NCBI RefSeq assembly: GCF_013407765.1
Contig: NZ_JACBZD010000002.1
Coordinates: 1,126,001-1,190,000 of the forward strand
Direction: 5' to 3'
Length of the DNA stretch: 64,000 nucleotides
From: Allostreptomyces psammosilenae
Lineage (GTDB): Bacteria; Actinomycetota; Actinomycetes; Streptomycetales; Streptomycetaceae
The notes under the pieces were generated by a model that saw only the letters and a list, made by a program, of their open reading frames with translations, did no database searches and was not told where the DNA came from. A program made the translations under genes and the position numbers. How positions within the stretch are numbered: the first letter of the stretch is position 1; every line of letters begins with the position of its first letter. Shown in pieces: positions 1-64,000 of the stretch.

Positions 1-180
1 GGCCACGTTGGATTCCGCGCCCCCCGCGGTGCGGTGGAAGGTGTCGGCCCGCTCCAGTGGGCCCCGGCTCGCCGGGGTCAGCACCGCCATGGACTCGCCG
101 AGACACACCGCGGGCGGAGTGGGCGTGTGTCTCCCGGCCCCCGTGGGCGGCAGGGGCGAACCTGTGGGCACCTGTGTCAT
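1..180 (-). CDS. PfkB-family sugar kinase, probably 2-keto-3-deoxygluconate kinase (5' end only)
   Basis: Only the first 60 codons are inside the window; the gene runs off the left edge. Translation from the ATG at 180 gives an N-terminus with VCLGESMAVLTP at about residues 27-38 and GGAESNVA at residues 53-60. The second motif is the substrate-binding glycine-rich signature near the N-terminus of ribokinase/PfkB kinases, and the first is the usual opening beta-strand of KDG kinases. A GGAG Shine-Dalgarno lies about 8 bases upstream of the ATG. The gene is divergent from the deaminase-deacylase-KDPG aldolase operon and shares its 112-bp control region. That context favours 2-keto-3-deoxygluconate phosphorylation, which would feed the aldolase encoded at 3285-3905. 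The family call is firm; the substrate is inferred from neighbours. Confidence 0.8.
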   Translation of the reverse strand, partial: MTQVPTGSPLPPTGAGRHTPTPPAVCLGESMAVLTPASRGPLERADTFHRTAGGAESNVA

Positions 181-292
181 GCGGGCTGCTCCGACTCGTC
201 TTCGGGGGCATTGACCCTCACTGGACCGCGATGCTAGAACGGCTTCAACAGTATGCGCAACGATGGTTGCAAAATACGCAACGAAATGAGGC
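181..292. promoter_or_regulatory. Divergent control region of the sugar-acid catabolic cluster
   Basis: This 112-bp interval separates the sugar kinase start from the deaminase operon. On the plus strand TTGACC (211-216) and TAGAAC (235-240) are separated by 18 bp and resemble a vegetative actinobacterial promoter. The repeat cluster at 252-284 lies immediately downstream of that -10 box, where a bound repressor would block initiation. No regulator gene is visible nearby, but one could lie beyond the left edge. Confidence 0.5.
252..284. promoter_or_regulatory. Candidate operator with three GCAAC/GTTGC half-sites
   Basis: Half-sites are GCAAC at 257-261, its inverse GTTGC at 266-270, and GCAAC at 278-282. 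The last two form the 17-bp palindrome GTTGCAAAATACGCAAC (266-282). The longer direct repeat GCAACGA recurs at 257 and 278, exactly 21 bp apart, which is two helical turns. The stretch is AT-rich compared with its surroundings and sits just after a plausible -10 box. This looks like a binding site for a dimeric repressor; the protein is unknown. Confidence 0.45.
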
Positions 293-1618
293 GTGGGAGT
301 GCCCCAAAGCCAGGCCGGCGACACCGGAATCGACGACACCGCCGTCGACGCCCTGCGTGAGGAACGGCTGGACTGGCGCCACAAGGCCGTGCCGGCGAGC
401 GCGTGGGGGAGTACCGTCGCGGAGTTCACCGCCCGGCGCCCGCCCCTGAGCGAACTCGGCACCCCCCTGCTCACGCTCGACGCCGGCGCGCTGGCGCACA
501 ACACCGCCGTCATGGCCTCGTGGTGCGCCGCCGCCGGGGTGCTGCTGGCCCCCCACGGCAAGACCACCATGGCGCCGGCACTGTGGCGCCGACAACTCGC
601 CGCGGGCGCCTTCGGCCTCACCCTCGCCAACCTCCCCCAACTGCGCGTGGCGCGCGCCTTCGGCGTCCGACGCCTCCAACTCGCCAACACGCTGCTCGAC
701 CCCGCCGGGCTCGCGTGGCTCGCCCAGGAACTGGACCGGGACCCGGAATTCTCCTTCCTGTCCTGGGTCGACTCCCCCCGTTCCGTGGCACTGATGGACG
801 CCGCGCTGCGCGCCGCCGGAGCCCGCCGCCCGGTGGAGGTCCTCGTCGAACTGGGGGCCGCCGGTGGCCGCACCGGCTGCCGCACGGAACACGAGGCCCT
901 CGCCGTCGCCGAGGCCGTCCGTGCCACCCCCACCCTCGCCCTGGCAGGCGTCGGCGGCTACGAGGGCGCCCTGGCCCACGACGCGTCCGCGGAGCGGCGC
1001 GCCGCGGTGCAGACGTACCTGCGCCGCCTCCGCGGACTGCACGGCCGACTCCGTGAGCGTTACGAGACGACGCACCCCGTCGTCACCGCCGGCGGCAGCG
1101 CCTTCTTCGACCAGGTGGTCGAGGTGCTGGCGCCACTGGCCACCGACGGCACGCGCGTCGTGCTGCGCTCCGGCGCCTACCAGATCCACGACGACGGCTT
1201 CTACCGAGGCATCTCGCCCTTCGCCCGGGGCGCCGGCGACCACTCCCTGCGGTCCGCCATGCACGGCTGGGCCCAGGTCGTCTCCCGCCCGGAACCAGGG
1301 CTGGCGCTGCTCAACGCGGGCAAGCGGGACCTCCCGTTCGACGAGGGACTGCCGGAGCCCCAGGCCGTACGCGGCGCGCGGCGCGGCGGCGAGGAAACCC
1401 CCGACGACCCGCTCACCGGGGCGCGGGTGACCGCGCTCAACGACCAGCACGCCTTCCTGAGACTGCCGAACGCCGACGGGCCCGCCATCGGCGACATCGT
1501 CCGGCTGGGCCTGTCCCACCCGTGCACGGCCTTCGACAAGTGGAGCCTCATCCCCGTCGTCGACGACGCCCAGGCCCTCGCCCCCGTCGTGGTCGACATG
1601 GTGAGGACCTTCTTCTGA
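293..1618 (+). CDS. PLP-dependent amino acid deaminase (D-serine/D-threonine dehydratase-like; possible D-glucosaminate deaminase)
   Basis: A 441-residue fold-type III PLP enzyme with an alanine racemase-like N-terminal barrel and a D-serine dehydratase-like C-terminal domain. The PLP lysine is seen in PHGKTTM (about residue 90), and the C-terminal metal-binding signature is SHPCTAFDKW (H407, C409). These enzymes eliminate ammonia from D-hydroxy amino acids to give 2-keto acids. Context (deacylase, KDPG aldolase, KDG kinase) suggests the substrate may be D-glucosaminate, giving 2-keto-3-deoxygluconate; that is inference. The start is ambiguous. GTG at 293 opens the longest frame, but GTG at 299 is better spaced from the GAGG at 288-291. 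The stop overlaps the next start by one base (TGATG), so the operon is translationally coupled. Confidence 0.85.
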   Translation: MGVPQSQAGDTGIDDTAVDALREERLDWRHKAVPASAWGSTVAEFTARRPPLSELGTPLLTLDAGALAHNTAVMASWCAAAGVLLAPHGKTTMAPALWRRQLAAGAFGLTLANLPQLRVARAFGVRRLQLANTLLDPAGLAWLAQELDRDPEFSFLSWVDSPRSVALMDAALRAAGARRPVEVLVELGAAGGRTGCRTEHEALAVAEAVRATPTLALAGVGGYEGALAHDASAERRAAVQTYLRRLRGLHGRLRERYETTHPVVTAGGSAFFDQVVEVLAPLATDGTRVVLRSGAYQIHDDGFYRGISPFARGAGDHSLRSAMHGWAQVVSRPEPGLALLNAGKRDLPFDEGLPEPQAVRGARRGGEETPDDPLTGARVTALNDQHAFLRLPNADGPAIGDIVRLGLSHPCTAFDKWSLIPVVDDAQALAPVVVDMVRTFF

Positions 1619-3288
1619 TGGCCCTCGCCCCCCGCCCCGGCCCCACTCCGGTCGGCGCCAGAACCGCCGACCTCGTCTTCCGGTCCGCCACCGTCGTCGA
1701 CGGCACCGGAGCGGCGCGCTACACCGCCGACGTCGCAGTCCGTGACGGGCGGGTCAGCGCGATCCACACCGATCCACTGGCGGACCGCCCCACCGCCCGC
1801 CGGACCATCGACGCCACCGGGCTCGTCCTGGCGCCCGGATTCATCGACATGCACGCCCACTCCGACCTGCGGCTCCTACTGGAGCCGGACCACTTCGCCA
1901 AGGTCGCGCAGGGCGTGACCTGCGAGGTCCTCGGCCAGGACGGACTGTCCTACGCCCCGGTCGACGACACCACCCTGGGACAGATCCGCCAGCAGATCGC
2001 CGGGTGGAACGGCGACCCGGAGCACCTCGACTGGGACTGGCGCGGCGTGGGCGAGTACCTCGACCGGCTGGACCGCGGCATCGCGGTCAACGCCTGCTAC
2101 CTCGTACCGCAGGGTTCCGTACGGATGCTCGCCATGGGATGGGACGCCCGCCCCGCGAGCCCCGAGGAACTCGACCACCAGCGCCGGCTCGTGGCCCAGG
2201 GCATGGCGGAGGGGGCCGTCGGCATGTCCAGCGGGCTGACGTACACCCCCGGAATGTACGCGGACACCGACGAGCTGACCGCGCTGTGCCGCACCGTCGC
2301 CGCCTGGGGCGGCTACTACTCGCCCCACCACCGCTCCTACGGGGCCGGCGCACTGGAGGCGTACGCCGAGATGGTCCGGGTCTCCCAGGCGTCCGGCTGC
2401 CCGCTGCACCTGTCCCACGCCACCATGAACTTCGGCGTCAACGCCGGCCGGGCCGGCGAGCTCCTGGCCCTCCTCGACGCGGCCATCGCCGCCGGCTGCG
2501 ACATCACCCTGGACAGCTACCCCTACCTCGCGGGCTCCACCACGCTGGCCGCCCTGCTGCCGAGCTGGGCCACGGAGGGCGGCCCCACCCGCACCCTGGA
2601 ACGGCTGCGAGACGAGCCCACCTGGCGCCGCATCCGCGAGGTCCTGGAGCGGGACGGCTCCGACGGCTGCCACGGCGTGCCCGTCGAATGGGAGACGATC
2701 CGCCTCTCCGGCACCCGCTCCCCTCGACTGGCCCACCGTGTCGGCCACGATCTCGCGGGACTGGCCCGCCTCGAGGGCCGCCCCGCCGCCGAGATCTACC
2801 GCGAACAACTCCTCGACGACGACCTGGGCACCACCATCCTGCAACTCGTCGGCCACGAGGAGAACGTCCGCGCCATCATGCGGCACCCGGCCCACACCGG
2901 CGGCAGCGACGGCCTGCTCGTCGGCGCCAAGCCGCACCCCCGTGCCTGGGGAACCTTCCCCCGCTACCTCGGCCACTACGTCCGGGACCAGGGAGTGCTC
3001 GGCCTGGAGGAGTGCGTCGCCCACCTCACCGGGCGCCCCGCCAGGCGCCTCAGGCTCAAGGACCGGGGGCTGATCCGCGTGGGACATCGGGCCGACCTGG
3101 TGCTCTTCGACCCCGAGACGGTGGCCGACACCGCCACCTACGACCAGCCCCGACGCCAACCGATCGGCATCCCGTACGTCTGCCTGGGTGGCACCGCGGT
3201 CATCGCCGACGGCGCGCACACCGGGGCGCTGCCCGGCCGCGCGCTGCGCCGCACCGCCCGAGGCACCGAGGAGGTCCCCACCCCATGA
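1618..3288 (+). CDS. N-acyl-D-amino-acid deacylase (amidohydrolase)
   Basis: A 556-residue amidohydrolase-superfamily zinc hydrolase. The HxH metal motif is in FIDMHAHSD (H79, H81), and a cysteine metal-bridge candidate lies in TCEVLGQDG, as in D-aminoacylases. The family C-terminal signature SDGLLVGAKPHPRAWGTFPR is present. It removes the N-acyl group from N-acyl-D-amino acids. In this cluster an N-acetylated amino-sugar acid such as N-acetyl-D-glucosaminate is an attractive substrate, because the products would pass to the deaminase encoded just upstream. ATG at 1618 overlaps the previous stop, and the gene end overlaps the aldolase start (ATGA). Deacylase function is confident; the exact substrate is not. 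Confidence 0.87.
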   Translation: MALAPRPGPTPVGARTADLVFRSATVVDGTGAARYTADVAVRDGRVSAIHTDPLADRPTARRTIDATGLVLAPGFIDMHAHSDLRLLLEPDHFAKVAQGVTCEVLGQDGLSYAPVDDTTLGQIRQQIAGWNGDPEHLDWDWRGVGEYLDRLDRGIAVNACYLVPQGSVRMLAMGWDARPASPEELDHQRRLVAQGMAEGAVGMSSGLTYTPGMYADTDELTALCRTVAAWGGYYSPHHRSYGAGALEAYAEMVRVSQASGCPLHLSHATMNFGVNAGRAGELLALLDAAIAAGCDITLDSYPYLAGSTTLAALLPSWATEGGPTRTLERLRDEPTWRRIREVLERDGSDGCHGVPVEWETIRLSGTRSPRLAHRVGHDLAGLARLEGRPAAEIYREQLLDDDLGTTILQLVGHEENVRAIMRHPAHTGGSDGLLVGAKPHPRAWGTFPRYLGHYVRDQGVLGLEECVAHLTGRPARRLRLKDRGLIRVGHRADLVLFDPETVADTATYDQPRRQPIGIPYVCLGGTAVIADGAHTGALPGRALRRTARGTEEVPTP

Positions 3289-3905
3289 ACGCCGCGCTTC
3301 AAGCCATGGCCGCCGACCGGGTACTCACGGTGGTCCGGGCGCCGGTCATACCCGACGCCGCACGGTTGTGCGAGGCGCTCGCCGCCGGCGGCATCCGGTG
3401 CGTCGAGCTGACCTACACCACCCCCGACCTCGTCACCCATCTGCGACGGGCCGCCTCGACGGCGGGCTGCTTCGTCGGAGCGGGCACCGTGCTGACCGGC
3501 GAGCAGGCCGCCGCGGCCGTCGATGCCGGGGCCCGCTTCCTCGTCACCCCCGGCATCCGGCCGGAAGTGGCGGAAGTGGCGGCCGAGCACCATGTGCCGC
3601 TCGTCATGGGCGCGTTCACACCCAGCGAGGTGATCGCCGCCCGGGAACTCGGTGCCGCCGCAGTGAAGATCTTCCCGGCGCACCTGCTCGGGCCGCGCTA
3701 CCTCAAGGACCTGAGGGGCCCCCTGCCCGGCGTGCCGCTCGTGCCCTCGGGGGGAGTCAACGCGGGCAACGCGGCCGACTTCCTGGCGCACGGCGCCCTC
3801 GCCGTCTCCGCCGGCACCGACGTGGTCCCCCCGGACGCGGTCGCCGACGGCGACTGGGCCGAGATCACCCGGCGGGCCCGGCAGTTCACCGAGGCCCTCC
3901 GCTGA
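3285..3905 (+). CDS. eda: 2-dehydro-3-deoxy-phosphogluconate (KDPG) aldolase
   Basis: A 206-residue class I aldolase, the normal family length. The Schiff-base lysine is in AAVKIFPA (K128) and the catalytic glutamate in CVELTYTTP (E41). The phosphate-binding segment GAGTVL and the SGGVN strand are also present. It cleaves 2-keto-3-deoxy-6-phosphogluconate to pyruvate and glyceraldehyde 3-phosphate, and family members can also act on 4-hydroxy-2-oxoglutarate. ATG at 3285 overlaps the deacylase stop, so it is the third gene of a coupled operon. Together with the divergent PfkB kinase it provides the lower half of an Entner-Doudoroff-type sugar-acid route. Confidence 0.9.
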   Translation: MNAALQAMAADRVLTVVRAPVIPDAARLCEALAAGGIRCVELTYTTPDLVTHLRRAASTAGCFVGAGTVLTGEQAAAAVDAGARFLVTPGIRPEVAEVAAEHHVPLVMGAFTPSEVIAARELGAAAVKIFPAHLLGPRYLKDLRGPLPGVPLVPSGGVNAGNAADFLAHGALAVSAGTDVVPPDAVADGDWAEITRRARQFTEALR

Positions 3906-4127
3906 TCCGCCGCCGCCCCACCGCGCCCCGTCCGCTGAGCCCCCGAAGCCGCCGGGAGACGATCCCGAACTGACCGCGGTCTCGCCACGGGCATTGGCGA
4001 TGGCGGCCCGGGCTCCGCCTTCCCGGTCGCCCCGGGCGGGGTCCTTGGCAACGGCAGCCTGGCCCAGCACGCCCCCACCCACACCGCTCACCTCCCCGCA
4101 TCCCCGCACGTCAAGTCCCCTTTCCCG

Positions 4128-4153
4128 CCTGTGGAGAGTCGTTTCTCCACAGG
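4128..4153. terminator. 10-bp hairpin between eda and yraN
   Basis: CCTGTGGAGA (4128-4137) pairs perfectly with TCTCCACAGG (4144-4153) across a 6-base loop. It may end the catabolic operon or act in the yraN leader. No run of T follows. The rest of the 3906-4214 interval shows no convincing gene. Confidence 0.45.
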
Positions 4154-4214
4154 CAGACAGGGGGCTGTTGCGCGCCCCGGCCACCCCCCATCGTGAAACC
4201 AGGAGGTGGTTGAT

Positions 4215-4622
4215 GTGAACGCCAATCAGGCGCTGGGCCACTACGGGGAGAAAGTGGCCGTCCGTTACCTCGGCGGCATCGGCATGTGGATCGTGGAACG
4301 CAACTGGCGCTGCCCCGAAGGGGAGATCGACATCGTCGCCAACGACCCCGGGCAGCGGCCCGGCAGCCCGGGCACCCTGGTCATCTGCGAGGTAAAGGCA
4401 CGTTCGGCCCGAGCGTTCCAGCAGCCGACGGAAGCCATCCCGCCGCCCAAGGCCCGCAGGCTCCGCCTGCTCGCCGAACGCTGGCTGCACGAACGGGCAC
4501 CCGTCCTGCTGCGCCCGGCCCACGCCGAACCCCCGCCCCTCGACATCCGCATCGACCTCCTCGCCGTGGTGCTGCCCCGGCGCGGGGCCTGCACGGTCGA
4601 ACACCTCAAGGGGGTGGCCTGA
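4215..4622 (+). CDS. YraN/UPF0102 endonuclease-like protein
   Basis: A 135-residue UPF0102 protein with the nuclease-fold core: ALGHYGE near the N-terminus, then CPEGEIDIVA and VICEVKAR, giving the E-x-D...E-x-K active-site pattern of Holliday-junction resolvase-like enzymes. The biochemical role is not established for the family. GTG at 4215 is preferred because AGGAGG (4201-4206) ends 8 bases upstream; the upstream in-frame GTG at 4206 lies within that Shine-Dalgarno. The gene is first in a compact operon with yifB and dprA, one base from yifB, which points to DNA processing or uptake. Confidence 0.9.
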   Translation: MNANQALGHYGEKVAVRYLGGIGMWIVERNWRCPEGEIDIVANDPGQRPGSPGTLVICEVKARSARAFQQPTEAIPPPKARRLRLLAERWLHERAPVLLRPAHAEPPPLDIRIDLLAVVLPRRGACTVEHLKGVA

Positions 4623-4623
4623 G

Positions 4624-6231
4624 ATGGCCTTCGCCCGCACCCGGTCCGTCGCCCTGGTCGGCGTCGACGGCGTCATCATCGAGGTCCAGGCGGACATCGA
4701 ACCCGGCCTTGCCTGCTTCACCCTCGTCGGCCTGCCCGACAAGTCCCTCAACGAGGCACGCGACCGGGTCCGCGCCGCCGTCGTCAACAGCGGCGAGGAA
4801 TGGCCGCAACGCCGCCTCACAGTCGGCCTCAGCCCGGCCGCCGTGCCCAAGAGCGGATCCGGCTTCGACCTCGCGATGGCCTGCGCCGTCCTCGCCGCCT
4901 GCGAGGGCGTGGACCCGGGCGCCCTGGCCGACCTCCTGCTGATCGGCGAGCTGTCCCTGGACGGCCGCGTCCGTCCGGTACGAGGCGTGCTGCCGGCGGT
5001 CCTCGCCGCGGCCGACGCCGGCTTCCGACAGGTCGTCGTCCCCGAACGCAACGCCGGTGAGGCGGCGCTCGTCCCCGACGTGTCCGTGCTCGGGATCCGC
5101 AGCCTCCGCCAGCTCCTTGCCGTCCTCCGAGGGGAGCCGATCCCGGACGAGCCCCACGACGTCGGCGACAGCGGCGTCCGCGATCCGCTGTCCACCGCGC
5201 ACAGCGGCGCCATGCTCTCCCGCCACGGCCAGGGGCTGTACCGGCCGCGCCTGGACATGGCAGACGTCTCCGGCCAGCCGGAGGCCCGCCGCGCCGTCGA
5301 GATCTGCGCGGCGGGCGGACACAACCTGTTCCTGCTCGGCCCGCCCGGCGCGGGCAAGACCATGCTGGCCGAACGCATGCCCGGCATCCTGCCGGCCCTC
5401 ACCCCCGCGGAGGCCCTGGAGGTCACCGCGGTGCACTCGGTGGCGGGCGCCCTTCCCGCCGGCGAACCACTGGTCACCGAAGCGCCGTTCTGCGCGCCCC
5501 ACCACTCCACCACCATGCCGGCCGTGGTCGGCGGCGGCAGCGGGCTGCCGCGGCCCGGGGCCGTCAGCCTGGCCCACCGTGGGGTGCTTTTCCTGGACGA
5601 GGCCCCCGAATTCTCGGCCCGAGTCCTGGACGCCCTGCGCCAGCCCCTGGAGTCCGGAACGGTCACCATCGCCCGGGCCGCCGGCACCCTCACCCTGCCG
5701 GCCCGCTTCCAACTCGTACTCGCCGCCAACCCCTGCCCCTGCGGCCGGTTCTCGGTGCGGAACCAGGACTGCGGTTGCACGCCCGTGATGCGACACCGCT
5801 ACCTCAGCCGCATCTCCGGGCCCCTCATGGACCGCGTCGACGTTCGCGTCACCATGAACGCGCTGACCCACCGCGACCTGCTCAGCACAGGCGGGGCCGA
5901 GGACACGATCACCGTGGCCGAGCGGGTACGCCGGGCCCGTCAGCGCGCGATCGAGCGCCTGCGCGACACCCCCTGGCGCACGAACGCGGAGGTGCCCGGC
6001 CACGAGCTGCGCAGCCGCTTCCCCATGGCGGCAGGAGCCCTCGCCCCAGCCGAACAGGACATGGAACGCGGCATGCTCACCGCCCGCGGACTGGACCGCG
6101 TACTCCGCGTCGCGTGGACCATCGCCGACCTACGCGGCGGTGACCGGCCCGACCGCGACGACGTCGAAACCGCCCTCGGCCTGCGCACCGGTGTCCTGCG
6201 CGGCCGGCTACCGGCAGGAGGCTGGTCATGA
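4624..6231 (+). CDS. YifB/ComM family Mg-chelatase-like AAA+ ATPase
   Basis: A 535-residue YifB/ComM protein. The N-terminal Lon-protease-like domain covers roughly residues 1-170. It is followed by the Mg-chelatase AAA+ module with Walker A GPPGAGKT and Walker B VLFLDEAPEF, and by a C-terminal Mg-chelatase domain. ComM is a hexameric helicase that promotes branch migration during natural transformation in other bacteria; the actinobacterial role is less clear. It starts one base after the yraN stop, and its end overlaps dprA (ATGA), indicating coupled expression with the ssDNA-handling protein. Confidence 0.92.
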   Translation: MAFARTRSVALVGVDGVIIEVQADIEPGLACFTLVGLPDKSLNEARDRVRAAVVNSGEEWPQRRLTVGLSPAAVPKSGSGFDLAMACAVLAACEGVDPGALADLLLIGELSLDGRVRPVRGVLPAVLAAADAGFRQVVVPERNAGEAALVPDVSVLGIRSLRQLLAVLRGEPIPDEPHDVGDSGVRDPLSTAHSGAMLSRHGQGLYRPRLDMADVSGQPEARRAVEICAAGGHNLFLLGPPGAGKTMLAERMPGILPALTPAEALEVTAVHSVAGALPAGEPLVTEAPFCAPHHSTTMPAVVGGGSGLPRPGAVSLAHRGVLFLDEAPEFSARVLDALRQPLESGTVTIARAAGTLTLPARFQLVLAANPCPCGRFSVRNQDCGCTPVMRHRYLSRISGPLMDRVDVRVTMNALTHRDLLSTGGAEDTITVAERVRRARQRAIERLRDTPWRTNAEVPGHELRSRFPMAAGALAPAEQDMERGMLTARGLDRVLRVAWTIADLRGGDRPDRDDVETALGLRTGVLRGRLPAGGWS

Positions 6232-7355
6232 CGGCCCACACGCCGGACGACAGCGGCGACGAGCGACGCGCCCGCGCGATCCTCACCCACCTCGCCGAAC
6301 CCGGTGACAGCCGGATGGGCCGCATCCTGCGAGAGCTGCCCGCCGCCGAGGTGCTCCGGATCCTCACCGACGGCGGCTCCCTGCCCGACACCGACGACAC
6401 CCGCACCGCCGCCTACCGTTCCCGGCTGGGCGGAGTCCCCGCCGACGCCGGGCTCGACCGGTGCGGCGAACTGGACGGACGTTTCGTCATCCCCGGTGAC
6501 CCCGAGTGGCCCACCCAGCTCGACGACCTCCAGGACGCCCGCCCGTTCGGGCTGTGGGTGCGCGGCACGGGCTCGCTGCGCCTGCACGCCCTGCGCTCGG
6601 TCGCCGTCGTGGGGGCTCGTGCCTGCACCGACTACGGGGCTCACGTCGCCGCCCAACTCGGGGCCGAACTGACCGAGGCGGGCTGGACGGTGGTGTCCGG
6701 CATGGCGTACGGCGTCGACGCGGCCGCCCACCGGGGGGCGATCGCTGCCGGCGGCCCGACCGTCGCGGTGCTCGCCTGCGGCGTGGACACCCCGTACCCG
6801 CGGGCGCACACCACGCTCATGGACGGCATCCTCTCCGCCGGACTCGTGGTCAGCGAGCTGCCGCTCGCCTACCACCCCACCCGAGCCCGCTTCGTGCTGC
6901 GCAACCGCACCATCGCCGCCCTCACCCGAGGCACGGTGGTGGTGGAGGCGGCGCTGCGCAGCGGCGCGTCGGTGACCGCACGCAACGCCAGAGAGCTGGG
7001 GCGTTTCCAGATGGCCTGTCCCGGCCCGGTGACTTCCGCGCTCTCCAGCGGAACCCACCGCCTGATCCGGGACGGCGCCGTGCTCGTCACGTCGGCAGCC
7101 GACGTCATCGAGCTGATCGGGCGGATCGGCGTCGACCTCGCGCCGGAGCCGGCCGCGTCCCCGCCCCGCCTCACGGACCTGCTGGAGCCCACCACGCTCC
7201 GGGTCCTGGAGGCGCTGCCCGCCCACGGCTCGACGGAGCCCGTCCAGATCACCGTCGCAACGGGAGTCGAGGAGGGCGAGGTGCTCCGGTGCCTCCACGA
7301 ACTCGCCGCCCTCGGGTGTGTGATCCGGCAGGGACGGGTGTGGCGACTCTCGTGA
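6228..7355 (+). CDS. dprA: DNA-processing protein DprA
   Basis: A 375-residue DprA/Smf protein. The Rossmann-like ssDNA-binding domain is recognised by VVGARACTDYG, VVSGMAYGVDAAAH, LRNRTIAALTRG, SGASVTARNARELGR and PGPVTS; a winged-helix-like C-terminal segment follows. DprA binds incoming single-stranded DNA and loads RecA. The ATG overlaps the yifB stop, making it the last gene of the yraN-yifB-dprA operon, which is closed by a strong hairpin at 7364-7406. Confidence 0.93.
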   Translation: MTAHTPDDSGDERRARAILTHLAEPGDSRMGRILRELPAAEVLRILTDGGSLPDTDDTRTAAYRSRLGGVPADAGLDRCGELDGRFVIPGDPEWPTQLDDLQDARPFGLWVRGTGSLRLHALRSVAVVGARACTDYGAHVAAQLGAELTEAGWTVVSGMAYGVDAAAHRGAIAAGGPTVAVLACGVDTPYPRAHTTLMDGILSAGLVVSELPLAYHPTRARFVLRNRTIAALTRGTVVVEAALRSGASVTARNARELGRFQMACPGPVTSALSSGTHRLIRDGAVLVTSAADVIELIGRIGVDLAPEPAASPPRLTDLLEPTTLRVLEALPAHGSTEPVQITVATGVEEGEVLRCLHELAALGCVIRQGRVWRLS

Positions 7356-7363
7356 GGCGCTCA

Positions 7364-7406
7364 GAGGCGGTCGGTGTGTCCCTCGGCGGGGCACACCGAC
7401 CGCCTC
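7364..7406 (+). terminator. 15-bp hairpin terminator after dprA
   Basis: GAGGCGGTCGGTGTG (7364-7378) is the exact reverse complement of CACACCGACCGCCTC (7392-7406), with a 13-base loop. It begins 9 bases after the dprA stop. No U-tract follows, as is common for terminators in high-GC actinomycetes. The remaining interval to whiG (7407-7666) holds its promoter region, where GTAGCGT (7575-7581) and ACGCTAC (7599-7605) form an inverted repeat that could be an operator. Confidence 0.8.
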
Positions 7407-7666
7407 CGGGCGGGTGCGCCCGTGGCCGCCGGCGCCCGGCGCAGGGGCCTTGGTCCGGGGCTCGGGGCGCACGGCGTCCCCCGGACGGGTGGTGTGCCGG
7501 GGTGGTTGATGGCGGCCCGTCCTGACCTCTCTTCCCAGCACACCCCGCATCCCGGGGCGGCGGCGGCACGTCGTGTAGCGTTCGGGAACGATCTGATCAC
7601 GCTACGCTTTCGACCATCCAGTCCAATCCTCCACACCCGTCTCGGTCGAACGACGCAAGGCCACCT

Positions 7667-8563
7667 ATGCCCCAGCACACCCCAGGGCGTGACGGCGCCG
7701 TCGGTGCGGTACCGCACCCCGGTCCGGCCCCGGACAGCCACGCACGTGGCCCGTCCACCGGAACGCCGCCCAGAACGACCTCCGGCGCCTCCCGCCGTGG
7801 CACGACGCCCGCCCTGGCCCGCCTGTGGCAGGACTACAAACGCACCGGCGACAAACGCCTGCGGGACCAACTCATCCTCCACTACTCCCCGCTGGTCAAG
7901 TACGTGGCCGGACGCGTGGGAGTGGGCCTGCCCAGCAACGTCGAACAGGCCGACTTCGTCTCCTCGGGCGTGTTCGGGCTCATCGACGCCATCGAGAAGT
8001 TCGATCCCGAACGCGCCATCAAGTTCGAGACCTACGCCATCAGCCGCATCCGCGGGGCGATCATCGACGAACTCCGCGCCCTCGACTGGATCCCCCGCTC
8101 CGTCCGGCAGAAGGCACGCGCCGTCGAACAGGCGTACACGGTCCTGGAGGCGCGGCTGCGGCGCACACCGACGGAACCCGAGGTCGCCCGGGAGATGGGC
8201 ATCACCACCGAGGAACTGCACGCCATCTTCGGCAGGCTGTCCCTCGCCAACGTGGTCGCCCTGGACGAACTGCTGCAGGTCGGCCAGGACGGCGGCGACA
8301 AGCTGAGCCTGGTGGACACACTGGAGGACACCGCCGCCGACAACCCGGTGGAGGTGGCCGAGGACCGCGAACTGCGCCGCCTGCTCGCCAAGGCGATCAG
8401 CACCCTGGCCGAACGCGAGAAGACGGTCGTCACCCTCTACTACTACGAGAACCTCACCCTCGCGGAGATCGGCCAGGTCCTCAGCGTCACCGAGAGCCGG
8501 GTCAGCCAGATCCACACCAAGGCCGTCCTCCAGCTGCGCGCCAAGCTGGCGGACGTGCGCTGA
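7667..8563 (+). CDS. whiG: RNA polymerase sigma factor WhiG (FliA family)
   Basis: A 298-residue sigma-28/FliA-type factor that commits aerial hyphae to sporulation in Streptomyces; known targets are whiH and whiI. Region 2 is visible from [21 protein letters not shown] through [20 protein letters not shown], with the [11 protein letters not shown] segment leading to region 3. Region 4 has the helix-turn-helix [21 protein letters not shown]. The N-terminus begins MPQHT, as in the S. coelicolor protein from memory, supporting ATG 7667. The position next to dprA and upstream of rpsB is conserved. Activity is normally restrained by an anti-sigma factor (RsiG with c-di-GMP), which is not in this window. 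Confidence 0.96.
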
Positions 8564-8640
8564 ACCGGCAGGGGCGCTCCCACGCGGCATGGGCGGCCAC
8601 GACCTCCCGCCCGCCGGACGGCGGTCCGTAGAGTGGGAGG

Positions 8641-9225
8641 GTGCCCAGGATTCGAGCGGCCTCGGTGGCCGAACACCGGACGATGCAGCGCAGGGCCCTG
8701 CTGGACGCGGCGCGGGACCTGCTCGCCACTGGCGGCATGGCGGCCCTGACGTTCCCGGCCCTGGCCGAACGCACCGGTCTGGCCCGATCCTCCGTCTACG
8801 AGTACTTCCGCTCGCGTGCCGCGGTCGTGGAGGAACTGTGCGCCGTCGACTTTCCCGCCTGGGCGGCGCTCATCGAGGCCGAGGTGTCCACCGCCGACTC
8901 GCCTGAGGGCCGCATCGAGGCATACGTCAGGGCCCAGCTCGACATGGTGCGTCGGCCCGAGCACCGCGCCGTGGTCGCGATCTCCACGCTGGAACTGGAC
9001 CAGGCGGCGCGGGAACGGATCCGCGCGGCGCACGGGGAACTCCTCGCACTCATGGTGTCCGCCCTCGAGGAGTTGGGGCACGCCCGCCCCGTGCTGGCGG
9101 CCGCCCTGCTTCAGGGCGTGGTGGAGTCGGCCGTGCGCCGACTGGAGTGCCCCACGGCCGAGGAACCCGAGGAGATCGTGGAGGCGGCGGTTCGGCTCGC
9201 CCTGCACGGCGTGCGGAGCCGCTGA
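8641..9225 (+). CDS. TetR/AcrR family transcriptional regulator
   Basis: A 194-residue TetR-type repressor. The N-terminal helix-turn-helix domain spans roughly residues 17-62 and includes LTFPALAERTGLARSSVYEYF. The C-terminal half is helical, as expected for a ligand-binding dimerisation domain. GTG at 8641 is the assumed start. Its last 176 bp overlap, in antisense, the tail of the M23 peptidase-like frame coming from the other side. The target is unknown; a TetR gene in this position between whiG and rpsB is typical of streptomycetes. Confidence 0.85.
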   Translation: MPRIRAASVAEHRTMQRRALLDAARDLLATGGMAALTFPALAERTGLARSSVYEYFRSRAAVVEELCAVDFPAWAALIEAEVSTADSPEGRIEAYVRAQLDMVRRPEHRAVVAISTLELDQAARERIRAAHGELLALMVSALEELGHARPVLAAALLQGVVESAVRRLECPTAEEPEEIVEAAVRLALHGVRSR

Positions 9226-10198
9226 CCGCCTCGCCCCTCGTGACCGAACGCCTGATCGGTGACGCCGGCGCCGCAGCACGCGGGATCCGCGGGGCGCCTC
9301 CTTCCGTCCGCGGCGCCGCGGGCAACCACCCCACCTCCCCGGTCAGAGGCGGAGGACCGCCCGGTCGTGTGTCCGACCACCGTGACCGCGAGGCGGGCGG
9401 CACCGAACCGACCGGTGCCGTCAGCGGCAGCAGGCGCACCGCCGCCGACGTCCACCACCAGGGCCCGAACGGATCGAGGTAGGTGCGGGCACCCTGCCGG
9501 ACGCCCCAGTGCAGGCAGGGATCGGCGCAGTGGTACGGCCCGTCCGAGACCACTCCGATCGGCGTGCCGGCGGCCACCTCCTGACCGGCGACCACGGACG
9601 CCGTCACCGGCTCGTAGGTGGTGCGGATGGCGTCCGGATCGTCGATCCGGCCGTGCAGGACACTGACCACACCCCGCCCGGCCACCATGCCCGCGAACGC
9701 CACCACTCCGGGCGCCGAGGCGTGCACCACCGCCGCCGGTCGCGTCGCCAGGTCGATGCCCCGGTGCCCGGCGAGCCACGGCTGCGCGGGCGGCCTGAAC
9801 TGCCGCAGAATGCGTGGGGGCCCACCGTCGGGCCCGCTCACCGGCCAGACGGGCCGCAGGACCTCCAGGTTCCCCTGCGCCGAGGCAGGATCGGCGGGGA
9901 CGACCGGCGGACAGAGGGAGAGGACCACGGCGGCACAGGTCGCCACGCCCAGGGGGCGGAGCCAACCGGCCGACAGCCGGCGACGGCCCTGATGGTCGGA
10001 GCGCCGTTTCGGCCGGTCCGCCGGACGGTATCGACTGCGCGGACGTCGGCGGGGGACCCGCTCGGGAGGGCGGCGAGGCCCTCGCTTTCGAGGGTCGCGC
10101 AGCCGGTGGCCGCAGTGGCAGCAGCGGTCCCGGACACACGGTCGGCAGGTGCCGGCGACGGCAGTGGGCTGGTCGAGGACATCCGTCTGATCGCTCAT
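9050..10198 (-). CDS. M23 family metallopeptidase-like protein with long C-terminal tail
   Basis: A frame of about 382 residues. The order is a Cys/Arg-rich N-terminus (CRPC...CCHC within the first 40 residues), one hydrophobic segment (WLRPLGVATCAAVVLSLC), then a LytM/M23 domain containing HRGIDLA and CLHWGVRQG. The HxxxD motif and the second His of HxH are kept; the first His of HxH is Cys. M23 enzymes cut peptidoglycan cross-links outside the membrane. The start is uncertain: ATG 10198 and in-frame ATG 10219 both lack a good ribosome site. After RLLPL the last 125 or so residues are Pro/Arg-rich, and the end overlaps the TetR gene in antisense, so the natural stop may have been lost. Confidence 0.7.
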   Translation of the reverse strand: MSDQTDVLDQPTAVAGTCRPCVRDRCCHCGHRLRDPRKRGPRRPPERVPRRRPRSRYRPADRPKRRSDHQGRRRLSAGWLRPLGVATCAAVVLSLCPPVVPADPASAQGNLEVLRPVWPVSGPDGGPPRILRQFRPPAQPWLAGHRGIDLATRPAAVVHASAPGVVAFAGMVAGRGVVSVLHGRIDDPDAIRTTYEPVTASVVAGQEVAAGTPIGVVSDGPYHCADPCLHWGVRQGARTYLDPFGPWWWTSAAVRLLPLTAPVGSVPPASRSRWSDTRPGGPPPLTGEVGWLPAAPRTEGGAPRIPRAAAPASPIRRSVTRGEAVSGSARRAGRAEPPPPRSPRVPRPWGTPVGARPTPPRPEAGRPPARGGRAPTPRGRTP

Positions 10199-10693
10199 AG
10201 GTTTACTCTGAGTCGCCATCGAGCGAGTAGGGAAGACCCCTTCGCAGCCTGTGGATAACTCTCCCGGTCGTTGGCAAAGACCCTGCTCAGGCGGCCTTCC
10301 GGGGTGGTCGCGGGGCACGGGCAGAGGGGCCCCGGCTGGGGGCGGGGCCGGCCCCGAGACGGAACAGGGGGCGCGCGGCGCCCCGGACGTGCCCGGGAGG
10401 GGCGCTCCGTTCGCGAGGGCCCCGGGCGGTCCCGTACACTTCCCGTGGCGATCCGTGAGGCGGATCGACTTCGCACGCCCCACATCGCATGCGCACCCCG
10501 CACGGCCGTTCCCGATTCTTCGGGTGCCTCGGCGTCGGCGGGGCGATCGCGTGCGAGCGGCTGTGCCGCCCGGTCCGGGTCGTTCTCGACCCGGCGTGGT
10601 CCGGCCCAGGGCGTCAGGCGTGGCGGCCACCCGGTCGCCACGGTGAACCACACATGGCCCGAAAACGGGCCGGGACAACCGAGGAGTGCGGCC
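10199..10693. other. Divergent intergenic region and rpsB leader
   Basis: About 495 bp without a gene, between the M23-like gene and rpsB. It contains a perfect TTATCCACA DnaA-box sequence on the minus strand (10250-10258). TACACT at 10435-10440 could be a -10 for rpsB. A short hairpin next to the rpsB ribosome site is listed separately. The middle part (10280-10430) is almost pure G/C with no convincing reading frame. Confidence 0.4.
10656..10671 (+). promoter_or_regulatory. Small hairpin just upstream of the rpsB ribosome binding site
   Basis: GGCCCG and CGGGCC form a 6-bp stem closed by AAAA, ending 9 bases before the GAGGAG Shine-Dalgarno at 10681-10686. Ribosomal protein S2 commonly autoregulates its own mRNA, so a leader structure here is plausible, but the identity is inference. 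Confidence 0.3.
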
Positions 10694-11575
10694 ATGGCCG
10701 TCGTCACGATGCGGGAGCTGCTGGAGAGCGGCGTCCACTTCGGGCACCAGACCCGTCGCTGGAACCCGAAGATGAAGCGCTTCATCTTCACCGAGCGCAA
10801 CGGCATCTACATCATCGACCTGCTCCAGTCGCTGAACTACATCGACCGGGCGTACGAGTTCGTCAAGGAGACCGTGGCGCACGGCGGCACGATCCTCTTC
10901 GTCGGCACCAAGAAGCAGGCCCAGGAGGCCATCGCCGAGCAGGCCACGCGCGTGGGCATGCCGTACGTCAACCAGCGCTGGCTCGGCGGCATGCTGACCA
11001 ACTTCTCCACCGTCTACAAGCGCCTGCAGCGCCTGAAGGAGCTGGAGGAGATCGACTTCACGGACGTGGCCGCCTCCGGCCTCACCAAGAAGGAGCTCCT
11101 CGTCCTCCAGCGTGAGAAGGAGAAGCTGGAGCGCACCCTTGGTGGTATCCGTGACATGCAGCGCGTGCCGAGCGCCGTGTGGATCGTGGACACCAAGAAG
11201 GAGCACATCGCGGTCGGCGAGGCCCGGAAGCTGAACATCCCGGTCGTCGCCATCCTCGACACCAACTGCGACCCCGACGAGGTCGACTACAAGATCCCGG
11301 GCAACGACGACGCGATCCGCTCCGTCACCCTGCTCACCCGCGTGGTCGCCGACGCCGTCGCCGACGGTCTGATCGCCCGCTCGGGCGCGGCCGCCGGTGA
11401 CACCAAGGCGGAGATCGGCGCCGACCAGCCGCTGGCCGACTGGGAGCGCGACATCCTCGCCGGTGAGAAGGAGGCTGGCGAGGCCAAGGCTGAGCAGCCG
11501 GCCGCCGAGGGCGCCGCCGCGGAGGCCCCGGCCAGCGAGACCGCCCCCGCCGAGGGCACCGAGCAGCAGGCCTGA
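10694..11575 (+). CDS. rpsB: 30S ribosomal protein S2
   Basis: A 293-residue S2 protein beginning [19 protein letters not shown], with the conserved blocks [22 protein letters not shown] and [12 protein letters not shown] and the signature of S2 around [13 protein letters not shown]. The C-terminal 45 residues are an Ala/Glu-rich extension, usual in actinomycetes. ATG 10694 follows GAGGAG by 7 bases. It is the first gene of rpsB-tsf; a large hairpin separates the two. Confidence 0.97.
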
Positions 11576-11585
11576 CGCCGCCCGT

Positions 11586-11627
11586 GACGAGGGGTACGTC
11601 GGTGCGTGTCACCGCGTGCCCCTCGTC
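11586..11627 (+). terminator. rpsB-tsf intercistronic hairpin
   Basis: GACGAGGGGTACG (11586-11598) pairs with CGTGCCCCTCGTC (11615-11627) with one G-T wobble. Inside the loop CGGTG (11600-11604) and CACCG (11610-11614) make a second stem, so nearly the whole element folds into one long hairpin. It starts 10 bases after the rpsB stop and probably attenuates transcription into tsf. Confidence 0.75.
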
Positions 11628-11756
11628 CCCGCGCCGGAGCCGACCCGCCGATCGGTCGTGCGACCACGCCGTACGGCGGCGCACGAACCGAGCTCGGCCG
11701 GCCCCGGCACGGCAGCCCCAGCCATCCCCACCACACGCGAGAAGAGAAACCAGAAC

Positions 11757-12590
11757 ATGGCGAACTTCACCGCCGCGGACGTGAAGAAGCTCCGCGAGAC
11801 GACCGCCGCCGGCATGCTGGACTGCAAGAAGGCGCTCGAAGAGGCCGAGGGCGACTTCGACAAGGCCGTGGAGATCCTTCGGGTCAAGGGCCTGAAGGGT
11901 GTCACCAAGCGCGAGGGCCGCTCCACCAGCAACGGTGCCGTGGTCGCCCGCATCGAGGCCGGCGCCGGTGGCGTGCTGCTCGAGCTGAACTGCGAGACCG
12001 ACTTCGTCGCCAAGGGCGAGCGCTTCCTCGCCGTGGCCAACACCATCGCCGAGCACGTCTCCAAGAGCGACCTGGCGGACATCGAGTCCCTGCTCGCCTC
12101 CGAGATCGAGCCCGGCAAGTCCGTCCAGGCGTTCGTCGACGAGGCCAACGCCACGCTCGGCGAGAAGGTCGTGCTCAGCCGCTTCGCGCGCTTCAACGAC
12201 GGCTTCGTCGCCTCCTACCTGCACCGCACCAGCCCGGACCTGCCGCCCCAGGTCGGCGTGCTGGTCGAGCTGGACAGCGAGAACGGTGACGTCGCCCGCG
12301 ACGTCGCGCAGCACATCGCCGCCTTCTCCCCGAAGTTCCTCTCCCGCGAGGACGTCCCGGCCGAGACGGTGGAGAACGAGCGCCGCGTCGCCGAGGCCAC
12401 CGCTCGCGAGGAGGGCAAGCCGGAAGCCGCCCTGGCGAAGATCGTCGAGGGCCGCCTCAACGGCTTCTTCAAGGAGAACGTGCTGCTGGACCAGGCGTTC
12501 GCCAAGGACAACAAGAAGTCCGTCAAGGCCATCCTCGACGAGGCCGGCGTCACCCTGAAGCGCTTCGCGCGCTTCCGCGTCGGCGTCTGA
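11757..12590 (+). CDS. tsf: Elongation factor Ts
   Basis: A 277-residue EF-Ts, the guanine-nucleotide exchange factor for EF-Tu. The N-terminal UBA-like module ([24 protein letters not shown]) is followed by the EF-Ts core with [13 protein letters not shown]. The protein ends with the conserved [15 protein letters not shown] segment. ATG at 11757 is preceded by a purine-rich GAAGAGAAA stretch. Large hairpins lie before and after it, so its dosage can be set separately from rpsB and pyrH. Confidence 0.97.
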
Positions 12591-13508
<918 letters not shown>

Positions 13509-13552
13509 CCCGCCGGGTCCGTATTGCAATCAAACGGGACAGGAGCGCAACC

Positions 13553-14110
13553 GTGATCGAAGAGACCCTCCTCGAAGCTGAGGAGAAGATGGAGAAGGCC
13601 GTCCTGGTGGCCAAGGAGGACCTGGCCGCCATCCGCACCGGACGGGCACACCCGGCGATGTTCAACAAGATCACCGCCGAGTACTACGGCGCCCCCACGC
13701 CGATCAATCAGCTCGCGTCCTTCTCGGTTCCCGAGCCGCGCATGGCCGTGGTGACGCCGTTCGACAAGAGCTCCCTCGCCGCCATCGAGAAGTCCATCCG
13801 TGACTCGGACCTCGGCGTCAACCCGACGAACGACGGCTCCATCATCCGCGTGGTCTTCCCGCAGCTCACCGAGGAACGTCGCCGCGAGTTCATCAAGGTG
13901 GCGCGGACCAAGGGCGAGGACGCCAAGATCTCCATCCGCAGCGTGCGCCGCAAGGCGAAGGAGATCCTGGACAAGCTGGTCCGCGATGGTGAGGCCGGCG
14001 AGGACGAGGTGCGTCGCGCGGAGAAGGAACTCGAGGACCTCACCAGCCGCTTCGTGGTGCAGGTCGACGAACTGCTCAAGCACAAGGAATCCGAGCTGCT
14101 AGAGGTCTGA
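13553..14110 (+). CDS. frr: Ribosome recycling factor
   Basis: A 185-residue RRF, the standard length, which splits post-termination ribosomes together with EF-G. Conserved stretches include [35 protein letters not shown] and the C-terminal helical hairpin with [14 protein letters not shown] at 13553 is the start. The TGA overlaps the ATG of cdsA by one base, so cdsA is translationally coupled. Confidence 0.97.
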
Positions 14111-15675
14111 TGAACGACTCCCCCTGGACCGGCGGTGGGGGGGCCGGCGCGCCCTACCCGGCGCAGCCCGTCCCTGAACAGCCGGGCCCCTGGCACCGGG
14201 GGCACCCGGAGCCCGTGGCGGCCGACTGGTCGGCGGACGCGGAAGCCACGCAGATGCTCCCGCCTGTCGCGGACCCGCACGGTGCGGGGGGCGCGGGCGG
14301 GCCACTCGGTGGTCAGCACACCGCCCCCTACGCCGGGCACCAGGGCGGCGCCCACCCGGGCGTGGCGCCCGGTACGGGCATGCTGGACGGCGCGGCGGTG
14401 TACTCCGCGCCGTCCGAGGCGCAGACTCAGTACATGGCGCCGATCCAGGACGGCTCCGCTTCCCACGCGCCGTGGGAGGAGGAGCCGCGCGCGGCCCGTC
14501 TCCGTGGTCCGCTCTTCCGGGACGAGCCGGCGGACGGAGCCCTCAAGCGGGCTCCCCGGAACGCAGGTGGCGCGGAACCCGACTCCGCCCGGACGGTCAT
14601 GATGCCGCTTATCGGCGGCGCTCCCGAGGAGTCGGAGTCGGAACGCTCCGTCGTGGGCCTCGACAGCCTGCTGAACGGAGGGCAGCCGCAGGGGCCACGG
14701 CCGCGCCGACGCTCGGTCGCCGGAGCCCAGGAGCCGGGGGCGGACGCGGCCCCGCGTCGTGGGGCGGCCCGTCACACCTCGCCCCAGGCGGCGGTGGCAG
14801 GTTCCGGCGCCGGCGGCTCTGAGGACGGCGCGGGGCAGCCGCGGCGCAGGGAGCGCGGTGGCCGCAACCTGCCGGCCGCCATCGGCGTGGGCCTCGGGCT
14901 CGGCGCGGTGCTGCTCCTCGCGCTCTTCATCGTCAAGGTGCTGTTCCTCGGCGTCGTGGTCGCCGCGGCCGGCGTGGGGTTGTGGGAGCTGTCGAGCCGG
15001 CTCTCGGAGAAGAAGCGCATTCGGCCGCCGCTGATCCCCATGGTCCTCGGCGGAACGGGGATGCAGATCGCCGCCTACTTCGGCGGCATCGACGCGCTCT
15101 TCGTGGCGTTCGCGGTGACGGTCCTCGCCATACTGGCCTGGCGGATGCTGGAGCGCCCGGAGGGCTACCTTCCGGACGTCACGGCCGGGGTGTTCTGCGT
15201 CTTCTACGTGCCCTTCCTGGCGGGGTTCGTGCCGCTCATGCTGACGGCGGACGACGGCGCCTGGCGCGTCACCCTGTTCCTGATGCTCGCGGTCTGCAGC
15301 GACACCGCCGGGTACGCCGTCGGGTACCGGTTCGGGCGGCGCAGCCGGAAGCTGGCTCCCTCGATCAGCCCCGGCAAGACCAGGGTGGGGTTCGGCGGCA
15401 GCGTGGGCGGTTCGGCCCTGGTCGGTGCCATCGCCATGCCGCTGATGATCGACGGTGGTGTCTGGTGGCAGGGCGCGCTGCTCGGGGTGGTCGCCGCCGT
15501 CACCGCGACGGTCGGGGACCTGACCGAGTCGATGATCAAGCGGGACCTCGGCGTGAAGGACATGGGAGACCTGCTGCCGGGACACGGGGGCCTGATGGAC
15601 CGGCTCGACTCCTTGCTCCCTACCGCGGCGGTCACCTGGCTGCTCCTGTCCGCCTTCGTCGGTTCCGGTCTGTGA
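14110..15675 (+). CDS. cdsA: Phosphatidate cytidylyltransferase with long disordered N-terminus
   Basis: A 521-residue integral membrane enzyme making CDP-diacylglycerol for phospholipid synthesis. The catalytic half starts near residue 250 and has about eight membrane segments. It carries the CDS signature [20 protein letters not shown] followed by GLMDRLD, with its metal-binding acidic residues. The first roughly 245 residues are Gly/Pro/Ala/Glu-rich and low-complexity, longer than in most bacterial CdsA proteins, although streptomycete homologues also carry an N-terminal extension. The ATG overlaps the frr stop. A hairpin at 15728-15752 separates it from rlmN. Confidence 0.93.
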
Positions 15676-15727
15676 GCCGGCCGGCCACACACCCGCATCG
15701 CCGCCCTGTGCGTCTCCTTCGGTTCCC

Positions 15728-15752
15728 CCCGCCGCCTGGCGTTGGCGGCGGG
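15728..15752 (+). terminator. Hairpin between cdsA and rlmN
   Basis: CCCGCCGCC (15728-15736) and GGCGGCGGG (15744-15752) form a 9-bp perfect stem with a 7-base loop, about 50 bases after the cdsA stop. Confidence 0.5.
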
Positions 15753-15793
15753 CGGGCCGGAGTGCACTCCGGGCGTGCGAGAATGGGCGAGCT

Positions 15794-16897
15794 ATGCCTG
15801 CTCCCGGAGAACTCACCTTCGCCGCGCCACGCGGCGCCAAGCCGCCTCGGCACCTGGCAGACCTGACCCCCGCCGAGCGTCGCGAGGCTGTCGCCGAGCT
15901 GGGGGAGAAGCCTTTCCGTGCCGGTCAGGTGGCCCGTCACTACTTCACTCGGCTGACCGACGACCCGTCGGGCTGGACGGACATCCCGGCCTCCCGCAGG
16001 GCGGCGCTCGCGGAGAAACTGCTTCCCGAGCTGATGACCGTTGTCCGCCACGTCTCATGCGATGGGGACACCACGCGCAAGACGCTGTGGCGCCTCTTCG
16101 ACGGCACGCTCGTCGAGTCGGTCCTGATGCGTTACCCGGACCGCGTCACCATGTGCGTGTCGTCGCAGGCCGGCTGCGGTATGAATTGCCCCTTCTGCGC
16201 CACCGGCCAGGCAGGGCTGACCCGCAACCTCTCCACGGCGGAGATCGTGCACCAGATCGTGGCCGGGGCGCGTGCGCTGCGCGATGGTGAGATCCCCGGC
16301 GGCCCCGCCCGGCTCACCAACGTCGTCTTCATGGGCATGGGCGAGCCGCTGGCGAACTACAACAGGGTGCTCCGGGCGATCCGGGCTCTGACCGACCCGG
16401 CGCCGGACGGCCTCGGCATGTCGCAGCGCGGCATCACGGTTTCCACCGTCGGGCTGGTCCCGGCGATGTACCGGCTGGCCGACGAGGGCCTCAGTGTCCG
16501 GCTCGCGCTCTCGCTGCATGCCCCGGACGACGAGCTCCGCGACACGCTCGTCCCGGTGAACACCCGCTGGAAGGTCGCGGAGGTGCTCGACGCCGCGTGG
16601 AACTACGCGGAGGTCTCCGGCCGCCGAGTGTCCATCGAGTACGCCCTCATCCGCGACATCAACGACCAGGCGTGGCGGGCGGACCTGCTCGGCCGGCTGC
16701 TGAAGAACCGCAGGGCGCACGTGAACCTCATCCCGCTGAACCCCACCCCGGGCTCCAAGTGGACAGCGTCCCGCCCGGAGGACGAGCGGGAGTTCGTCCG
16801 CCGACTGGAGGCCTACGGGGTCCCCGTCACGGTCCGGGACACGCGTGGGCAGGAGATCGACGGCGCCTGCGGCCAGCTGGCGGCAGCTGAGCGGTGA
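15794..16897 (+). CDS. rlmN: 23S rRNA (adenine2503-C2)/tRNA methyltransferase RlmN
   Basis: A 367-residue radical-SAM methyltransferase that methylates A2503 of 23S rRNA and A37 of some tRNAs. The CxxxCxxC iron-sulfur motif is in CGMNCPFC, and the SAM-binding GMGEPLANY block follows. The second catalytic cysteine is probably in [14 protein letters not shown] near the C-terminus. The length and both cysteines match RlmN rather than the resistance enzyme Cfr. The gene converges on the permease gene at 16956 with a hairpin between them. Confidence 0.95.
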
Positions 16898-16912
16898 CCT
16901 TGTCGGCCCGGC

Positions 16913-16947
16913 ACGGCGCCGTCGACCCTCGTGGCCGGCGGCGCCGT
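16913..16947. terminator. Hairpin between convergent rlmN and permease genes
   Basis: ACGGCGCCG (16913-16921) pairs with CGGCGCCGT (16939-16947), a 9-bp stem with a 17-base loop, followed by TTTCC on the plus strand. It may serve both converging genes. Confidence 0.5.
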
Positions 16948-16955
16948 TTCCGTCC

Positions 16956-18320
16956 TCAGTCGGACTGGCGGGCGGCGGCCTGGCGCAACGCCCGCGGGAG
17001 CAGCACACGGATGGGGAGGGAGGCCAGAACGGCGCCCAGCGTCGCCAGGAGGGTGACGGCGGCGGCCGCCACGGAGACCACCGCGGTGACGTCGAACGAT
17101 GCCGGCACACCGGTTCGTCCCCCGACCGCCGCCTGAAGGCCGGCTGTGGCCAGTTCGGCCGACATCGCGCCGATCGCCACCGCGAGAGCGATGATCAGCA
17201 CCTGGTGCAGCGCGGTACCGAGCCGCCACCCGGCGGTCCGGACACCGGCGAGGCGCAGGTAGTCGGACGTGTCCCGCCGCTCCCTCCACACGGCCGACAC
17301 GGACACGACGAACCAGAGCAGCAGCCAGACGCCGGCCGCGATCGCCACCGCGGGGAGTACGCCGGGCGGCAGGCCGATCGTGACATACGCCGAGGCCGCC
17401 GTCGTGGAACGTTCGGTCGTCTCGGCCGGCGTCAGCCGAATCGTCGCCCACAGGGTGTACAGCGATGCCACCAGGGCGCCGAGCGGCAGACCGAGGCGTC
17501 GCGCCGAGGAAGCCATGGCGCGTCCGGCGACGAGACCCACCGCGCCGCCCGCGGTGGTGACCAGCGCGGCGCATACACGCAGCAGGCAGGGCATGCCGAG
17601 CAGCACTCCCAGCACGGTCAGAGCCCAGCCCAGTAGGGGCGTCGTCGCCACACCCGGCAGTTCGCCCACGCGTACGTCAGGTCCTGCGGGCAGCGGCGAC
17701 GGACTCAGCCACACCAATCCCGGTCCCAGTAGCAGGGGCAACCCCCATGGGGCCGTTGTCAGGGGCCGGGCACGGCGGGCGGAGGCGGCAGCCGCCGTTT
17801 CGGCTGCCGTGCTGGTGCCGCCTGCTGTCGCCCACCAATCCGAGTGCGATCGGCCCACGGCCAGGCAGGCGACGGCCCAGCACAGAAGAGTCAGACCCAG
17901 GACGGTCGCCGCGGCGCCCGCAGGCGGAATCGCCCCGGCTTCGGCGGGCGGATCGGAGCCCAGCAGGGCCCACACCGCGCCGACGAGTGCGCCGGCCCCG
18001 GTGGGCAGCGCTCCGGAGCCGGCGCACAGCAGCCGCAGTCCGAGGCCGCCCACACCGGCGGCGCGCAGCGCCGTCGTACGGTCACCGGAGTGGGTCGTGG
18101 CGATCCACGCCGTGACCCCGGCGGCTACCGCCGCCGTCACGGCCAGCAGTGCCGCCAGCACCGCGCGTCCGCGGACCTCGGGGCCCTGGGGGACGGTGGC
18201 GACGGCGATGGTGTGCAGGGCGAGCGCCGTTGTGGCGGCCCCGGTGAGACCGAGCAGCGTCATGAGGGCGAGAGAGGCGGGGCGGGCGCTGAGCGACAGC
18301 CGGACCAGGAGCCAGAGCAT
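16956..18320 (-). CDS. FtsX-like ABC transporter permease
   Basis: A 454-residue hydrophobic protein with roughly eight to ten predicted membrane segments. The C-terminal half has two long helices around a conserved soluble link (VWRERRDTSDYLRLAGVRTAGWRLG), which resembles the FtsX/MacB-type permease domain. No substrate can be assigned. The ATG at 18320 overlaps the stop of the ATPase gene (ATGA), so the two are coupled and likely form one complex. The partner ATPase is degenerate, so active transport is doubtful. Confidence 0.7.
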   Translation of the reverse strand: MLWLLVRLSLSARPASLALMTLLGLTGAATTALALHTIAVATVPQGPEVRGRAVLAALLAVTAAVAAGVTAWIATTHSGDRTTALRAAGVGGLGLRLLCAGSGALPTGAGALVGAVWALLGSDPPAEAGAIPPAGAAATVLGLTLLCWAVACLAVGRSHSDWWATAGGTSTAAETAAAASARRARPLTTAPWGLPLLLGPGLVWLSPSPLPAGPDVRVGELPGVATTPLLGWALTVLGVLLGMPCLLRVCAALVTTAGGAVGLVAGRAMASSARRLGLPLGALVASLYTLWATIRLTPAETTERSTTAASAYVTIGLPPGVLPAVAIAAGVWLLLWFVVSVSAVWRERRDTSDYLRLAGVRTAGWRLGTALHQVLIIALAVAIGAMSAELATAGLQAAVGGRTGVPASFDVTAVVSVAAAAVTLLATLGAVLASLPIRVLLPRALRQAAARQSD

Positions 18321-19189
18321 CAGGCGCCGCCTCTGCCGTCAACGGCGGGCTCGGCGGCCTCAGCTGCCGGGGGGGCGGCCGCGTCGCTCACCTGATCGAC
18401 CGGTTCGGACAGGGGACGGGTTGCCGTTGAGGTCGGCGGAGTCGGGGCGGTGGGGGAGGCGCCCGCCGGCGCCTGCTCGTTGGCGTCATGGCCGCCCAGG
18501 CCCTGCGTGATGCGGCCGTCGGCCATCCGCACCACCCGATCGGCCGCGTCGGCGGCGGATTCCCGGGTGAGCGCGAGGAGGAGCGTGATGCCGTGGGAAC
18601 GGGCCGCCGTCGTCACGACCCGCAGGAGATGGTCGCCCTCGTCGCGGGGGAGTGGGGCGGCCGGATCGTCCGCGAGGACGATCCGCGGACGGCCGGCGAG
18701 CGCGCGGGCGGCCGCCACGCGCTGCCGGGAGGTGATGTCCAGGGAAGCCGGTCGCGCCTTCGCCAGGTCTCCCACGTCGAGGCGTTCCAGCCATTCGATG
18801 GCATCCGCGTGGGCCTGGCGCCGGCTCGCCCCGGCGGCCATCAGCGGAACGGCCACGTTCTCCACCGCGTCCAGCTCCGGAACGAGGAGCGGCATCGTCG
18901 TGATGAAGCCGAAGTGGTCTCGTCGTATCCGGTCACGATTCCGGCGGCGAAGTCCGTGCAGGGGAACGCCATCCAGCCACACCTCGCCGTCGTCCAGCGG
19001 GAGCGCGCAGCCCAGACAGGCGAGCAGCGTGGTCTTGCCGGACCCGCGGGGACCGGTGACGGCGACGATCTCGCCCTCGCGCACGTGCACCGACGCGCGG
19101 CGCAGCGCGGGCGTGGGGCCGTAGTTCTTGACCACGGCGTGCGCCCTGAGGAGAGCACCTGGCTCGGCCGGGCTGGCTTGGGGGAGCAC
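18320..19189 (-). CDS. ABC transporter ATP-binding protein, degenerate motifs
   Basis: A 289-residue protein with the LolD/MacB-type nucleotide-binding fold. Walker A is intact (GPRGSGKT, residues 46-53). The other catalytic motifs have drifted: the Q-loop glutamine is absent (FGFITTMP), the LSGGQ signature reads LDITS (about 150-154), Walker B reads VLADDP with Asp where the catalytic Glu belongs, and no H-loop histidine is seen (LLALTRES). The last 70 or so residues are a Pro/Ala/Thr-rich tail. GTG at 19189 follows a GAGGTG ribosome site by 8 bases. It is coupled to the permease downstream. ATP binding is likely and efficient hydrolysis unlikely. Confidence 0.8.
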   Translation of the reverse strand: MLPQASPAEPGALLRAHAVVKNYGPTPALRRASVHVREGEIVAVTGPRGSGKTTLLACLGCALPLDDGEVWLDGVPLHGLRRRNRDRIRRDHFGFITTMPLLVPELDAVENVAVPLMAAGASRRQAHADAIEWLERLDVGDLAKARPASLDITSRQRVAAARALAGRPRIVLADDPAAPLPRDEGDHLLRVVTTAARSHGITLLLALTRESAADAADRVVRMADGRITQGLGGHDANEQAPAGASPTAPTPPTSTATRPLSEPVDQVSDAAAPPAAEAAEPAVDGRGGA

Positions 19190-19608
19190 TGGGGGAGCAC
19201 CTCACTCGGCGTGGGTGGCAGGGAAGGGATGGCGGGGGCGGTGGGCGGCCTGCGGCGTCGGGCAGCGAGAGCTACCAGGGGTGATGATACGAACTCCGAC
19301 GGTTGTGCCACTCGTCGGGCACCCCTGCCTGCCGGTTCTCGGGGACCCGTATGGACGCGCCCGAACGGGTCGCGCCAACACGGGTGGGCCCTCGCACCGG
19401 TGCGTCGTCGTGTCTTGTGCTGGACGGGCGAGGAGGAAGAACGCGGGGAAGAGGCCGGCTATCCGGGGAGAGCCGGTCCCTGGCGCTTGGTCCTCCGTCA
19501 TTGCGGACGCGGTGGCGACGCGAGGTAGTTCCCCGCCCCGGGTATTCCGGCAACCTCCGACGCTGTCCTGCGGCCAGACGGGTGGCGGCCGTCGGCCAGG
19601 ACAGCCGG
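19190..19608. other. Intergenic interval between PAP2 gene and ABC ATPase gene
   Basis: About 420 bp separating two minus-strand genes. Possible reading frames in it have no recognisable motifs and no convincing ribosome site. GACCCGT (19344-19350) and ACGGGTC (19365-19371) form a weak 7-bp stem. The stretch probably carries the promoter of the ABC pair, but no clear -35/-10 pair stands out. Confidence 0.3.
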
Positions 19609-20622
19609 TCAGTCGTCCGGGGAGGGCGCGCGTCGAAGCAGGACGGCGGCGATGACGCACAACACCGCTCCGGTCAGGAGCCATGCGCCGAGCACGTCCA
19701 GTGCCCAGTGGTAGCCGCACCACACCAGGGCGGCGCCCACTGCCACATTGACGCTTCCCGCCGCCGACACCAGGACGACGACCACGCAACGTCGCGTGAG
19801 CAGGCGGCAGGCCACAGGGACGACGACGGCCCCGCCCCAGCACAGCAGGGCGGTGGCGGCGTGGCCGGAGGGGAAGAAACCGCTGTCGGCTTCCGCGAAC
19901 GGGAACTCCGGCGGCGGACGCCGCCCGAGGGCCGCCTTCAGGACCGCCACCGAGCTCACCACGACGACACTGGCGATGGCCACCGTGACGACGGGGAGCA
20001 ACGCCGACGCCATGCCGCTCGGCGTGTCGGTTACCCGTGGGAGCGCGTTGCCCTTGCGGTCGCTGCGCCGTTGGGTCGCGTGGGCGGTCAGCAGTACCGC
20101 GAGCGCGAGTACCGGGCCGGCGACGAGTGGACTGCCGAGGTCCGCCAGGAACTCCGCCAGGGGAGTGAGGCCGGGGTTGTCGTCGGCGAGCCGGAGGGCG
20201 GATTCGGTGACGGACGAGTCGAAGGCGCGTCCGTGATTGGGCAGGGGCCCCTCTCCGAGTACCAGCCAGGCGCATGCGGCAAGCAGGACGAGCAGCGCCA
20301 CGGCGAGGGCCCCATGGAGGGGACGCAGGACCGAGGTCCGCCGGGGGCGTGGGGTGAGTGGATGGCGATCGGTGGATTGGCGCCGTCCGGAGACCGGGGG
20401 GGTGGTCTCCGGACGGCTTCCAGTACGGCCCAGGCGCCGGGGGGCGTGGCGCTCCTGAGGGCCGTCAGGCCCGTCCTCACCCGGTGGCAGGCCGGGGGCG
20501 GGCCGGAGCCGCGGCCGCGTCCCGGCGGGGTCAGCACCAGGGAGCCGCGGAGTCCCAGATGGTTCGGGCTGCTCGGCGTAACGTTTCCGCCCGCCGGGCC
20601 GCCTCAGGGACTGCCTGTCCAT
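19609..20622 (-). CDS. PAP2 (phosphatidic acid phosphatase) family membrane protein
   Basis: A 337-residue membrane protein with about six predicted helices after a hydrophilic, Arg/Pro-rich N-terminal region of about 95 residues. PAP2 motif 1 is KAALGRRPP, motif 2 is FPSGHAATA and motif 3 is CGYHWALDVLG (H-x3-D). The arginine that normally lies six residues before the motif-3 histidine is replaced by leucine. Family members dephosphorylate lipid phosphates such as phosphatidate or undecaprenyl pyrophosphate. ATG at 20622 has GGAGG six bases upstream. It is divergent from the VirD4-like gene. Confidence 0.85.
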   Translation of the reverse strand: MDRQSLRRPGGRKRYAEQPEPSGTPRLPGADPAGTRPRLRPAPGLPPGEDGPDGPQERHAPRRLGRTGSRPETTPPVSGRRQSTDRHPLTPRPRRTSVLRPLHGALAVALLVLLAACAWLVLGEGPLPNHGRAFDSSVTESALRLADDNPGLTPLAEFLADLGSPLVAGPVLALAVLLTAHATQRRSDRKGNALPRVTDTPSGMASALLPVVTVAIASVVVVSSVAVLKAALGRRPPPEFPFAEADSGFFPSGHAATALLCWGGAVVVPVACRLLTRRCVVVVLVSAAGSVNVAVGAALVWCGYHWALDVLGAWLLTGAVLCVIAAVLLRRAPSPDD

Positions 20623-21069
20623 CACTCGCCTCCGAACGTACGTCACGCCGAGTACGCTGTCTGCCCCTGCTACGGCACGCCCACCAACTCTGCACTGGAT
20701 CTCCACGAATCCGTCCACGACCCACCGGCGGTCAGCTGGGGGGCGACGATGCCGGGCACGCGCGGTCCAAGACTCTGCCCTGCTGCCTCCAGGGCCTCAC
20801 CGCGCGGGCGCCCTCACGGAGGGCGGGCCGGGCGGGCCCGAACGGCCCCCGCTGGGCCGCACGCCGGTCCCGCCCATGCTGCACGCACCGCCCCATCGCG
20901 CCGCCCGCGGGCCGGTAGGGCCGAGGGGCATTTCTTATCACCGGAAAACCGAACGGCCTGCCACGGCAGCGTCACGCGCGGCCGTACCATCAGGCCGACG
21001 GCAGGGTACGGGACGGCGTCTCAAGGCCCCGTGCGGCAGGGCGGGCGGGCGCGACGACGGGGAGCGGAC
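20623..21069. other. Divergent intergenic region between PAP2 and VirD4-like genes
   Basis: About 447 bp without a supported gene. TACCAT and TACGGG elements near 20995-21020 could belong to a plus-strand promoter, but no matching -35 box is evident. Nothing else stands out. Confidence 0.3.
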
Positions 21070-23562
21070 ATGGCAGGCGAGGACGGCTCGGCACGGCAGC
21101 GCACCTTCCGTCCACCGAGCGATGCGCCACCGTACCCGGAAGGACGCCCCGTCGGCTCCCCGGTGGCGCCCTTCCCCGGCCAGTCCTCCGACGGCGCGGT
21201 GACCCCCAACCGGGTGGCTGCCTCCCCGGCTGCGGACGCTCTCGTCCGCTGGTGGACCGCTCCCAGGCCGGAGGTTCCGCCCGGTGTGCACCCGCTCGGC
21301 CACCGCCCCAGGCGTCGCCCCACGCACTCGCCCGCGGAACGCCGGGGCATCCTGTGGCGATTCCTGTTCAGCCTGCTCGGGCTCTGGGCCGCCTGGCTGT
21401 ATCTGATCCGATGGGAGATCGAACTGCTGGTACGGGTGCTGCCGGACTCCTGGCTGGTCTCCGGCAGCACCACCGTGGACCTGGTCCGGAACGGGAACGC
21501 CGTCGCCTTCCTGCTCCTTCTGATGCTGATCGCCGCCCCCGTCGGGCGGTGGGCGGACGTGGCACGCCTGTGGGTCGTCCCGGCGCTGCGCCGCCTGGTC
21601 TCCGCGCCGCCCGGCGGCCCCACGGCGGGACGGGGGAGCGATGGCGGGGCCATCCCCCGGGAGGCGGTCGGCACGGGACACGACGGCGATCCCGGAGCCC
21701 TGCTGTGGCCCCGGCTGAGCGGGGGCGGATACGGCGAGGAGGGGCGACTCGCCGCCCACCGACTCGCGCAGGACCTTCTCGCGGGGAACCTCACCGAGGT
21801 GGACCTCGCCCGGCTGGAGCGCGCCTTCCCCAGCGCGGCGCCGAAGGGCGAGGAGCGCCACGCCCTGCACCTTCCCCCGGCGGATGGTGCGGCGGCACTG
21901 GCCGGGGTCGCCCGATGGGGGGCCGCGGCCCTTCCCCCGGCGGACCGACCGCGGGAACTCACCCACCGGGTGACCGTACCGGAGGACCACGACCTGCGGA
22001 CCGGCCGGATCCGCCTGGGCAGCGTCGTCGACAACCGCCGCAATCCCTTCGAGCAACGAGGCGCCGGGTTCGCCCTCGATCCGGGCGCGCTGTCCACCGG
22101 CCTGCTGGTGCTCGGACCACTGGAGGGACCACGCCGCTCCATGCCGACGGGGCGCGCCGTCGTGGTCCGGTTGGTGGAGGCGCTCTGCCGCCAGGCGCTC
22201 GCCGGGGACGGCCGTGTGGTGGTGGTCGGCGGCCCGGGGGGCCTGGTTCCTGAGCCCGCCGCCGCACCCTGGCCGGGCGTCGGGAGCCTGCCCGGCGGGC
22301 GGGGTGAGGTGGACCTCGGGTGGTTCGATGTCGTCATCGATCCGGCCGACCGCTCCTGCGCGTGGGCGATCGACCCCTACGGCCCTGTCGCGGAGCCGGG
22401 AGCCTCCGCGGAACGCCTCGCCGAGGCCCTGCTGGGGAACCGGGTCCCCAGCGAGCGCCTGCAGAACGCCGGCCTGGTGCTGCGGCAACTGCTGGACGCC
22501 TGCCAGCTCGCCTGGAACCGGTTCCCGTCGCTGCACGAACTGCGCTTGCTGCTCACACCGGGCCCCGCGGTCCCGTCCGGTCCCGGCCACAGGGAGCCGC
22601 CGGCCGCCGGCACCCTCCGCTCCGGTGCCGGCGTCCCGGGAACGGACGGAGACCTCCTGGAGCGCCTCGAGGGGGACCTTCGTGCCGCGCAGGCCGATCC
22701 GGCCGAGATCCGGGCCATCCTGACCGACCTGGCGATGCGCCGGCGCGCCGCGGCGTTCGCCGACGACGTGGGGGCACTGCTCGCCGACCGCCTCGCCCTG
22801 CTCGACCGGCCCGGGCTGGCCGGTTTCCTCACCCACGGCCCGGGCCACGAGGCCGAGCACCAGGCCGACACCGCGGGCGGCGCGCCCAGGCGACCGTGGA
22901 CGCCGGGCGCGCCGGACGGGCCCGCCCGTGTGCTGGTTCGCCTGCCCGAGCACACCCACGCCCAGGCCAGCGAGATCCTGCGTCGGCTGATCGCGTCGCA
23001 GTTCGCCGCTGCCGTCACGGTGCCGCGAGGCGGGCCGGCCGGGGGTTCCACCGCCGCCCCCGGTGACTTCAACCATCTGGTCCTCGACGACGCCGCGTCG
23101 GCCGTCGGCCCGCTGCTGCTGCGGCAGATGCCTCGCCTCCGCCACGCGGGGGCGGGCACCGTGTTCCTCGTCCGCCACATGGCTGACCTGCCGGAGGCCC
23201 TGGCCGACACCCTGCTGGCCTCCACCGGCTGCCGGATGGCCCTCCCAGGCATCACCCCCGGGGACGCGGAGCGACTGGCGGCGCTGTGGGGCACCGGCCC
23301 CGTGGAGGAGCGGTCGATCACCTCCACGGCCGACACCTCCGGCGGCGTCGTCCGGCGCTCCCTGCGTGGTTTGTGGAGCCTGCTCACCGGCGCGCCCGCC
23401 ACTCGGCGCAGCGTGACCGTGCGCACGGTGCGGCGCGAGCTGTTCTCCGCCGCCGAACTGGCGCATGAGCTGGTGCCCGGTTACCTGGTCTGTTCGGTTT
23501 CCGACGCAGATGGTCGCCGGGTGCGGCCGATGGCGGTGCGTGTCTCCGGCGGCGACGACTGA
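21070..23562 (+). CDS. VirD4/TraG-like membrane protein with degenerate ATPase motifs
   Basis: An 830-residue protein. A hydrophilic N-terminus (1-95) leads to two membrane helices (about 100-120 and 140-160). A long soluble region follows in which VLGPLEGPRRS occupies the place of a Walker A loop (GPTGSGKT in true VirD4 proteins). The C-terminal 200 residues resemble the end of TraG/VirD4 coupling proteins: ILRRLIASQFAAAV, then HLVLDDAAS in the Walker B position, then an SDRxT-like stretch. The P-loop lysine and the Walker B glutamate are missing. ATG at 21070 is preceded by GGGGAG. The gene stands alone, not next to conjugation genes, and its function is unknown. Confidence 0.65.
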   Translation: MAGEDGSARQRTFRPPSDAPPYPEGRPVGSPVAPFPGQSSDGAVTPNRVAASPAADALVRWWTAPRPEVPPGVHPLGHRPRRRPTHSPAERRGILWRFLFSLLGLWAAWLYLIRWEIELLVRVLPDSWLVSGSTTVDLVRNGNAVAFLLLLMLIAAPVGRWADVARLWVVPALRRLVSAPPGGPTAGRGSDGGAIPREAVGTGHDGDPGALLWPRLSGGGYGEEGRLAAHRLAQDLLAGNLTEVDLARLERAFPSAAPKGEERHALHLPPADGAAALAGVARWGAAALPPADRPRELTHRVTVPEDHDLRTGRIRLGSVVDNRRNPFEQRGAGFALDPGALSTGLLVLGPLEGPRRSMPTGRAVVVRLVEALCRQALAGDGRVVVVGGPGGLVPEPAAAPWPGVGSLPGGRGEVDLGWFDVVIDPADRSCAWAIDPYGPVAEPGASAERLAEALLGNRVPSERLQNAGLVLRQLLDACQLAWNRFPSLHELRLLLTPGPAVPSGPGHREPPAAGTLRSGAGVPGTDGDLLERLEGDLRAAQADPAEIRAILTDLAMRRRAAAFADDVGALLADRLALLDRPGLAGFLTHGPGHEAEHQADTAGGAPRRPWTPGAPDGPARVLVRLPEHTHAQASEILRRLIASQFAAAVTVPRGGPAGGSTAAPGDFNHLVLDDAASAVGPLLLRQMPRLRHAGAGTVFLVRHMADLPEALADTLLASTGCRMALPGITPGDAERLAALWGTGPVEERSITSTADTSGGVVRRSLRGLWSLLTGAPATRRSVTVRTVRRELFSAAELAHELVPGYLVCSVSDADGRRVRPMAVRVSGGDD

Positions 23563-23826
23563 CGCCGGGCTCGCCGGGCGCCGGGGCCCGAGGGTGCGAG
23601 CGGCGTGGGACGGGCGGGGCGGGGATGGCGTGAGGGGCGGTGCGGCGCCCTTCCCGGCGTTCTCGAGAAGAGGGCTCCCGGGCCTGGGGGCGGGGAGCGC
23701 CGCCGCCAGCCCTGAGAGGGGGCATCGGGGGGAGGCCGGCGCGTGACCGTCGCGGGGGTGGCGTCGCTTCGGCCTTTCCTCGTGGTGCGGTGCGGGCGCC
23801 CCGTACGCAGGCGCAAGAATGGAGCA

Positions 23827-25095
23827 ATGGACAGCCTCGCCGACCCGCATCTGCGTTTCGATCCGCACGGCCCAGCCGGTCCCCCGGGAACCGATCCCCG
23901 CGAGCTGGTGATCCTCGGCTCCACCGGTTCCATCGGCACCCAGGCCCTCGACGTGGTCCGTCGTAATCCGCACCGCTTCCGCGTGGTGGCCCTCAGCGCC
24001 GGGGGCGGCCGCGTCGAACTGCTCGCCCGGCAGGCCCTCGAGTTCCGCGTGGAGCAGGTGGCGGTCAGCGATCCGGCCGCCGAAGGGCCGCTGCGGGAGG
24101 CGCTGCGGGCCGTGGCGCAGGCCGAGGGCGGCTCCCACTCGGTTCCCGAGGTGCTCGCGGGCCCGGGCGCCGCGGCGGAGCTGGCGGCTCGCCCCTGCCA
24201 CTCCGTCCTCAACGGCATCACCGGCTCCATCGGGCTGGAACCGACCCTCGCCGCCCTGCGCGCCGGCCGCGTCCTGGTCCTGGCGAACAAGGAATCCCTG
24301 ATCGTCGGCGGGCCGCTGGTCCGCGAGGTGGCCCGGCCCGGCCAGATCGTCCCCGTCGACTCGGAGCACTCCGCGCTCTTCCAGTGCCTCCTCGGCGGCG
24401 CCCGCCGGGAGGTGCGCCGGCTGGTCGTCACCGCCAGCGGTGGGCCCTTCCGCGGCCGCGGGCGCGCCGAACTGGCCGAGGTGACGCCCGAGCAGGCGCT
24501 CGCCCACCCCACCTGGGACATGGGCCCCGTCGTCACGGTGAACTCGGCCACCCTGGTCAACAAGGGCCTGGAGGTCATCGAGGCGCACCTGCTCTTCGAC
24601 ATCCCGTTCGACCGCATCGAGGTCGTCGTCCACCCGCAGTCCGTCATCCACTCGATGGTGGAGTTCACCGACGGCTCCACCCTGGCCCAGGCCAGCCCGC
24701 CGGACATGCGGCTGCCCATCTCCCTCGGCCTCGGGTGGCCGGACCGGGTTCCCGACGCGGCCCCGGCCTGTGACTGGACCAAGGCCGCCACCTGGGAGTT
24801 CCTGCCGCTGGACACGGAGGCCTTTCCGTCCGTGGCGCTGGCCCGGAAGGTGGGCGCGCTCGGCGGGACCCACCCCGCCGTCTTCAACGCCGCCAACGAG
24901 GAGTGCGTCGCGGCCTTCCTCGCGGGGCGGCTACGCTTCACCGGCATCGTGGACACCGTCGCCGAGGTCGTCGAGCAGCACGGCGCCGGCCACGGCACGT
25001 CCGGCGGCCGGCTCACGGTCGCGGACGTCCTGGAGGCGGAGACCTGGGCGCGCGACCGCGCGCGCAAGCTCATCGAGGCCGCCGGTGCTCGCTGA
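23827..25095 (+). CDS. dxr: 1-deoxy-D-xylulose-5-phosphate reductoisomerase
   Basis: A 422-residue DXR, second enzyme of the MEP isoprenoid pathway, making 2-C-methyl-D-erythritol 4-phosphate with NADPH. The NADPH-binding loop is [10 protein letters not shown] (about residues 30-39). [11 protein letters not shown] and [10 protein letters not shown] carry the metal and substrate ligands, and VTASGGPFR is the mobile-loop region. ATG at 23827 matches the typical actinomycete N-terminus (SLADPHL). The neighbour ispG belongs to the same pathway, with the protease gene rip between them. Confidence 0.95.
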
Positions 25096-25131
25096 CCCCG
25101 CCCCCCGTGCCCTGACAGGAGGCTCCAGGCG

Positions 25132-26433
25132 ATGACCGCCCTCATGACCATCCTCGGCATCCTGGTGTTCGTGGTCGGCCTGCTGTTCTCGATCGCCTGG
25201 CACGAGCTCGGCCACTTCAGCACCGCGAAGCTGTTCAAGGTCCGCGTCCCGCAGTTCATGGTGGGCTTCGGGCCCACCCTCTTCTCCCGACGGGTCGGCG
25301 AGACCGAGTACGGCATCAAGGCCATCCCGCTCGGCGGGTACATCCGCATGATCGGCATGTTCCCGCCGGGGGACGACGGCCGCGTCGAGGCCCGCAGCAC
25401 CTCCCCGTGGCGCGGCATGATCGAGGACGCCCGCAGCGCCGCCTACGAGGAGCTGGAGCCGGGGGACGAGAAGCGCCTGTTCTACACGCGCAAGCCGTGG
25501 CAGCGCGTCATCGTGATGTTCGCCGGCCCCTTCATGAACCTCATCCTGGCCGTGGTGCTCTTCGCCGGCCTGATGATGGGGTTCGGCTGGAACATGACGA
25601 CGACCACAGTGGCGTCCGTCGCCGACTGTGTCGTCCCGGCCACGGCTACCACCGACACCTGCCCCGACGGCGCCCCCGACACCCCGGCGGAGGCGGCCGG
25701 GCTGAGGGCCGGCGACCGGATCGTCTCCTTCCAGGGCACGCGGGTGGAGACCTGGCAGCAACTCCAGGGCCTCATCCGCACCACCACCGGGCCGGCCACG
25801 CTGGAGGTCGAGCGGGGTGGCGAGACCGTCACCCTGCACGCCGACCTGATCGAGAACCAGGTGACCCGGCTCGACGGCGACGGCGAGTACGTCCCGGGCG
25901 AGACGGAGACGGCGGGCTTCCTCGGCTTCACCCCGGCGAACGGCATCGTGCGGCAGACGCCCGCGCAGACCGTGGAGCGGATGGGCGACCTGATGGTCGA
26001 CGGCGTGGAGTCGTTGATAGCCCTGCCGTCGCGGATCCCCGACCTGTGGAACGCGGCCTTCCTCGGCGCCGAGCGTGAGCCGGACTCGCCGGTGGGTGTC
26101 GTGGGCGCCGCCAGGGTCGGCGGGGAGGTCTTCACCCTCGACGTGCCGGCCTCGCAGCGGATCGCCACCATGGTGATGCTGGTGGCCGGTTTCAACCTGT
26201 CCCTGTTCCTGTTCAACATGCTGCCGCTGCTGCCGCTGGACGGCGGGCACATCGCCGGGGCCCTGTGGGAGTCGGTGCGCCGGCACACAGCCCGCCTCCT
26301 GCGCCGTCCCGACCCGGGCCCGTTCGACGTGGCGAAGATGATGCCGGTGGCCTACGTGGTGTCCGGCATCTTCATCTGCTTCACGCTGCTGGTGCTGATC
26401 GCCGACGTGGTCAACCCGGTGCGCCTGATCTAG
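25132..26433 (+). CDS. Site-2 protease family membrane metalloprotease (RseP/Rip1-like)
   Basis: A 433-residue M50 protease with the zinc motif HELGH at residues 24-28 inside the first membrane helix. A PDZ domain (about 170-270) is recognised by [15 protein letters not shown]. The third metal ligand is in the LLPLDGGHI segment of a late helix. These enzymes cut membrane-anchored anti-sigma factors within the membrane; mycobacterial Rip1 does this for several sigma factors. It sits between dxr and ispG, a conserved actinobacterial arrangement, 36 bp after dxr. Confidence 0.93.
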
Positions 26434-26655
26434 GCGGCGGCGGGGCGTCCCGTGAGCCTTCCGCGGGCCCTCCAGGGGGCCGCGGGGCGCCCGCCGGGGG
26501 TCCGGTCCGCGTGACGGCACCGGATCCCGCGGAAGCGACGGGCCGTTGGCTCCGGGTTCCCCGGGTGCCGTACCGTTGCCTTCCAGGTGCCCCACGCGCC
26601 GAGCGCCGCCGGCACCCTCCACACAGCACCTCACTTGGGGAAGTCGGACACACAC

Positions 26656-27813
26656 ATGACCGCCATCTCGCTCGGAATGCCCTCCGTGCCGACCAAGCCG
26701 CTCGCCGAACGCCGCAAGTCGCGGCAGATCATGGTCGGGAACGTGCCGGTGGGCGGAGACGCTCCGGTGTCGGTGCAGTCCATGACCACCACCGTGACGG
26801 CGGACATCAACGCCACGCTGCAGCAGATCGCCGAGCTGACCGCCTCGGGCTGCCAGATCGTGCGCGTCGCCGTGCCCAGTGCCGACGACGCCGAGGCGCT
26901 GCCGATCATCGCGAAGAAGTCCCAGATCCCGGTCATCGCCGACATCCACTTCCAGCCCAAGTACGTCTTCGCGGCGATCGACGCCGGTTGCGCGGCGGTC
27001 CGCGTCAACCCCGGCAACATCAAGCAGTTCGACGACAAGGTGAAGGAGATCGCCAAGGCGGCCTCCGACGCCGGCACCCCCATCCGGATCGGCGTGAACG
27101 CCGGCTCCCTGGACCGCCGCCTGCTCGCCAAGTACGGCAGGGCGACCCCGGAGGCGCTCGTGGAGTCGGCGCTGTGGGAGTGCTCGCTCTTCGAGGAGCA
27201 CGGCTTCCGGGACATCAAGATCTCGGTCAAGCACAACGACCCCGTGGTCATGATCCAGGCCTACCGCCAGCTCGCCGCGGCCTGCGACTACCCGCTGCAC
27301 CTGGGCGTCACCGAGGCCGGTCCGGCGTTCCAGGGCACGATCAAGTCGGCGGTCGCCTTCGGGGCACTGCTGGCCGAGGGCATCGGTGACACCATCCGGG
27401 TCTCCCTGTCGGCGCCGCCGGCCGAGGAGGTCAAGGTGGGGACGCAGATCCTGGAGTCGCTGGGGCTGCGCGAGCGCGGCCTGGAGATCGTCTCCTGCCC
27501 CTCTTGCGGGCGCGCCCAGGTGGACGTCTACAAGCTCGCGGAGGAGGTCACCGCCGGTCTGGAGGGCATGGAGGTGCCCCTGCGGGTCGCGGTGATGGGC
27601 TGTGTCGTCAACGGCCCGGGCGAGGCCCGTGAGGCCGACCTCGGCGTGGCCTCCGGCAACGGCAAGGGCCAGATCTTCGTCAAGGGCGAGGTCATCAAGA
27701 CCGTCCCCGAGTCGAAGATCGTCGAGACCCTGATCGAGGAGGCGATGAAGATCGCCGAGGAGATGCAGGAGAGCGGCACGGCGTCCGGCGAGCCGGTCGT
27801 CTCGGTGGGCTGA
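26656..27813 (+). CDS. ispG: 4-hydroxy-3-methylbut-2-enyl-diphosphate synthase
   Basis: A 385-residue flavodoxin/ferredoxin-dependent IspG (GcpE), converting MEcPP to HMBPP late in the MEP pathway. The 4Fe-4S ligands are the two cysteines in SCPSCGRAQ and the one in [11 protein letters not shown]. The barrel domain shows [17 protein letters not shown] and RVNPGNI. ATG at 26656 ([14 protein letters not shown]) matches streptomycete homologues from memory. TTGGCT (26546-26551) and TACCGT (26571-26576) may form a promoter. A hairpin follows at 27827-27851. Confidence 0.96.
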
Positions 27814-27826
27814 CACCCGCCGGGCG

Positions 27827-27851
27827 CCGGGCGGGGATGTTCCCCGCCCGG
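27827..27851 (+). terminator. Hairpin terminator after ispG
   Basis: CCGGGCGGGGA (27827-27837) and TCCCCGCCCGG (27841-27851) form an 11-bp perfect stem with a TGT loop, 14 bases after the ispG stop. It lies only 20 bases before the next gene. Confidence 0.7.
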
Positions 27852-27871
27852 GGTGTGGGCGCGATGAGGAC

Positions 27872-28765
27872 GTGACGGAGCAGGCGACGGAGACGGTGAC
27901 GGTGACGGTTCTGGGACCGGCGAACGCGAGCACGGCGAGGGTCCTGGAGCCCGGCGACCTCGACGCCGCCCTCCGGGTCCTCGCCCGGGACCCGGTCACC
28001 AACGCCTTCGTGGCCTCCCGGGTGCGCGCCGCCGGGCTCGACCCGTGGCGGCTCGGCGGCGAGATGTGGGGCTGGTTCGAGCGGGGCGAGCTGGTCTCGA
28101 TGTGCTACTCCGGGGCCAACCTGATGCTGATCGGAGCCGGCGAGGAGGCGGTCCGCTCGTTCGCCGAGCGGGCCCGCCGGCAGGGGCGGCGCTGCTCGTC
28201 CATCGTCGGCCCCGCCGGCCCCACCGCCATGCTGTGGGCGCTGCTGGAGCCGCACTGGGGTCCGGCTCGGGAGATACGTTCCTGCCAGCCGGTGATGGCG
28301 ACCAGCGAGCCGTCCGAACGGGTGGCGCCGGACCCGTTCGTCCGCCGGGTGCGCCGCGAGGAGATCGACGTGGTGCTCCCCGCCTGCGTGCGGATGTTCA
28401 CCGAGGAGGTGGGCGTCTCCCCGCTGGCGGGCGACGGCGGGCTGCTGTACCGGGCACGCGTCGCCGAGCTGATCACCACAGGGCGGGCCTTCGCCCGGAT
28501 CGAGGACGGCGACCAGGTCCTCTTCAAGGCCGAGATCGGTGCCGTGACGGACCGCGTCTGCCAGATACAGGGCGTGTGGGTGCCGCCCGAACACCGCGGC
28601 AAGGGGCTGGCCCGGGCGGGGATGGCCGCGGTCCTGGAGTACGCGCTGCGCGAGGTGGCGCCGGTGGCGAGCCTGTACGTCAACGACTTCAACCTCCCCG
28701 CCCGCGCCGCCTACCGCGCGGTCGGGTTCGAGGAGGTCGGCACCTTCATGTCGGTGCTGTTCTGA
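27872..28765 (+). CDS. GNAT family N-acetyltransferase with N-terminal DUF4081-like domain
   Basis: A 297-residue protein. The first half resembles the DUF4081 domain found fused to acetyltransferases in actinobacteria. The second half is a GNAT domain with the acetyl-CoA loop VPPEHRGKGLARAG and the terminal LYVNDFNLPARAAYRAVGF segment. The substrate is unknown. GTG at 27872 is tentative, since the GAGG upstream is only two bases away. Its position directly after ispG is widespread in streptomycetes. Confidence 0.85.
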   Translation: MTEQATETVTVTVLGPANASTARVLEPGDLDAALRVLARDPVTNAFVASRVRAAGLDPWRLGGEMWGWFERGELVSMCYSGANLMLIGAGEEAVRSFAERARRQGRRCSSIVGPAGPTAMLWALLEPHWGPAREIRSCQPVMATSEPSERVAPDPFVRRVRREEIDVVLPACVRMFTEEVGVSPLAGDGGLLYRARVAELITTGRAFARIEDGDQVLFKAEIGAVTDRVCQIQGVWVPPEHRGKGLARAGMAAVLEYALREVAPVASLYVNDFNLPARAAYRAVGFEEVGTFMSVLF

Positions 28766-28852
28766 GCCGCCCCGTCCCTTCCGCCGCTTCCCGCCGGCCG
28801 AGGTGGCGCGGCGGCGCCCGCCGCGCCGCGGACCGCGCTACCGTTCGATCCC

Positions 28853-29434
28853 ATGGGCGATGACGTGACCATCGGACCGTTCGACCTCGCGTGGCGGGCC
28901 GACGAGGCGATCGCGGTGCAGACCGTCGCCTTCGGGCTCGACGCCGAGGAGGCCGCCGTACGGCGCTCCATCGTCGAGCGGCACGCCTTCGCGGCGGGCG
29001 TCCGGGCCCTGGCCGCGGAGACGACGGGAGACGACGGCGTCCGCCGCATGGTGGGCTTCGCCTACGGCATGCCCAACGATCCCGGCCAGTGGTGGTCCAC
29101 CATCATCAGGCCGCACCTGGAGCGGGAGGGCAACGGCCACTGGTTGGACGACGCCTTCGCCGTCACGGAGCTGCACGTCCTGCCGGACTTCCAGCACCGC
29201 GGCATCGGCCGGACGCTCCTGCTCAGCCTGCTCGACGGTGTGGCGCAGCGGCGCGGCATCCTGTCCGCCGTGGACGAGGAGACGCCCGCCCGCCGGCTCT
29301 ACCGCGGCCTCGGCTGGCGGGACCTCGCCCGGCGGGTGCCGTTCCCGGGGACCACGCGGGTGTACGCCGTCATGGGGGTGGAGCTGCCGCTGCGTCCGCC
29401 GCGGCCCCCGGCCCGCGGCGTCGGCGGAGGCTGA
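28853..29434 (+). CDS. GNAT family N-acetyltransferase
   Basis: A 193-residue GNAT protein. The acetyl-CoA binding motif is LPDFQHRGIGRTLL, followed by the beta-bulge region and PARRLYRGLGWRDL. The substrate is unknown. ATG at 28853 has no Shine-Dalgarno; TACCGT at 28839-28844 would place a transcription start at or next to the ATG, so the mRNA may be leaderless. The last residues are Pro/Arg/Gly-rich. It converges on the APH-family gene. Confidence 0.85.
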   Translation: MGDDVTIGPFDLAWRADEAIAVQTVAFGLDAEEAAVRRSIVERHAFAAGVRALAAETTGDDGVRRMVGFAYGMPNDPGQWWSTIIRPHLEREGNGHWLDDAFAVTELHVLPDFQHRGIGRTLLLSLLDGVAQRRGILSAVDEETPARRLYRGLGWRDLARRVPFPGTTRVYAVMGVELPLRPPRPPARGVGGG

Positions 29435-29517
29435 CCCAGGCGGACCCGTCCACCGGGAGTCCGCCAGCGGCGGGGGCGGGGGCGGGGGCGCGGTGCGGCG
29501 ACGGCGGGGCCGGGGGG

Positions 29518-30468
29518 TCACAGCCAGGTGGCCAGCTCCAGCAGCATCTCGCCGTCCTCGGTCTCCCCGAGGGCGAAGTCGCGCGCGCCGGCCGCGACCG
29601 ACCGGAACAGCGCCCACCCCAGCAGGCGCTGTTCGTCCACCTCCAGGGCGGACGCCAGCTCCCGGATCCGCCGGCGGGTCGCGGAGCGCGGTCCCGGGGT
29701 CGCCACCAGGGTCTCCAGGCGCTCCCGCACCAGCCAGGCAAGGTCGTAGGCGCGTTCGCCCACCAGCGGACGCGGATCGATGGCCAGCCACGGCAGGCGT
29801 TCCCCGGCGAGCACGTTGCCGTGGTGCAGGTCGCCGTGGAGCAGCACCTGCTCCGGCTGGTCGCCCGCCAGCTCGGCCCCGACCAGCAGCGCCGCGTCGA
29901 TCAGCCCGCGCGCGTCCTCCAGTTCGGGCAGCCGGTGGTAGCGGTACAGCTCCCGGGTCAGTTCGATCCGGCGGTCCTCCACGGTCCGGAAGGGGTGTTC
30001 CTCGCCGGGCGCCACCCACAGCCGGCGGGCGACCTCCTCGGCCTCCAGCATGGCCCGCTTCTCGGGCAGCGAACGCAGCGAGATGTGCGGCTGCAGGCGC
30101 TCCATCAGCAGCGCGCCGGTGGCGTCGTCCGACTCCAGGAGCCGCACCGCCCCCCGCCCTCCCCAGATCCGCAGGGCGGCCGCCTCGTGCCGCGTCTCCT
30201 CGTTGAGCCATCCGAACTTCAGCACGGCGGGCGTGCCGTCGGCCCGGGTGACCAGGAGGGACATGCTCAGCCGGCCACCCGGGTCCATGACCCGGTCGAC
30301 GATGAGCTCCCAGCGGGCGCAGTACTCGGTGACCAGCGCGGGCAGCGCCTCGATCCAGCGCGCACCGGCCTCGCCCTCCCACCGGCGGATCTTGCGGGAC
30401 AGGCGCTCCGGCGGCACCACGGGGGAGTCGGCGGGGCGGGACGGGGGCTGCTGCTCGGGACTGCTCAT
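29518..30468 (-). CDS. APH(6)/hydroxyurea phosphotransferase-like kinase
   Basis: A 316-residue kinase-fold protein of the aminoglycoside/hydroxyurea phosphotransferase family. The ATP-binding lysine is in PAVLKFGW, the catalytic loop is HGDLHHGN (211-218), and the metal-binding aspartate is in AIDPRPLVGERAYDL (D231). Family members phosphorylate streptomycin, hydroxyurea or unknown small molecules. Chromosomal copies in streptomycetes are often housekeeping, so resistance should not be assumed. ATG at 30468 has a GGAG about 10 bases upstream. Confidence 0.83.
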   Translation of the reverse strand: MSSPEQQPPSRPADSPVVPPERLSRKIRRWEGEAGARWIEALPALVTEYCARWELIVDRVMDPGGRLSMSLLVTRADGTPAVLKFGWLNEETRHEAAALRIWGGRGAVRLLESDDATGALLMERLQPHISLRSLPEKRAMLEAEEVARRLWVAPGEEHPFRTVEDRRIELTRELYRYHRLPELEDARGLIDAALLVGAELAGDQPEQVLLHGDLHHGNVLAGERLPWLAIDPRPLVGERAYDLAWLVRERLETLVATPGPRSATRRRIRELASALEVDEQRLLGWALFRSVAAGARDFALGETEDGEMLLELATWL

Positions 30469-30583
30469 GGCTCGCGTTCTCCGCCGGTGCGGGGTCTGGT
30501 GTGCGGGTGCGGATGGTGGGGGGGGCGGGTGTGCGCGTCGTCGGGAGCACGGGACCGGCACGGGGGCGTGGCGCCGCCCGCGG

Positions 30584-31111
30584 TCAGGCCCCGCCGGGCC
30601 GTGTGGCGGAGGCGGAGGGGGCGGAGGAGCCGGACGGTCCGGCACCCGGTTCCCGCTCCGGCAGGCCGGGGAAGGCCACCGTGCCGCCCCGCCAGCGCAC
30701 GGCGCGCACCGTCGCCTCGCGCAGCGCCTCGGCGGCGGCGAGTCGGAGGTCGGCGACGGTGGTGAAGACGACGTCCGCCTCCGCGGCCGCGACTCCCTCC
30801 TCCAGGTGGGTGGCCAGCCGGCGTGCCGAGTCGGCGTCGGCGACCTCGAAGGGGAGCTGGTAGGCGGGGGCGGCGGCCTCTGGCTGCCCGCCGAGCTGCC
30901 GGATGGAGTGGGACAGCGCCTCGCGCCGTTCCTGGTGGGCGGCGAGCGCCACACGGGCCTCCTCCTCGTCGGCGCCGCTCAGCAGGGCACCGGCCACGCC
31001 GTAGCCGTAGACGGCGGCGTGCTCGCCGGCGAGCGCCGCCTGGAGCGCGGGCAGGGCGTTGTCCGGCTGACGGGTCGGGGCGGGGGACGGGGTGGCGCTG
31101 CGACCGATCAT
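30584..31111 (-). CDS. DUF4439 ferritin-like domain protein
   Basis: A 175-residue helical protein. It begins with NALPALQAALAGEHAAVYGYGV, the glutamate/histidine-bearing first helix typical of the DUF4439 ferritin-like domain, and has further E and H residues in AAHQERREALSHSI. The C-terminal 25 residues are Gly/Ser/Pro-rich. The function is unknown; ferritin-like folds may bind a di-metal centre. It starts 9 bases after the stop of the lipoprotein gene and is likely cotranscribed with it. Confidence 0.8.
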   Translation of the reverse strand: MIGRSATPSPAPTRQPDNALPALQAALAGEHAAVYGYGVAGALLSGADEEEARVALAAHQERREALSHSIRQLGGQPEAAAPAYQLPFEVADADSARRLATHLEEGVAAAEADVVFTTVADLRLAAAEALREATVRAVRWRGGTVAFPGLPEREPGAGPSGSSAPSASATRPGGA

Positions 31112-31120
31112 GGTTTCGAC

Positions 31121-31744
31121 CTAGGGGGTAAGGAGGTGGGCGTGTCCGGTTTCGCAGGCCGCGACCGAGGCGATCAGCCGGCTCGGCAGGGCCGACGCGG
31201 CGAGCAGGTCGGCCATCCGGGCGTCGGCGGTGCGTCGGCACAGGTCCGCCAGGGCGCGGAGAGCCTCGTCGGGCGTGTCGGGGACGGAGGGGCCGGCCGC
31301 CGGTGAGGCGGCGCCGCCCGGGGTGTCGCCTCCTGCCGTCGCCGTCGCCGTCGCCGTCGCCGATGTCGAGGTGGACGGCTGCGCCGGCGGCGAGGCCGCC
31401 GAGGGCAGGCCGGCGCCCTCGCCGAAGGCGGTCAGGTGCGCGGCCAGGTCGTCGCCGAGCGGCCGCAGCGAGGCGGCCAGTTCCGGATGGGCGGCCACGG
31501 TCGCGTCCCGGTGCGCGATCAGCGCGGCGGTGGCCTCGGCGGATCGGCGCAGGACGAGCTCGTCGGGGTGCGGCTCCGGCGCGCCGTCGTCCTCGCTGGA
31601 GGTGCAGCCGGTCGCGACCGCGCCCAGTGCCGCCAGCAAGCCGAGCACGGTGCGCCGGCGCGGGCCGACCGACGGATGGGTCCCCGCGCTCGGTGTCGAA
31701 CGGCGGGTGGGAGTCGGCCTGCCTCCGAGCATCCCGTGTCGCAT
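31121..31744 (-). CDS. Putative secreted lipoprotein
   Basis: A 207-residue protein with a signal peptide ending in the lipobox VATGC near residue 48. The preceding PRRRTVLGLLAALGA contains a twin-arginine-like start, so Tat export is possible. The mature part is Ala-rich and helical with a Ser/Thr/Ala-rich linker (TSTSATATATA). No catalytic motif is seen. ATG at 31744 is supported by AGGAG 5-6 bases upstream. It is the first gene of a two-gene unit with the DUF4439 protein and divergent from rimP. Confidence 0.75.
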   Translation of the reverse strand: MRHGMLGGRPTPTRRSTPSAGTHPSVGPRRRTVLGLLAALGAVATGCTSSEDDGAPEPHPDELVLRRSAEATAALIAHRDATVAAHPELAASLRPLGDDLAAHLTAFGEGAGLPSAASPPAQPSTSTSATATATATAGGDTPGGAASPAAGPSVPDTPDEALRALADLCRRTADARMADLLAASALPSRLIASVAACETGHAHLLTP

Positions 31745-32117
31745 CGTCACTCCTGTCTGGAATTCGCCCCCGGCGCGCCCCCATGTGCTCCCGTGCGCCC
31801 TCGGACGCCTCCACGCGACGCGGCGTGCGCCGTCCTTCGGGAGGGGCCCTCGGAGAGGGGCGAGCACCGCCGCACCGTCGCGCCGTCGCACTGCCCCGCC
31901 GGCACCGGGGCGGCTCTCTGGGACGGTACCGCCCGCTCCGCCCGCATTCACAATCGGTGCCCCCGAACGGCCGCGAGGGGTCCGTGGCCGTTCGGGGAAG
32001 CACCGCGCGGACGCTCGGGGTGCGACGTCGCCCTGCCGGACCCGATACGATTTGGGACACCCCGACCAAACCGGGTTGGACGCCGAAAACAGCACACGCA
32101 GCCGAGGAGCCTTCTCG
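31745..32117. other. Divergent intergenic region between the lipoprotein gene and rimP
   Basis: About 373 bp. TACGAT at 32046-32051 is a good -10 candidate for the rimP-nusA-infB region and would give a leader of roughly 60 bases; no clear -35 is seen. Nothing else is recognised. Confidence 0.35.
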
Positions 32118-32828
32118 ATGAGCACCGCCCAGACCGACCGGCTGCGAGCACTGCTGGAGCCGATCACCGAGCAGCGGGGGGTCGACCTCGAGGACGTGAC
32201 GGTCACCTCGGTCGGCCGGCGGCGTCTGCTGGGCGTGGTCGTGGACGCGGACGGCGGCGTCGACCTGGACCTGGTCGCGGAGCTGAGCCGGGAGTTCTCC
32301 GACGCCCTGGACGCGGCGGACGCGATGGGCGGGGCGCCCTATGTCCTGGAGGTCGGCTCCCCGGGGGTGGAGCGCCCGCTGACCGAGCCGAAGCACTGGC
32401 GCCGTGCCACCGGCCGCCTGGTCAAGGTGCGGCTGACGGAGGGCGGCGAGCTGACCGCCCGTGTGCTGGTCGCCGACGAGGACGGGGCCGAGCTGCTGGT
32501 GCCGGCGGCCAAGGGACGCGGTGAGCCGACCAGGCGCCGCATCACCTGGCCGGAAGTCGCCCGGGCGCAGGTGCAGGTGGAACTCGACCGCAAGGCAGCC
32601 GACCGGGAGATGGCGGCGTACGCCCCCGGGGCCGGCGGCGAGGCGCCGGACGCGGAGCCGGCGGACCTCGACGGCCTCGATGATGTCGACGACCTCGACG
32701 GTCTCGAGGAGGACGCCTCCACCGACGACGACGATTTCGACGACGTCGACGACTCCGACGGCACCGCGGACGGGGGCGCCGACCCGGCCGTCGGCGACCG
32801 GTCGCCCTCCGCCCGTGGTGACGGGTGA
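32118..32828 (+). CDS. rimP: Ribosome maturation factor RimP
   Basis: A 236-residue RimP, needed for 30S maturation. The core contains VVDADGGVDLDLVAELSREFSDAL and LEVGSPGVERPLTEPKHWRRATGR. The C-terminal 65 or so residues form a strongly acidic Asp-rich tail (runs such as DDVDDLDGLEED and DDDDFDDVDD) that E. coli RimP lacks. ATG at 32118 follows GAGGAG by 8 bases. It heads the rimP-nusA-ylxR-infB series. Confidence 0.93.
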   Translation: MSTAQTDRLRALLEPITEQRGVDLEDVTVTSVGRRRLLGVVVDADGGVDLDLVAELSREFSDALDAADAMGGAPYVLEVGSPGVERPLTEPKHWRRATGRLVKVRLTEGGELTARVLVADEDGAELLVPAAKGRGEPTRRRITWPEVARAQVQVELDRKAADREMAAYAPGAGGEAPDAEPADLDGLDDVDDLDGLEEDASTDDDDFDDVDDSDGTADGGADPAVGDRSPSARGDG

Positions 32829-32921
32829 CCCCGGCGCCCGGCCCACGAGCACGACCGAGTCCGACCGACCGATTCACCGCCGCGTGACCACACAACCCAA
32901 CACCATGGAGGAGGCGTAGCC

Positions 32922-33977
32922 GTGGACATCGACATGAGTGCCCTGCGCGGGCTCGTGCGGGAGAAGGAGATCTCGTTCGACCTGCTGGTCGAGGCGATCG
33001 AGGCCGCCCTCCTCATCGCGTACCACCGCACCGAGGGAAGCAGCCCGAAGGCCCGAGTGGAGCTGGACCGCAAGACCGGCCACGTGACGGTCTGGGCCCA
33101 GGAGGAGGTGCTGGAGGAGGAGCCGGAGGCCGCCGGCACGTCCGCCGAGGCGGGGGCGGAGGGCCAGGCGGCCCCGTCCGCGCGCCCCGTCCGCCGCGTC
33201 CGGGAGTTCGACGACACTCCGTCCGGCTTCGGCCGGATCGCCGCCACCACCGCCAAGCAGGTCATCCTGCAGCGGCTGCGCGACGCCGAGGAGGAGGTCA
33301 CCTTCGGCGAGTACGCCGGCCGCGAGGGCGACATCGTGACGGGCGTGGTCCAGCAGGACAAGGACCCCCGCAACGTGCTGGTGGACATCGGCAAGCTTGA
33401 GGCGGTGCTGCCGCCGCAGGAGCAGGTGCCCGGGGAGAGCTACACCCACGGCACCCGGCTGCGCTGCTACGTCGTCCAGGTCCGGCGCGGTCCGCGGGGC
33501 ACCTCGGTGACGCTCTCCCGCACCCACCCCAACCTGGTCCGCAAGCTCTTCGCGATGGAGGTGCCGGAGATCGCGGACGGTTCCGTGGAGATCGCCGCGA
33601 TCGCCCGTGAGGCCGGTCACCGCACCAAGATCGCGGTCTACTCGCACCGCGAGGGCCTGAACGCCAAGGGCGCCTGCATCGGCCCGATGGGCGGCCGGGT
33701 GCGCGCGGTGATGGCGGAACTGCAGGGCGAGAAGATCGACATCGTGGACTGGTCGGACGACCCGGCGACGATGGTCGGCAACGCCCTGTCGCCCGCCCGG
33801 GTGACCAAGGTGGAGGTCGTCGACCGGGAGGCCCGCTCCGCCCGGGTGACGGTGCCCGACTACCAGCTCTCCCTGGCCATCGGCAAGGAGGGGCAGAACG
33901 CCCGGCTGGCGGCCCGGCTCACCGGCTGGCGCATCGACATCCGCCCGGACACCCAGACGTCCGGCGGCGAGGGCTGA
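32922..33977 (+). CDS. nusA: Transcription termination/antitermination factor NusA
   Basis: A 351-residue NusA with an N-terminal RNA-polymerase-binding domain, an S1 domain ([22 protein letters not shown]) and two KH domains ([34 protein letters not shown]). It lacks the C-terminal acidic repeats of E. coli NusA, as is normal for actinobacteria. A Glu/Ala-rich insertion sits around residues 63-90. GTG at 32922 follows GGAGGAGG by about 8 bases. A 15-bp hairpin lies directly downstream. Confidence 0.96.
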
Positions 33978-34004
33978 GCCCGGCGGCCGGACGGCCCGGG
34001 ACGG

Positions 34005-34039
34005 CCGCGGGCGGTCGGGGCGGGCCCGACCGCCCGCGG
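34005..34039 (+). terminator. 15-bp hairpin after nusA
   Basis: CCGCGGGCGGTCGGG (34005-34019) pairs perfectly with CCCGACCGCCCGCGG (34025-34039) across a 5-base loop, 27 bases after the nusA stop. TAGGGT at 34072-34077 could then start transcription of ylxR-infB. NusA itself could control readthrough here. Confidence 0.7.
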
Positions 34040-34149
34040 AAGGAATTCGACGGCACCCCGGTGGCGTTGTGTAGGGTCGGGCGGGGCGATCCCGCCCGGC
34101 GCTCATGGCTGACGCGCATGCCGTGGGGTCGTTGTCAGTGGAGGTAGAC

Positions 34150-34470
34150 TTGTCTCTGTCCGGCCGGACACGTGGCCGCGCATGCCCTGAACGCACCTGT
34201 GTGGGCTGTCGGCGGCGGTCGGGCAAGGACGACCTCCTGCGAGTCGTGGTGGTCGGGAACGCTGTCGTCCCCGATCCGCGCGGCACGCTGCCCGGTCGAG
34301 GGGCGCACCTGCACCTCGACCACAAGTGCCTCGATCTGGCGATCCGCCGCCGGGCTTTCCCGCGGGCCTTCCGGCTCACGGGGGCGCTCGATGCCGCGCG
34401 GGTCGTCGCCCATGTCGAGGAGTCGGTCGTCGACACGGAGTCGGCTCCCCCGCGGGAGCGGGCCGGGTGA
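34150..34470 (+). CDS. ylxR: YlxR family RNA-binding protein
   Basis: A YlxR protein of about 106 residues with the signature PERTCVGCRRRSGKDDLLRVV, then PDPRGTLPGRGAHLH and CLDLAIRRRAFPRAF. It is a small basic protein encoded between nusA and infB in most Gram-positives and likely binds RNA or nucleoid. TTG at 34150 is preferred because GGAGG (34140-34144) is five bases upstream and the protein then begins SLSGRTRGRACPERT, like homologues. The frame is open from ATG 34105, giving 121 residues, as an alternative. Confidence 0.85.
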   Translation: MSLSGRTRGRACPERTCVGCRRRSGKDDLLRVVVVGNAVVPDPRGTLPGRGAHLHLDHKCLDLAIRRRAFPRAFRLTGALDAARVVAHVEESVVDTESAPPRERAG

Positions 34471-34575
34471 AGACGCGGGGCGCGTCCGGCGGAATCCTCC
34501 GCTCGAGGCGCTCCACCACCGTGCACCGCACGTACGTCAACCAGTACCTCGCGAGTTGGAAGTAGGTCGAGATTG

Positions 34576-34608
34576 CGATGAGCACTCGATGAGTACGCGA
34601 TGAGTACG
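34576..34608 (+). repeat. Three tandem 11-bp repeats forming overlapping micro-ORFs upstream of infB
   Basis: The units CGATGAGCACT (34576), CGATGAGTACG (34587) and CGATGAGTACG (34598) follow one another without a gap. Each contains an ATG, and each ATG opens a tiny frame: Met-Ser-Thr-Arg-stop (34578-34592), Met-Ser-Thr-Arg-stop (34589-34603) and Met-Ser-Thr-Pro-Met-Lys-stop (34600-34620). The TGA of one overlaps the ATG of the next. They lie 39-80 bases before the infB start. Confidence 0.6.
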
Positions 34609-34624
34609 CCCATGAAGTAGCTAC

Positions 34625-34646
34625 GGTCCGGTGGACTACCCGGACC
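34625..34646 (+). promoter_or_regulatory. Hairpin next to the infB ribosome site
   Basis: GGTCCGG (34625-34631) and CCGGACC (34640-34646) form a 7-bp stem ending just before the AGGAG ribosome site of infB. With the micro-ORFs upstream it could tune infB translation; this is inference. Confidence 0.35.
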
Positions 34647-34658
34647 AGAAGGAGCAAC

Positions 34659-37600
34659 GTGGCAAAGGTCCGGGTATACGAGCTCGCCAAGGAGCTTGGT
34701 GTCGAGAGCAAGGTCGTCATGGCCAAGCTCCAGGAACTTGGCGAGTTCGTCCGTTCGGCGTCCTCGACGATCGAGGCGCCCGTGGTACGCAAACTCACTG
34801 ATTCTCTCAAGGGCGACGGCGGCTCCCGAGCCGGCGGCAAGGGCGGCCAGCGCAGGCCGTCGGCCCCCAAGCCCGGTGCTCAGCCGACGCCGGGCCCTTC
34901 GGCGCGCCCCGAGGCGGCGTCGCCGGCCCGTCCGGCCCCGGGGCCCCGCCCCGGCCCCGGCGGCCCGCGGCCCACGCCGGGTCCGCGCCCGACTCCCGGC
35001 CCGGTGGCTCCGGCCGCGCCGCAGCAGCCGGCCGCGCCGCAGCCCGCGGCGGCCCAGCCGACCGCGGCCACCCCGGCGCAGTTCTCCAGCCGGCCCGGTG
35101 AGGCCAGTCCGCGCCCGGCGCCCGCCGCCGCCCGTCCGGGCCCCGGCGCGCCGCGTCCGGGTCAGGGCCAGGGCGGAGCGCGTCCGTCCGACGCGCGCCC
35201 CGGCGACCGTGGCCGCGGCGGCGAGCCGCGCGGCCCGCGTCCGGGTGCCGGCACGGGTGCCCCGCGCCCGGGTCAGGGCGCCCCGCGCCCGGGCGGTGCC
35301 CGCCCGGCCGGACCGCGTCCCGGCAACAACCCCTTCAGCACCTCCGGCAGCACCGGAATGGCGCGCCCGCAGCCGCCGCGTCCGGCCGGCACGGAGCGTC
35401 CCGGCCTCGGCGGGCCCCGTCCGGGTCCCGGCGGCCCGCGTCCCGGCCCGGGTGGCCCCCGTCCGGGTGCCCGTCCCGGTTCGCCGAGTGACATGCCGCG
35501 CCCGCAGGGTCCGCGTCCCGGTCCGGCGGCCGGCCCCGGTGGCCCGCGTCCGAACCCGGGCATGATGCCGAACCGGCCGGCGGCCGGCGGCGGCGCCCGT
35601 CCGGGTGGTCCCGGTGCCGGCGCCCGTCCGGGTCGTCCCGGCGGCGGTGGCCCGCGTCCGGGCGGTGGCGGCTTCGGCGGCCCGCGTCCCGGCGGCGGTG
35701 GCGGTGGCTTCGCCGGTCGTCCCGGCGGTGGCGGCGGTGGCCGTCCCGGCGGTGGCGGCGGCTTCGGCGGCCCGCGTCCGGGTGGCGGCGGCTTCGGCGG
35801 CGGCCGTCCGGGTGGCCCCGGTGGCCGCGGCGGCACGCAGGGTGCGTTCGGCCGTCCGGGCTCGCGTGGCCCGGTCCGCGGCCGCAAGTCCAAGAAGCAG
35901 CGTCGTCAGGAGTTCAACGAGGCCTTCCAGGCCCCGGCGATCGGCGGCGTGCAGGCCCCGCGTGGTCGCGGCGAGGTCATCCGGCTCTCCCGTGGCGCCT
36001 CGCTGACCGACCTGGCGGAGAAGATCAACGCCAACCCGGCGTCGCTCGTCCAGATCCTGTTCCACCTGGGCGAGATGGTCACCGCCACCCAGTCGGTGAG
36101 CGACGAGACGCTGCAGCTGATCGGTGCCGAGCTGAACTTCGACATCCAGGTCGTCTCCCCCGAGGAGGAGGACCGCGAGCTGCTGGAGTCGTTCGACATC
36201 GACTTCGGTGAGAACGAGGGTGGCGAGGAGCAGCTCCAGGCGCGGCCCCCGGTCGTCACCGTCATGGGCCACGTCGACCACGGTAAGACGCGTCTGCTGG
36301 ACGCCATCCGCAAGTCGAACGTGGTCGAGGGCGAGGCCGGCGGCATCACCCAGCACATCGGTGCCTACCAGGTCAACGCTGAGGTCAACGGAGAGGAGCG
36401 CAAGCTCACCTTCATCGACACCCCGGGTCACGAGGCGTTCACCGCCATGCGTGCCCGCGGTGCGAAGTCGACCGACATCGCGATCCTGGTCGTCGCCGCC
36501 AACGACGGCGTGATGCCGCAGACGGTGGAGGCGCTCAACCACGCCAAGGCGGCGGACGTGCCGATCGTCGTCGCGGTCAACAAGATCGACGTCGACGGCG
36601 CGGACCCGACCAAGGTGCGCGGTCAGCTGACCGAGTACGGGCTGGTCGCGGAGGAGTACGGCGGCGACACCATGTTCGTCGACATCTCCGCCAAGCAGGG
36701 CCTGGGCATCGACGACCTCCTGGAGGCCGTCGTGCTGACCGCGGACGCGGCGCTGGACCTGCGGGCCAACCCGGACATGGACGCCCAGGGCATCGCCATC
36801 GAGGCGCACCTGGACAAGGGCCGCGGCGCCACCGCGACCGTCCTGGTCCAGCGCGGCACCCTGCGGGTCGGCGACTCCATGGTCGTCGGCGACGCCCACG
36901 GCCGCGTGCGCGCCATGCTCGACGAGAACGGCAACAACGTCGAGGAGGCGGGTCCGTCCCGTCCGGTCGTCGTGCTCGGTCTGTCCTCGGTGCCCAGCGC
37001 CGGTGACAACTTCCTCGTCGTCGAGGAGGACCGGATCGCCCGGCAGATCGCGGAGAAGCGCAACGCGCGGGAGCGCAACGCGCAGTTCGCGCAGAACCGG
37101 CGCCGGGTCTCCCTGGAGGACCTGGACAAGGTGCTGGCCGCCGGCGAGATCGAGCACCTCAACCTCATCCTCAAGGGCGACGTGTCCGGTTCGGTCGAGG
37201 CCCTGGAGGACGCGCTCCTCAAGCTCGAGGTCGGCGACGAGGTCGAGCTGCGCATCCTGCACCGCGGTGTCGGCGCCATCACGGAGTCCGACATCAACCT
37301 GGCGGCCGGCTCGGACGCCATCGTCATCGGCTTCAACGTCCGCACCGAGGGGCGCGCGCGCACCCTGGCGGACCGCGAGGGCGTGGACATCCGGTACTAC
37401 TCGGTCATCTACCAGGCGATCGAGGAGATCGAGGCGGCCCTGAAGGGCATGCTGAAGCCGGAGTACGAGGAGGTCCAGCTCGGCACCGCCGAGGTGCGGG
37501 AGGTCTTCCGTTCCTCCAAGTTCGGCACCATCGCCGGTTGCCTCGTCCGCAGCGGCCTCATCCGCCGCAACACCAAGGCCCGTCTCATCCGGGACGGCGC

Positions 37601-37766
37601 CGTGGTGGCGGAGAACCTCTCGATCGACTCGCTGCGTCGCTTCAAGGACGACGCGACCGAGGTCCGCGAGGGCTTCGAGTGCGGTCTGACCCTGGGGTCG
37701 TTCAACGACATCAAGGTCGACGACGTCGTCGAGACGTTCGAGATGCGGGAGAAGCCCCGCGCCTGA
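34659..37766 (+). CDS. infB: Translation initiation factor IF-2
   Basis: A 1035-residue IF-2 that brings fMet-tRNA to the 30S subunit and promotes subunit joining. The N-terminal IF2N helix bundle ([22 protein letters not shown]) is followed by about 370 residues of Pro/Gly/Arg-rich repeats (GPRPG and [12 protein letters not shown] types). A second IF2N-like segment comes next, then the G domain with GHVDHGKT (about 537-544), DTPGHEAF and NKID, then the C-terminal domains. The long disordered repeat region is typical of streptomycete IF-2. GTG at 34659 follows AGGAG. A strong terminator follows at 37797. Confidence 0.97.
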
Positions 37767-37796
37767 CCGGCACGGGACTGACCGGCACGGCACGCA

Positions 37797-37830
37797 CGAC
37801 CGGGGGCCGTCACACGACGGCCCCCGGTCG
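37797..37830 (+). terminator. 15-bp hairpin terminator after infB
   Basis: CGACCGGGGGCCGTC (37797-37811) pairs perfectly with GACGGCCCCCGGTCG (37816-37830) around an ACAC loop, 30 bases after the infB stop. Confidence 0.8.
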
Positions 37831-37974
37831 CGCCGCTCCCGGGCACGGTGCGTCCGGGCGGTGCCGCCCGGCGCCCGGCCCACAACAGAACACCGCTTCC
37901 GCACGGCGGCCCCGCTCCGGGTGCCGCCCGCACCGCGCTCCCGGCCGCGCGACCCCCAGGCCGCCACAACACAC

Positions 37975-38274
37975 ATGTACGTGGGAACGCTCAGCTTCGA
38001 CCTGCTTCTCGGCGACGTCCACTCGCTCAAGGAGAAACGCGCGGTAGTCAGGCCCCTGGTGGCCGAGCTGCGCCGCAAGTACGACGTCAGCGCCGCGGAG
38101 ACGGGCCACCGCGACCTGTACCGGCGCGCCGAGATCGGCGTCTGCCTGGTCTCCGGGGACCCCTCCCACATCGCGTCGGTGCTGGACAACTGCGAGCGCT
38201 TCATCGCCTACCGGCCCGAGACGGAGCTGCTCTCCGCCCGTCGCCGGGTCTTCTCCGACGAGGACGAGGACTGA
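37975..38274 (+). CDS. DUF503 (YlxP-like) protein
   Basis: A 99-residue DUF503 protein with the family opening YVGTLSFDLLLGDVHSLKEKRAVVRPL and the middle ETGHRDLYRRAEIGVCLVSGD. Its function is unknown; it lies between infB and rbfA in most actinobacteria and is presumed to act in ribosome or RNA biology. ATG at 37975 has no clear Shine-Dalgarno; GTG at 37981 is possible. Confidence 0.88.
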   Translation: MYVGTLSFDLLLGDVHSLKEKRAVVRPLVAELRRKYDVSAAETGHRDLYRRAEIGVCLVSGDPSHIASVLDNCERFIAYRPETELLSARRRVFSDEDED

Positions 38275-38466
38275 CGGCGCCCCTCCGAGGACCGCGCCCG
38301 GCCGGCGGCGTAGCCCCGTCCGCGACCGGCGCAGGCCGGTGTCCCACCACCCCACCCATCGACCGAACCGCGCCCGCGCCCGCGGGGGCGGTACGTTGGA
38401 GCCCGGTCCCGGGCCGCGAGGCGGCCGGACCGTGGCACCACGTGCGCAGCAGCAGGAGGAGGACCA

Positions 38467-38967
38467 GTGACCGACACGGCGCGGGCGCGCAAACTCGCCG
38501 ACCGCATCCGTGTGGTGGTCGCCGAAACCCTGGAACGGCGGATCAAGGATCCGCGACTGGGCTTCGTCACCATCACCGACACCCGCGTCACCGGGGACCT
38601 GAGGGAGGCCACGGTCTTCTACACGGTCTTCGGTGACGAGACCGAGCGGGCCGCCTCGGCCGCCGCCCTGGAGAGCGCCAAGGGCATCCTGCGCTCCGAG
38701 GTGGGCCGGCAGACCGGCGTGCGCTTCACCCCCAGCCTCACCTTCGTGGCCGACGCGGTGCCGGACACGGCGCGGCACATCGACGACCTGCTCGCGCGGG
38801 CCCGGGCCGCCGACGAGGAGGTGCGCACCCGCGCCGCCGGCGCCGGCTACGCGGGCGACGCCGACCCGTACCGGACGCCGGGCGAGGACCTGGTGGACGC
38901 CGAGGACGCGACGGACGAGGACGCGACGGACGAGGACGGCGGCACCTTCGGGAGCGGCTCGCGGTGA
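38467..38967 (+). CDS. rbfA: Ribosome-binding factor A
   Basis: A 166-residue RbfA, a KH-like cold-shock factor for 16S rRNA 5'-end maturation. Visible blocks are [40 protein letters not shown] and the C-terminal [20 protein letters not shown] 45-residue acidic tail includes the repeat [15 protein letters not shown] at 38467 follows GGAGGAGGA. Its stop overlaps the GTG of the DHH phosphoesterase. Confidence 0.95.
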
Positions 38968-40202
38968 CCACCGGCCCCGGTGACCGCACCCCCCACCAGG
39001 GCGGGGACGGCCCGGCCGACGACGCGGCGCCGGCCCCGGCGCCGCGTCGCCGGCCTGCCCGCCTGCTGCCCCGGGACGTGCTCGGCGCGACGGCCGTGCC
39101 GCCCCCCGAGCCGCCCGGCACCCCCGGCGCGCCGGCCGCGCCCGCGGAGCGCGCCGCCGGGGCGGGGCCGGTCCGCCCCGGGGAGCGGGACTGGGAGCGG
39201 GTCGCCGACCTGTTCCGCGAGGCGGGCAGCGCCGTGCTGCTCTGCCACGTCGCCCCGGACGGCGACGCGCTGGGGTCGGCGCTGGCGATGGCCCTCGGGC
39301 TGAGCCGCATCGGGGTGGAGGCCGTGGTCTCCTTCGGTGAGGACCCGCAGGTGGTGCCGGAGTCGCTGAGCTTCCTGCCGGGCCAGGAGTTCCTGGTGCC
39401 GCCCGCCCAGGTGCCGGAGAACGCCGACCTGGTCGCCGTCTTCGACGTGGCCTCCCCGGACCGCCTCGGCCTGCTGCGCGGGGCCGCGCTCACCGCCCGC
39501 CGCCTGGTCGTAGTGGACCACCACGCCTCCAACGACGCGGCGGCGACCGGTTTCGGCACCGACCTGCTGATCGACCCGACGGCACCCGCCACGGCCGTTC
39601 TGGTCGACGAACTGCTGCGCCGGCTCGGCGTGCCGCTCACCGCGCCGATCGCCGCCTGCCTCTACACCGGCGTGGCCACCGACACCGGGTCCTTCCGCTA
39701 CGCGGCGACCACACCGGCCACCCACGAGCTGGCGGCGCGGCTGCTCGCCACCGGGATCCGCCACGACCTGATGGCGCGGGCCCTGTGGGACACCTCCTCC
39801 TTCGGCACGCTGAAGGTGCTGGCCGCGGCCCTGGACCGGGCGGTGCTGGAGCCCGGGGCCGCCGGTGGCCTGGGGCTGGTCTGGACGGTCGTGCCGCGCG
39901 CCGATCGGGAACGGCACGGCGTGGAGATGGCGGAGGTGGAGGGGTTCATCGACACCCTCCGCCGCACCGCGGAGGCCGAGGTCGCCCTCGTGCTGAAGGA
40001 GGACGACTCCGGCGCGCTGCTCGGCTCCTCCAGGTCCAAGGGCGCGGTGGACGTGGGGCGGGTGTGCGGTGGGCTCGGCGGGGGCGGGCACGCCCTCGCC
40101 GCCGGGTTCACCTCCCCCAAGTCGGACGTGGCGGCCACCGTCGAGGCGTTCCGCGGCCTCCTGGAGGAGGCGGTGGCGCCGGGCGGCGGGCCGGGCGGCT
40201 GA
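38964..40202 (+). CDS. DHH family phosphoesterase (NrnA-like oligoribonuclease/pAp phosphatase)
   Basis: A 412-residue DHH-DHHA1 enzyme. The metal motifs are [25 protein letters not shown] and [11 protein letters not shown], and the C-terminal DHHA1 signature is [15 protein letters not shown]. NrnA-type enzymes degrade nanoRNAs and dephosphorylate 3'-phosphoadenosine 5'-phosphate. The first 70 residues are a Pro/Ala-rich extension before the domain. GTG at 38964 overlaps the rbfA stop (GTGA), so it is coupled to rbfA. Confidence 0.9.
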
Positions 40203-40425
40203 CGCTCCGGGCCGACCGCAACCCGCCGCCCGCGGTCCGCCGACAGCCGCCCGGCCGCCGGCCTTCGGCGGTGGGGTGGTCGATGGTCCGCGCCGCAGGG
40301 GGCGGGCCGTGCTGCTCGTCGCCCATCCAGCCCCACCCCTCCCGTAAACAACACACCCGCACAGCACCACCGCAGAGGAAGGAGCGGCGCGACGCCCGGC
40401 GCTGCCGGGCGGGGACGCCGACACC

Positions 40426-41451
40426 ATGAAGCGCAAGGGAACCGGCCCGGACGGCCTGGTCATCGTCGACAAGCCCGCCGGGCTCACCTCCCACCAGGTG
40501 GTCTCCCGGATCCGCAGGCTCGCGGGCACCCGCCGGGTCGGCCACGCCGGCACCCTGGACCCGATGGCGACCGGGGTGCTGATCGTCGGGGTCGAGAAGG
40601 CGACCCGCCTGCTGGGGCACCTGGCGTTGACCGAGAAGTCCTACCGGGCGACCGTGCGGCTGGGCGTGGGCACCGTCACCGACGACGCGGAGGGCGACCC
40701 GACCGTCTGGCCGGGGGCGGACGAGGGGGTCGACGAGGCCGCCGTCGCGGCCGCGGCGGCCAAGCTCACCGGCGAGATCATGCAGGTGCCGTCCGCGGTC
40801 AGCGCCATCAAGGTCGACGGCAAGCGCTCCTACACCCGGGTCCGTTCCGGGGAGGAGGTGCGGCTGGCCGCCCGGCCGGTCACCGTCTCCGAGTTCACCC
40901 TGCACGGGTTCCGGCGCGGCGTCGCCGAGGTGGCCCCGGCGGCCGTGCCGCTTGCGGAGGAGGCCCGGCCGGCGGAGCCGCTGGAGGCCCCGGGTGCCGG
41001 GGCGGCGGTGCCCCCCGGTGAGGGCGCCGCGGCCGGTGCGGTCGGCACGGTGCGGGTCCCCGTGGTGGACGTGGACGTCACGGTCACCTGCTCCTCGGGC
41101 ACCTACGTCCGGGCGCTCGCCCGCGACCTGGGGGAGGACCTCGGGACCGCCGGCCACCTGACGATGCTGCGCCGTACCCGGGTCGGCCCCTACCGGGTGG
41201 AGGAGGCCAGCACCCTGGAGCGGTTGGAGGAGGAGTTCTCGGTGCTCGGCCTCGACGCCGCCGCGGCCGCGGCCTTCCCCCGCTGGGACGTGGACGCGGA
41301 GACCGCTCGGTTGATCGCCAACGGGGTGCAGATCAAGGCCCCGGCGATGCTCGGCGAGGAGCCGGTGGCGGTCTTCGGCCCGGACGGCCGGTTCACCGCC
41401 CTGGTGGTCCGCGGCCGGGGGAAGGTGCGCTCGCTCGCGGTCTTCCACTGA
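40426..41451 (+). CDS. truB: tRNA pseudouridine(55) synthase
   Basis: A 341-residue TruB that makes pseudouridine 55 in the T-loop of tRNAs. The catalytic aspartate is in HAGTLDPMATGVL (D45), and IVDKPAGLTSH and CSSGTYVRALARDLG are family blocks. An Ala/Pro/Glu-rich insertion of about 40 residues lies before the VDVDVTVTCSSGTY strand. A PUA-like C-terminal end finishes the protein. The upstream 223 bp is GC-rich and shows no gene. It is followed by ribF, the usual order. Confidence 0.94.
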   Translation: MKRKGTGPDGLVIVDKPAGLTSHQVVSRIRRLAGTRRVGHAGTLDPMATGVLIVGVEKATRLLGHLALTEKSYRATVRLGVGTVTDDAEGDPTVWPGADEGVDEAAVAAAAAKLTGEIMQVPSAVSAIKVDGKRSYTRVRSGEEVRLAARPVTVSEFTLHGFRRGVAEVAPAAVPLAEEARPAEPLEAPGAGAAVPPGEGAAAGAVGTVRVPVVDVDVTVTCSSGTYVRALARDLGEDLGTAGHLTMLRRTRVGPYRVEEASTLERLEEEFSVLGLDAAAAAAFPRWDVDAETARLIANGVQIKAPAMLGEEPVAVFGPDGRFTALVVRGRGKVRSLAVFH

Positions 41452-41678
41452 CCGCGGCGCCCCGACCGCGGCGCCCGGCCAGGCGGGGCCGCCCACCGCG
41501 GTGCTCGGGGGATCCGGCAGGCACCGTGTGGGCGGTGTGGCCGCCGGACTCCGGGGGGAGGGGCGGGGCGGCCGATGCACGGCGTGGGGCGCCGACATGG
41601 CACCCTGGACGCTGGCACATGCCGATCGGTCCGACCAGCACGGCCGGACCGGAACGACGGTAGCGAGGAGCGTACGCG

Positions 41679-42677
41679 GTGCAGCGCTGGCGGAGCTTGG
41701 ACGATGTTCCCGGCGACTGGGGGCGGAGCGTCGTCACCATTGGTTCCTACGACGGTGTCCACCGCGGGCACCAGCTGATCCTGGCCCGCGCCTTCCGGCA
41801 CGCGCGTGAACTGGACCTGCCAATCGTCCTGGTCACCTTCGACCCCCATCCCGCCGAGGTGGTCCGCCCCGGCGCGCACCCGGCGCTGCTGACGCCGCAC
41901 CACCGGCGCGGCGAACTGCTGGAGGCCATGGGCGTGGACGCCCTCCTCATCCTGCCGTTCACCCGGGAGTTCTCCGAGCTGCACCCGGCGGACTTCGTAC
42001 GGCAGGTACTGGTGGACGGCCTGCACGCCAAGGTCGTGGTGGAGGGGCCGAACTTCCGGTACGGGCACCAGGCGGCGGGCGACGTCGAACTGCTGGCCGG
42101 GCTCGGTCTGCGCTACGACTTCACCGTGGACGTCGTGGACCTGTTCACCGACGGGACCCGGGAGATCGTCGGCGACGGCACGGGCAGCGAGGTCATCTCC
42201 TCCTCCCGGATCCGCCGGCTGATCGCCGAGGGCGACGTCACCCAGGCCCGTGAGCTGCTGGGGCGACCGCACCGGGTCGAGGGCGTGGTCGTCCGGGGCG
42301 CCCAGCGCGGACGCGACATGGGTTATCCGACGGCCAACGTGGAGACCCTGCCGCACACCGCGGTCCCGGCTGACGGGGTGTACTCCGGTTGGCTGATCGC
42401 GGACGGGGAGCGGATGCCGGCCGCCATCTCCATCGGCACCAACCCCACCTTCGACAACGAGCGCCGCACCGTGGAGGCGTACGCGATCGACCGCACGGAC
42501 CTGGACCTGTACGGCAAGCACGTCGCCGTGGAGTTCTCGTCCTACCTGCGGGGCATGGAGCGGTTCGCCTCGGTGCCGGAGCTGCTGGAGAGGATGGCGG
42601 ACGACGTGGACCGGGCGCGGGCCGAGCTCGCCGCGACGCCCGGCGGGGGCGGGGAAGCCGCCCCGACGCTGGCCTGA
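41679..42677 (+). CDS. ribF: Bifunctional riboflavin kinase/FAD synthetase
   Basis: A 332-residue RibF producing FMN and then FAD. The N-terminal nucleotidyltransferase has GSYDGVHRGHQ and the ISSSRIRRL motif. The C-terminal riboflavin kinase domain starts around GAQRGRDMGYPTANV and includes ISIGTNPTFDNERRTVEAY. GTG at 41679 follows GAGGAG by 8 bases. It converges on the DUF218 gene with two hairpins between. Confidence 0.95.
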   Translation: MQRWRSLDDVPGDWGRSVVTIGSYDGVHRGHQLILARAFRHARELDLPIVLVTFDPHPAEVVRPGAHPALLTPHHRRGELLEAMGVDALLILPFTREFSELHPADFVRQVLVDGLHAKVVVEGPNFRYGHQAAGDVELLAGLGLRYDFTVDVVDLFTDGTREIVGDGTGSEVISSSRIRRLIAEGDVTQARELLGRPHRVEGVVVRGAQRGRDMGYPTANVETLPHTAVPADGVYSGWLIADGERMPAAISIGTNPTFDNERRTVEAYAIDRTDLDLYGKHVAVEFSSYLRGMERFASVPELLERMADDVDRARAELAATPGGGGEAAPTLA

Positions 42678-42732
42678 CCGCCGTCCTCGACCGCCGGCCC
42701 CTGACCGGCCCCTGACTGGCGCCGCCGGACCG

Positions 42733-42816
42733 GGGCCCGCGCCGGCGCGGGCCCACGCCGGCCGACCGTCCCGGAGGGCACCCGCCGCGGGGCGGAGGAG
42801 GACCACCGCCCCGCGG
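42733..42816. terminator. Pair of hairpins between convergent ribF and DUF218 genes
   Basis: A 22-base perfect palindrome (42733-42754, arms GGGCCCGCGCC/GGCGCGGGCCC) is followed by CCGCGGGGCGG (42785-42795) pairing with CCGCCCCGCGG (42806-42816), an 11-bp stem. Together they look like a bidirectional termination region. Confidence 0.65.
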
Positions 42817-42827
42817 GGGAGCCGGGT

Positions 42828-43967
42828 CTAGTCGCCCGCGGCCTCCGCCTCCAGCGCGTCGGGCACGGCGTCCTCCACCGGCCCGAGGTGCTCCGGCTCC
42901 GGTCGGGTCCAGGTGGTGATCAGCGCGCTGGTCGCCGCGGCGATCTCCCGCAGCTCGGAGGAGATGTCCGGCCGGGGCGTCTCCGGTTCGCGCGCCGCCA
43001 GGCCCTGCGTCTCGATGCCGGCCTCCCGGCACAGGGTGATGGCCCGCTCGATGTGGAAGCGCTGGGTGATCACCACGGCCTCGTCCACCTGGAAGACGCG
43101 GCTGGCCCTGGTGCACGACTCCCAGGTGTTGAAGCCCGCGAAGTCCTGCACCACCCGGTCGGCCGGCACGCCGTGCTCCACCAGGTAGTCGTACATCACC
43201 GCCGGCTCGTTGTAGTCCGGACTGCTGTTGTCGCCGCTGACCAGCACCACCTGCACCGTGCCCGCGTGGTACAGCTCGGTGGCCTCGCGGAGCCGCTGCA
43301 TCAGGTAGGTGCTGGGACGCCCCTCGACGAGACCCGCGCCGAGCACCAGCGCGACGTCCGCGGGCGCCACCTGCGAGGGATGCTCGTGCAGGTAGGGGGC
43401 GGCCTCCACGCGCAGCCACGCCGACGGCAGCATCAGCAGCGAGGTGAGCGCCACGCCCAGCTGCAGGAGGGTTCGCTTGCCCGCGCGGCGCTGCCACCAG
43501 TGGGTGCCCGCGTCCTCCGCGGGGCCGCCGTCCCGCGGGCCCTGGCCGCCCCCGAAGGAGCCGCCGCCGGAACCACCCGTCCCCCGCCCCGCCCCGGAGC
43601 CGTCCCCGTCTCCGCCCCCGCCGGTGCGGTGACCGGTGGAGCCGTCGCCGTGCGTCACGCCCGGGCCGAGGCCCTCGCCGCCCCAGGCGGCCCGCTCGGC
43701 ACCTCCGCCGGCTCCGGGTGGCCCGGGGAGGGTGGTGCCCGAGGCGCCACCGCCACCGCCGTCGCGGCCGTCGTCCCCACCGATGTGGCCTGGGGCTGGT
43801 CCGACCCCGATCACTCCCGGCACGCCCTCGTCCTCCCCGTCTCCGGGCCCGCGGCCGATGTGCCCGGGCCACTCCTCGGTGAGCAGAACGTTCCGGAACG
43901 TGTCCGTGGTTCCGCCGGGGAGCGGGCCGCCGGCAATTTCCGGGCGGCGGCGGGGGCACCCCCACAT
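42828..43967 (-). CDS. YdcF/SanA-like DUF218 protein with Gly-rich N-terminus
   Basis: A frame of up to 379 residues. The C-terminal 215 residues are a DUF218 (ElyC/SanA/YdcF) domain: a membrane helix (LLQLGVALTSLLMLPSAWL), then VALVLGAGLVEGRPSTYLMQRL, VVLVSGDNSS, AGFNTWESC and ITQRFHIERAI. In E. coli, relatives act in envelope and lipid-carrier homeostasis. The first 155 residues are extremely Gly-rich and may be partly a frame artefact; a start nearer residue 150 would give a more typical protein. Start confidence is low, domain confidence high. Confidence 0.75.
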   Translation of the reverse strand: MWGCPRRRPEIAGGPLPGGTTDTFRNVLLTEEWPGHIGRGPGDGEDEGVPGVIGVGPAPGHIGGDDGRDGGGGGASGTTLPGPPGAGGGAERAAWGGEGLGPGVTHGDGSTGHRTGGGGDGDGSGAGRGTGGSGGGSFGGGQGPRDGGPAEDAGTHWWQRRAGKRTLLQLGVALTSLLMLPSAWLRVEAAPYLHEHPSQVAPADVALVLGAGLVEGRPSTYLMQRLREATELYHAGTVQVVLVSGDNSSPDYNEPAVMYDYLVEHGVPADRVVQDFAGFNTWESCTRASRVFQVDEAVVITQRFHIERAITLCREAGIETQGLAAREPETPRPDISSELREIAAATSALITTWTRPEPEHLGPVEDAVPDALEAEAAGD

Positions 43968-44058
43968 CGGCGTGACGCGCCGTCACCCCTCGACACGGCG
44001 CGGGGCCCCATCACGCCGTCGGCGGTGACAGGGCCCCGGCCCGGACGGAACTCGCGCC

Positions 44059-47000
44059 TCACGCCCGCGGGGGGTACCCGTAGCCCTGCGGATCCTCGCC
44101 CCTCGCGCCGTCCTCGGCGGGCTGCTCGGCCTGCGGCTGCTGCGGATAGCCGTAGCCGCCGGGCGACTGCTGCTGCGGGTAGCCGTACCCCGCCTGCTGC
44201 TGCCCCGGGTACTGCCCCTGCTGGGCCCCCTGCTGCGGGTACCCGTACCCCTCCTGCTGCACGGGGTACCCCTGCTGCCCCGGGTAGGGCGGCTGCTGGC
44301 CGGTGCCCCCCGGCTGGGCGGCGCCGGCCTGGTACGGCTGCTGTCCGGGCTGCCCCGCCCCCGGGGCCCAGCCGCCCTGGCCCCCCGGATGGGGGCCCTG
44401 GCCCTGCCCCTGGCCCTGCTGCGGATACGGCTGGGCCGGGCCGCCGTGCTGACCGTCCTGCCCCGGCTGGCCGAACTGCGGCTGCCCGTAGCGCTGCTGG
44501 TCGTACTGCTGCTGCCCGTACGGGGGCTGGCCGTACGACGGCTGGGCCCCCTGCCCGGGCTGGCCGAACTGCTGCTGCCCGTAGCCGCCCGGCTGCGGCT
44601 CCCCGGGCGCGGCGAAGGCGCCCCAGCCGGCCTGCGCGTCCTGCTGGATGCGGTGGAAGTCCTCGGCCACCATCGCCGCGAGGTCGAAGTACGCCTCGCG
44701 GGTCTTGGGACGGATCATCTCCAGGTCGAGCTCGGCCCCGGCGGCGAGGTGCTCGTCGAACGGCACCACGATCACGCCACGGCACTGCGTCTCGAAGTGC
44801 GCCACGATGTCCTCGGTCTTGACGACCTTGCCGGTCTCGCGCACCCCCGAGATCACCGTGATGCTGCGCTGCACCAGGTCCGCGTAGCCGTGGGCCCGCA
44901 GCCAGTCCAGCGTGGTGCTCGCGCTGGTCGCGCCGTCCACGCTGGGCGTGCTGATCACGATCAGCTGGTGGGCCAGGTCGAGCACGCCCCGCATGGCGCT
45001 GTACAGCAGGCCGGTGCCGGAGTCGGTGAGGATGATCGGGTACTGGCGGCCGAGGAGGTCGATGACCCGGCGGTAGTCCTGGTCGTTGAACGTGGTCGAG
45101 ACCGCCGGGTCCACGTCGTTGGCGAGGATCTCCAGGCCGCTGGGCGCCTGGGAGGTGAACCGCCGGATGTCCATGTAGCTGTGCAGACGGGGGATCGCCT
45201 GCACCAGGTCGCGGATGGTCGCCCCGGTCTCCCGGCGCACCCGGCGGCCGAGCGTCCCGGCGTCCGGGTTGGCGTCGATGGCGATGACCTTGTCCTGCCG
45301 CTCAGAGGCCAGGGTGGCACCCAGCGCGGTGGTGGTCGTGGTCTTGCCGACACCACCCTTGAGGCTGATCACGGCGATCCGGTAGCAGTTCAGCACCGGA
45401 GTGCGGATCAGTTCCAGCTTGTCCTGGCGGGCCTGCTCCGCCGAGCGCCCGCCGATGCGCGGGAAGCGCGGACGCTGCCGGCGGGGCTGCGGTTGACGGC
45501 GCAGCAGACGCTCGGAGGAGAGCTCCACGGCCGCGGTGTAGCCCAGCGGGGCGCCGTGCACGGTCCGGCTCGGCCCCTCGTTGGCGCCGGGGAAGCCGGG
45601 CGGCATCTCGCCGGCGGGCGGCGGGGTGGCGTGCGGCGCCGGATCGGGCTGGTACGCGCCGGGCTGCGGCCCCTGGGGGTAGCCGGGAGGGCCGTAGCCC
45701 GCGGCCGCGTCCGGCTGGCCCGTGGCCGTGCCGGCGCCGCCGGGGTGGCCCGGGTAGCCGGGGTACGGCCCCTGGTCCGGGTAGCCCGGGTGCTGCCCGG
45801 GCATCGGCTGCGCCACCGGCTGCTGGGGCGTCGGCTGCTGGGCGGGCTGCTGCTGCGCACCCGGGTACGGCTGCTGCGCACCGGCGGCCGGGTACGGCTG
45901 CTGGCCGTATCCCGACGCAGGCTGCTGCGCGGCCCCGTGCTGCTGGCCTTGCTCGTGCGGTTGGGGGTATCCGTAGCCGCCCGGGGCGGGAGCCGCGGGA
46001 CCCTGCGGGGTGCCTCCGGCGGGCGCCTGCTGCTGTGCCGGGTACGACGGCTGCTGCTGCGGGTAGCCGTAGCCGGGGGCGTAGGGCGCGGCCTGCTGCT
46101 GCGCACCGCCGTGCTGTTGGTGCCCCTGGGGCTGCGGCTGGGGATAGCCGTAGCCGGGCGGGGCGGGCGCTGTGGGGCCCTGCTGCGCCGGGTACGCGGG
46201 CTGCGGCTGGTGGGGGTAGCCGTAGCCGGGCGGGGCGGTGACGTCCTGCCGGGGAGCCTCGGCGGCCGGGGCCGCCGGCCACTGGGGCTGGGAGGGCGGT
46301 GCCGCGGCCGGCGGCTGCTCACCCTGGGGCGCGGCCGGCGCCGCGGCGTGCTCGGCCGGCGCGGCCTGCCCCTCCGGTTCGGCGGCCCGTTCGGCGGCCT
46401 GGTCGGCGGTCTGCGCCGGCACGTCGGAGGAGTCCTCGGCGGCCCCCTCGGCCCGCGACTGCGCCGGCTCGGCCGCCGCGGACTCCGGACGCCGCTGCGC
46501 GGCTTGGCCCGGCTGCTCGCTCTGCTCGCGCGGCCCCTCGGCCTCGGGGGCGGGGTGCGTGGAGGGCGGTGTGGCCGTCTGGTCGGCCGCCTGCGGATGG
46601 CTGGAGGGCACGCCACCCGGCCCCTGCCCCGCCGTGGTGGGGGCCGCCGGACGCGGCTCGGGTGACGGCACGGGAGCGGCGGCGGGCGGCGCGGCGGCCT
46701 CCTGCTGGGCCGGCACGGTCGGCCGCGGCGCCTGCGGGGCGGTGGCCGGCGGCTGCGCCGCCTGCGGGTAGGGGGCGGGCGCGGCCTGGTCGGGGTAGGC
46801 CTGCGGCGGCGGGCCGCCCGCCGGCGCCCCGTGGGGAGCCGCCGGGTAGGAGGGCGCGCCCGGGTACGGCCCGCCACCCGGCGCGTGGCCGGCACCGGCC
46901 GACGGGGCGGCGACGGGGTGCGGGTAGCCGCCCTGGTGGGGCGTCGCGGCGTGCTGCGCCTGCGGCGCCGGCTGCTGCGCGGGCGGCGTGTGCGGCTGCT

Positions 47001-47184
47001 GCGGGGAATAGGGCGACGGCTGCGCCGGCACGGGCGCGGCGGCCGCCTGCCCCGCCGAGGGCGACTGACTCGGGGACGGCGCGTCCTGGCGGTACCACTC
47101 GGGCGCCGCGTAGTCGAGGGTTGTCGGCTCCTCTTCCTCCTCGACGGCCCCCTCGCCCTGGATGCCGTCCCGGTCCTCGCTCAC
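44059..47184 (-). CDS. ESX-associated ParA/MinD-like ATPase with large Pro/Gln-rich regions (EspI-like)
   Basis: A 1041-residue protein. The N-terminal 560 residues are Pro/Gln/Ala-rich with many YGYPQ-type repeats. A ParA/MinD ATPase domain follows with the deviant Walker [10 protein letters not shown] (609-617), [10 protein letters not shown] and [10 protein letters not shown]. The last 170 residues return to Gln/Pro/Gly repeats. The layout matches EspI-type proteins of mycobacterial ESX loci, which regulate secretion. GTG at 47184 follows AGGAGG. It is transcribed away from eccE and the associated unknown gene, with a 410-bp gap upstream. Confidence 0.85.
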
Positions 47185-47594
47185 TCCGCCTCCTGAACTG
47201 GTGTTCCACCCGGGCCGTCGCCGCCTTGAGCACCCGGAGGGTCCGGATACCGGCGGACCGTGCTCGCGGCACGCCGCGCACACGGACGGAAGGACGCCGT
47301 GTGGCGAGGTGGCGGGGCCGGACCCAAGAGCGGCCACCTACCCCGCGTACGTGCCGCCGAACCATCCCGGGAGCCGTGCCCTCCCAGCCTAGGGCGTGCG
47401 GGCCCCCGCGGGGGCGGTGGTGTCGCCGCAGTCCCGCGATCGTCACCCGGAACGCCGCCGCTCCGTGACCGTTCCGGTGTCACACCGTGATGCGCCGGAG
47501 CCCCGGCGAGGCCGCCCGGCGCGGTCGCTCCGGCGTTCCTCGGCGCCCCCGCCGGCGCGCCGGACCGGGCCACGCCGGGCGTGCCGCCTCGGGG
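47185..47594. other. Intergenic interval upstream of the EspI-like gene
   Basis: About 410 bp between two minus-strand genes. TAGGCT on the minus strand near 47386-47391 could be a -10 for the EspI-like gene, giving a long leader, but no -35 is clear. I see no gene in it. Confidence 0.3.
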
Positions 47595-48425
47595 TCAGTC
47601 CATCCGGCGCGGCGCGCCGAGCAGGCCGGCCTCGCCGTCGGTGGGCTGGGTCAGCACGTACTCGCGCTGCCGCCCCACGCACCACAGCGTCACGTTGTCG
47701 CCCAGCGACGGCAGCGCCGCGACGTCCTGCGGCGGGAGCGCCAGCAGCCGGCCCAGCACCTCCGCCTCCTGGGGGGAGACGCGCTGGATGCCCACCAGGC
47801 CGGCCGCCGCCACCAGTCGTCCCACGGTGGGACCGAGGAACGGAAGGACCGTCAGGGTGGTCTGCCACGGCGCGTCGGAGAGCCGCCGGCGCGGCGGCCG
47901 CGAGCCGCAGTCCCGGACCACCAGCACCGGGTTGGTCACGGAGGGCCCCTGCGGCACCAGGCGTCCCACGTCGTGCACGGTCACGCACGGCTGTCCGCCG
48001 CCGGCCGCCTGCGCCAGCGGGTTCCACACCTGGGAGCGGCCGGTCTCCACCGCGACCCGGGCGCCGACCGCGGCGGCCCGCAGGGTGAGCACCTGGGACA
48101 GCCACAGGCCGCCCACCAGCAGCACCTCGAACGGGGTCGGCCGGAACAGGCCGAGCACGGCCGGCTGCTGCCGCACGTCGATCCCGGCCACGATCCCGTC
48201 GTCACCGACGGGGAGCGCCAGCGCGTCCAGCGAGGCCGCCGGCACCACGTGGCGCTCGTGTGACGGGCCGGGCAGGCCGAAGCCGCGCAGCGACGGGGCC
48301 ACCGGTGCGGCCGGTCCCCGCCCCGCGGCCGGTGGCACGGCGTTCCGTCCGGTGTGCTGGCCGGGGACGACGGGGCGGGTCTGGCCCGACCGCCGGGTCG
48401 TCGGGGAGTTCAGGTTGGTCGCCAT
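47595..48425 (-). CDS. Uncharacterised protein of the ESX locus
   Basis: A 276-residue protein I do not recognise by family name. The first 75 residues are Pro/Gly/Arg-rich. After that it is compact: IVAGIDVRQQPAVLGLF, VLLVGGLWLSQVLTLRAAAVGARVAVETGR and a later HDVGRLVP, suggesting an alpha/beta fold in which VGGLWLSQ sits where a P-loop might once have been, without the lysine. No clear membrane helix or catalytic triad is seen. Its ATG overlaps the eccE stop (ATGA), so it is coupled to eccE and probably works in the secretion system. Confidence 0.7.
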   Translation of the reverse strand: MATNLNSPTTRRSGQTRPVVPGQHTGRNAVPPAAGRGPAAPVAPSLRGFGLPGPSHERHVVPAASLDALALPVGDDGIVAGIDVRQQPAVLGLFRPTPFEVLLVGGLWLSQVLTLRAAAVGARVAVETGRSQVWNPLAQAAGGGQPCVTVHDVGRLVPQGPSVTNPVLVVRDCGSRPPRRRLSDAPWQTTLTVLPFLGPTVGRLVAAAGLVGIQRVSPQEAEVLGRLLALPPQDVAALPSLGDNVTLWCVGRQREYVLTQPTDGEAGLLGAPRRMD

Positions 48426-49987
48426 CAGCGGGAACCTCCCAGGGGCAGGGTGGCCAGGACGCCCGGCAGCTGCTCCAGGTCGAGCCGGAGCAGCCCCACC
48501 CGGGACCGGTGCGCCAGCTCCTCCACGAGCCGGCTGGCGCCGTCGAGTTCGGTGTCGGTGCGGGCGCACACCCGCACGTGGGCGTCCAGCGCGACCGTGC
48601 CGGCTCCGGACTCGCTGTTGATGCCGGTGGTCCGGATGGTCAGGGAGAAGGCGGTGGCGAGGGTGGGCACGCCGGTGAGCGAGGCCACCAGCTCCGGCAT
48701 CACGGTGTCGTCGCCGTCGCCGGACAGGTGGGGCCAGCGGCTGATCCAGTAGGTGGTGTGCCGGCGGTCGTCGCACCGCCAGGTGCGACGGGTCTCCTGG
48801 GAGCGCCGGTGTCCGGTGGAGCCGCCGCGGGCCTGGCTCTGCCCGGCCATGGGGTTGACGCAGGCAGAGGTGGACAGCGCCGTGACGAGCTCGGTCTCGT
48901 CCAGCACCTTCGCGGAGAAGCCCTCGCCGATCAGCCGGCTCGCCAGCTGGTCGGCGGCGCGCTGCAGCGCGCGCTGGGCGCCCAGCACGCCGCCGCCGCG
49001 GGCGGTGACGGCTCCGGGGCACAGCTCCGGGTCCAGCCGGAGCGCGATCCAGGTCAGCCGGACGGCCGGGGCGCCGCCGGTCTGCTGCAGGGAACGGTAG
49101 GAGCGCGCGGCGAGGGAGTGCTCGGGCAGGTGCACGGCGGGCGCGGGCATGGTGTGCTGCACGATCTGCGCGGACGTCAGCACGATGTCGTCGATCCGCA
49201 GCGCGTCCCGCACCACGTGCATCGGCAGCGGCTGCTCCGCGCGGCGGGGGCGCAGCGGGGTGTCCGGGCCGCGCACCAGCACCACGGCGGTGAGGAAGGT
49301 GCCGTCGCCGATCATCCCGATCGTCCGGCGTTCCCGGTCGGTGTGCGGCTGCACGCGGAGCGAGGGGGCGCACTCCAGCACGGGAGCGAGCGCCGGGTCG
49401 ACGCCCTCCCAGGGGGCGCCCTGCTGCGCACGGCGCTGGCGGCGGCGGAAGGACAGTTGCAGGCGGAGCCAGTCGACCAGTCGGCGGCGCCGGATCCGGG
49501 CCACGGCGGCGACCAGCAGCAGCACCGCGGGCACCACCATCACCACGAGCATGACCTGGCTGATCGCCCAGCCGAGCAGCACGAGGGCGGCCGCCAGCTC
49601 CACCAGCACCAGCTGGTGGACGGCGACGGCCCCGACGCGTCCGGCCCGGGGCTGGATGCGGGGGGCGACCGAGAACTCGCCGCGGTCCCGGCGGCCACCG
49701 CCGGCGCCGCCGCCCCGGGCACGTCGGCCGCGGGCCGGGGCCCCGGGGCCGACCTGGCCGCCCGCCGGGGTCGGTCCGCCGCCGGCGGGGCCCCGCGCCG
49801 GGCCGTTGCCCTCCGGGCCGCGTCCGGCGGCGCGGCCGCGGTCCCGGCGGCCCCGGCTCCGGCCGTGGGAGCCGCCGGAGCCCCCGTTCGAGGTGGGCCC
49901 GCCGGCGGGGCCGGCGGGGGAGGCGGGGGAGGGGTAACCGCCCGGTGCTCCCGGTCGCGGGGCCCCCGCAGGCTGGCTGTATGTCAC
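48425..49987 (-). CDS. eccE: Type VII secretion protein EccE
   Basis: A 520-residue protein. A Gly/Arg/Pro-rich N-terminus (1-120) is followed by two membrane helices (LVLVELAAALVLLGWAI and VMLVVMVVPAVLLLVAAVA), then a basic stretch and a soluble domain with GTFLTAVVLVRG and TWRCDDRRHTTYWIS, as in streptomycete EccE. EccE is the peripheral part of the ESX inner-membrane complex. GTG at 49987 (MTYSQPAG) is chosen; the frame stays open 22 codons further to 50053. It is divergent from eccB. Confidence 0.88.
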   Translation of the reverse strand: MTYSQPAGAPRPGAPGGYPSPASPAGPAGGPTSNGGSGGSHGRSRGRRDRGRAAGRGPEGNGPARGPAGGGPTPAGGQVGPGAPARGRRARGGGAGGGRRDRGEFSVAPRIQPRAGRVGAVAVHQLVLVELAAALVLLGWAISQVMLVVMVVPAVLLLVAAVARIRRRRLVDWLRLQLSFRRRQRRAQQGAPWEGVDPALAPVLECAPSLRVQPHTDRERRTIGMIGDGTFLTAVVLVRGPDTPLRPRRAEQPLPMHVVRDALRIDDIVLTSAQIVQHTMPAPAVHLPEHSLAARSYRSLQQTGGAPAVRLTWIALRLDPELCPGAVTARGGGVLGAQRALQRAADQLASRLIGEGFSAKVLDETELVTALSTSACVNPMAGQSQARGGSTGHRRSQETRRTWRCDDRRHTTYWISRWPHLSGDGDDTVMPELVASLTGVPTLATAFSLTIRTTGINSESGAGTVALDAHVRVCARTDTELDGASRLVEELAHRSRVGLLRLDLEQLPGVLATLPLGGSR

Positions 49988-50655
49988 GTCTTCGCCCCCG
50001 AGTGCGTGTGGATTCGGGCCCGGACGCCTTCCGCCGGGTCCACCCGGATGCACGCCGGCCGCTGGCCGCCGCCCGGCTCAGGCTCGTGCACGTTCCGCAC
50101 ACGGTACCGGGTCCCCGCCGCGCCGCGGCACCGTCGGCGCGACAACCGTGTGCGCCCGCCCGGTGAGGTCACCGGGCGCGGCACGGCCGGTGCGGCGGGG
50201 GCTGGAGGGCGTCACCGCCGAGGGGGCGGCTGCAGGGCGACCTCTGTGATGGAAGTTGTCTGTGTGACGCCTGATGCTGCATGGGCCAGTGGGACCTGAG
50301 TAAACGTGTGGGGCGGATGGTTCCCGGAGCGCCTCTGGCCGCCCGGGGGCGCCTCGACCGCCGGGGCGTGCGCCGGCCGCCGGGACGCGCGGGGCGCGGG
50401 CGTCCGCCTCGCGTGGGGCGGGTGCGCGGCCGGGCGACGGGCGGGCGTCGGCACGGTGGGGGGACTGTGTCGCAGACCGGTACCAACAGGCATCCGGGGC
50501 CGGGGCTGACACCCGGACGAGGCGCTATCGTGCTGCGACGGGCGTGCGCCGCCCATTCAACCGTCAGCCGCACGGCGAGTCGCCGCGGTGGGACGGCGCG
50601 GCGGGCGCGGCGCGCCCGGTCGGCCGATCGGCAAAGCGGGGAGACGACACACACC
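49988..50655. other. Divergent control region between eccE and eccB
   Basis: A 668-bp gap, the longest in the window. A less GC-rich patch (50237-50310) probably holds promoter elements; TTGTCT at 50256-50261 is a possible -35. TATCGT at 50526-50531 with CTGACA at 50506-50511 is another weak pair for eccB. No reading frame in it looks like a gene. Confidence 0.35.
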
Positions 50656-52380
50656 ATGGCATCGCGCCGGGACCAACTCAACGCCTACACCTTCGCCCGC
50701 AAACGCTCGGTGGCGGCGTTCCTCCAGCCCAACCGCGGCGGGACGGACGAGACCGCGCCGCGTCCGCTGCGCGCGGTGGTGCCGAGCACGATCGTGGGCG
50801 TCCTGATCATGGCCGGCTTCGGGGCGTGGGGCCTGATCCGCCCCACCGCCCCGGCGAACTGGGACGACGGCAACAAGGTGATCGTGGGCTCGGACTCCAC
50901 CACGCGCTACGTGGTGCTGCCGGACGAGAACAGCACCGATCCGAACGCGCGGATGCTCCACCCGGTGCTGAACATGGCCTCCGCCAAGCTGCTGATCGGC
51001 GCGGACGGGGACTTCGACATCGTCCAGGTGCGCGAGTCGGAGCTGGGCAGCATCAAGCGCGGCCCCACCATCGGCATCCCGTGGGCGCCGGACAGTCTGC
51101 CCACCGCGGAGGAGGCGGCGCGCGCCAAGACCTGGGCGGTGTGCCAGCAGCCGCCGGAGGACGACCTCAACGCCATGCCGCAGCAGTACACCTACGTTCT
51201 GTCCGGCACGGAGGACCTGGCGGCGATCAACGGCCCGGAGCGGCAGAACCGCAGCTTCAGCCTGTACGTGATGGATCCGGACGACCAGGTGTACCTCATC
51301 TCCGCCGAGGGGATGCGCTACCAGCTGGTCGCCGACGACCAGGCGGAGCTGAACGCGCTGACCGCGTCGCTGTTCGGCCCGACCGCCGTGCCGCAGCGGG
51401 TGAGCCGGGAGTGGCTGAACACCCTGAACGCGGGCCCGGAGATCTACTTCCCGACCGTCGAGGGGGCCGGTGAGGAGGTCTCCTCCGAGCTGGAGCTGCC
51501 CGCGGAGTACCGCACCGTCGGCACGGTGCTGTACGACTCGACGGCCAGCGGCGGCCGGCAGCCCTACCTGGTGCTGCGTGACCGGGTGGCGCTGATCAGC
51601 CCGTTCATGGAGGCGCTGTGGCTGAACAGCCCGCAGGCGCTGGAGGAGGCGTACCAGCAGACCGGGAACCCGGTGGCCTACCCGGTGGCCGCGCAGATCA
51701 TCAACCAGGCGAACGCGGCGACCGCCGGGCAGGCGGAGCCTTTCGACGTGGAGCAGGCGTGGCCCCGGGAGCAGATCAACTGGGCCAACCGCTCCGGTCC
51801 GTCGGTGCAGAACCCGACCAACACGATCTGCAGCATCCTGGACCCGAACACCTCCCAGCCGCTCCCCGGCGCGGACGCCGCAGGTCAGGCGACCGACGGC
51901 TCCGGCTCCGCGGCGGCCCAGGGCGCGCCGGAGTACCGGATCGGGATCTGGGCCGGGACGGACCTGCCGATCCCGGTGGAGGACGAGATCAGCCGGGCGT
52001 ACGTCTCGATCAACACCGGGCTGCTGTACCGGGAGGTGTCCGGGGACGCGGCCCAGCCGGACGGGCAGGAGGCCGCCGCCGAGGGTGACACCGTCTCCGG
52101 GAACCTCTACCTGATCACCGACACGGGCCTGCGCTACGGCGTTCCGGTCTCCGGCGCGAACCAGGATCCCAGCGCCGCCCCGCAGGATGGCGAGGCACAA
52201 CAGGAGGGGGCGCAGGACGGGGCGCAGGAGGGCGCGCCGACGCAGGAGGCGGGGGCCAAGGACCGGCTCGGTTACACCTCCATCGCCGAGCCCGTGCCGG
52301 TGCCCCAGGCGTGGTCGGAGTTCCTGGCGAAGGGCCCCGTCCTCGACCCGGAGGCCGCGGCGCGCCCGCAGGGCTCCTGA
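50656..52380 (+). CDS. eccB: Type VII secretion protein EccB
   Basis: A 574-residue single-pass membrane protein starting ASRRDQLNAYTFARKR, the family hallmark. The helix STIVGVLIMAGFGAWGLI is near residues 48-65 and a large extracellular repeat domain follows. Two cysteines (WAVCQQPP and TNTICSIL) probably form the conserved disulfide. A Gln/Glu/Ala-rich insertion lies near residues 510-535. EccB forms the periplasmic-side core of the ESX complex. It ends at a 14-bp hairpin (52394-52435). Confidence 0.94.
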   Translation: MASRRDQLNAYTFARKRSVAAFLQPNRGGTDETAPRPLRAVVPSTIVGVLIMAGFGAWGLIRPTAPANWDDGNKVIVGSDSTTRYVVLPDENSTDPNARMLHPVLNMASAKLLIGADGDFDIVQVRESELGSIKRGPTIGIPWAPDSLPTAEEAARAKTWAVCQQPPEDDLNAMPQQYTYVLSGTEDLAAINGPERQNRSFSLYVMDPDDQVYLISAEGMRYQLVADDQAELNALTASLFGPTAVPQRVSREWLNTLNAGPEIYFPTVEGAGEEVSSELELPAEYRTVGTVLYDSTASGGRQPYLVLRDRVALISPFMEALWLNSPQALEEAYQQTGNPVAYPVAAQIINQANAATAGQAEPFDVEQAWPREQINWANRSGPSVQNPTNTICSILDPNTSQPLPGADAAGQATDGSGSAAAQGAPEYRIGIWAGTDLPIPVEDEISRAYVSINTGLLYREVSGDAAQPDGQEAAAEGDTVSGNLYLITDTGLRYGVPVSGANQDPSAAPQDGEAQQEGAQDGAQEGAPTQEAGAKDRLGYTSIAEPVPVPQAWSEFLAKGPVLDPEAAARPQGS

Positions 52381-52393
52381 CGCCACGTCCGCC

Positions 52394-52435
52394 CCGCGCG
52401 GCCGGCGCCCCGGGCGGGCGACGCCGGCCGCGCGG
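52394..52435 (+). terminator. 14-bp hairpin terminator after eccB
   Basis: CCGCGCGGCCGGCG (52394-52407) is the exact reverse complement of CGCCGGCCGCGCGG (52422-52435), with a 14-base loop, 13 bases after the eccB stop. It separates eccB from the esxBA transcript. Confidence 0.75.
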
Positions 52436-52550
52436 GACGCCGGCCGGCCGTCCGGGGCGTGGAGCGAAGGCGTCCGGATCCCGGGCAGTTGACAGGCGGC
52501 CAGTCACGATGCCCAATGTCGTGGCTTCGTAACCGAAAAGCCCCGTCCCC

Positions 52551-52580
52551 TTGGGGCCCGATGTCGGCGGACGCTACAGT
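52551..52580 (+). promoter_or_regulatory. Candidate esxBA promoter
   Basis: TTGGGG (52551-52556) and TACAGT (52575-52580) are separated by 18 bp in a stretch less GC-rich than its neighbours, giving a leader of about 90 bases before esxB. The -35 overlaps the palindrome CCCCTTGGGG. A separate TTGACA at 52489-52494 has no partner -10. Confidence 0.45.
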
Positions 52581-52675
52581 CGTTCACAGCATCACGACGC
52601 GTGGTGCCGATCGGTCGGGTCCCGCGAAGTGACTGGAGGGCCGATCTCACGTACGGACATGGGGGACGGTGAATC

Positions 52676-52990
52676 ATGGCCGGAATGGTCGAGGTAACCG
52701 ACGAGGAACTCCGGGCGCTCGCCACCAGGATCGGCAACGTCGTGGAGTCGGTGCGTTCGGAGCTCAGCACGCTGGAGAACAAGCTCTCCGACGTGTCCAG
52801 CGCCTGGACGGGTCAGGCCGCGACGGCCTACCAGAACCTGCGCGAGCAGTGGAACACCGAAGCCAACGACATCTTCCGGACGCTGGGTGAGATCCGCGAG
52901 GCGGTCGAGCAGACCGAGGCGACCTACGTGGCCTCGGACCAGGACCAGCAGTCCAGCTTCAGCCGCATCCAGAGCGTGATGCGCGGCTGA
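52676..52990 (+). CDS. esxB: WXG100 family secreted protein EsxB
   Basis: A 104-residue helical hairpin protein with the W-x-G turn at AWTGQAATAYQ and a C-terminal Y-x3-D export motif (YVASD) near residue 83. The length and the two long amphipathic helices are standard for ESX substrates. It precedes a second WXG100 gene with a 63-bp gap; the two products normally form a heterodimer. ATG at 52676 is used. Which of the pair is called A or B follows streptomycete usage and is a naming choice. Confidence 0.92.
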   Translation: MAGMVEVTDEELRALATRIGNVVESVRSELSTLENKLSDVSSAWTGQAATAYQNLREQWNTEANDIFRTLGEIREAVEQTEATYVASDQDQQSSFSRIQSVMRG

Positions 52991-53053
52991 CCTGCCGCCT
53001 GACGACGCGCGCACCGCACATCCAACCCGTCCTTTCCACTCGAGGGGGATTCC

Positions 53054-53347
53054 ATGAGCGGACCGATGAAGGTCACTTTCGGCCGGCTGGAGCAGGCCGC
53101 CGAGGAGACCAGGACTGCCGCCACCAACATCAGCACCCAGCTGGACGACCTGAAGGCCGCCGTCAACCGGGTCGCCCAGACCTGGACCGGTGACGCCCAG
53201 ACGGCCTACAACCAGCGCCAGGAGGAGTGGAACCAGTCCGCCCAGGCGCTGAACGAGGTCCTCCAGGCCATCGAGCAGAACCTGCGTCAGGCCGCGGAGA
53301 ACTACCGCACCACGGAGAACCAGATCGCCAACGTCTGGCGCGGCTGA
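53054..53347 (+). CDS. esxA: WXG100 family secreted protein EsxA
   Basis: A 97-residue WXG100 protein with the turn TWTGDAQTAYN and the export-like motif Y-x3-E (YRTTE) near residue 84. GAGGGGGA lies 8 bases before the ATG at 53054. It is the heterodimer partner of the upstream EsxB and is followed by mycP. In S. coelicolor the EsxA/EsxB pair is secreted by type VII secretion and affects sporulation. Confidence 0.92.
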   Translation: MSGPMKVTFGRLEQAAEETRTAATNISTQLDDLKAAVNRVAQTWTGDAQTAYNQRQEEWNQSAQALNEVLQAIEQNLRQAAENYRTTENQIANVWRG

Positions 53348-53468
53348 GCAGGCGCCGGCACTCCAGGCGTCGCGGCCGCATCCGCCGCCGACGCAACGCC
53401 GGTCCGCGCCCGGCCGCCCCTCGTGATGGGCGCCCAGGCGCGGACCTTCGCGTTTCTCCCCCAGGGGC

Positions 53469-54851
53469 GTGACCCGGATGCTGGCCCGCCCCCTCCGTTC
53501 CCGTCCCGACGAAGGAAGAGCGGCCCCGTTGCTCCCGCGTCCGCACCCCGACCGCACCCCGTCCGCGCCCGCGGGGCGCCGTCTCGCCGCCCTGGTGTCC
53601 GCCGCCGCCCTGGTGATGCTCGGTGCCGCCGCCCCGGCCGCCGCCTCGACCGGTGACCGGGCCGGAGCAGACGGCGCGGTTCCGACCCGCATCATCCCCC
53701 CGGTGGAGACGGCCGCCACCAGCCAGCAGTGCACCTTCCCCGCCGAGCCCATCCAGGGCACCCCGTGGACCATCCAACGGTTGCTGCTCCAGCAGATGTG
53801 GGCCACCACCCGGGGCGAGGGCGTCACCGTCGCGGTGATCGACACCGGGGTGGACGCCAGCCACCCGCAGCTGGCCGGCGCGGTGGAGCGGGGCAGGGAC
53901 CTGATCGAGAACAAGGACGACGGCCGCTTCGACGACGTCGGCCACGGAACCAAGGTCGCCGGCATCATCGCCGCGCGGGAGAGCGACGACACCGGCTTCG
54001 TCGGCATCGCGCCGGGCGCCACCATCCTGCCGATCCGCCAGAACGACGGCACCGGTCAGGGCGAGGGCGAGGACGGCAAGGACCACGGCACCGCCGAGAG
54101 CCTCGCCAGGGCCATCCGCTACGCCGTCGAGCAGGGCGCCGACGTCATCAACATCTCCCAGGACACTGCGGACGGGACCAACCCGCCGGTCCTGGCGGAG
54201 GCGGTGGCCGACGCCGTCGCCGAGGACGTGGTGGTGGTCGCCTCCGCCGGCAACAACGGGGCGGACGGGCAGGCCCGCACCACCTACCCGGCCGCCTACC
54301 CGGGCGTCATCGCGGTCGGCTCCTCCGACCGCAACAACGAGCGTTCGGTGTTCTCCCAGGCCGGCGAGTTCGTGGACGTGGTCGCCCCTGGCGAGGACGT
54401 GGTCTCCACCGTGCCCAGGGGCGGCCACTGCGTGGACGTCGGCACCAGCTTCTCCGCGCCGTACGTCTCCGGCGTCGCGGCCCTGCTGCGCGCCAAGTAC
54501 CCGGACTGGAGCGCCGAGGAGATCGCCGCCTGGATGGCGCAGACCGCCCAGCGCTCCGACCGCGACCACAACCAGTTCGTCGGCTGGGGCGTGGTGGACC
54601 CGGTGAAGGCGCTCACCGGCAACGCGGAGCCGATCAGCGAGCCGGTCCCGGACGTCCTGCCGTCCGGAGCCGCCGACATCGTGCCGGCCCGGATGGTGCT
54701 GGGGGAGACCCCGGAGGACCGGATGCGGCGCAACGCGGTGTACACGGTCGCCGCCGGAGCCATGCTGGTGATCGTGATCTCCGGCACCGCCGTCGTCCTG
54801 CGGGACCGCCGGAAGGCGGGCGCGGCGCCGCCGCCCCCCGCCGGCGTCTGA
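53469..54851 (+). CDS. mycP: Type VII secretion-associated serine protease mycosin
   Basis: A 460-residue subtilase anchored by a C-terminal helix (about 422-442, AGAMLVIVISGTAVVL). The catalytic triad is D125 (AVIDTGVD), H159 (GHGTKVAG) and S327 (GTSFSAPYVSG), with the oxyanion asparagine in ASAGNNGA. An N-terminal signal sequence lies at about 38-59. Mycosins stabilise the ESX complex and process some substrates. GTG at 53469 is the start. It follows esxA and converges on eccC; hairpins lie between. Confidence 0.94.
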   Translation: MTRMLARPLRSRPDEGRAAPLLPRPHPDRTPSAPAGRRLAALVSAAALVMLGAAAPAAASTGDRAGADGAVPTRIIPPVETAATSQQCTFPAEPIQGTPWTIQRLLLQQMWATTRGEGVTVAVIDTGVDASHPQLAGAVERGRDLIENKDDGRFDDVGHGTKVAGIIAARESDDTGFVGIAPGATILPIRQNDGTGQGEGEDGKDHGTAESLARAIRYAVEQGADVINISQDTADGTNPPVLAEAVADAVAEDVVVVASAGNNGADGQARTTYPAAYPGVIAVGSSDRNNERSVFSQAGEFVDVVAPGEDVVSTVPRGGHCVDVGTSFSAPYVSGVAALLRAKYPDWSAEEIAAWMAQTAQRSDRDHNQFVGWGVVDPVKALTGNAEPISEPVPDVLPSGAADIVPARMVLGETPEDRMRRNAVYTVAAGAMLVIVISGTAVVLRDRRKAGAAPPPPAGV

Positions 54852-54892
54852 CGCTCAGCGGACTTCCCCAGGGCGCCCGCCGCCCCCAACCG

Positions 54893-54935
54893 AGACGTCG
54901 GGGCCCCGGTCATAGCGACCGGGGCCCCGACGTCT
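54893..54935. terminator. 19-bp hairpin between convergent mycP and eccC
   Basis: AGACGTCGGGGCCCCGGTC (54893-54911) pairs perfectly with GACCGGGGCCCCGACGTCT (54917-54935) with only a 5-base ATAGC loop, 41 bases after mycP. It is the strongest stem in the window and would work in both directions. Confidence 0.85.
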
Positions 54936-55098
54936 GTCACGGCCCCACCCCGCCCCGTCACGCGCTGCCGCGCCCTCGTCACGCCCGCCCCGGCCCGAGG
55001 CGGCCACCGGGCCCGCACGGAGTTCCCGACGCGCCCGACGTGGCCCCACCGGCGCCGCGTCAGCCGGGCGCGAGACGGACGGCCCCGGGAACGCCGCA

Positions 55099-55135
55099 GC
55101 CCCCGTGGGGCCGCACGGGGCGGCCCCTCGGGGGC
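55099..55135. terminator. Second hairpin between mycP and eccC
   Basis: GCCCCCGTGGGGCCGC (55099-55114) pairs with GCGGCCCCTCGGGGGC (55120-55135) with one T-T mismatch and a 5-base loop, 81 bases beyond the eccC stop. It is likely the eccC terminator. The rest of the 54852-55216 interval shows no gene. Confidence 0.65.
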
Positions 55136-55216
55136 TGGAGGCGGGAACGGGCCCCGAGGGGCACCGGTGCCGCGCGCGGGCGGGGCGGGCGCGCTCCGGC
55201 GCCCGCCCCGCACCCG

Positions 55217-58200
55217 TCAGCGCGGCGGCAGCCAGGCCGTCTGCACCAGGCGGTTGCCGCCACGCCGCGCGACGTACACGCCGCGGCCCGGCGGGCGCGG
55301 CTGCGCCCGCACGTTGCCGAGCAGCGCACCCTCGTCCCGGTCACCGGAGAGCACCACGCCCTGCACGCCGAGCTCCTTCAGCCGCTGCATGATCGGCTCG
55401 AACATGGCCCGGCCGGCGCCACCGGTCCGCCGGGCCAGCACCAGGTGCAGGCCCACGTCCTTGGCGAACGGCAGGATGTCCACCAGCGGCGACAGCGGGT
55501 TCCCGGAGGAGGTCGCCACCAGGTCGTAGTCGTCGATCACGTAGAAGATCTCCGGCCCGCGCCACCAGCTGCGGTTGCGCAGCTGCTCCTGGGTAACGTC
55601 CGGACCGGGGATCCGCTCCTCGAAGACCACCTTGGCGTCGGTGACGAACTGCGACAGCGCCGGCTGCGCGGCGGCGTAGCTGAGCAGGTACTCGTCCGGT
55701 ACCACGCCCAGCGAGGCGCGGCGGTAGTCGCCCAGGATGATCTGGGCCTGCGCCGGCGTGTAGCGGTCCATGATGCCGTGCATCAGCACCCGCAACAGGG
55801 CCGTCTTGCCCGACTCGCTGTCGCCGAACACCACGAAGTGCGGGTCCGTCACGAAGTCGACGTACACCGGCGCCAGCTCGGTCTCGTCCACGCCGAACGG
55901 GATGCCCAGCTCGGGGCGCTCGGCGATCTTCGGCAGCCGGTCGTGCGGCAGCAGCTCCGGCAGCATCCGCACCCGCGGCGCCCGCGGCCCGGCCCAGGAC
56001 TCCGCGGAGCGGGCCACCAGCGCGGCCACTCCCTCGGAGACGTCGGAGGCGTCCTGCACCCCGTCGATCCGCGGCAGCGCGGCCAGGAAGTGCAGCTTGT
56101 CCGCGGACAGGCCGCGACCCGGCGCCCCCTGCGGGACGGTGCGGGCCACCTTGCGGTCGATCTCCGACTCCACCGGGTCACCGAGACGCAGCTCGATGCG
56201 CGTCTGGATCTGGTCCTTCAGGGAGGGCCGCACCTCCGCGTAGCGGGAGATGGACAGCACCACGTGCACGCCGAAGCCGAGGCCGCGGGTGGCGATGTCG
56301 GTCACCACCGGCTCGAAGTCCTCGAAGTCCTGCCGCAGCGTCATCCAGCCGTCGACGACCAGGAACACGTCGCCCCACGGCTCCTGGGGCAGCCGGCCCT
56401 CGGCCCGCATCCGGCGGAAGGTGTTCATCGAGTCGATGCCCTGCGAGCGGAACAGCTCCTCGCGCCGGGACAGCACCCCGTGCACCTCGCTGATCAGCCG
56501 GCGCACCATCTCCACGTCCATCCGGGAGGCGACGCCGCCGACGTGCGGCAGGTTCTGCAGCGACAGCAGGCCGCCACCGCCGAAGTCCAGGCAGTAGAAC
56601 TGGGCCTCGGCCGGGGTGTGGGTGAGGGCGAACGAACCGATCAGGGTGCGCAGCAGGGTGGACTTGCCGGACTGCGGACCGCCGATGATCAGGGCGTGGC
56701 CGGCGGCGCCGGAGAAGTCCCGGTACATCACGTCGCGGCGCTGCTCGAACGGCTTGTCGACGATGCCCAGCGGCACCACCAGGCGGCCGGAGGCCGGGTA
56801 GTCGGCGGCGGCCAGGCCTCGGTTCGGCGTCGGGGCGATGCCCGGCAGCAGGTGGTCCAGGGTCGGCGGCTCGTTCAGCGGCGGCAGCCACACCTGGTGC
56901 GCCGGCGGTCCCTGGCCCTGCAGCCGGCTGACGATCACGTCGAGCACGGTGTCGGCCAGCGAGGAGTCCTGGGCCTCCGCCACCGCGACCGGCTCCGCCG
57001 GCTGCTGCACCGGCGCGGGGCGCGCCACCGGCGCCGCGGTGAACAGGACCGGAGCCCGCCGGTCCACCTGGGCGACCGGGCCGCTGCCGGCCTCCCGGTA
57101 GGGGCCGGAGACGTAGGCGGCCTTGAACCGCACCAGGGTGTCGGTGTCGAACTTCAGGTAGCCGGATCCGGGCACGGACGGCAGGTGGTAGGCGTCGGGG
57201 GCGCCGATCGCCGCCCGGGACTCCGCGGCCGAGAAGGTGCGCAGACCGATCCGGTAGGACAGGTAGGTGTCCAGGCCGCGCAGCCGGCCCTCCTCCAGGC
57301 GCTGCGAGGCCAGCAGCAGGTGCACGCCCAGCGACCGGCCGATGCGGCCGATCTGGATGAACATGTCGATGAACTCGGGCTTGGCGGTGAGCAGCTCGCT
57401 GAACTCGTCGATGATGATCACCAGCGAGGGCAGTGGCTCCAGCGGCGCGCCGGCGGCGCGGGCCCGCTCGTAGTCGTGGATGTTGGCGTAGTTGCCGGCC
57501 GCCCGCAGCAGCTCCTGCCGGCGGGTCAGCTCACCGGTGATCGAGTCGCGCATGCGGTCGACGAGGGTGAGGTCGTCGGCCAGGTTGGTGATGACCGCGG
57601 CCACGTGCGGCATGTCCGCCATGCCGGCGAAGGTCGCGCCGCCCTTGAAGTCGGCGAGCACGAAGTTCAGCGTCTCGGAGGAGTGGGTCATCGCCAGGCC
57701 CAGCACGAGCGTGCGCAGCAGCTCGGACTTGCCGGAACCGGTGGCGCCGACGCACAGGCCGTGCGGGCCCATGCCCTCCTGCGAGGCCTCCTTGAGGTCC
57801 AGCATGACCGGCTCGCCGTTCTCGCCCACGCCGATCGGGACGCGGAGCCGGTCGTGCGGCAGCCGGGGCCGCCAGGTGCGGGAGACGTCGACGGCCGCCG
57901 CGTCGCCCACCCCCATCAGGTCGGTGAACTCCAGGTTGGCCAGCAGCGGCTCGTCCTCCTCGGTGGCGGACAGCCGCAGCGGGGCCAGCTGGCGGGCCAG
58001 CGCCTCGGCCTGGACCGGAGTCAGCTCGTCCGGCACGCCGGTGTAGACGGTGCCGGTGGCCGACATCAGCCGCAGCACACCGGGCTCCAGGTCCACGGTG
58101 AGGCCGCCGCGCGGCTCGCCGCCCTCACCGGGCAGCAGCTCCACCACGGTCACGCCCTGCAGTCCCTCGGCGCCGGCCAGCAGGGAGTCCGCCGGCACGA

Positions 58201-59161
58201 TCCCGCCGTCCAGCACGACCACGACGTGCGGCTGGTCCGGCACCGGGGCGGCGTCGGGGGTGAAGCGGTTGCGGGAGGACAGCTCCTCGCCGAGGATGCG
58301 CTCCAGTTCGCCGAGGTCGTCGCGGATCAGCCGCACGGAGCCGGCGCCGTCGGTCTCGCTGGGGGACTGCACGTGCGGCAGCCACTTGGTCCACTCCCAC
58401 TCCTCGGCCGCCCCCGGGGCGGCGGCGACCGCGATGATCAGGTCGTCGGGGGAGTGCAGGGTGGCCAGCTGGCACACCATGGCGCGCATCGCGCCGTACA
58501 GCGTGTCCGCGTCCCCGGTGACCGCCACGTGGTAGAAGGACCGCAGCGACAGCGCGATCGGCATGTCCGGGATGCTGCCGTGCGCGGCGATGAAGCGCTG
58601 CATGGCCTCCGCGGACAGCGGCTCCAGCTCGTCGCGGGGGGCGGTCTCCGGGACGCGCAGCGGCGTCGCCAGCTGGTGGGTGCCCAGGCCCACCCGGGGC
58701 TGGAGGAAGTCCTGGTCACCGGGGCGGCGCTCCCACAGCCGCCGCCCGTCGGCGACCACCGCCCACAGCTGGTCGGGGCCCGGGTTGAGGTAGAGCTGCG
58801 CCGAGCGCTGCCGGTCCGCGGTGCGACGCACCTGCTTGCGGATCTGCGCCAGGTACTTCAGGTAGTCCCGGCGGGCGTCGGCCACCTCCAGGGAACTGCC
58901 CTGGCGGGCGCGGACGAGCTGCACGATGATCATGGCGACGGTGGAGGCGATCATCAGACCGCCGACCACCCGCATGAACGGCGCCATGCCTGGCATGAAG
59001 AAGAAGGCTGCGGAGCCCGCCATGCCCAGCATGGGCAGGACGTTCATCCACCATTCCTGGTTGGCTTCGCGCGGGAGGTCCGGAGGCGGCTCCAGCCGTA
59101 CCTCCTCCTCCGGCACCGGCGGCGGCAGCACCCGCTGCGGCCGCTTCACGACGGTCTGCAC
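55217..59161 (-). CDS. eccC: Type VII secretion ATPase EccC
   Basis: A 1314-residue FtsK/SpoIIIE-type secretion motor with EccCa and EccCb in one chain. Two membrane helices (about 41-82) precede three ATPase domains. Walker A motifs are GATGSGKS (472-479), GGPQSGKS (827-834) and GDSESGKT (1113-1120). Only domain 1 has a full Walker B (LVIIIDEFSELL, D585-E586); domains 2 and 3 read VVDGW and VIDDY, the usual asymmetry in EccC. GTG at 59161 gives VVKRPQR, like homologues. It recognises WXG100 substrates and powers secretion. It is divergent from eccD. Confidence 0.96.
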   Translation of the reverse strand: MQTVVKRPQRVLPPPVPEEEVRLEPPPDLPREANQEWWMNVLPMLGMAGSAAFFFMPGMAPFMRVVGGLMIASTVAMIIVQLVRARQGSSLEVADARRDYLKYLAQIRKQVRRTADRQRSAQLYLNPGPDQLWAVVADGRRLWERRPGDQDFLQPRVGLGTHQLATPLRVPETAPRDELEPLSAEAMQRFIAAHGSIPDMPIALSLRSFYHVAVTGDADTLYGAMRAMVCQLATLHSPDDLIIAVAAAPGAAEEWEWTKWLPHVQSPSETDGAGSVRLIRDDLGELERILGEELSSRNRFTPDAAPVPDQPHVVVVLDGGIVPADSLLAGAEGLQGVTVVELLPGEGGEPRGGLTVDLEPGVLRLMSATGTVYTGVPDELTPVQAEALARQLAPLRLSATEEDEPLLANLEFTDLMGVGDAAAVDVSRTWRPRLPHDRLRVPIGVGENGEPVMLDLKEASQEGMGPHGLCVGATGSGKSELLRTLVLGLAMTHSSETLNFVLADFKGGATFAGMADMPHVAAVITNLADDLTLVDRMRDSITGELTRRQELLRAAGNYANIHDYERARAAGAPLEPLPSLVIIIDEFSELLTAKPEFIDMFIQIGRIGRSLGVHLLLASQRLEEGRLRGLDTYLSYRIGLRTFSAAESRAAIGAPDAYHLPSVPGSGYLKFDTDTLVRFKAAYVSGPYREAGSGPVAQVDRRAPVLFTAAPVARPAPVQQPAEPVAVAEAQDSSLADTVLDVIVSRLQGQGPPAHQVWLPPLNEPPTLDHLLPGIAPTPNRGLAAADYPASGRLVVPLGIVDKPFEQRRDVMYRDFSGAAGHALIIGGPQSGKSTLLRTLIGSFALTHTPAEAQFYCLDFGGGGLLSLQNLPHVGGVASRMDVEMVRRLISEVHGVLSRREELFRSQGIDSMNTFRRMRAEGRLPQEPWGDVFLVVDGWMTLRQDFEDFEPVVTDIATRGLGFGVHVVLSISRYAEVRPSLKDQIQTRIELRLGDPVESEIDRKVARTVPQGAPGRGLSADKLHFLAALPRIDGVQDASDVSEGVAALVARSAESWAGPRAPRVRMLPELLPHDRLPKIAERPELGIPFGVDETELAPVYVDFVTDPHFVVFGDSESGKTALLRVLMHGIMDRYTPAQAQIILGDYRRASLGVVPDEYLLSYAAAQPALSQFVTDAKVVFEERIPGPDVTQEQLRNRSWWRGPEIFYVIDDYDLVATSSGNPLSPLVDILPFAKDVGLHLVLARRTGGAGRAMFEPIMQRLKELGVQGVVLSGDRDEGALLGNVRAQPRPPGRGVYVARRGGNRLVQTAWLPPR

Positions 59162-59529
59162 GGCTGAGAATCCCCCTGAGGGCCGCGAGCGGGCCCGGCT
59201 TTCGGTGAGAGAAGATGCCCGGCAGACTACCGGTGTCGACGCACCGTGACGACCGCCCGGCAGGGCACGGAGTGACGACTCGGTGACACCCGGGGAACCG
59301 ACGTCGGCTCCCTGGGGGTCCGTGAGGGCGGGCAACCCCTAGGATGCGACGGATCGGACACTCCCCCCTCGCCCGCCCGAGGGCGGGGGGCGTCGCCCAG
59401 CCGTCAGGCCGCGGGCGGGGGCCGCCCCCGCCCTCCCTCCTCCTCGCTCTCCCTCCCCGCTCCGTCCGAGGAGGGGGCGCACGCTGGGGAGGGGCCCACG
59501 CAACAGCACCCAGCACAACAGGGGGAGAG
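59162..59529. other. Divergent control region between eccC and eccD
   Basis: About 368 bp. TAGGAT at 59340-59345 is a perfect vegetative -10 for eccD, but no good -35 is seen. CGGTG (59231-59235) and CACCG (59242-59246) form a short inverted repeat that could be an operator for eccC. No gene is seen. Confidence 0.4.
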
Positions 59530-60957
59530 TTGAGCAGTACTTCGACGGGCTACTGCCGTGTCACGGTCGTCGCGCCGGACAGCCGGGTGGACGTCGCCCT
59601 GCCAGAGGACCTACCGCTGGCCCACATCTACCCGGAGGTGCTGCGCCTGGCCGGGCAGAGCCAGGACGAGCACGAGCCGACCGGGTTCACCCTGGTGCGC
59701 TCCGGCGGCGAGGTGCTGGACCCGAGCCAGTCGCTGATCGCGCAGCAGGTGCGCGACGGGGAGCAGTTGACGCTGCGCCCGCTGGCCCAGTCGCTGCCGC
59801 CGGCGGTCTACGACGACGTCGCCGACGCGGTGGCGCGCGCGGTCGAGGACGACCGCCGGATGTGGAACCCGCGGTGGATGCGGGCCTCCGGACTCTTCGG
59901 CGGCGCACTGCTCTTCTACCTGGTCGCCTTCGTGCTGTTCATGTCGCAGCCGCTCACCAACGACCTGAACGGCCTGCCGGCGATCGTCGGCGGCGTGCTG
60001 GCGCTGGTGCTCACCGCCTTCGCCGGCGTGCGCGCCCGGATCTACCAGGACACCGGGACGGCCGTGGCGATGGGCGTGGCCGCGCTGCCGCACGCCCTGC
60101 TCGGCGGCGCCGGCATCCTGGCCCCCGACCCGGGCCAGGGCCTGGGCCGGCTGCAGCTGCTGATGGGCTGCGTCGCCCTGATGGTGGTGGCCATCCTGCT
60201 GGTCACCCTGGTGCCGCGGGCCGCCTCGCCGTTCGTCGCCGCCTCGCTGCTGGGCATCGCCGGGACCCTGGGCAGCTTCGCCGCCATCCTCACCGGCCAG
60301 GGCGCCGCGGAGGTCGCCGCGGTCGGTGCCGTGGTCGCCATCGCCCTGGTGGCCTTCCTGCCCGGCCTGTCGGCCCGGTTCGCCCGGCTGCCGATCGGCT
60401 TCCAGCCCCCGGAGACCCAGGCCGGCGGCAGCGCCCCGGACATCGAGCCGGTGGACTTCTCCCGGATCGAGCAGCAGGCCCGGCAGGGCCACGAGGTGCT
60501 GCTCGGCCTGGTCGGCGGCTGCGCTGCGGTGGTCGTGGGCACCGCCACCACGCTGGGCTTCACCGAGAACAACTGGGCCCGGCTGCTCGCCCTGCTGGTG
60601 GGCCTGGCGGCGATGATGCGGGCGCGACTGTTCCGCTACAGCACCCAGGTCGTGTGCCTGTTGGTGGCCGGCATCGCCGCGCTGGTGCTGCTGGTGGTGG
60701 GCATGCTGCTCAACCCGCCGATCGAGGTGCTGATGTCCTCCTCGGACGCCGACCTGCGCACCATCTGGATGAGCGCGGCGGTGGCCGCGGGCGCCGCCAT
60801 CGTGGTCGCGGTCGGGCTGGTCGTGCCGCGGGCCGGCGTCTCCCCGTTCTGGGGTCGCGTCATGGACCTCAGCGAGGGCCTGGTGCTGCTGTCGCTGGTG
60901 CCAGTCTGCCTGGCCGTGCTGGACGTCTACGCCACGGTGCGCGGGCTGACGTCCTGA
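59530..60957 (+). CDS. eccD: Type VII secretion integral membrane protein EccD
   Basis: A 475-residue protein. An N-terminal ubiquitin-like domain of about 90 residues (CRVTVVAPDSRVDVALPEDLPLAHIYPEVL) is followed by roughly eleven membrane helices with a cytoplasmic linker (RLPIGFQPPETQAGG...). EccD forms the central membrane vestibule of ESX systems. TTG at 59530 is preferred because GGGGGAGAG lies directly upstream; the frame is open further but upstream translation is low-complexity. It is followed by rpsO after 165 bp. Confidence 0.93.
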   Translation: MSSTSTGYCRVTVVAPDSRVDVALPEDLPLAHIYPEVLRLAGQSQDEHEPTGFTLVRSGGEVLDPSQSLIAQQVRDGEQLTLRPLAQSLPPAVYDDVADAVARAVEDDRRMWNPRWMRASGLFGGALLFYLVAFVLFMSQPLTNDLNGLPAIVGGVLALVLTAFAGVRARIYQDTGTAVAMGVAALPHALLGGAGILAPDPGQGLGRLQLLMGCVALMVVAILLVTLVPRAASPFVAASLLGIAGTLGSFAAILTGQGAAEVAAVGAVVAIALVAFLPGLSARFARLPIGFQPPETQAGGSAPDIEPVDFSRIEQQARQGHEVLLGLVGGCAAVVVGTATTLGFTENNWARLLALLVGLAAMMRARLFRYSTQVVCLLVAGIAALVLLVVGMLLNPPIEVLMSSSDADLRTIWMSAAVAAGAAIVVAVGLVVPRAGVSPFWGRVMDLSEGLVLLSLVPVCLAVLDVYATVRGLTS

Positions 60958-61122
60958 CGCCTCGCGTACGGACCGGTAGGGCGCGACTGGTAAGGTTGAC
61001 GGGTCGGTCCTGCTGCCGCCCAACGGGCGCGGCGGGCCGGCGGTCCGGCGGAGCGCGGCATCCGACAGCCCCTGTGAGGAAGACCGGGGGCGGCCCGTTC
61101 CCCGTCACCCCTAAGGAGCACA

Positions 61123-61410
61123 GTGTCCCTCGACGCTGCCACCAAGAAGCAGATCATGGCCGAGTTCGCCACCAAGGAGGGCGACACCGGCTCCCCCGAG
61201 GTCCAGGTGGCGATGCTCACCCGCCGGATCACCGACCTCACCGAGCACCTCAAGACCCACAAGCACGACCACCACAGCCGCCGTGGTCTGCTGCTGCTGG
61301 TCGGCCAGCGCCGCCGGCTGCTGCAGTACCTGGCCAAGAAGGACATCGAGCGCTTCCGCTCGCTCGTCGAGCGCCTCGGCATCCGCCGCGGCGCGGCGGG
61401 CGCCCGCTGA
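61123..61410 (+). CDS. rpsO: 30S ribosomal protein S15
   Basis: A 95-residue S15 with the signature [24 protein letters not shown] and the 16S rRNA-binding [25 protein letters not shown] at 61123 follows AAGGAGCA. TAAGGT at 60991-60996 may be the -10 of its promoter. It is the normal upstream neighbour of pnp, separated by a strong hairpin. Confidence 0.97.
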
Positions 61411-61424
61411 GGCCATGAGATGAG

Positions 61425-61454
61425 GGAGCGGTCCCCGCGCACGGGGACCGCTCC
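61425..61454 (+). terminator. rpsO-pnp intercistronic hairpin
   Basis: GGAGCGGTCCCCG (61425-61437) pairs perfectly with CGGGGACCGCTCC (61442-61454) around a CGCA loop, followed by TTCGTCG. Such a stem between rpsO and pnp is known in Streptomyces as a partial terminator and RNase III processing site. The remaining 300 bp to pnp is its leader, with AAGGAG at 61748-61753. Confidence 0.8.
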
Positions 61455-61763
61455 TTCGTCGTAGGAGCGGCCGCCGACGACATGGCCGCGGCCGTGTGGG
61501 CGCGTAGGCTGGCCCCTGAAGGGGCACAGCACGACGCGAACCCCCGAGCACGACCCAGCACCACGAAACGAACCGACGGAGCGTTCCGACGCACGACCGT
61601 TCCGGCCCGAAGGAGGCGCCGGTCCTCGGTAGTGGTCGCCGAGGTGTGGACGGCGAGAAGCCGACCGCCCCCGCCGACTTCGATCGAAGACCGGCCCGGC
61701 CTTGACCGGAACGGCGACGTCCTCGGGGCGCCCACCACGTTCCGAACAAGGAGAAACCCCTTG

Positions 61764-63968
61764 GTGGACACCACCGAATCCGTGTACACGACCGAAGCCG
61801 TCATCGACAACGGTTCCTTCGGCTCCCGCACCATCCGCTTCGAGACCGGCCGACTGGCCCGCCAGGCCGCCGGCTCCGCCGTCGCCTACCTCGACGACGA
61901 GACGATGGTGCTCTCCGCGACGACCGCCTCCAAGAGCCCCAAGGAGCAGCTGGACTTCTTCCCGCTGACCGTGGACGTCGAGGAGCGGATGTACGCCGCC
62001 GGGCGCATCCCCGGCTCGTTCTTCCGGCGTGAGGGCCGCCCCTCCGAGGACGCCATCCTCACCTGCCGGCTCATCGACCGCCCGCTGCGCCCGTCCTTCA
62101 CCAAGGGTCTGCGCAACGAGGTGCAGGTGGTCGCCACCATCATGGCGCTCCACCCCGACCACCTGTACGACGTGGTCGCGATCAACGCCGCCTCCGCCTC
62201 CACCCAGCTGGCCGGCCTGCCGTTCTCCGGCCCGATCGGCGGCGTCCGGGTCGCGCTGATCGACGGCCAGTGGGTGGCCTTCCCCACCCACTCCGAGCTG
62301 GAGCGCGCCGTCTTCGACATGGTCGTGGCCGGCCGGACGCTGCCGGACGGCGACGTGGCGATCATGATGGTGGAGGCCGAGGCCACCACCGGCACGGTCG
62401 AGCTGGTCGCCGGCGGCGCCACCGCCCCGACCGAGGAGGTCGTCGCCGAGGGCCTGGAGGCCTCCAAGCCCTTCATCAAGGTGCTGTGCAAGGCGCAGGC
62501 CGACCTCGCCGCCAGCGCGGCCAAGGAGACCCGCGAGTTCCCGATCTTCCTGGACTACCAGGACGACGTGCTCCAGGCGCTGACCGCCGCCGTCTCCGAC
62601 GAGCTGGCCGCCGCCCTCACCATCGGCGCCAAGCAGGAGCGCGAGGCCGAGCTCGACCGGGTCAAGGCGCTCGCCGCGGAGAAGCTGCTCCCGCAGTTCG
62701 AGGGCCGCGAGAAGGAGATCTCCGGCGCCTACCGCGCGCTCACCAAGAAGCTGGTGCGCGAGCGGATCATCCGCGACCAGGTCCGCATCGACGGCCGCGG
62801 CGTCACCGACATCCGCACCCTGGCCGCCGAGGTCGAGGTCGTCCCCCGGGTGCACGGCTCGGCGCTGTTCGAGCGCGGTGAGACCCAGATCCTGGGCATC
62901 ACCACCCTCAACATGCTCCGCATGGAGCAGCAGCTCGACACGCTCTCGCCCGAGACGCGCAAGCGCTACATGCACAACTACAACTTCCCGCCGTACTCCA
63001 CCGGCGAGACCGGCCGGGTCGGCTCCCCCAAGCGCCGCGAGATCGGCCACGGCGCCCTCGCCGAGCGCGCCCTGCTGCCCGTCCTGCCCACCCGCGAGGA
63101 GTTCCCCTACGCGATCCGGCAGGTCTCCGAGGCGCTCGGCTCCAACGGCTCCACCTCGATGGGCTCGGTCTGCGCCTCCACCATGTCGCTGCTCAACGCC
63201 GGTGTGCCGCTGAAGGCCCCGGTCGCCGGCATCGCCATGGGCCTGATCTCCCAGGAGATCGACGGCCAGACGCACTACGTGACGCTGACCGACATCCTCG
63301 GTGCCGAGGACGCCTTCGGCGACATGGACTTCAAGGTCGCCGGCACCAAGGAGTTCGTCACCGCGCTGCAGCTCGACACCAAGCTCGACGGCATCCCGGC
63401 CTCCGTGCTGGCCGCCGCGCTGAAGCAGGCCCGGGAGGCCCGGCTGCACATCCTCGACGTGATGATGGAGGCCATCGACACGCCGGACGAGATGTCGCCG
63501 AACGCGCCGCGCATCATCACCGTCAAGATCCCGGTGGACAAGATCGGCGAGGTCATCGGCCCCAAGGGCAAGATGATCAACCAGATCCAGGAGGACACCG
63601 GCGCCGAGATCACGATCGAGGACGACGGCACCATCTACATCGGTGCCACGGACGGCCCCTCCGCGGAGGCCGCCCGCACCACGATCAACCAGATCGCCAA
63701 CCCGACGATGCCCGAGGTCGGCGAGCGCTACCTGGGCACCGTCGTCAAGACGACCACCTTCGGCGCCTTCGTCTCCCTGCTCCCGGGCAAGGACGGCCTG
63801 CTGCACATCTCGCAGCTGCGCAAGCTCTCCGGCGGCAAGCGCGTGGAGAACGTCGAGGACGTCGTCAAGGTCGGCGACAAGGTCCAGGTCGAGATCGCCG
63901 AGATCGACCAGCGCGGCAAGCTGTCGCTCGTTCCGGTCACCGAGGACGAGGACGGCGCCGAGCAGTGA
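61764..63968 (+). CDS. pnp: Polyribonucleotide nucleotidyltransferase (PNPase)
   Basis: A 734-residue PNPase, the phosphorolytic 3'-5' exoribonuclease and, in Streptomyces, the main RNA 3'-polyribonucleotide polymerase. Two RNase PH domains (first with [22 protein letters not shown], second with [19 protein letters not shown] and [22 protein letters not shown]) flank an all-helical linker. A KH domain ([16 protein letters not shown]) and an S1 domain ([26 protein letters not shown]) finish the chain. GTG at 61764 is used; TTG at 61761 is better spaced from AAGGAG and equally possible. The C-terminus is complete inside the window. Confidence 0.97.
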
Positions 63969-64000
63969 GCGAGGCAACCGGAGCAGCGGCGTCCGGCGCG

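Follow-up and report, generated by a model that had tools for sequence, protein, structure and literature searches.

What does the divergent set of sugar-acid enzymes at the left edge of this stretch do, and which substrate would it act on? The window, by which we mean the whole stretch analysed (64,000 nucleotides of Allostreptomyces psammosilenae, G000:C2:1126001-1190000), begins inside a kinase gene that is read away from genes for a deaminase, a deacylase and an aldolase. The first-pass annotation had proposed that these four enzymes form a route for N-acetyl-D-glucosaminate (GlcNAc1A). Reading frames and domain matches confirmed the presence and positions of all four, which are listed here with their neighbours; window positions equal L006 positions minus 13000.

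1 to 180, minus strand: 5' part of a PfkB kinase gene, KDG kinase-like; the gene continues to window position -923 (full gene L006 12077-13180, 367 aa)
211 to 240, plus strand: promoter-like TTGACC (211-216) and TAGAAC (235-240), spacer 18, directed at the deaminase
257 to 282, no strand: putative operator GCAACGATGGTTGCAAAATACGCAAC, consensus GCAAY-N4-RTTGC-N7-GCAAY, copies of an 11-nt repeat 21 nt apart
293 (or 299) to 1618, plus strand: PLP deaminase of fold type III, proposed to act on D-glucosaminate (PF14031 D-ser_dehydrat, E 1.6e-20)
1618 to 3288, plus strand: D-aminoacylase-fold deacylase, proposed N-acetyl-D-glucosaminate deacetylase (PF07969, E 7.1e-44)
3285 to 3905, plus strand: KDPG/KHG aldolase, Eda family (PF01081, E 4.4e-44; TIGR01182, 190.9 bits)
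L006 11298-12080, outside the window, same strand as the kinase: IclR regulator
L006 10743-11159, outside the window, same strand as the kinase: RidA (PF01042, E 1.5e-28)

The deaminase and deacylase genes overlap at 1618, and the deacylase and aldolase genes at 3285. The sequence left of position 1 had been named as the place to look for the rest of the kinase, a regulator and a transporter; it holds the first two and also RidA, but none of the flanking frames that were read encodes a transporter adjoining the cluster. Left of RidA follow a 111-aa frame that we take to be DUF2469 and then presumably signal-peptidase-like frames, and the right-hand flank appears to be a yraN-like frame.

A proposed route for N-acetyl-D-glucosaminate

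We consider it very likely that the cluster serves to catabolise GlcNAc1A. The deacylase would remove the acetyl group to give D-glucosaminate, from which the PLP deaminase would eliminate ammonia to yield 2-keto-3-deoxygluconate; RidA would remove the reactive enamine/imine at this step. The PfkB kinase would then form KDPG, and the aldolase would split it into pyruvate and glyceraldehyde-3-phosphate. Our observations concern gene content, conservation, shared operators, fusions and family membership; the substrate, each reaction, the repression and the inducer are what we infer. The route is supported by the presence of RidA, a KDG-kinase-like kinase, a deaminase with an SHPC motif and an Eda aldolase in one divergent unit, and GntP neighbours, GH20 fusions and an operator shared with KDPG aldolase genes in other genomes point to an acylated form of D-glucosaminate. 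This support for the earlier proposal is comparative and in silico.

Conservation and gene neighbourhood

The arrangement is not a matter of chance, since the same divergent set was found again in other genomes, across actinobacterial orders. Of the 43 genomes sampled from genus g10, which is presumably Streptomyces, 42 carry the deacylase. Among the loci of at least 10 kb with a deacylase match, the 65 with an Asp-type enzyme include 13 with a GntP symporter of the gluconate family and 6 with a GH20 hexosaminidase, the majority having neither, and the 7 loci of the Cys type include none of either. GH20 and GntP played no part in choosing these loci, which were fetched by matches to the deaminase (L044-L083, L185, L186) or the deacylase (L154-L173, L181-L184), so that the linkage of those two enzymes is biased in this count. 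A fairer count comes from the 20 loci for which the deacylase was the only query, where RidA was found in 18, the deaminase in 12, the kinase in 10, GntP in 6 and GH20 in 1.

The deacylase is fused in frame to GH20 in two species (L169 and L181), and GH20 lies nearby in others. The fusion is nested in a 24-member deacylase clade that holds the window deacylase (support 100). The same gene set is adjoined by a solute-binding protein and GH20 in L076, L078 and L185; both also lie beside the gene set in L186, a locus with no deacylase match.

A shared operator

TTGACC and TAGAAC read as promoter-like -35 and -10 elements, and a block resembling them was found upstream of many related clusters. 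The operator is probably the site of the IclR protein, which would repress the divergent promoters there until released by a pathway intermediate. The exact operator stands upstream of 28 of 43 deaminases. Across 30 genomes it also occurs 17 times away from the cluster, closely preceding a KDPG aldolase gene in 11 cases, giving 11 genomes with an unlinked aldolase gene under the same operator; the remaining six sites (L234, L236, L240, L241, L247, L248) lack an aldolase. The reversed pattern, taken as a control, gave 0 occurrences in 30 genomes. Two further exact sites were set aside: a second operator in G035 (L152) is a decayed copy that precedes only a 77-residue deacylase remnant, and an off-cluster site in G044 (L153), which lies inside a reading frame, looks like chance.

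In the window genome the pattern occurs once, with up to one mismatch allowed. We therefore reject a wider regulon in this genome, and the single operator implies no regulatory link there to LPMO, GH20 or GntP genes.

The deacylase and deaminase

The AlphaFold2 model of the window deacylase (pLDDT 82.7) has the D-aminoacylase fold, and Foldseek matched it to 9g5m (E 3.5e-42). Nine D-aminoacylase and OngB chains were tied at Z 47.6-49.2, among them AfDam (1m7j; 34.5% identity) and BbDam (3gip) at Z 48 alongside PpOngB, and the structure search thus cannot choose among them. His68, His70, His222, His252, Tyr285, Asp368 and Arg379 are common to the window enzyme and the D-aminoacylases. Both metal-site histidines are retained, but the Cys97 metal ligand of OngB is replaced by Asp97, the carboxylate-binding Lys254 by Thr254, Ser290 by Gly290, Ser292 by Thr292 and Glu226 by Tyr; the insertion region is longer, and the equivalent of Gln298 falls within it, where the alignment is uncertain. 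The changes at Cys97, Lys254 and Glu226 and the longer insertion also set the enzyme apart from AfDam and BbDam. The window deacylase accordingly has neither the residue set of OngB-type deacetylases (Cys97, Lys254, Ser290, Ser292, Gln298) nor the Cys/His/His site with a Lys for the alpha-carboxylate that marks subtype V amidohydrolase D-aminoacylases. A tree of 53 of the 105 aligned sequences placed it in a 39-member clade (support 100) with OngB outside. Judged by residues and tree, it is not an OngB orthologue.

The deaminase scores 74 bits against PF14031 (cut-off 22), as a D-serine dehydratase-like fold-type III enzyme, and the SHPC motif, an HxC motif that we take to bind metal, is found in 61 of 66 loci. 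A tree of 50 sequences, built after 16 named loci had been placed on a drop list, grouped OngC apart, with two deaminases from f23 genomes weakly (0.67) beside it. By this placement the window deaminase is not an OngC orthologue.

The main point against the GlcNAc1A reading is the reported N-acyl-D-amino-acid activity of the probable Streptomyces coelicolor orthologue of the deacylase. PEPCK lies 1.9-18.2 kb from the deacylase in 10 of 11 genomes, and as SCO4979 is presumably PEPCK, this proximity suggests that the deacylase corresponds to Sco4986. Cummings et al. (2009) reportedly found that protein to be an N-acyl-D-amino acid deacylase, with N-acyl derivatives of hydrophobic D-amino acids as substrates. 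The cluster could then serve ordinary N-acyl-D-amino acid catabolism, which we regard as unlikely: the deacylase would free D-amino acids, the deaminase would turn D-serine or D-threonine into keto acids with RidA as a guard, and the kinase and aldolase would serve otherwise. Homologues in Tsukamurella are annotated as D-aminoacylase and alanine racemase, related deaminases on Klebsiella and Pantoea plasmids adjoin IclR, RidA and amino acid ABC transporters with deacylase, kinase and aldolase absent, and OngC also deaminates D-Ser and D-Thr (PMC9537276). However, such a role leaves unexplained the kinase, the aldolase within the cluster or under its operator, GntP and the GH20 fusion. Moreover, deaminases of this family would not be expected to act on D-Phe or D-Trp.

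The kinase and aldolase

The kinase had been assigned to the GlcNAc1A route as a KDG kinase, and its closest solved structure is indeed the KDG kinase 1v19 (E 5e-36) and not a ribokinase, although it falls below every NCBIfam cut-off, the curated KDG kinase models included (NF040938 is the best of 19 models, with 138.8 of 400 bits). The motif D.N.R..LW is present in 41 of 42 loci and a YYR.GSA-like motif in 35 of 42, both of which we take to mark the KDG site. The TIGR01182 score of the aldolase exceeds the cut-off of 156.05, as for a KDPG aldolase (Eda), and the Schiff-base Lys motif K[IVL]FPA is found in 22 of 23 aldolase loci. In the Streptomyces-type aldolase that bears the operator the motifs are EVTLRT, KFFPA and PTGG, presumably a signature of KDPG rather than KDPGal aldolases; the window aldolase has PSGG.

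It is unlikely that the same route serves another N-acetyl-hexosaminate, for example N-acetyl-D-galactosaminate via KDPGal. In favour of such a reading, N-acetylgalactosaminides are also cleaved by GH20 enzymes, an alpha-N-acetylglucosaminidase lies next to a deacylase relative (48% identity) in L173, and an ong-like locus of Klebsiella is annotated with KDGal kinase and KDPGal aldolase; but the motifs of the operator-bearing aldolase are presumably of the KDPG type, and a DgaE-family lyase in a related cluster, L163, points to the gluco form.

Relationship to known pathways

The GlcNAc1A route of marine bacteria to which the first-pass annotation referred is real; the window deacylase and deaminase have OngB and OngC as relatives rather than as orthologues. 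The ong clusters of Pseudoalteromonas prydzensis (PMC9537276) and P. shioyasakiensis (L040) likewise combine a D-aminoacylase-fold deacylase, a fold-type III PLP deaminase, a PfkB kinase and RidA (OngD), an essential member there, and GH20 is linked to the ong cluster as it is to some actinobacterial relatives. Identities to the L040 proteins are 34.5% for the deaminase (OngC), 28.6% for the deacylase, 25% for the kinase and 29% for RidA. The window set has an IclR instead of an RpiR regulator, its relatives carry GntP instead of an SSS carrier, its aldolase lies within the cluster, and the metal ligand and pocket residues of the deacylase differ. A search of L006 at 60 bits gave no match to OngR (MurR/RpiR) or to the Klebsiella SSS carrier, which stood for OngIT. 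Since the deacylase, deaminase, regulator and transporter come from other branches or families, the route looks as if it works like the ong pathway yet was independently assembled.

We think it likely that Actinobacteria, including nearly all Streptomyces, own such an independently assembled GlcNAc1A pathway, with a separate subfamily of Asp-metal-site carbohydrate deacetylases, fused to GH20 in one genus, and with a common IclR-type operator on the cluster and on an unlinked KDPG aldolase gene. If so, a near-universal Streptomyces cluster whose current annotation is D-amino acid metabolism would make up the lower half of the oxidative route of chitin utilisation, and the D-aminoacylase fold would have given rise to carbohydrate deacetylases two or more times.

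Another pathway (PMC9529869) also leads from a form of D-glucosaminate to KDPG, but uses a phosphorylated sugar acid; one related cluster, L163, contains a DgaE-family gene. A search of the window genome with the L163 enzyme gave no match at E 1e-20, and this genome has the fold-type III deaminase instead.

Substrate source and uptake

The likeliest source of GlcNAc1A would be chitin cleaved by secreted AA10 oxygenases. Streptomycetes rank among the foremost degraders of chitin in soil and have several LPMO genes, with 8 LPMO_10 genes in the window genome; in the open-access literature we found no paper describing streptomycete use of oxidised chitin ends. We rejected LPMO co-occurrence as proof of a chitin source because genome size and taxonomy are confounding. 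Outside the window's family, LPMO genes occur in 22 of the 38 genomes that match the deacylase strongly, in 26 of the 68 with weaker matches only (p 0.067 for strong against weak-only) and in 38 of the 243 with none; at genus level, 8 of 19 (counting LPMO in a strong member) compare with 12 of 24. With a cut at 54% identity, chosen after seeing the data, 22 of 28 genomes, or 8 of 12 genera, compare with 0 of 10.

Uptake in the window genome would have to proceed via an unlinked carrier, perhaps GntP. The one GntP gene found there has a gluconate-kinase-like frame beside it and an LPMO gene at a distance of about 7 kb; it probably belongs to the gluconate operon.

Organization of the gene cluster

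The cluster quite probably serves the catabolism of N-acetyl-D-glucosaminate (GlcNAc1A) as a variant of the known ong-type pathway, a predicted function that the first-pass annotation had proposed and that emerged strengthened from our comparisons. The window spans 1126001-1190000 of its contig, and the genes of the cluster are as follows.

Genes of the cluster (window positions unless stated)
293 (or 299)-1618, plus strand: deaminase
1618-3288, plus strand: deacylase
3285-3905, plus strand: KDPG aldolase
From 180 leftwards, minus strand: PfkB kinase, the whole gene being at 12077-13180 of L006 (the window locus extended leftwards)
Past the kinase, outside the window, kinase's strand: IclR regulator, then RidA

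The ends of the deaminase and deacylase genes overlap, as do those of the deacylase and aldolase genes. The first-pass annotation suggested looking to the left of position 1 for the remainder of the kinase, a regulator and a transporter; the kinase is complete there and is followed by the IclR and RidA genes, and no transporter was seen adjoining the block in A. psammosilenae. The block is flanked by a frame that we read as DUF2469 on one side and, presumably, a yraN-like frame on the other.

Conservation of the cluster

Deacylase matches at an E-value of 1e-40 were found in 149 of 393 genomes of the class, and deaminase matches at 1e-60 in 50 of 61 genomes, A. psammosilenae included. In the genus g10, presumably Streptomyces, 42 of 43 genomes contain the deacylase, with every match at or below 1.6e-211. 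The divergent order RidA-IclR-kinase/deaminase-deacylase(-aldolase) is repeated in many of the 45 loci examined, and also in Tsukamurella (annotated record) and Arthrobacter (unannotated record), in both of which a gluconate:H+ symporter-family gene comes after the aldolase. In 20 loci retrieved solely through their deacylase, the neighbouring genes encoded RidA (18), deaminase (12), kinase (10), IclR (7), GntP (6), aldolase (5) and GH20 (1). Loci L163-L167 of family f17 combine the deacylase with RidA and often the kinase, and the fold-III deaminase is absent from the locus; such deaminases are encoded elsewhere in 11 of 11 f17 genomes asked, G152 included.

A putative operator shared with unlinked aldolase genes

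The kinase-deaminase intergenic region contains TTGACC-N18-TAGAAC, followed by GCAAY-N4-RTTGC-N7-GCAAY, a putative operator that the IclR protein may bind. Of 43 loci, 28 have the exact operator 5' of the deaminase, those of Tsukamurella and Arthrobacter among them, and it lies at a cluster in 17 of the 18 genomes of the closest group. It sits at the kinase-aldolase part of the cluster in G024 (L075), and the cluster operator of G026 has one mismatch, a level at which the reversed control gives matches too in these 18 genomes. Across 30 further genomes there were 43 exact sites, spread over 26 of them, and the reversed control gave no exact site. By coordinates, 26 of the sites are at clusters and 17 elsewhere. 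All 17 were inspected. Eleven precede a KDPG aldolase gene whose aligned start is 24-134 bases away (L237, L243-L245 and seven further loci), and they come from 11 of the 21 genomes of the window's family that were searched; downstream of the other six there was no KDPG aldolase gene. In the three such aldolase genomes whose cluster was also fetched (G005, G008 and G023), the cluster has no aldolase. Thus, the aldolase gene that the cluster lacks is accompanied by the cluster's operator. In G035, an exact operator precedes a 77-residue deacylase remnant (L152, around 7473), which is a decayed second copy of the cluster.

Relation to the ong pathway

The marine route to which the first-pass annotation referred does exist. 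As described in excerpts of PMC9537276, OngB of Pseudoalteromonas prydzensis deacetylates GlcNAc1A, OngC deaminates the product to KDG and KdgK phosphorylates it; OngD, a RidA protein, is also required for growth on GlcNAc1A, the repressor is OngR (RpiR type), the importer is an SSS carrier, and the route is known from Gammaproteobacteria and one betaproteobacterium. Neither this paper nor that on the OngB structure (PMC12017989) uses the terms "Actino" or "Streptomyces" in its main text, and in a 2025 study of chitin in S. venezuelae (PMC12370203) the words oxidized, aminoacylase, LPMO, aldolase, deaminase and IclR do not occur. An Aeromonas chitin study sought the route and, in the part consulted, could not confirm its presence there (PMC11653859). 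Among the matches listed, we found no account of a GlcNAc1A route in actinomycetes in the open-access literature.

The AlphaFold2 model of the deacylase (pLDDT 82.7) has the D-aminoacylase fold, and in structure comparison D-aminoacylases and PpOngB tie. The deacylase retains His68, His70, Tyr194, His222, His252, Tyr285, Asp368 and Arg379 (PpOngB numbering), but Cys97 is replaced by Asp, Lys254 by Thr, Glu226 by Tyr, Ser290 by Gly and Ser292 by Thr (residue roles from excerpts of PMC12017989). The combination Asp97/Thr254/Tyr226/Thr292 is common to 70 of 105 aligned sequences, the window's included, whereas Cys97 occurs in nine, including OngB, the D-aminoacylase AfDam and the second deacylase copy of each of two g10 genomes (L187, L192). 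The deacylase thus forms a branch of its own, the deaminase too groups apart from OngC, and we therefore infer that the cluster was assembled independently of ong.

Evidence for the substrate

Among loci of at least 10 kb, those with an Asp-type deacylase (Asp at position 97) contained GntP in 13 of 65 and GH20 in 6 of 65, and those with the classical Cys-type deacylase in 0 of 7 for each. In two species of one genus, the deacylase and a GH20 hexosaminidase share a single stop-free frame (L169 8688-11921 in G401; L181 7587-10742, minus strand, in G139), and these deacylases nest inside the window's 24-member clade in the tree (support 100). GH20 occurs together with RidA, kinase, deaminase, IclR and deacylase in L078 and L185, with the same set without RidA in L076, and with the set minus a deacylase match in L186; all four have a solute-binding protein. 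In G380 (L173 8815-14609), genes for RidA, for an alpha-N-acetylglucosaminidase (NAGLU, E 1.6e-120) and for a solute-binding protein come after that of a deacylase relative (48%), and in a haloarchaeal locus GH20 is 4.5 kb distant. DgaE-family PLP lyases, both scoring under the NCBIfam cut-offs, are located beside a deacylase relative in an actinobacterium (L163 10473-11600) and near a haloarchaeal one (L199 10400-11638); the L163 type was found in G152 only among 14 genomes asked. A. psammosilenae has 8 LPMO_10 genes, and LPMO co-occurrence with the deacylase across genomes does not discriminate.

A real risk to the GlcNAc1A reading is that the deacylase acts on N-acyl-D-amino acids. It is located 1.9-18.2 kb from the PEPCK gene in 10 of 11 genomes (on different contigs in G226), and if PEPCK is SCO4979, as we take it to be, the orthologue of the deacylase would be Sco4986. 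GTP-dependent PEPCK was present in 11 of 11 g10 genomes asked, with no match in the whole genome of A. psammosilenae (PF00821, E 0.001). Sco4986 was reportedly found by Cummings and colleagues in 2009 to be active on N-acyl hydrophobic D-amino acids. However, this could be a side activity, since sugar acids are not known to have been among the compounds assayed.

Plasmids of Klebsiella variicola (L042) and Pantoea (L043) carry a related deaminase together with IclR, RidA and an amino acid ABC transporter, but have neither deacylase nor kinase beside them; these genes perhaps serve the use of D-serine or D-threonine. Two other replicons labelled as plasmids, CP125156.1 (5.4 Mb) and NZ_LT559118.1 (11.9 Mb), are probably chromosomes mislabelled in the collection.
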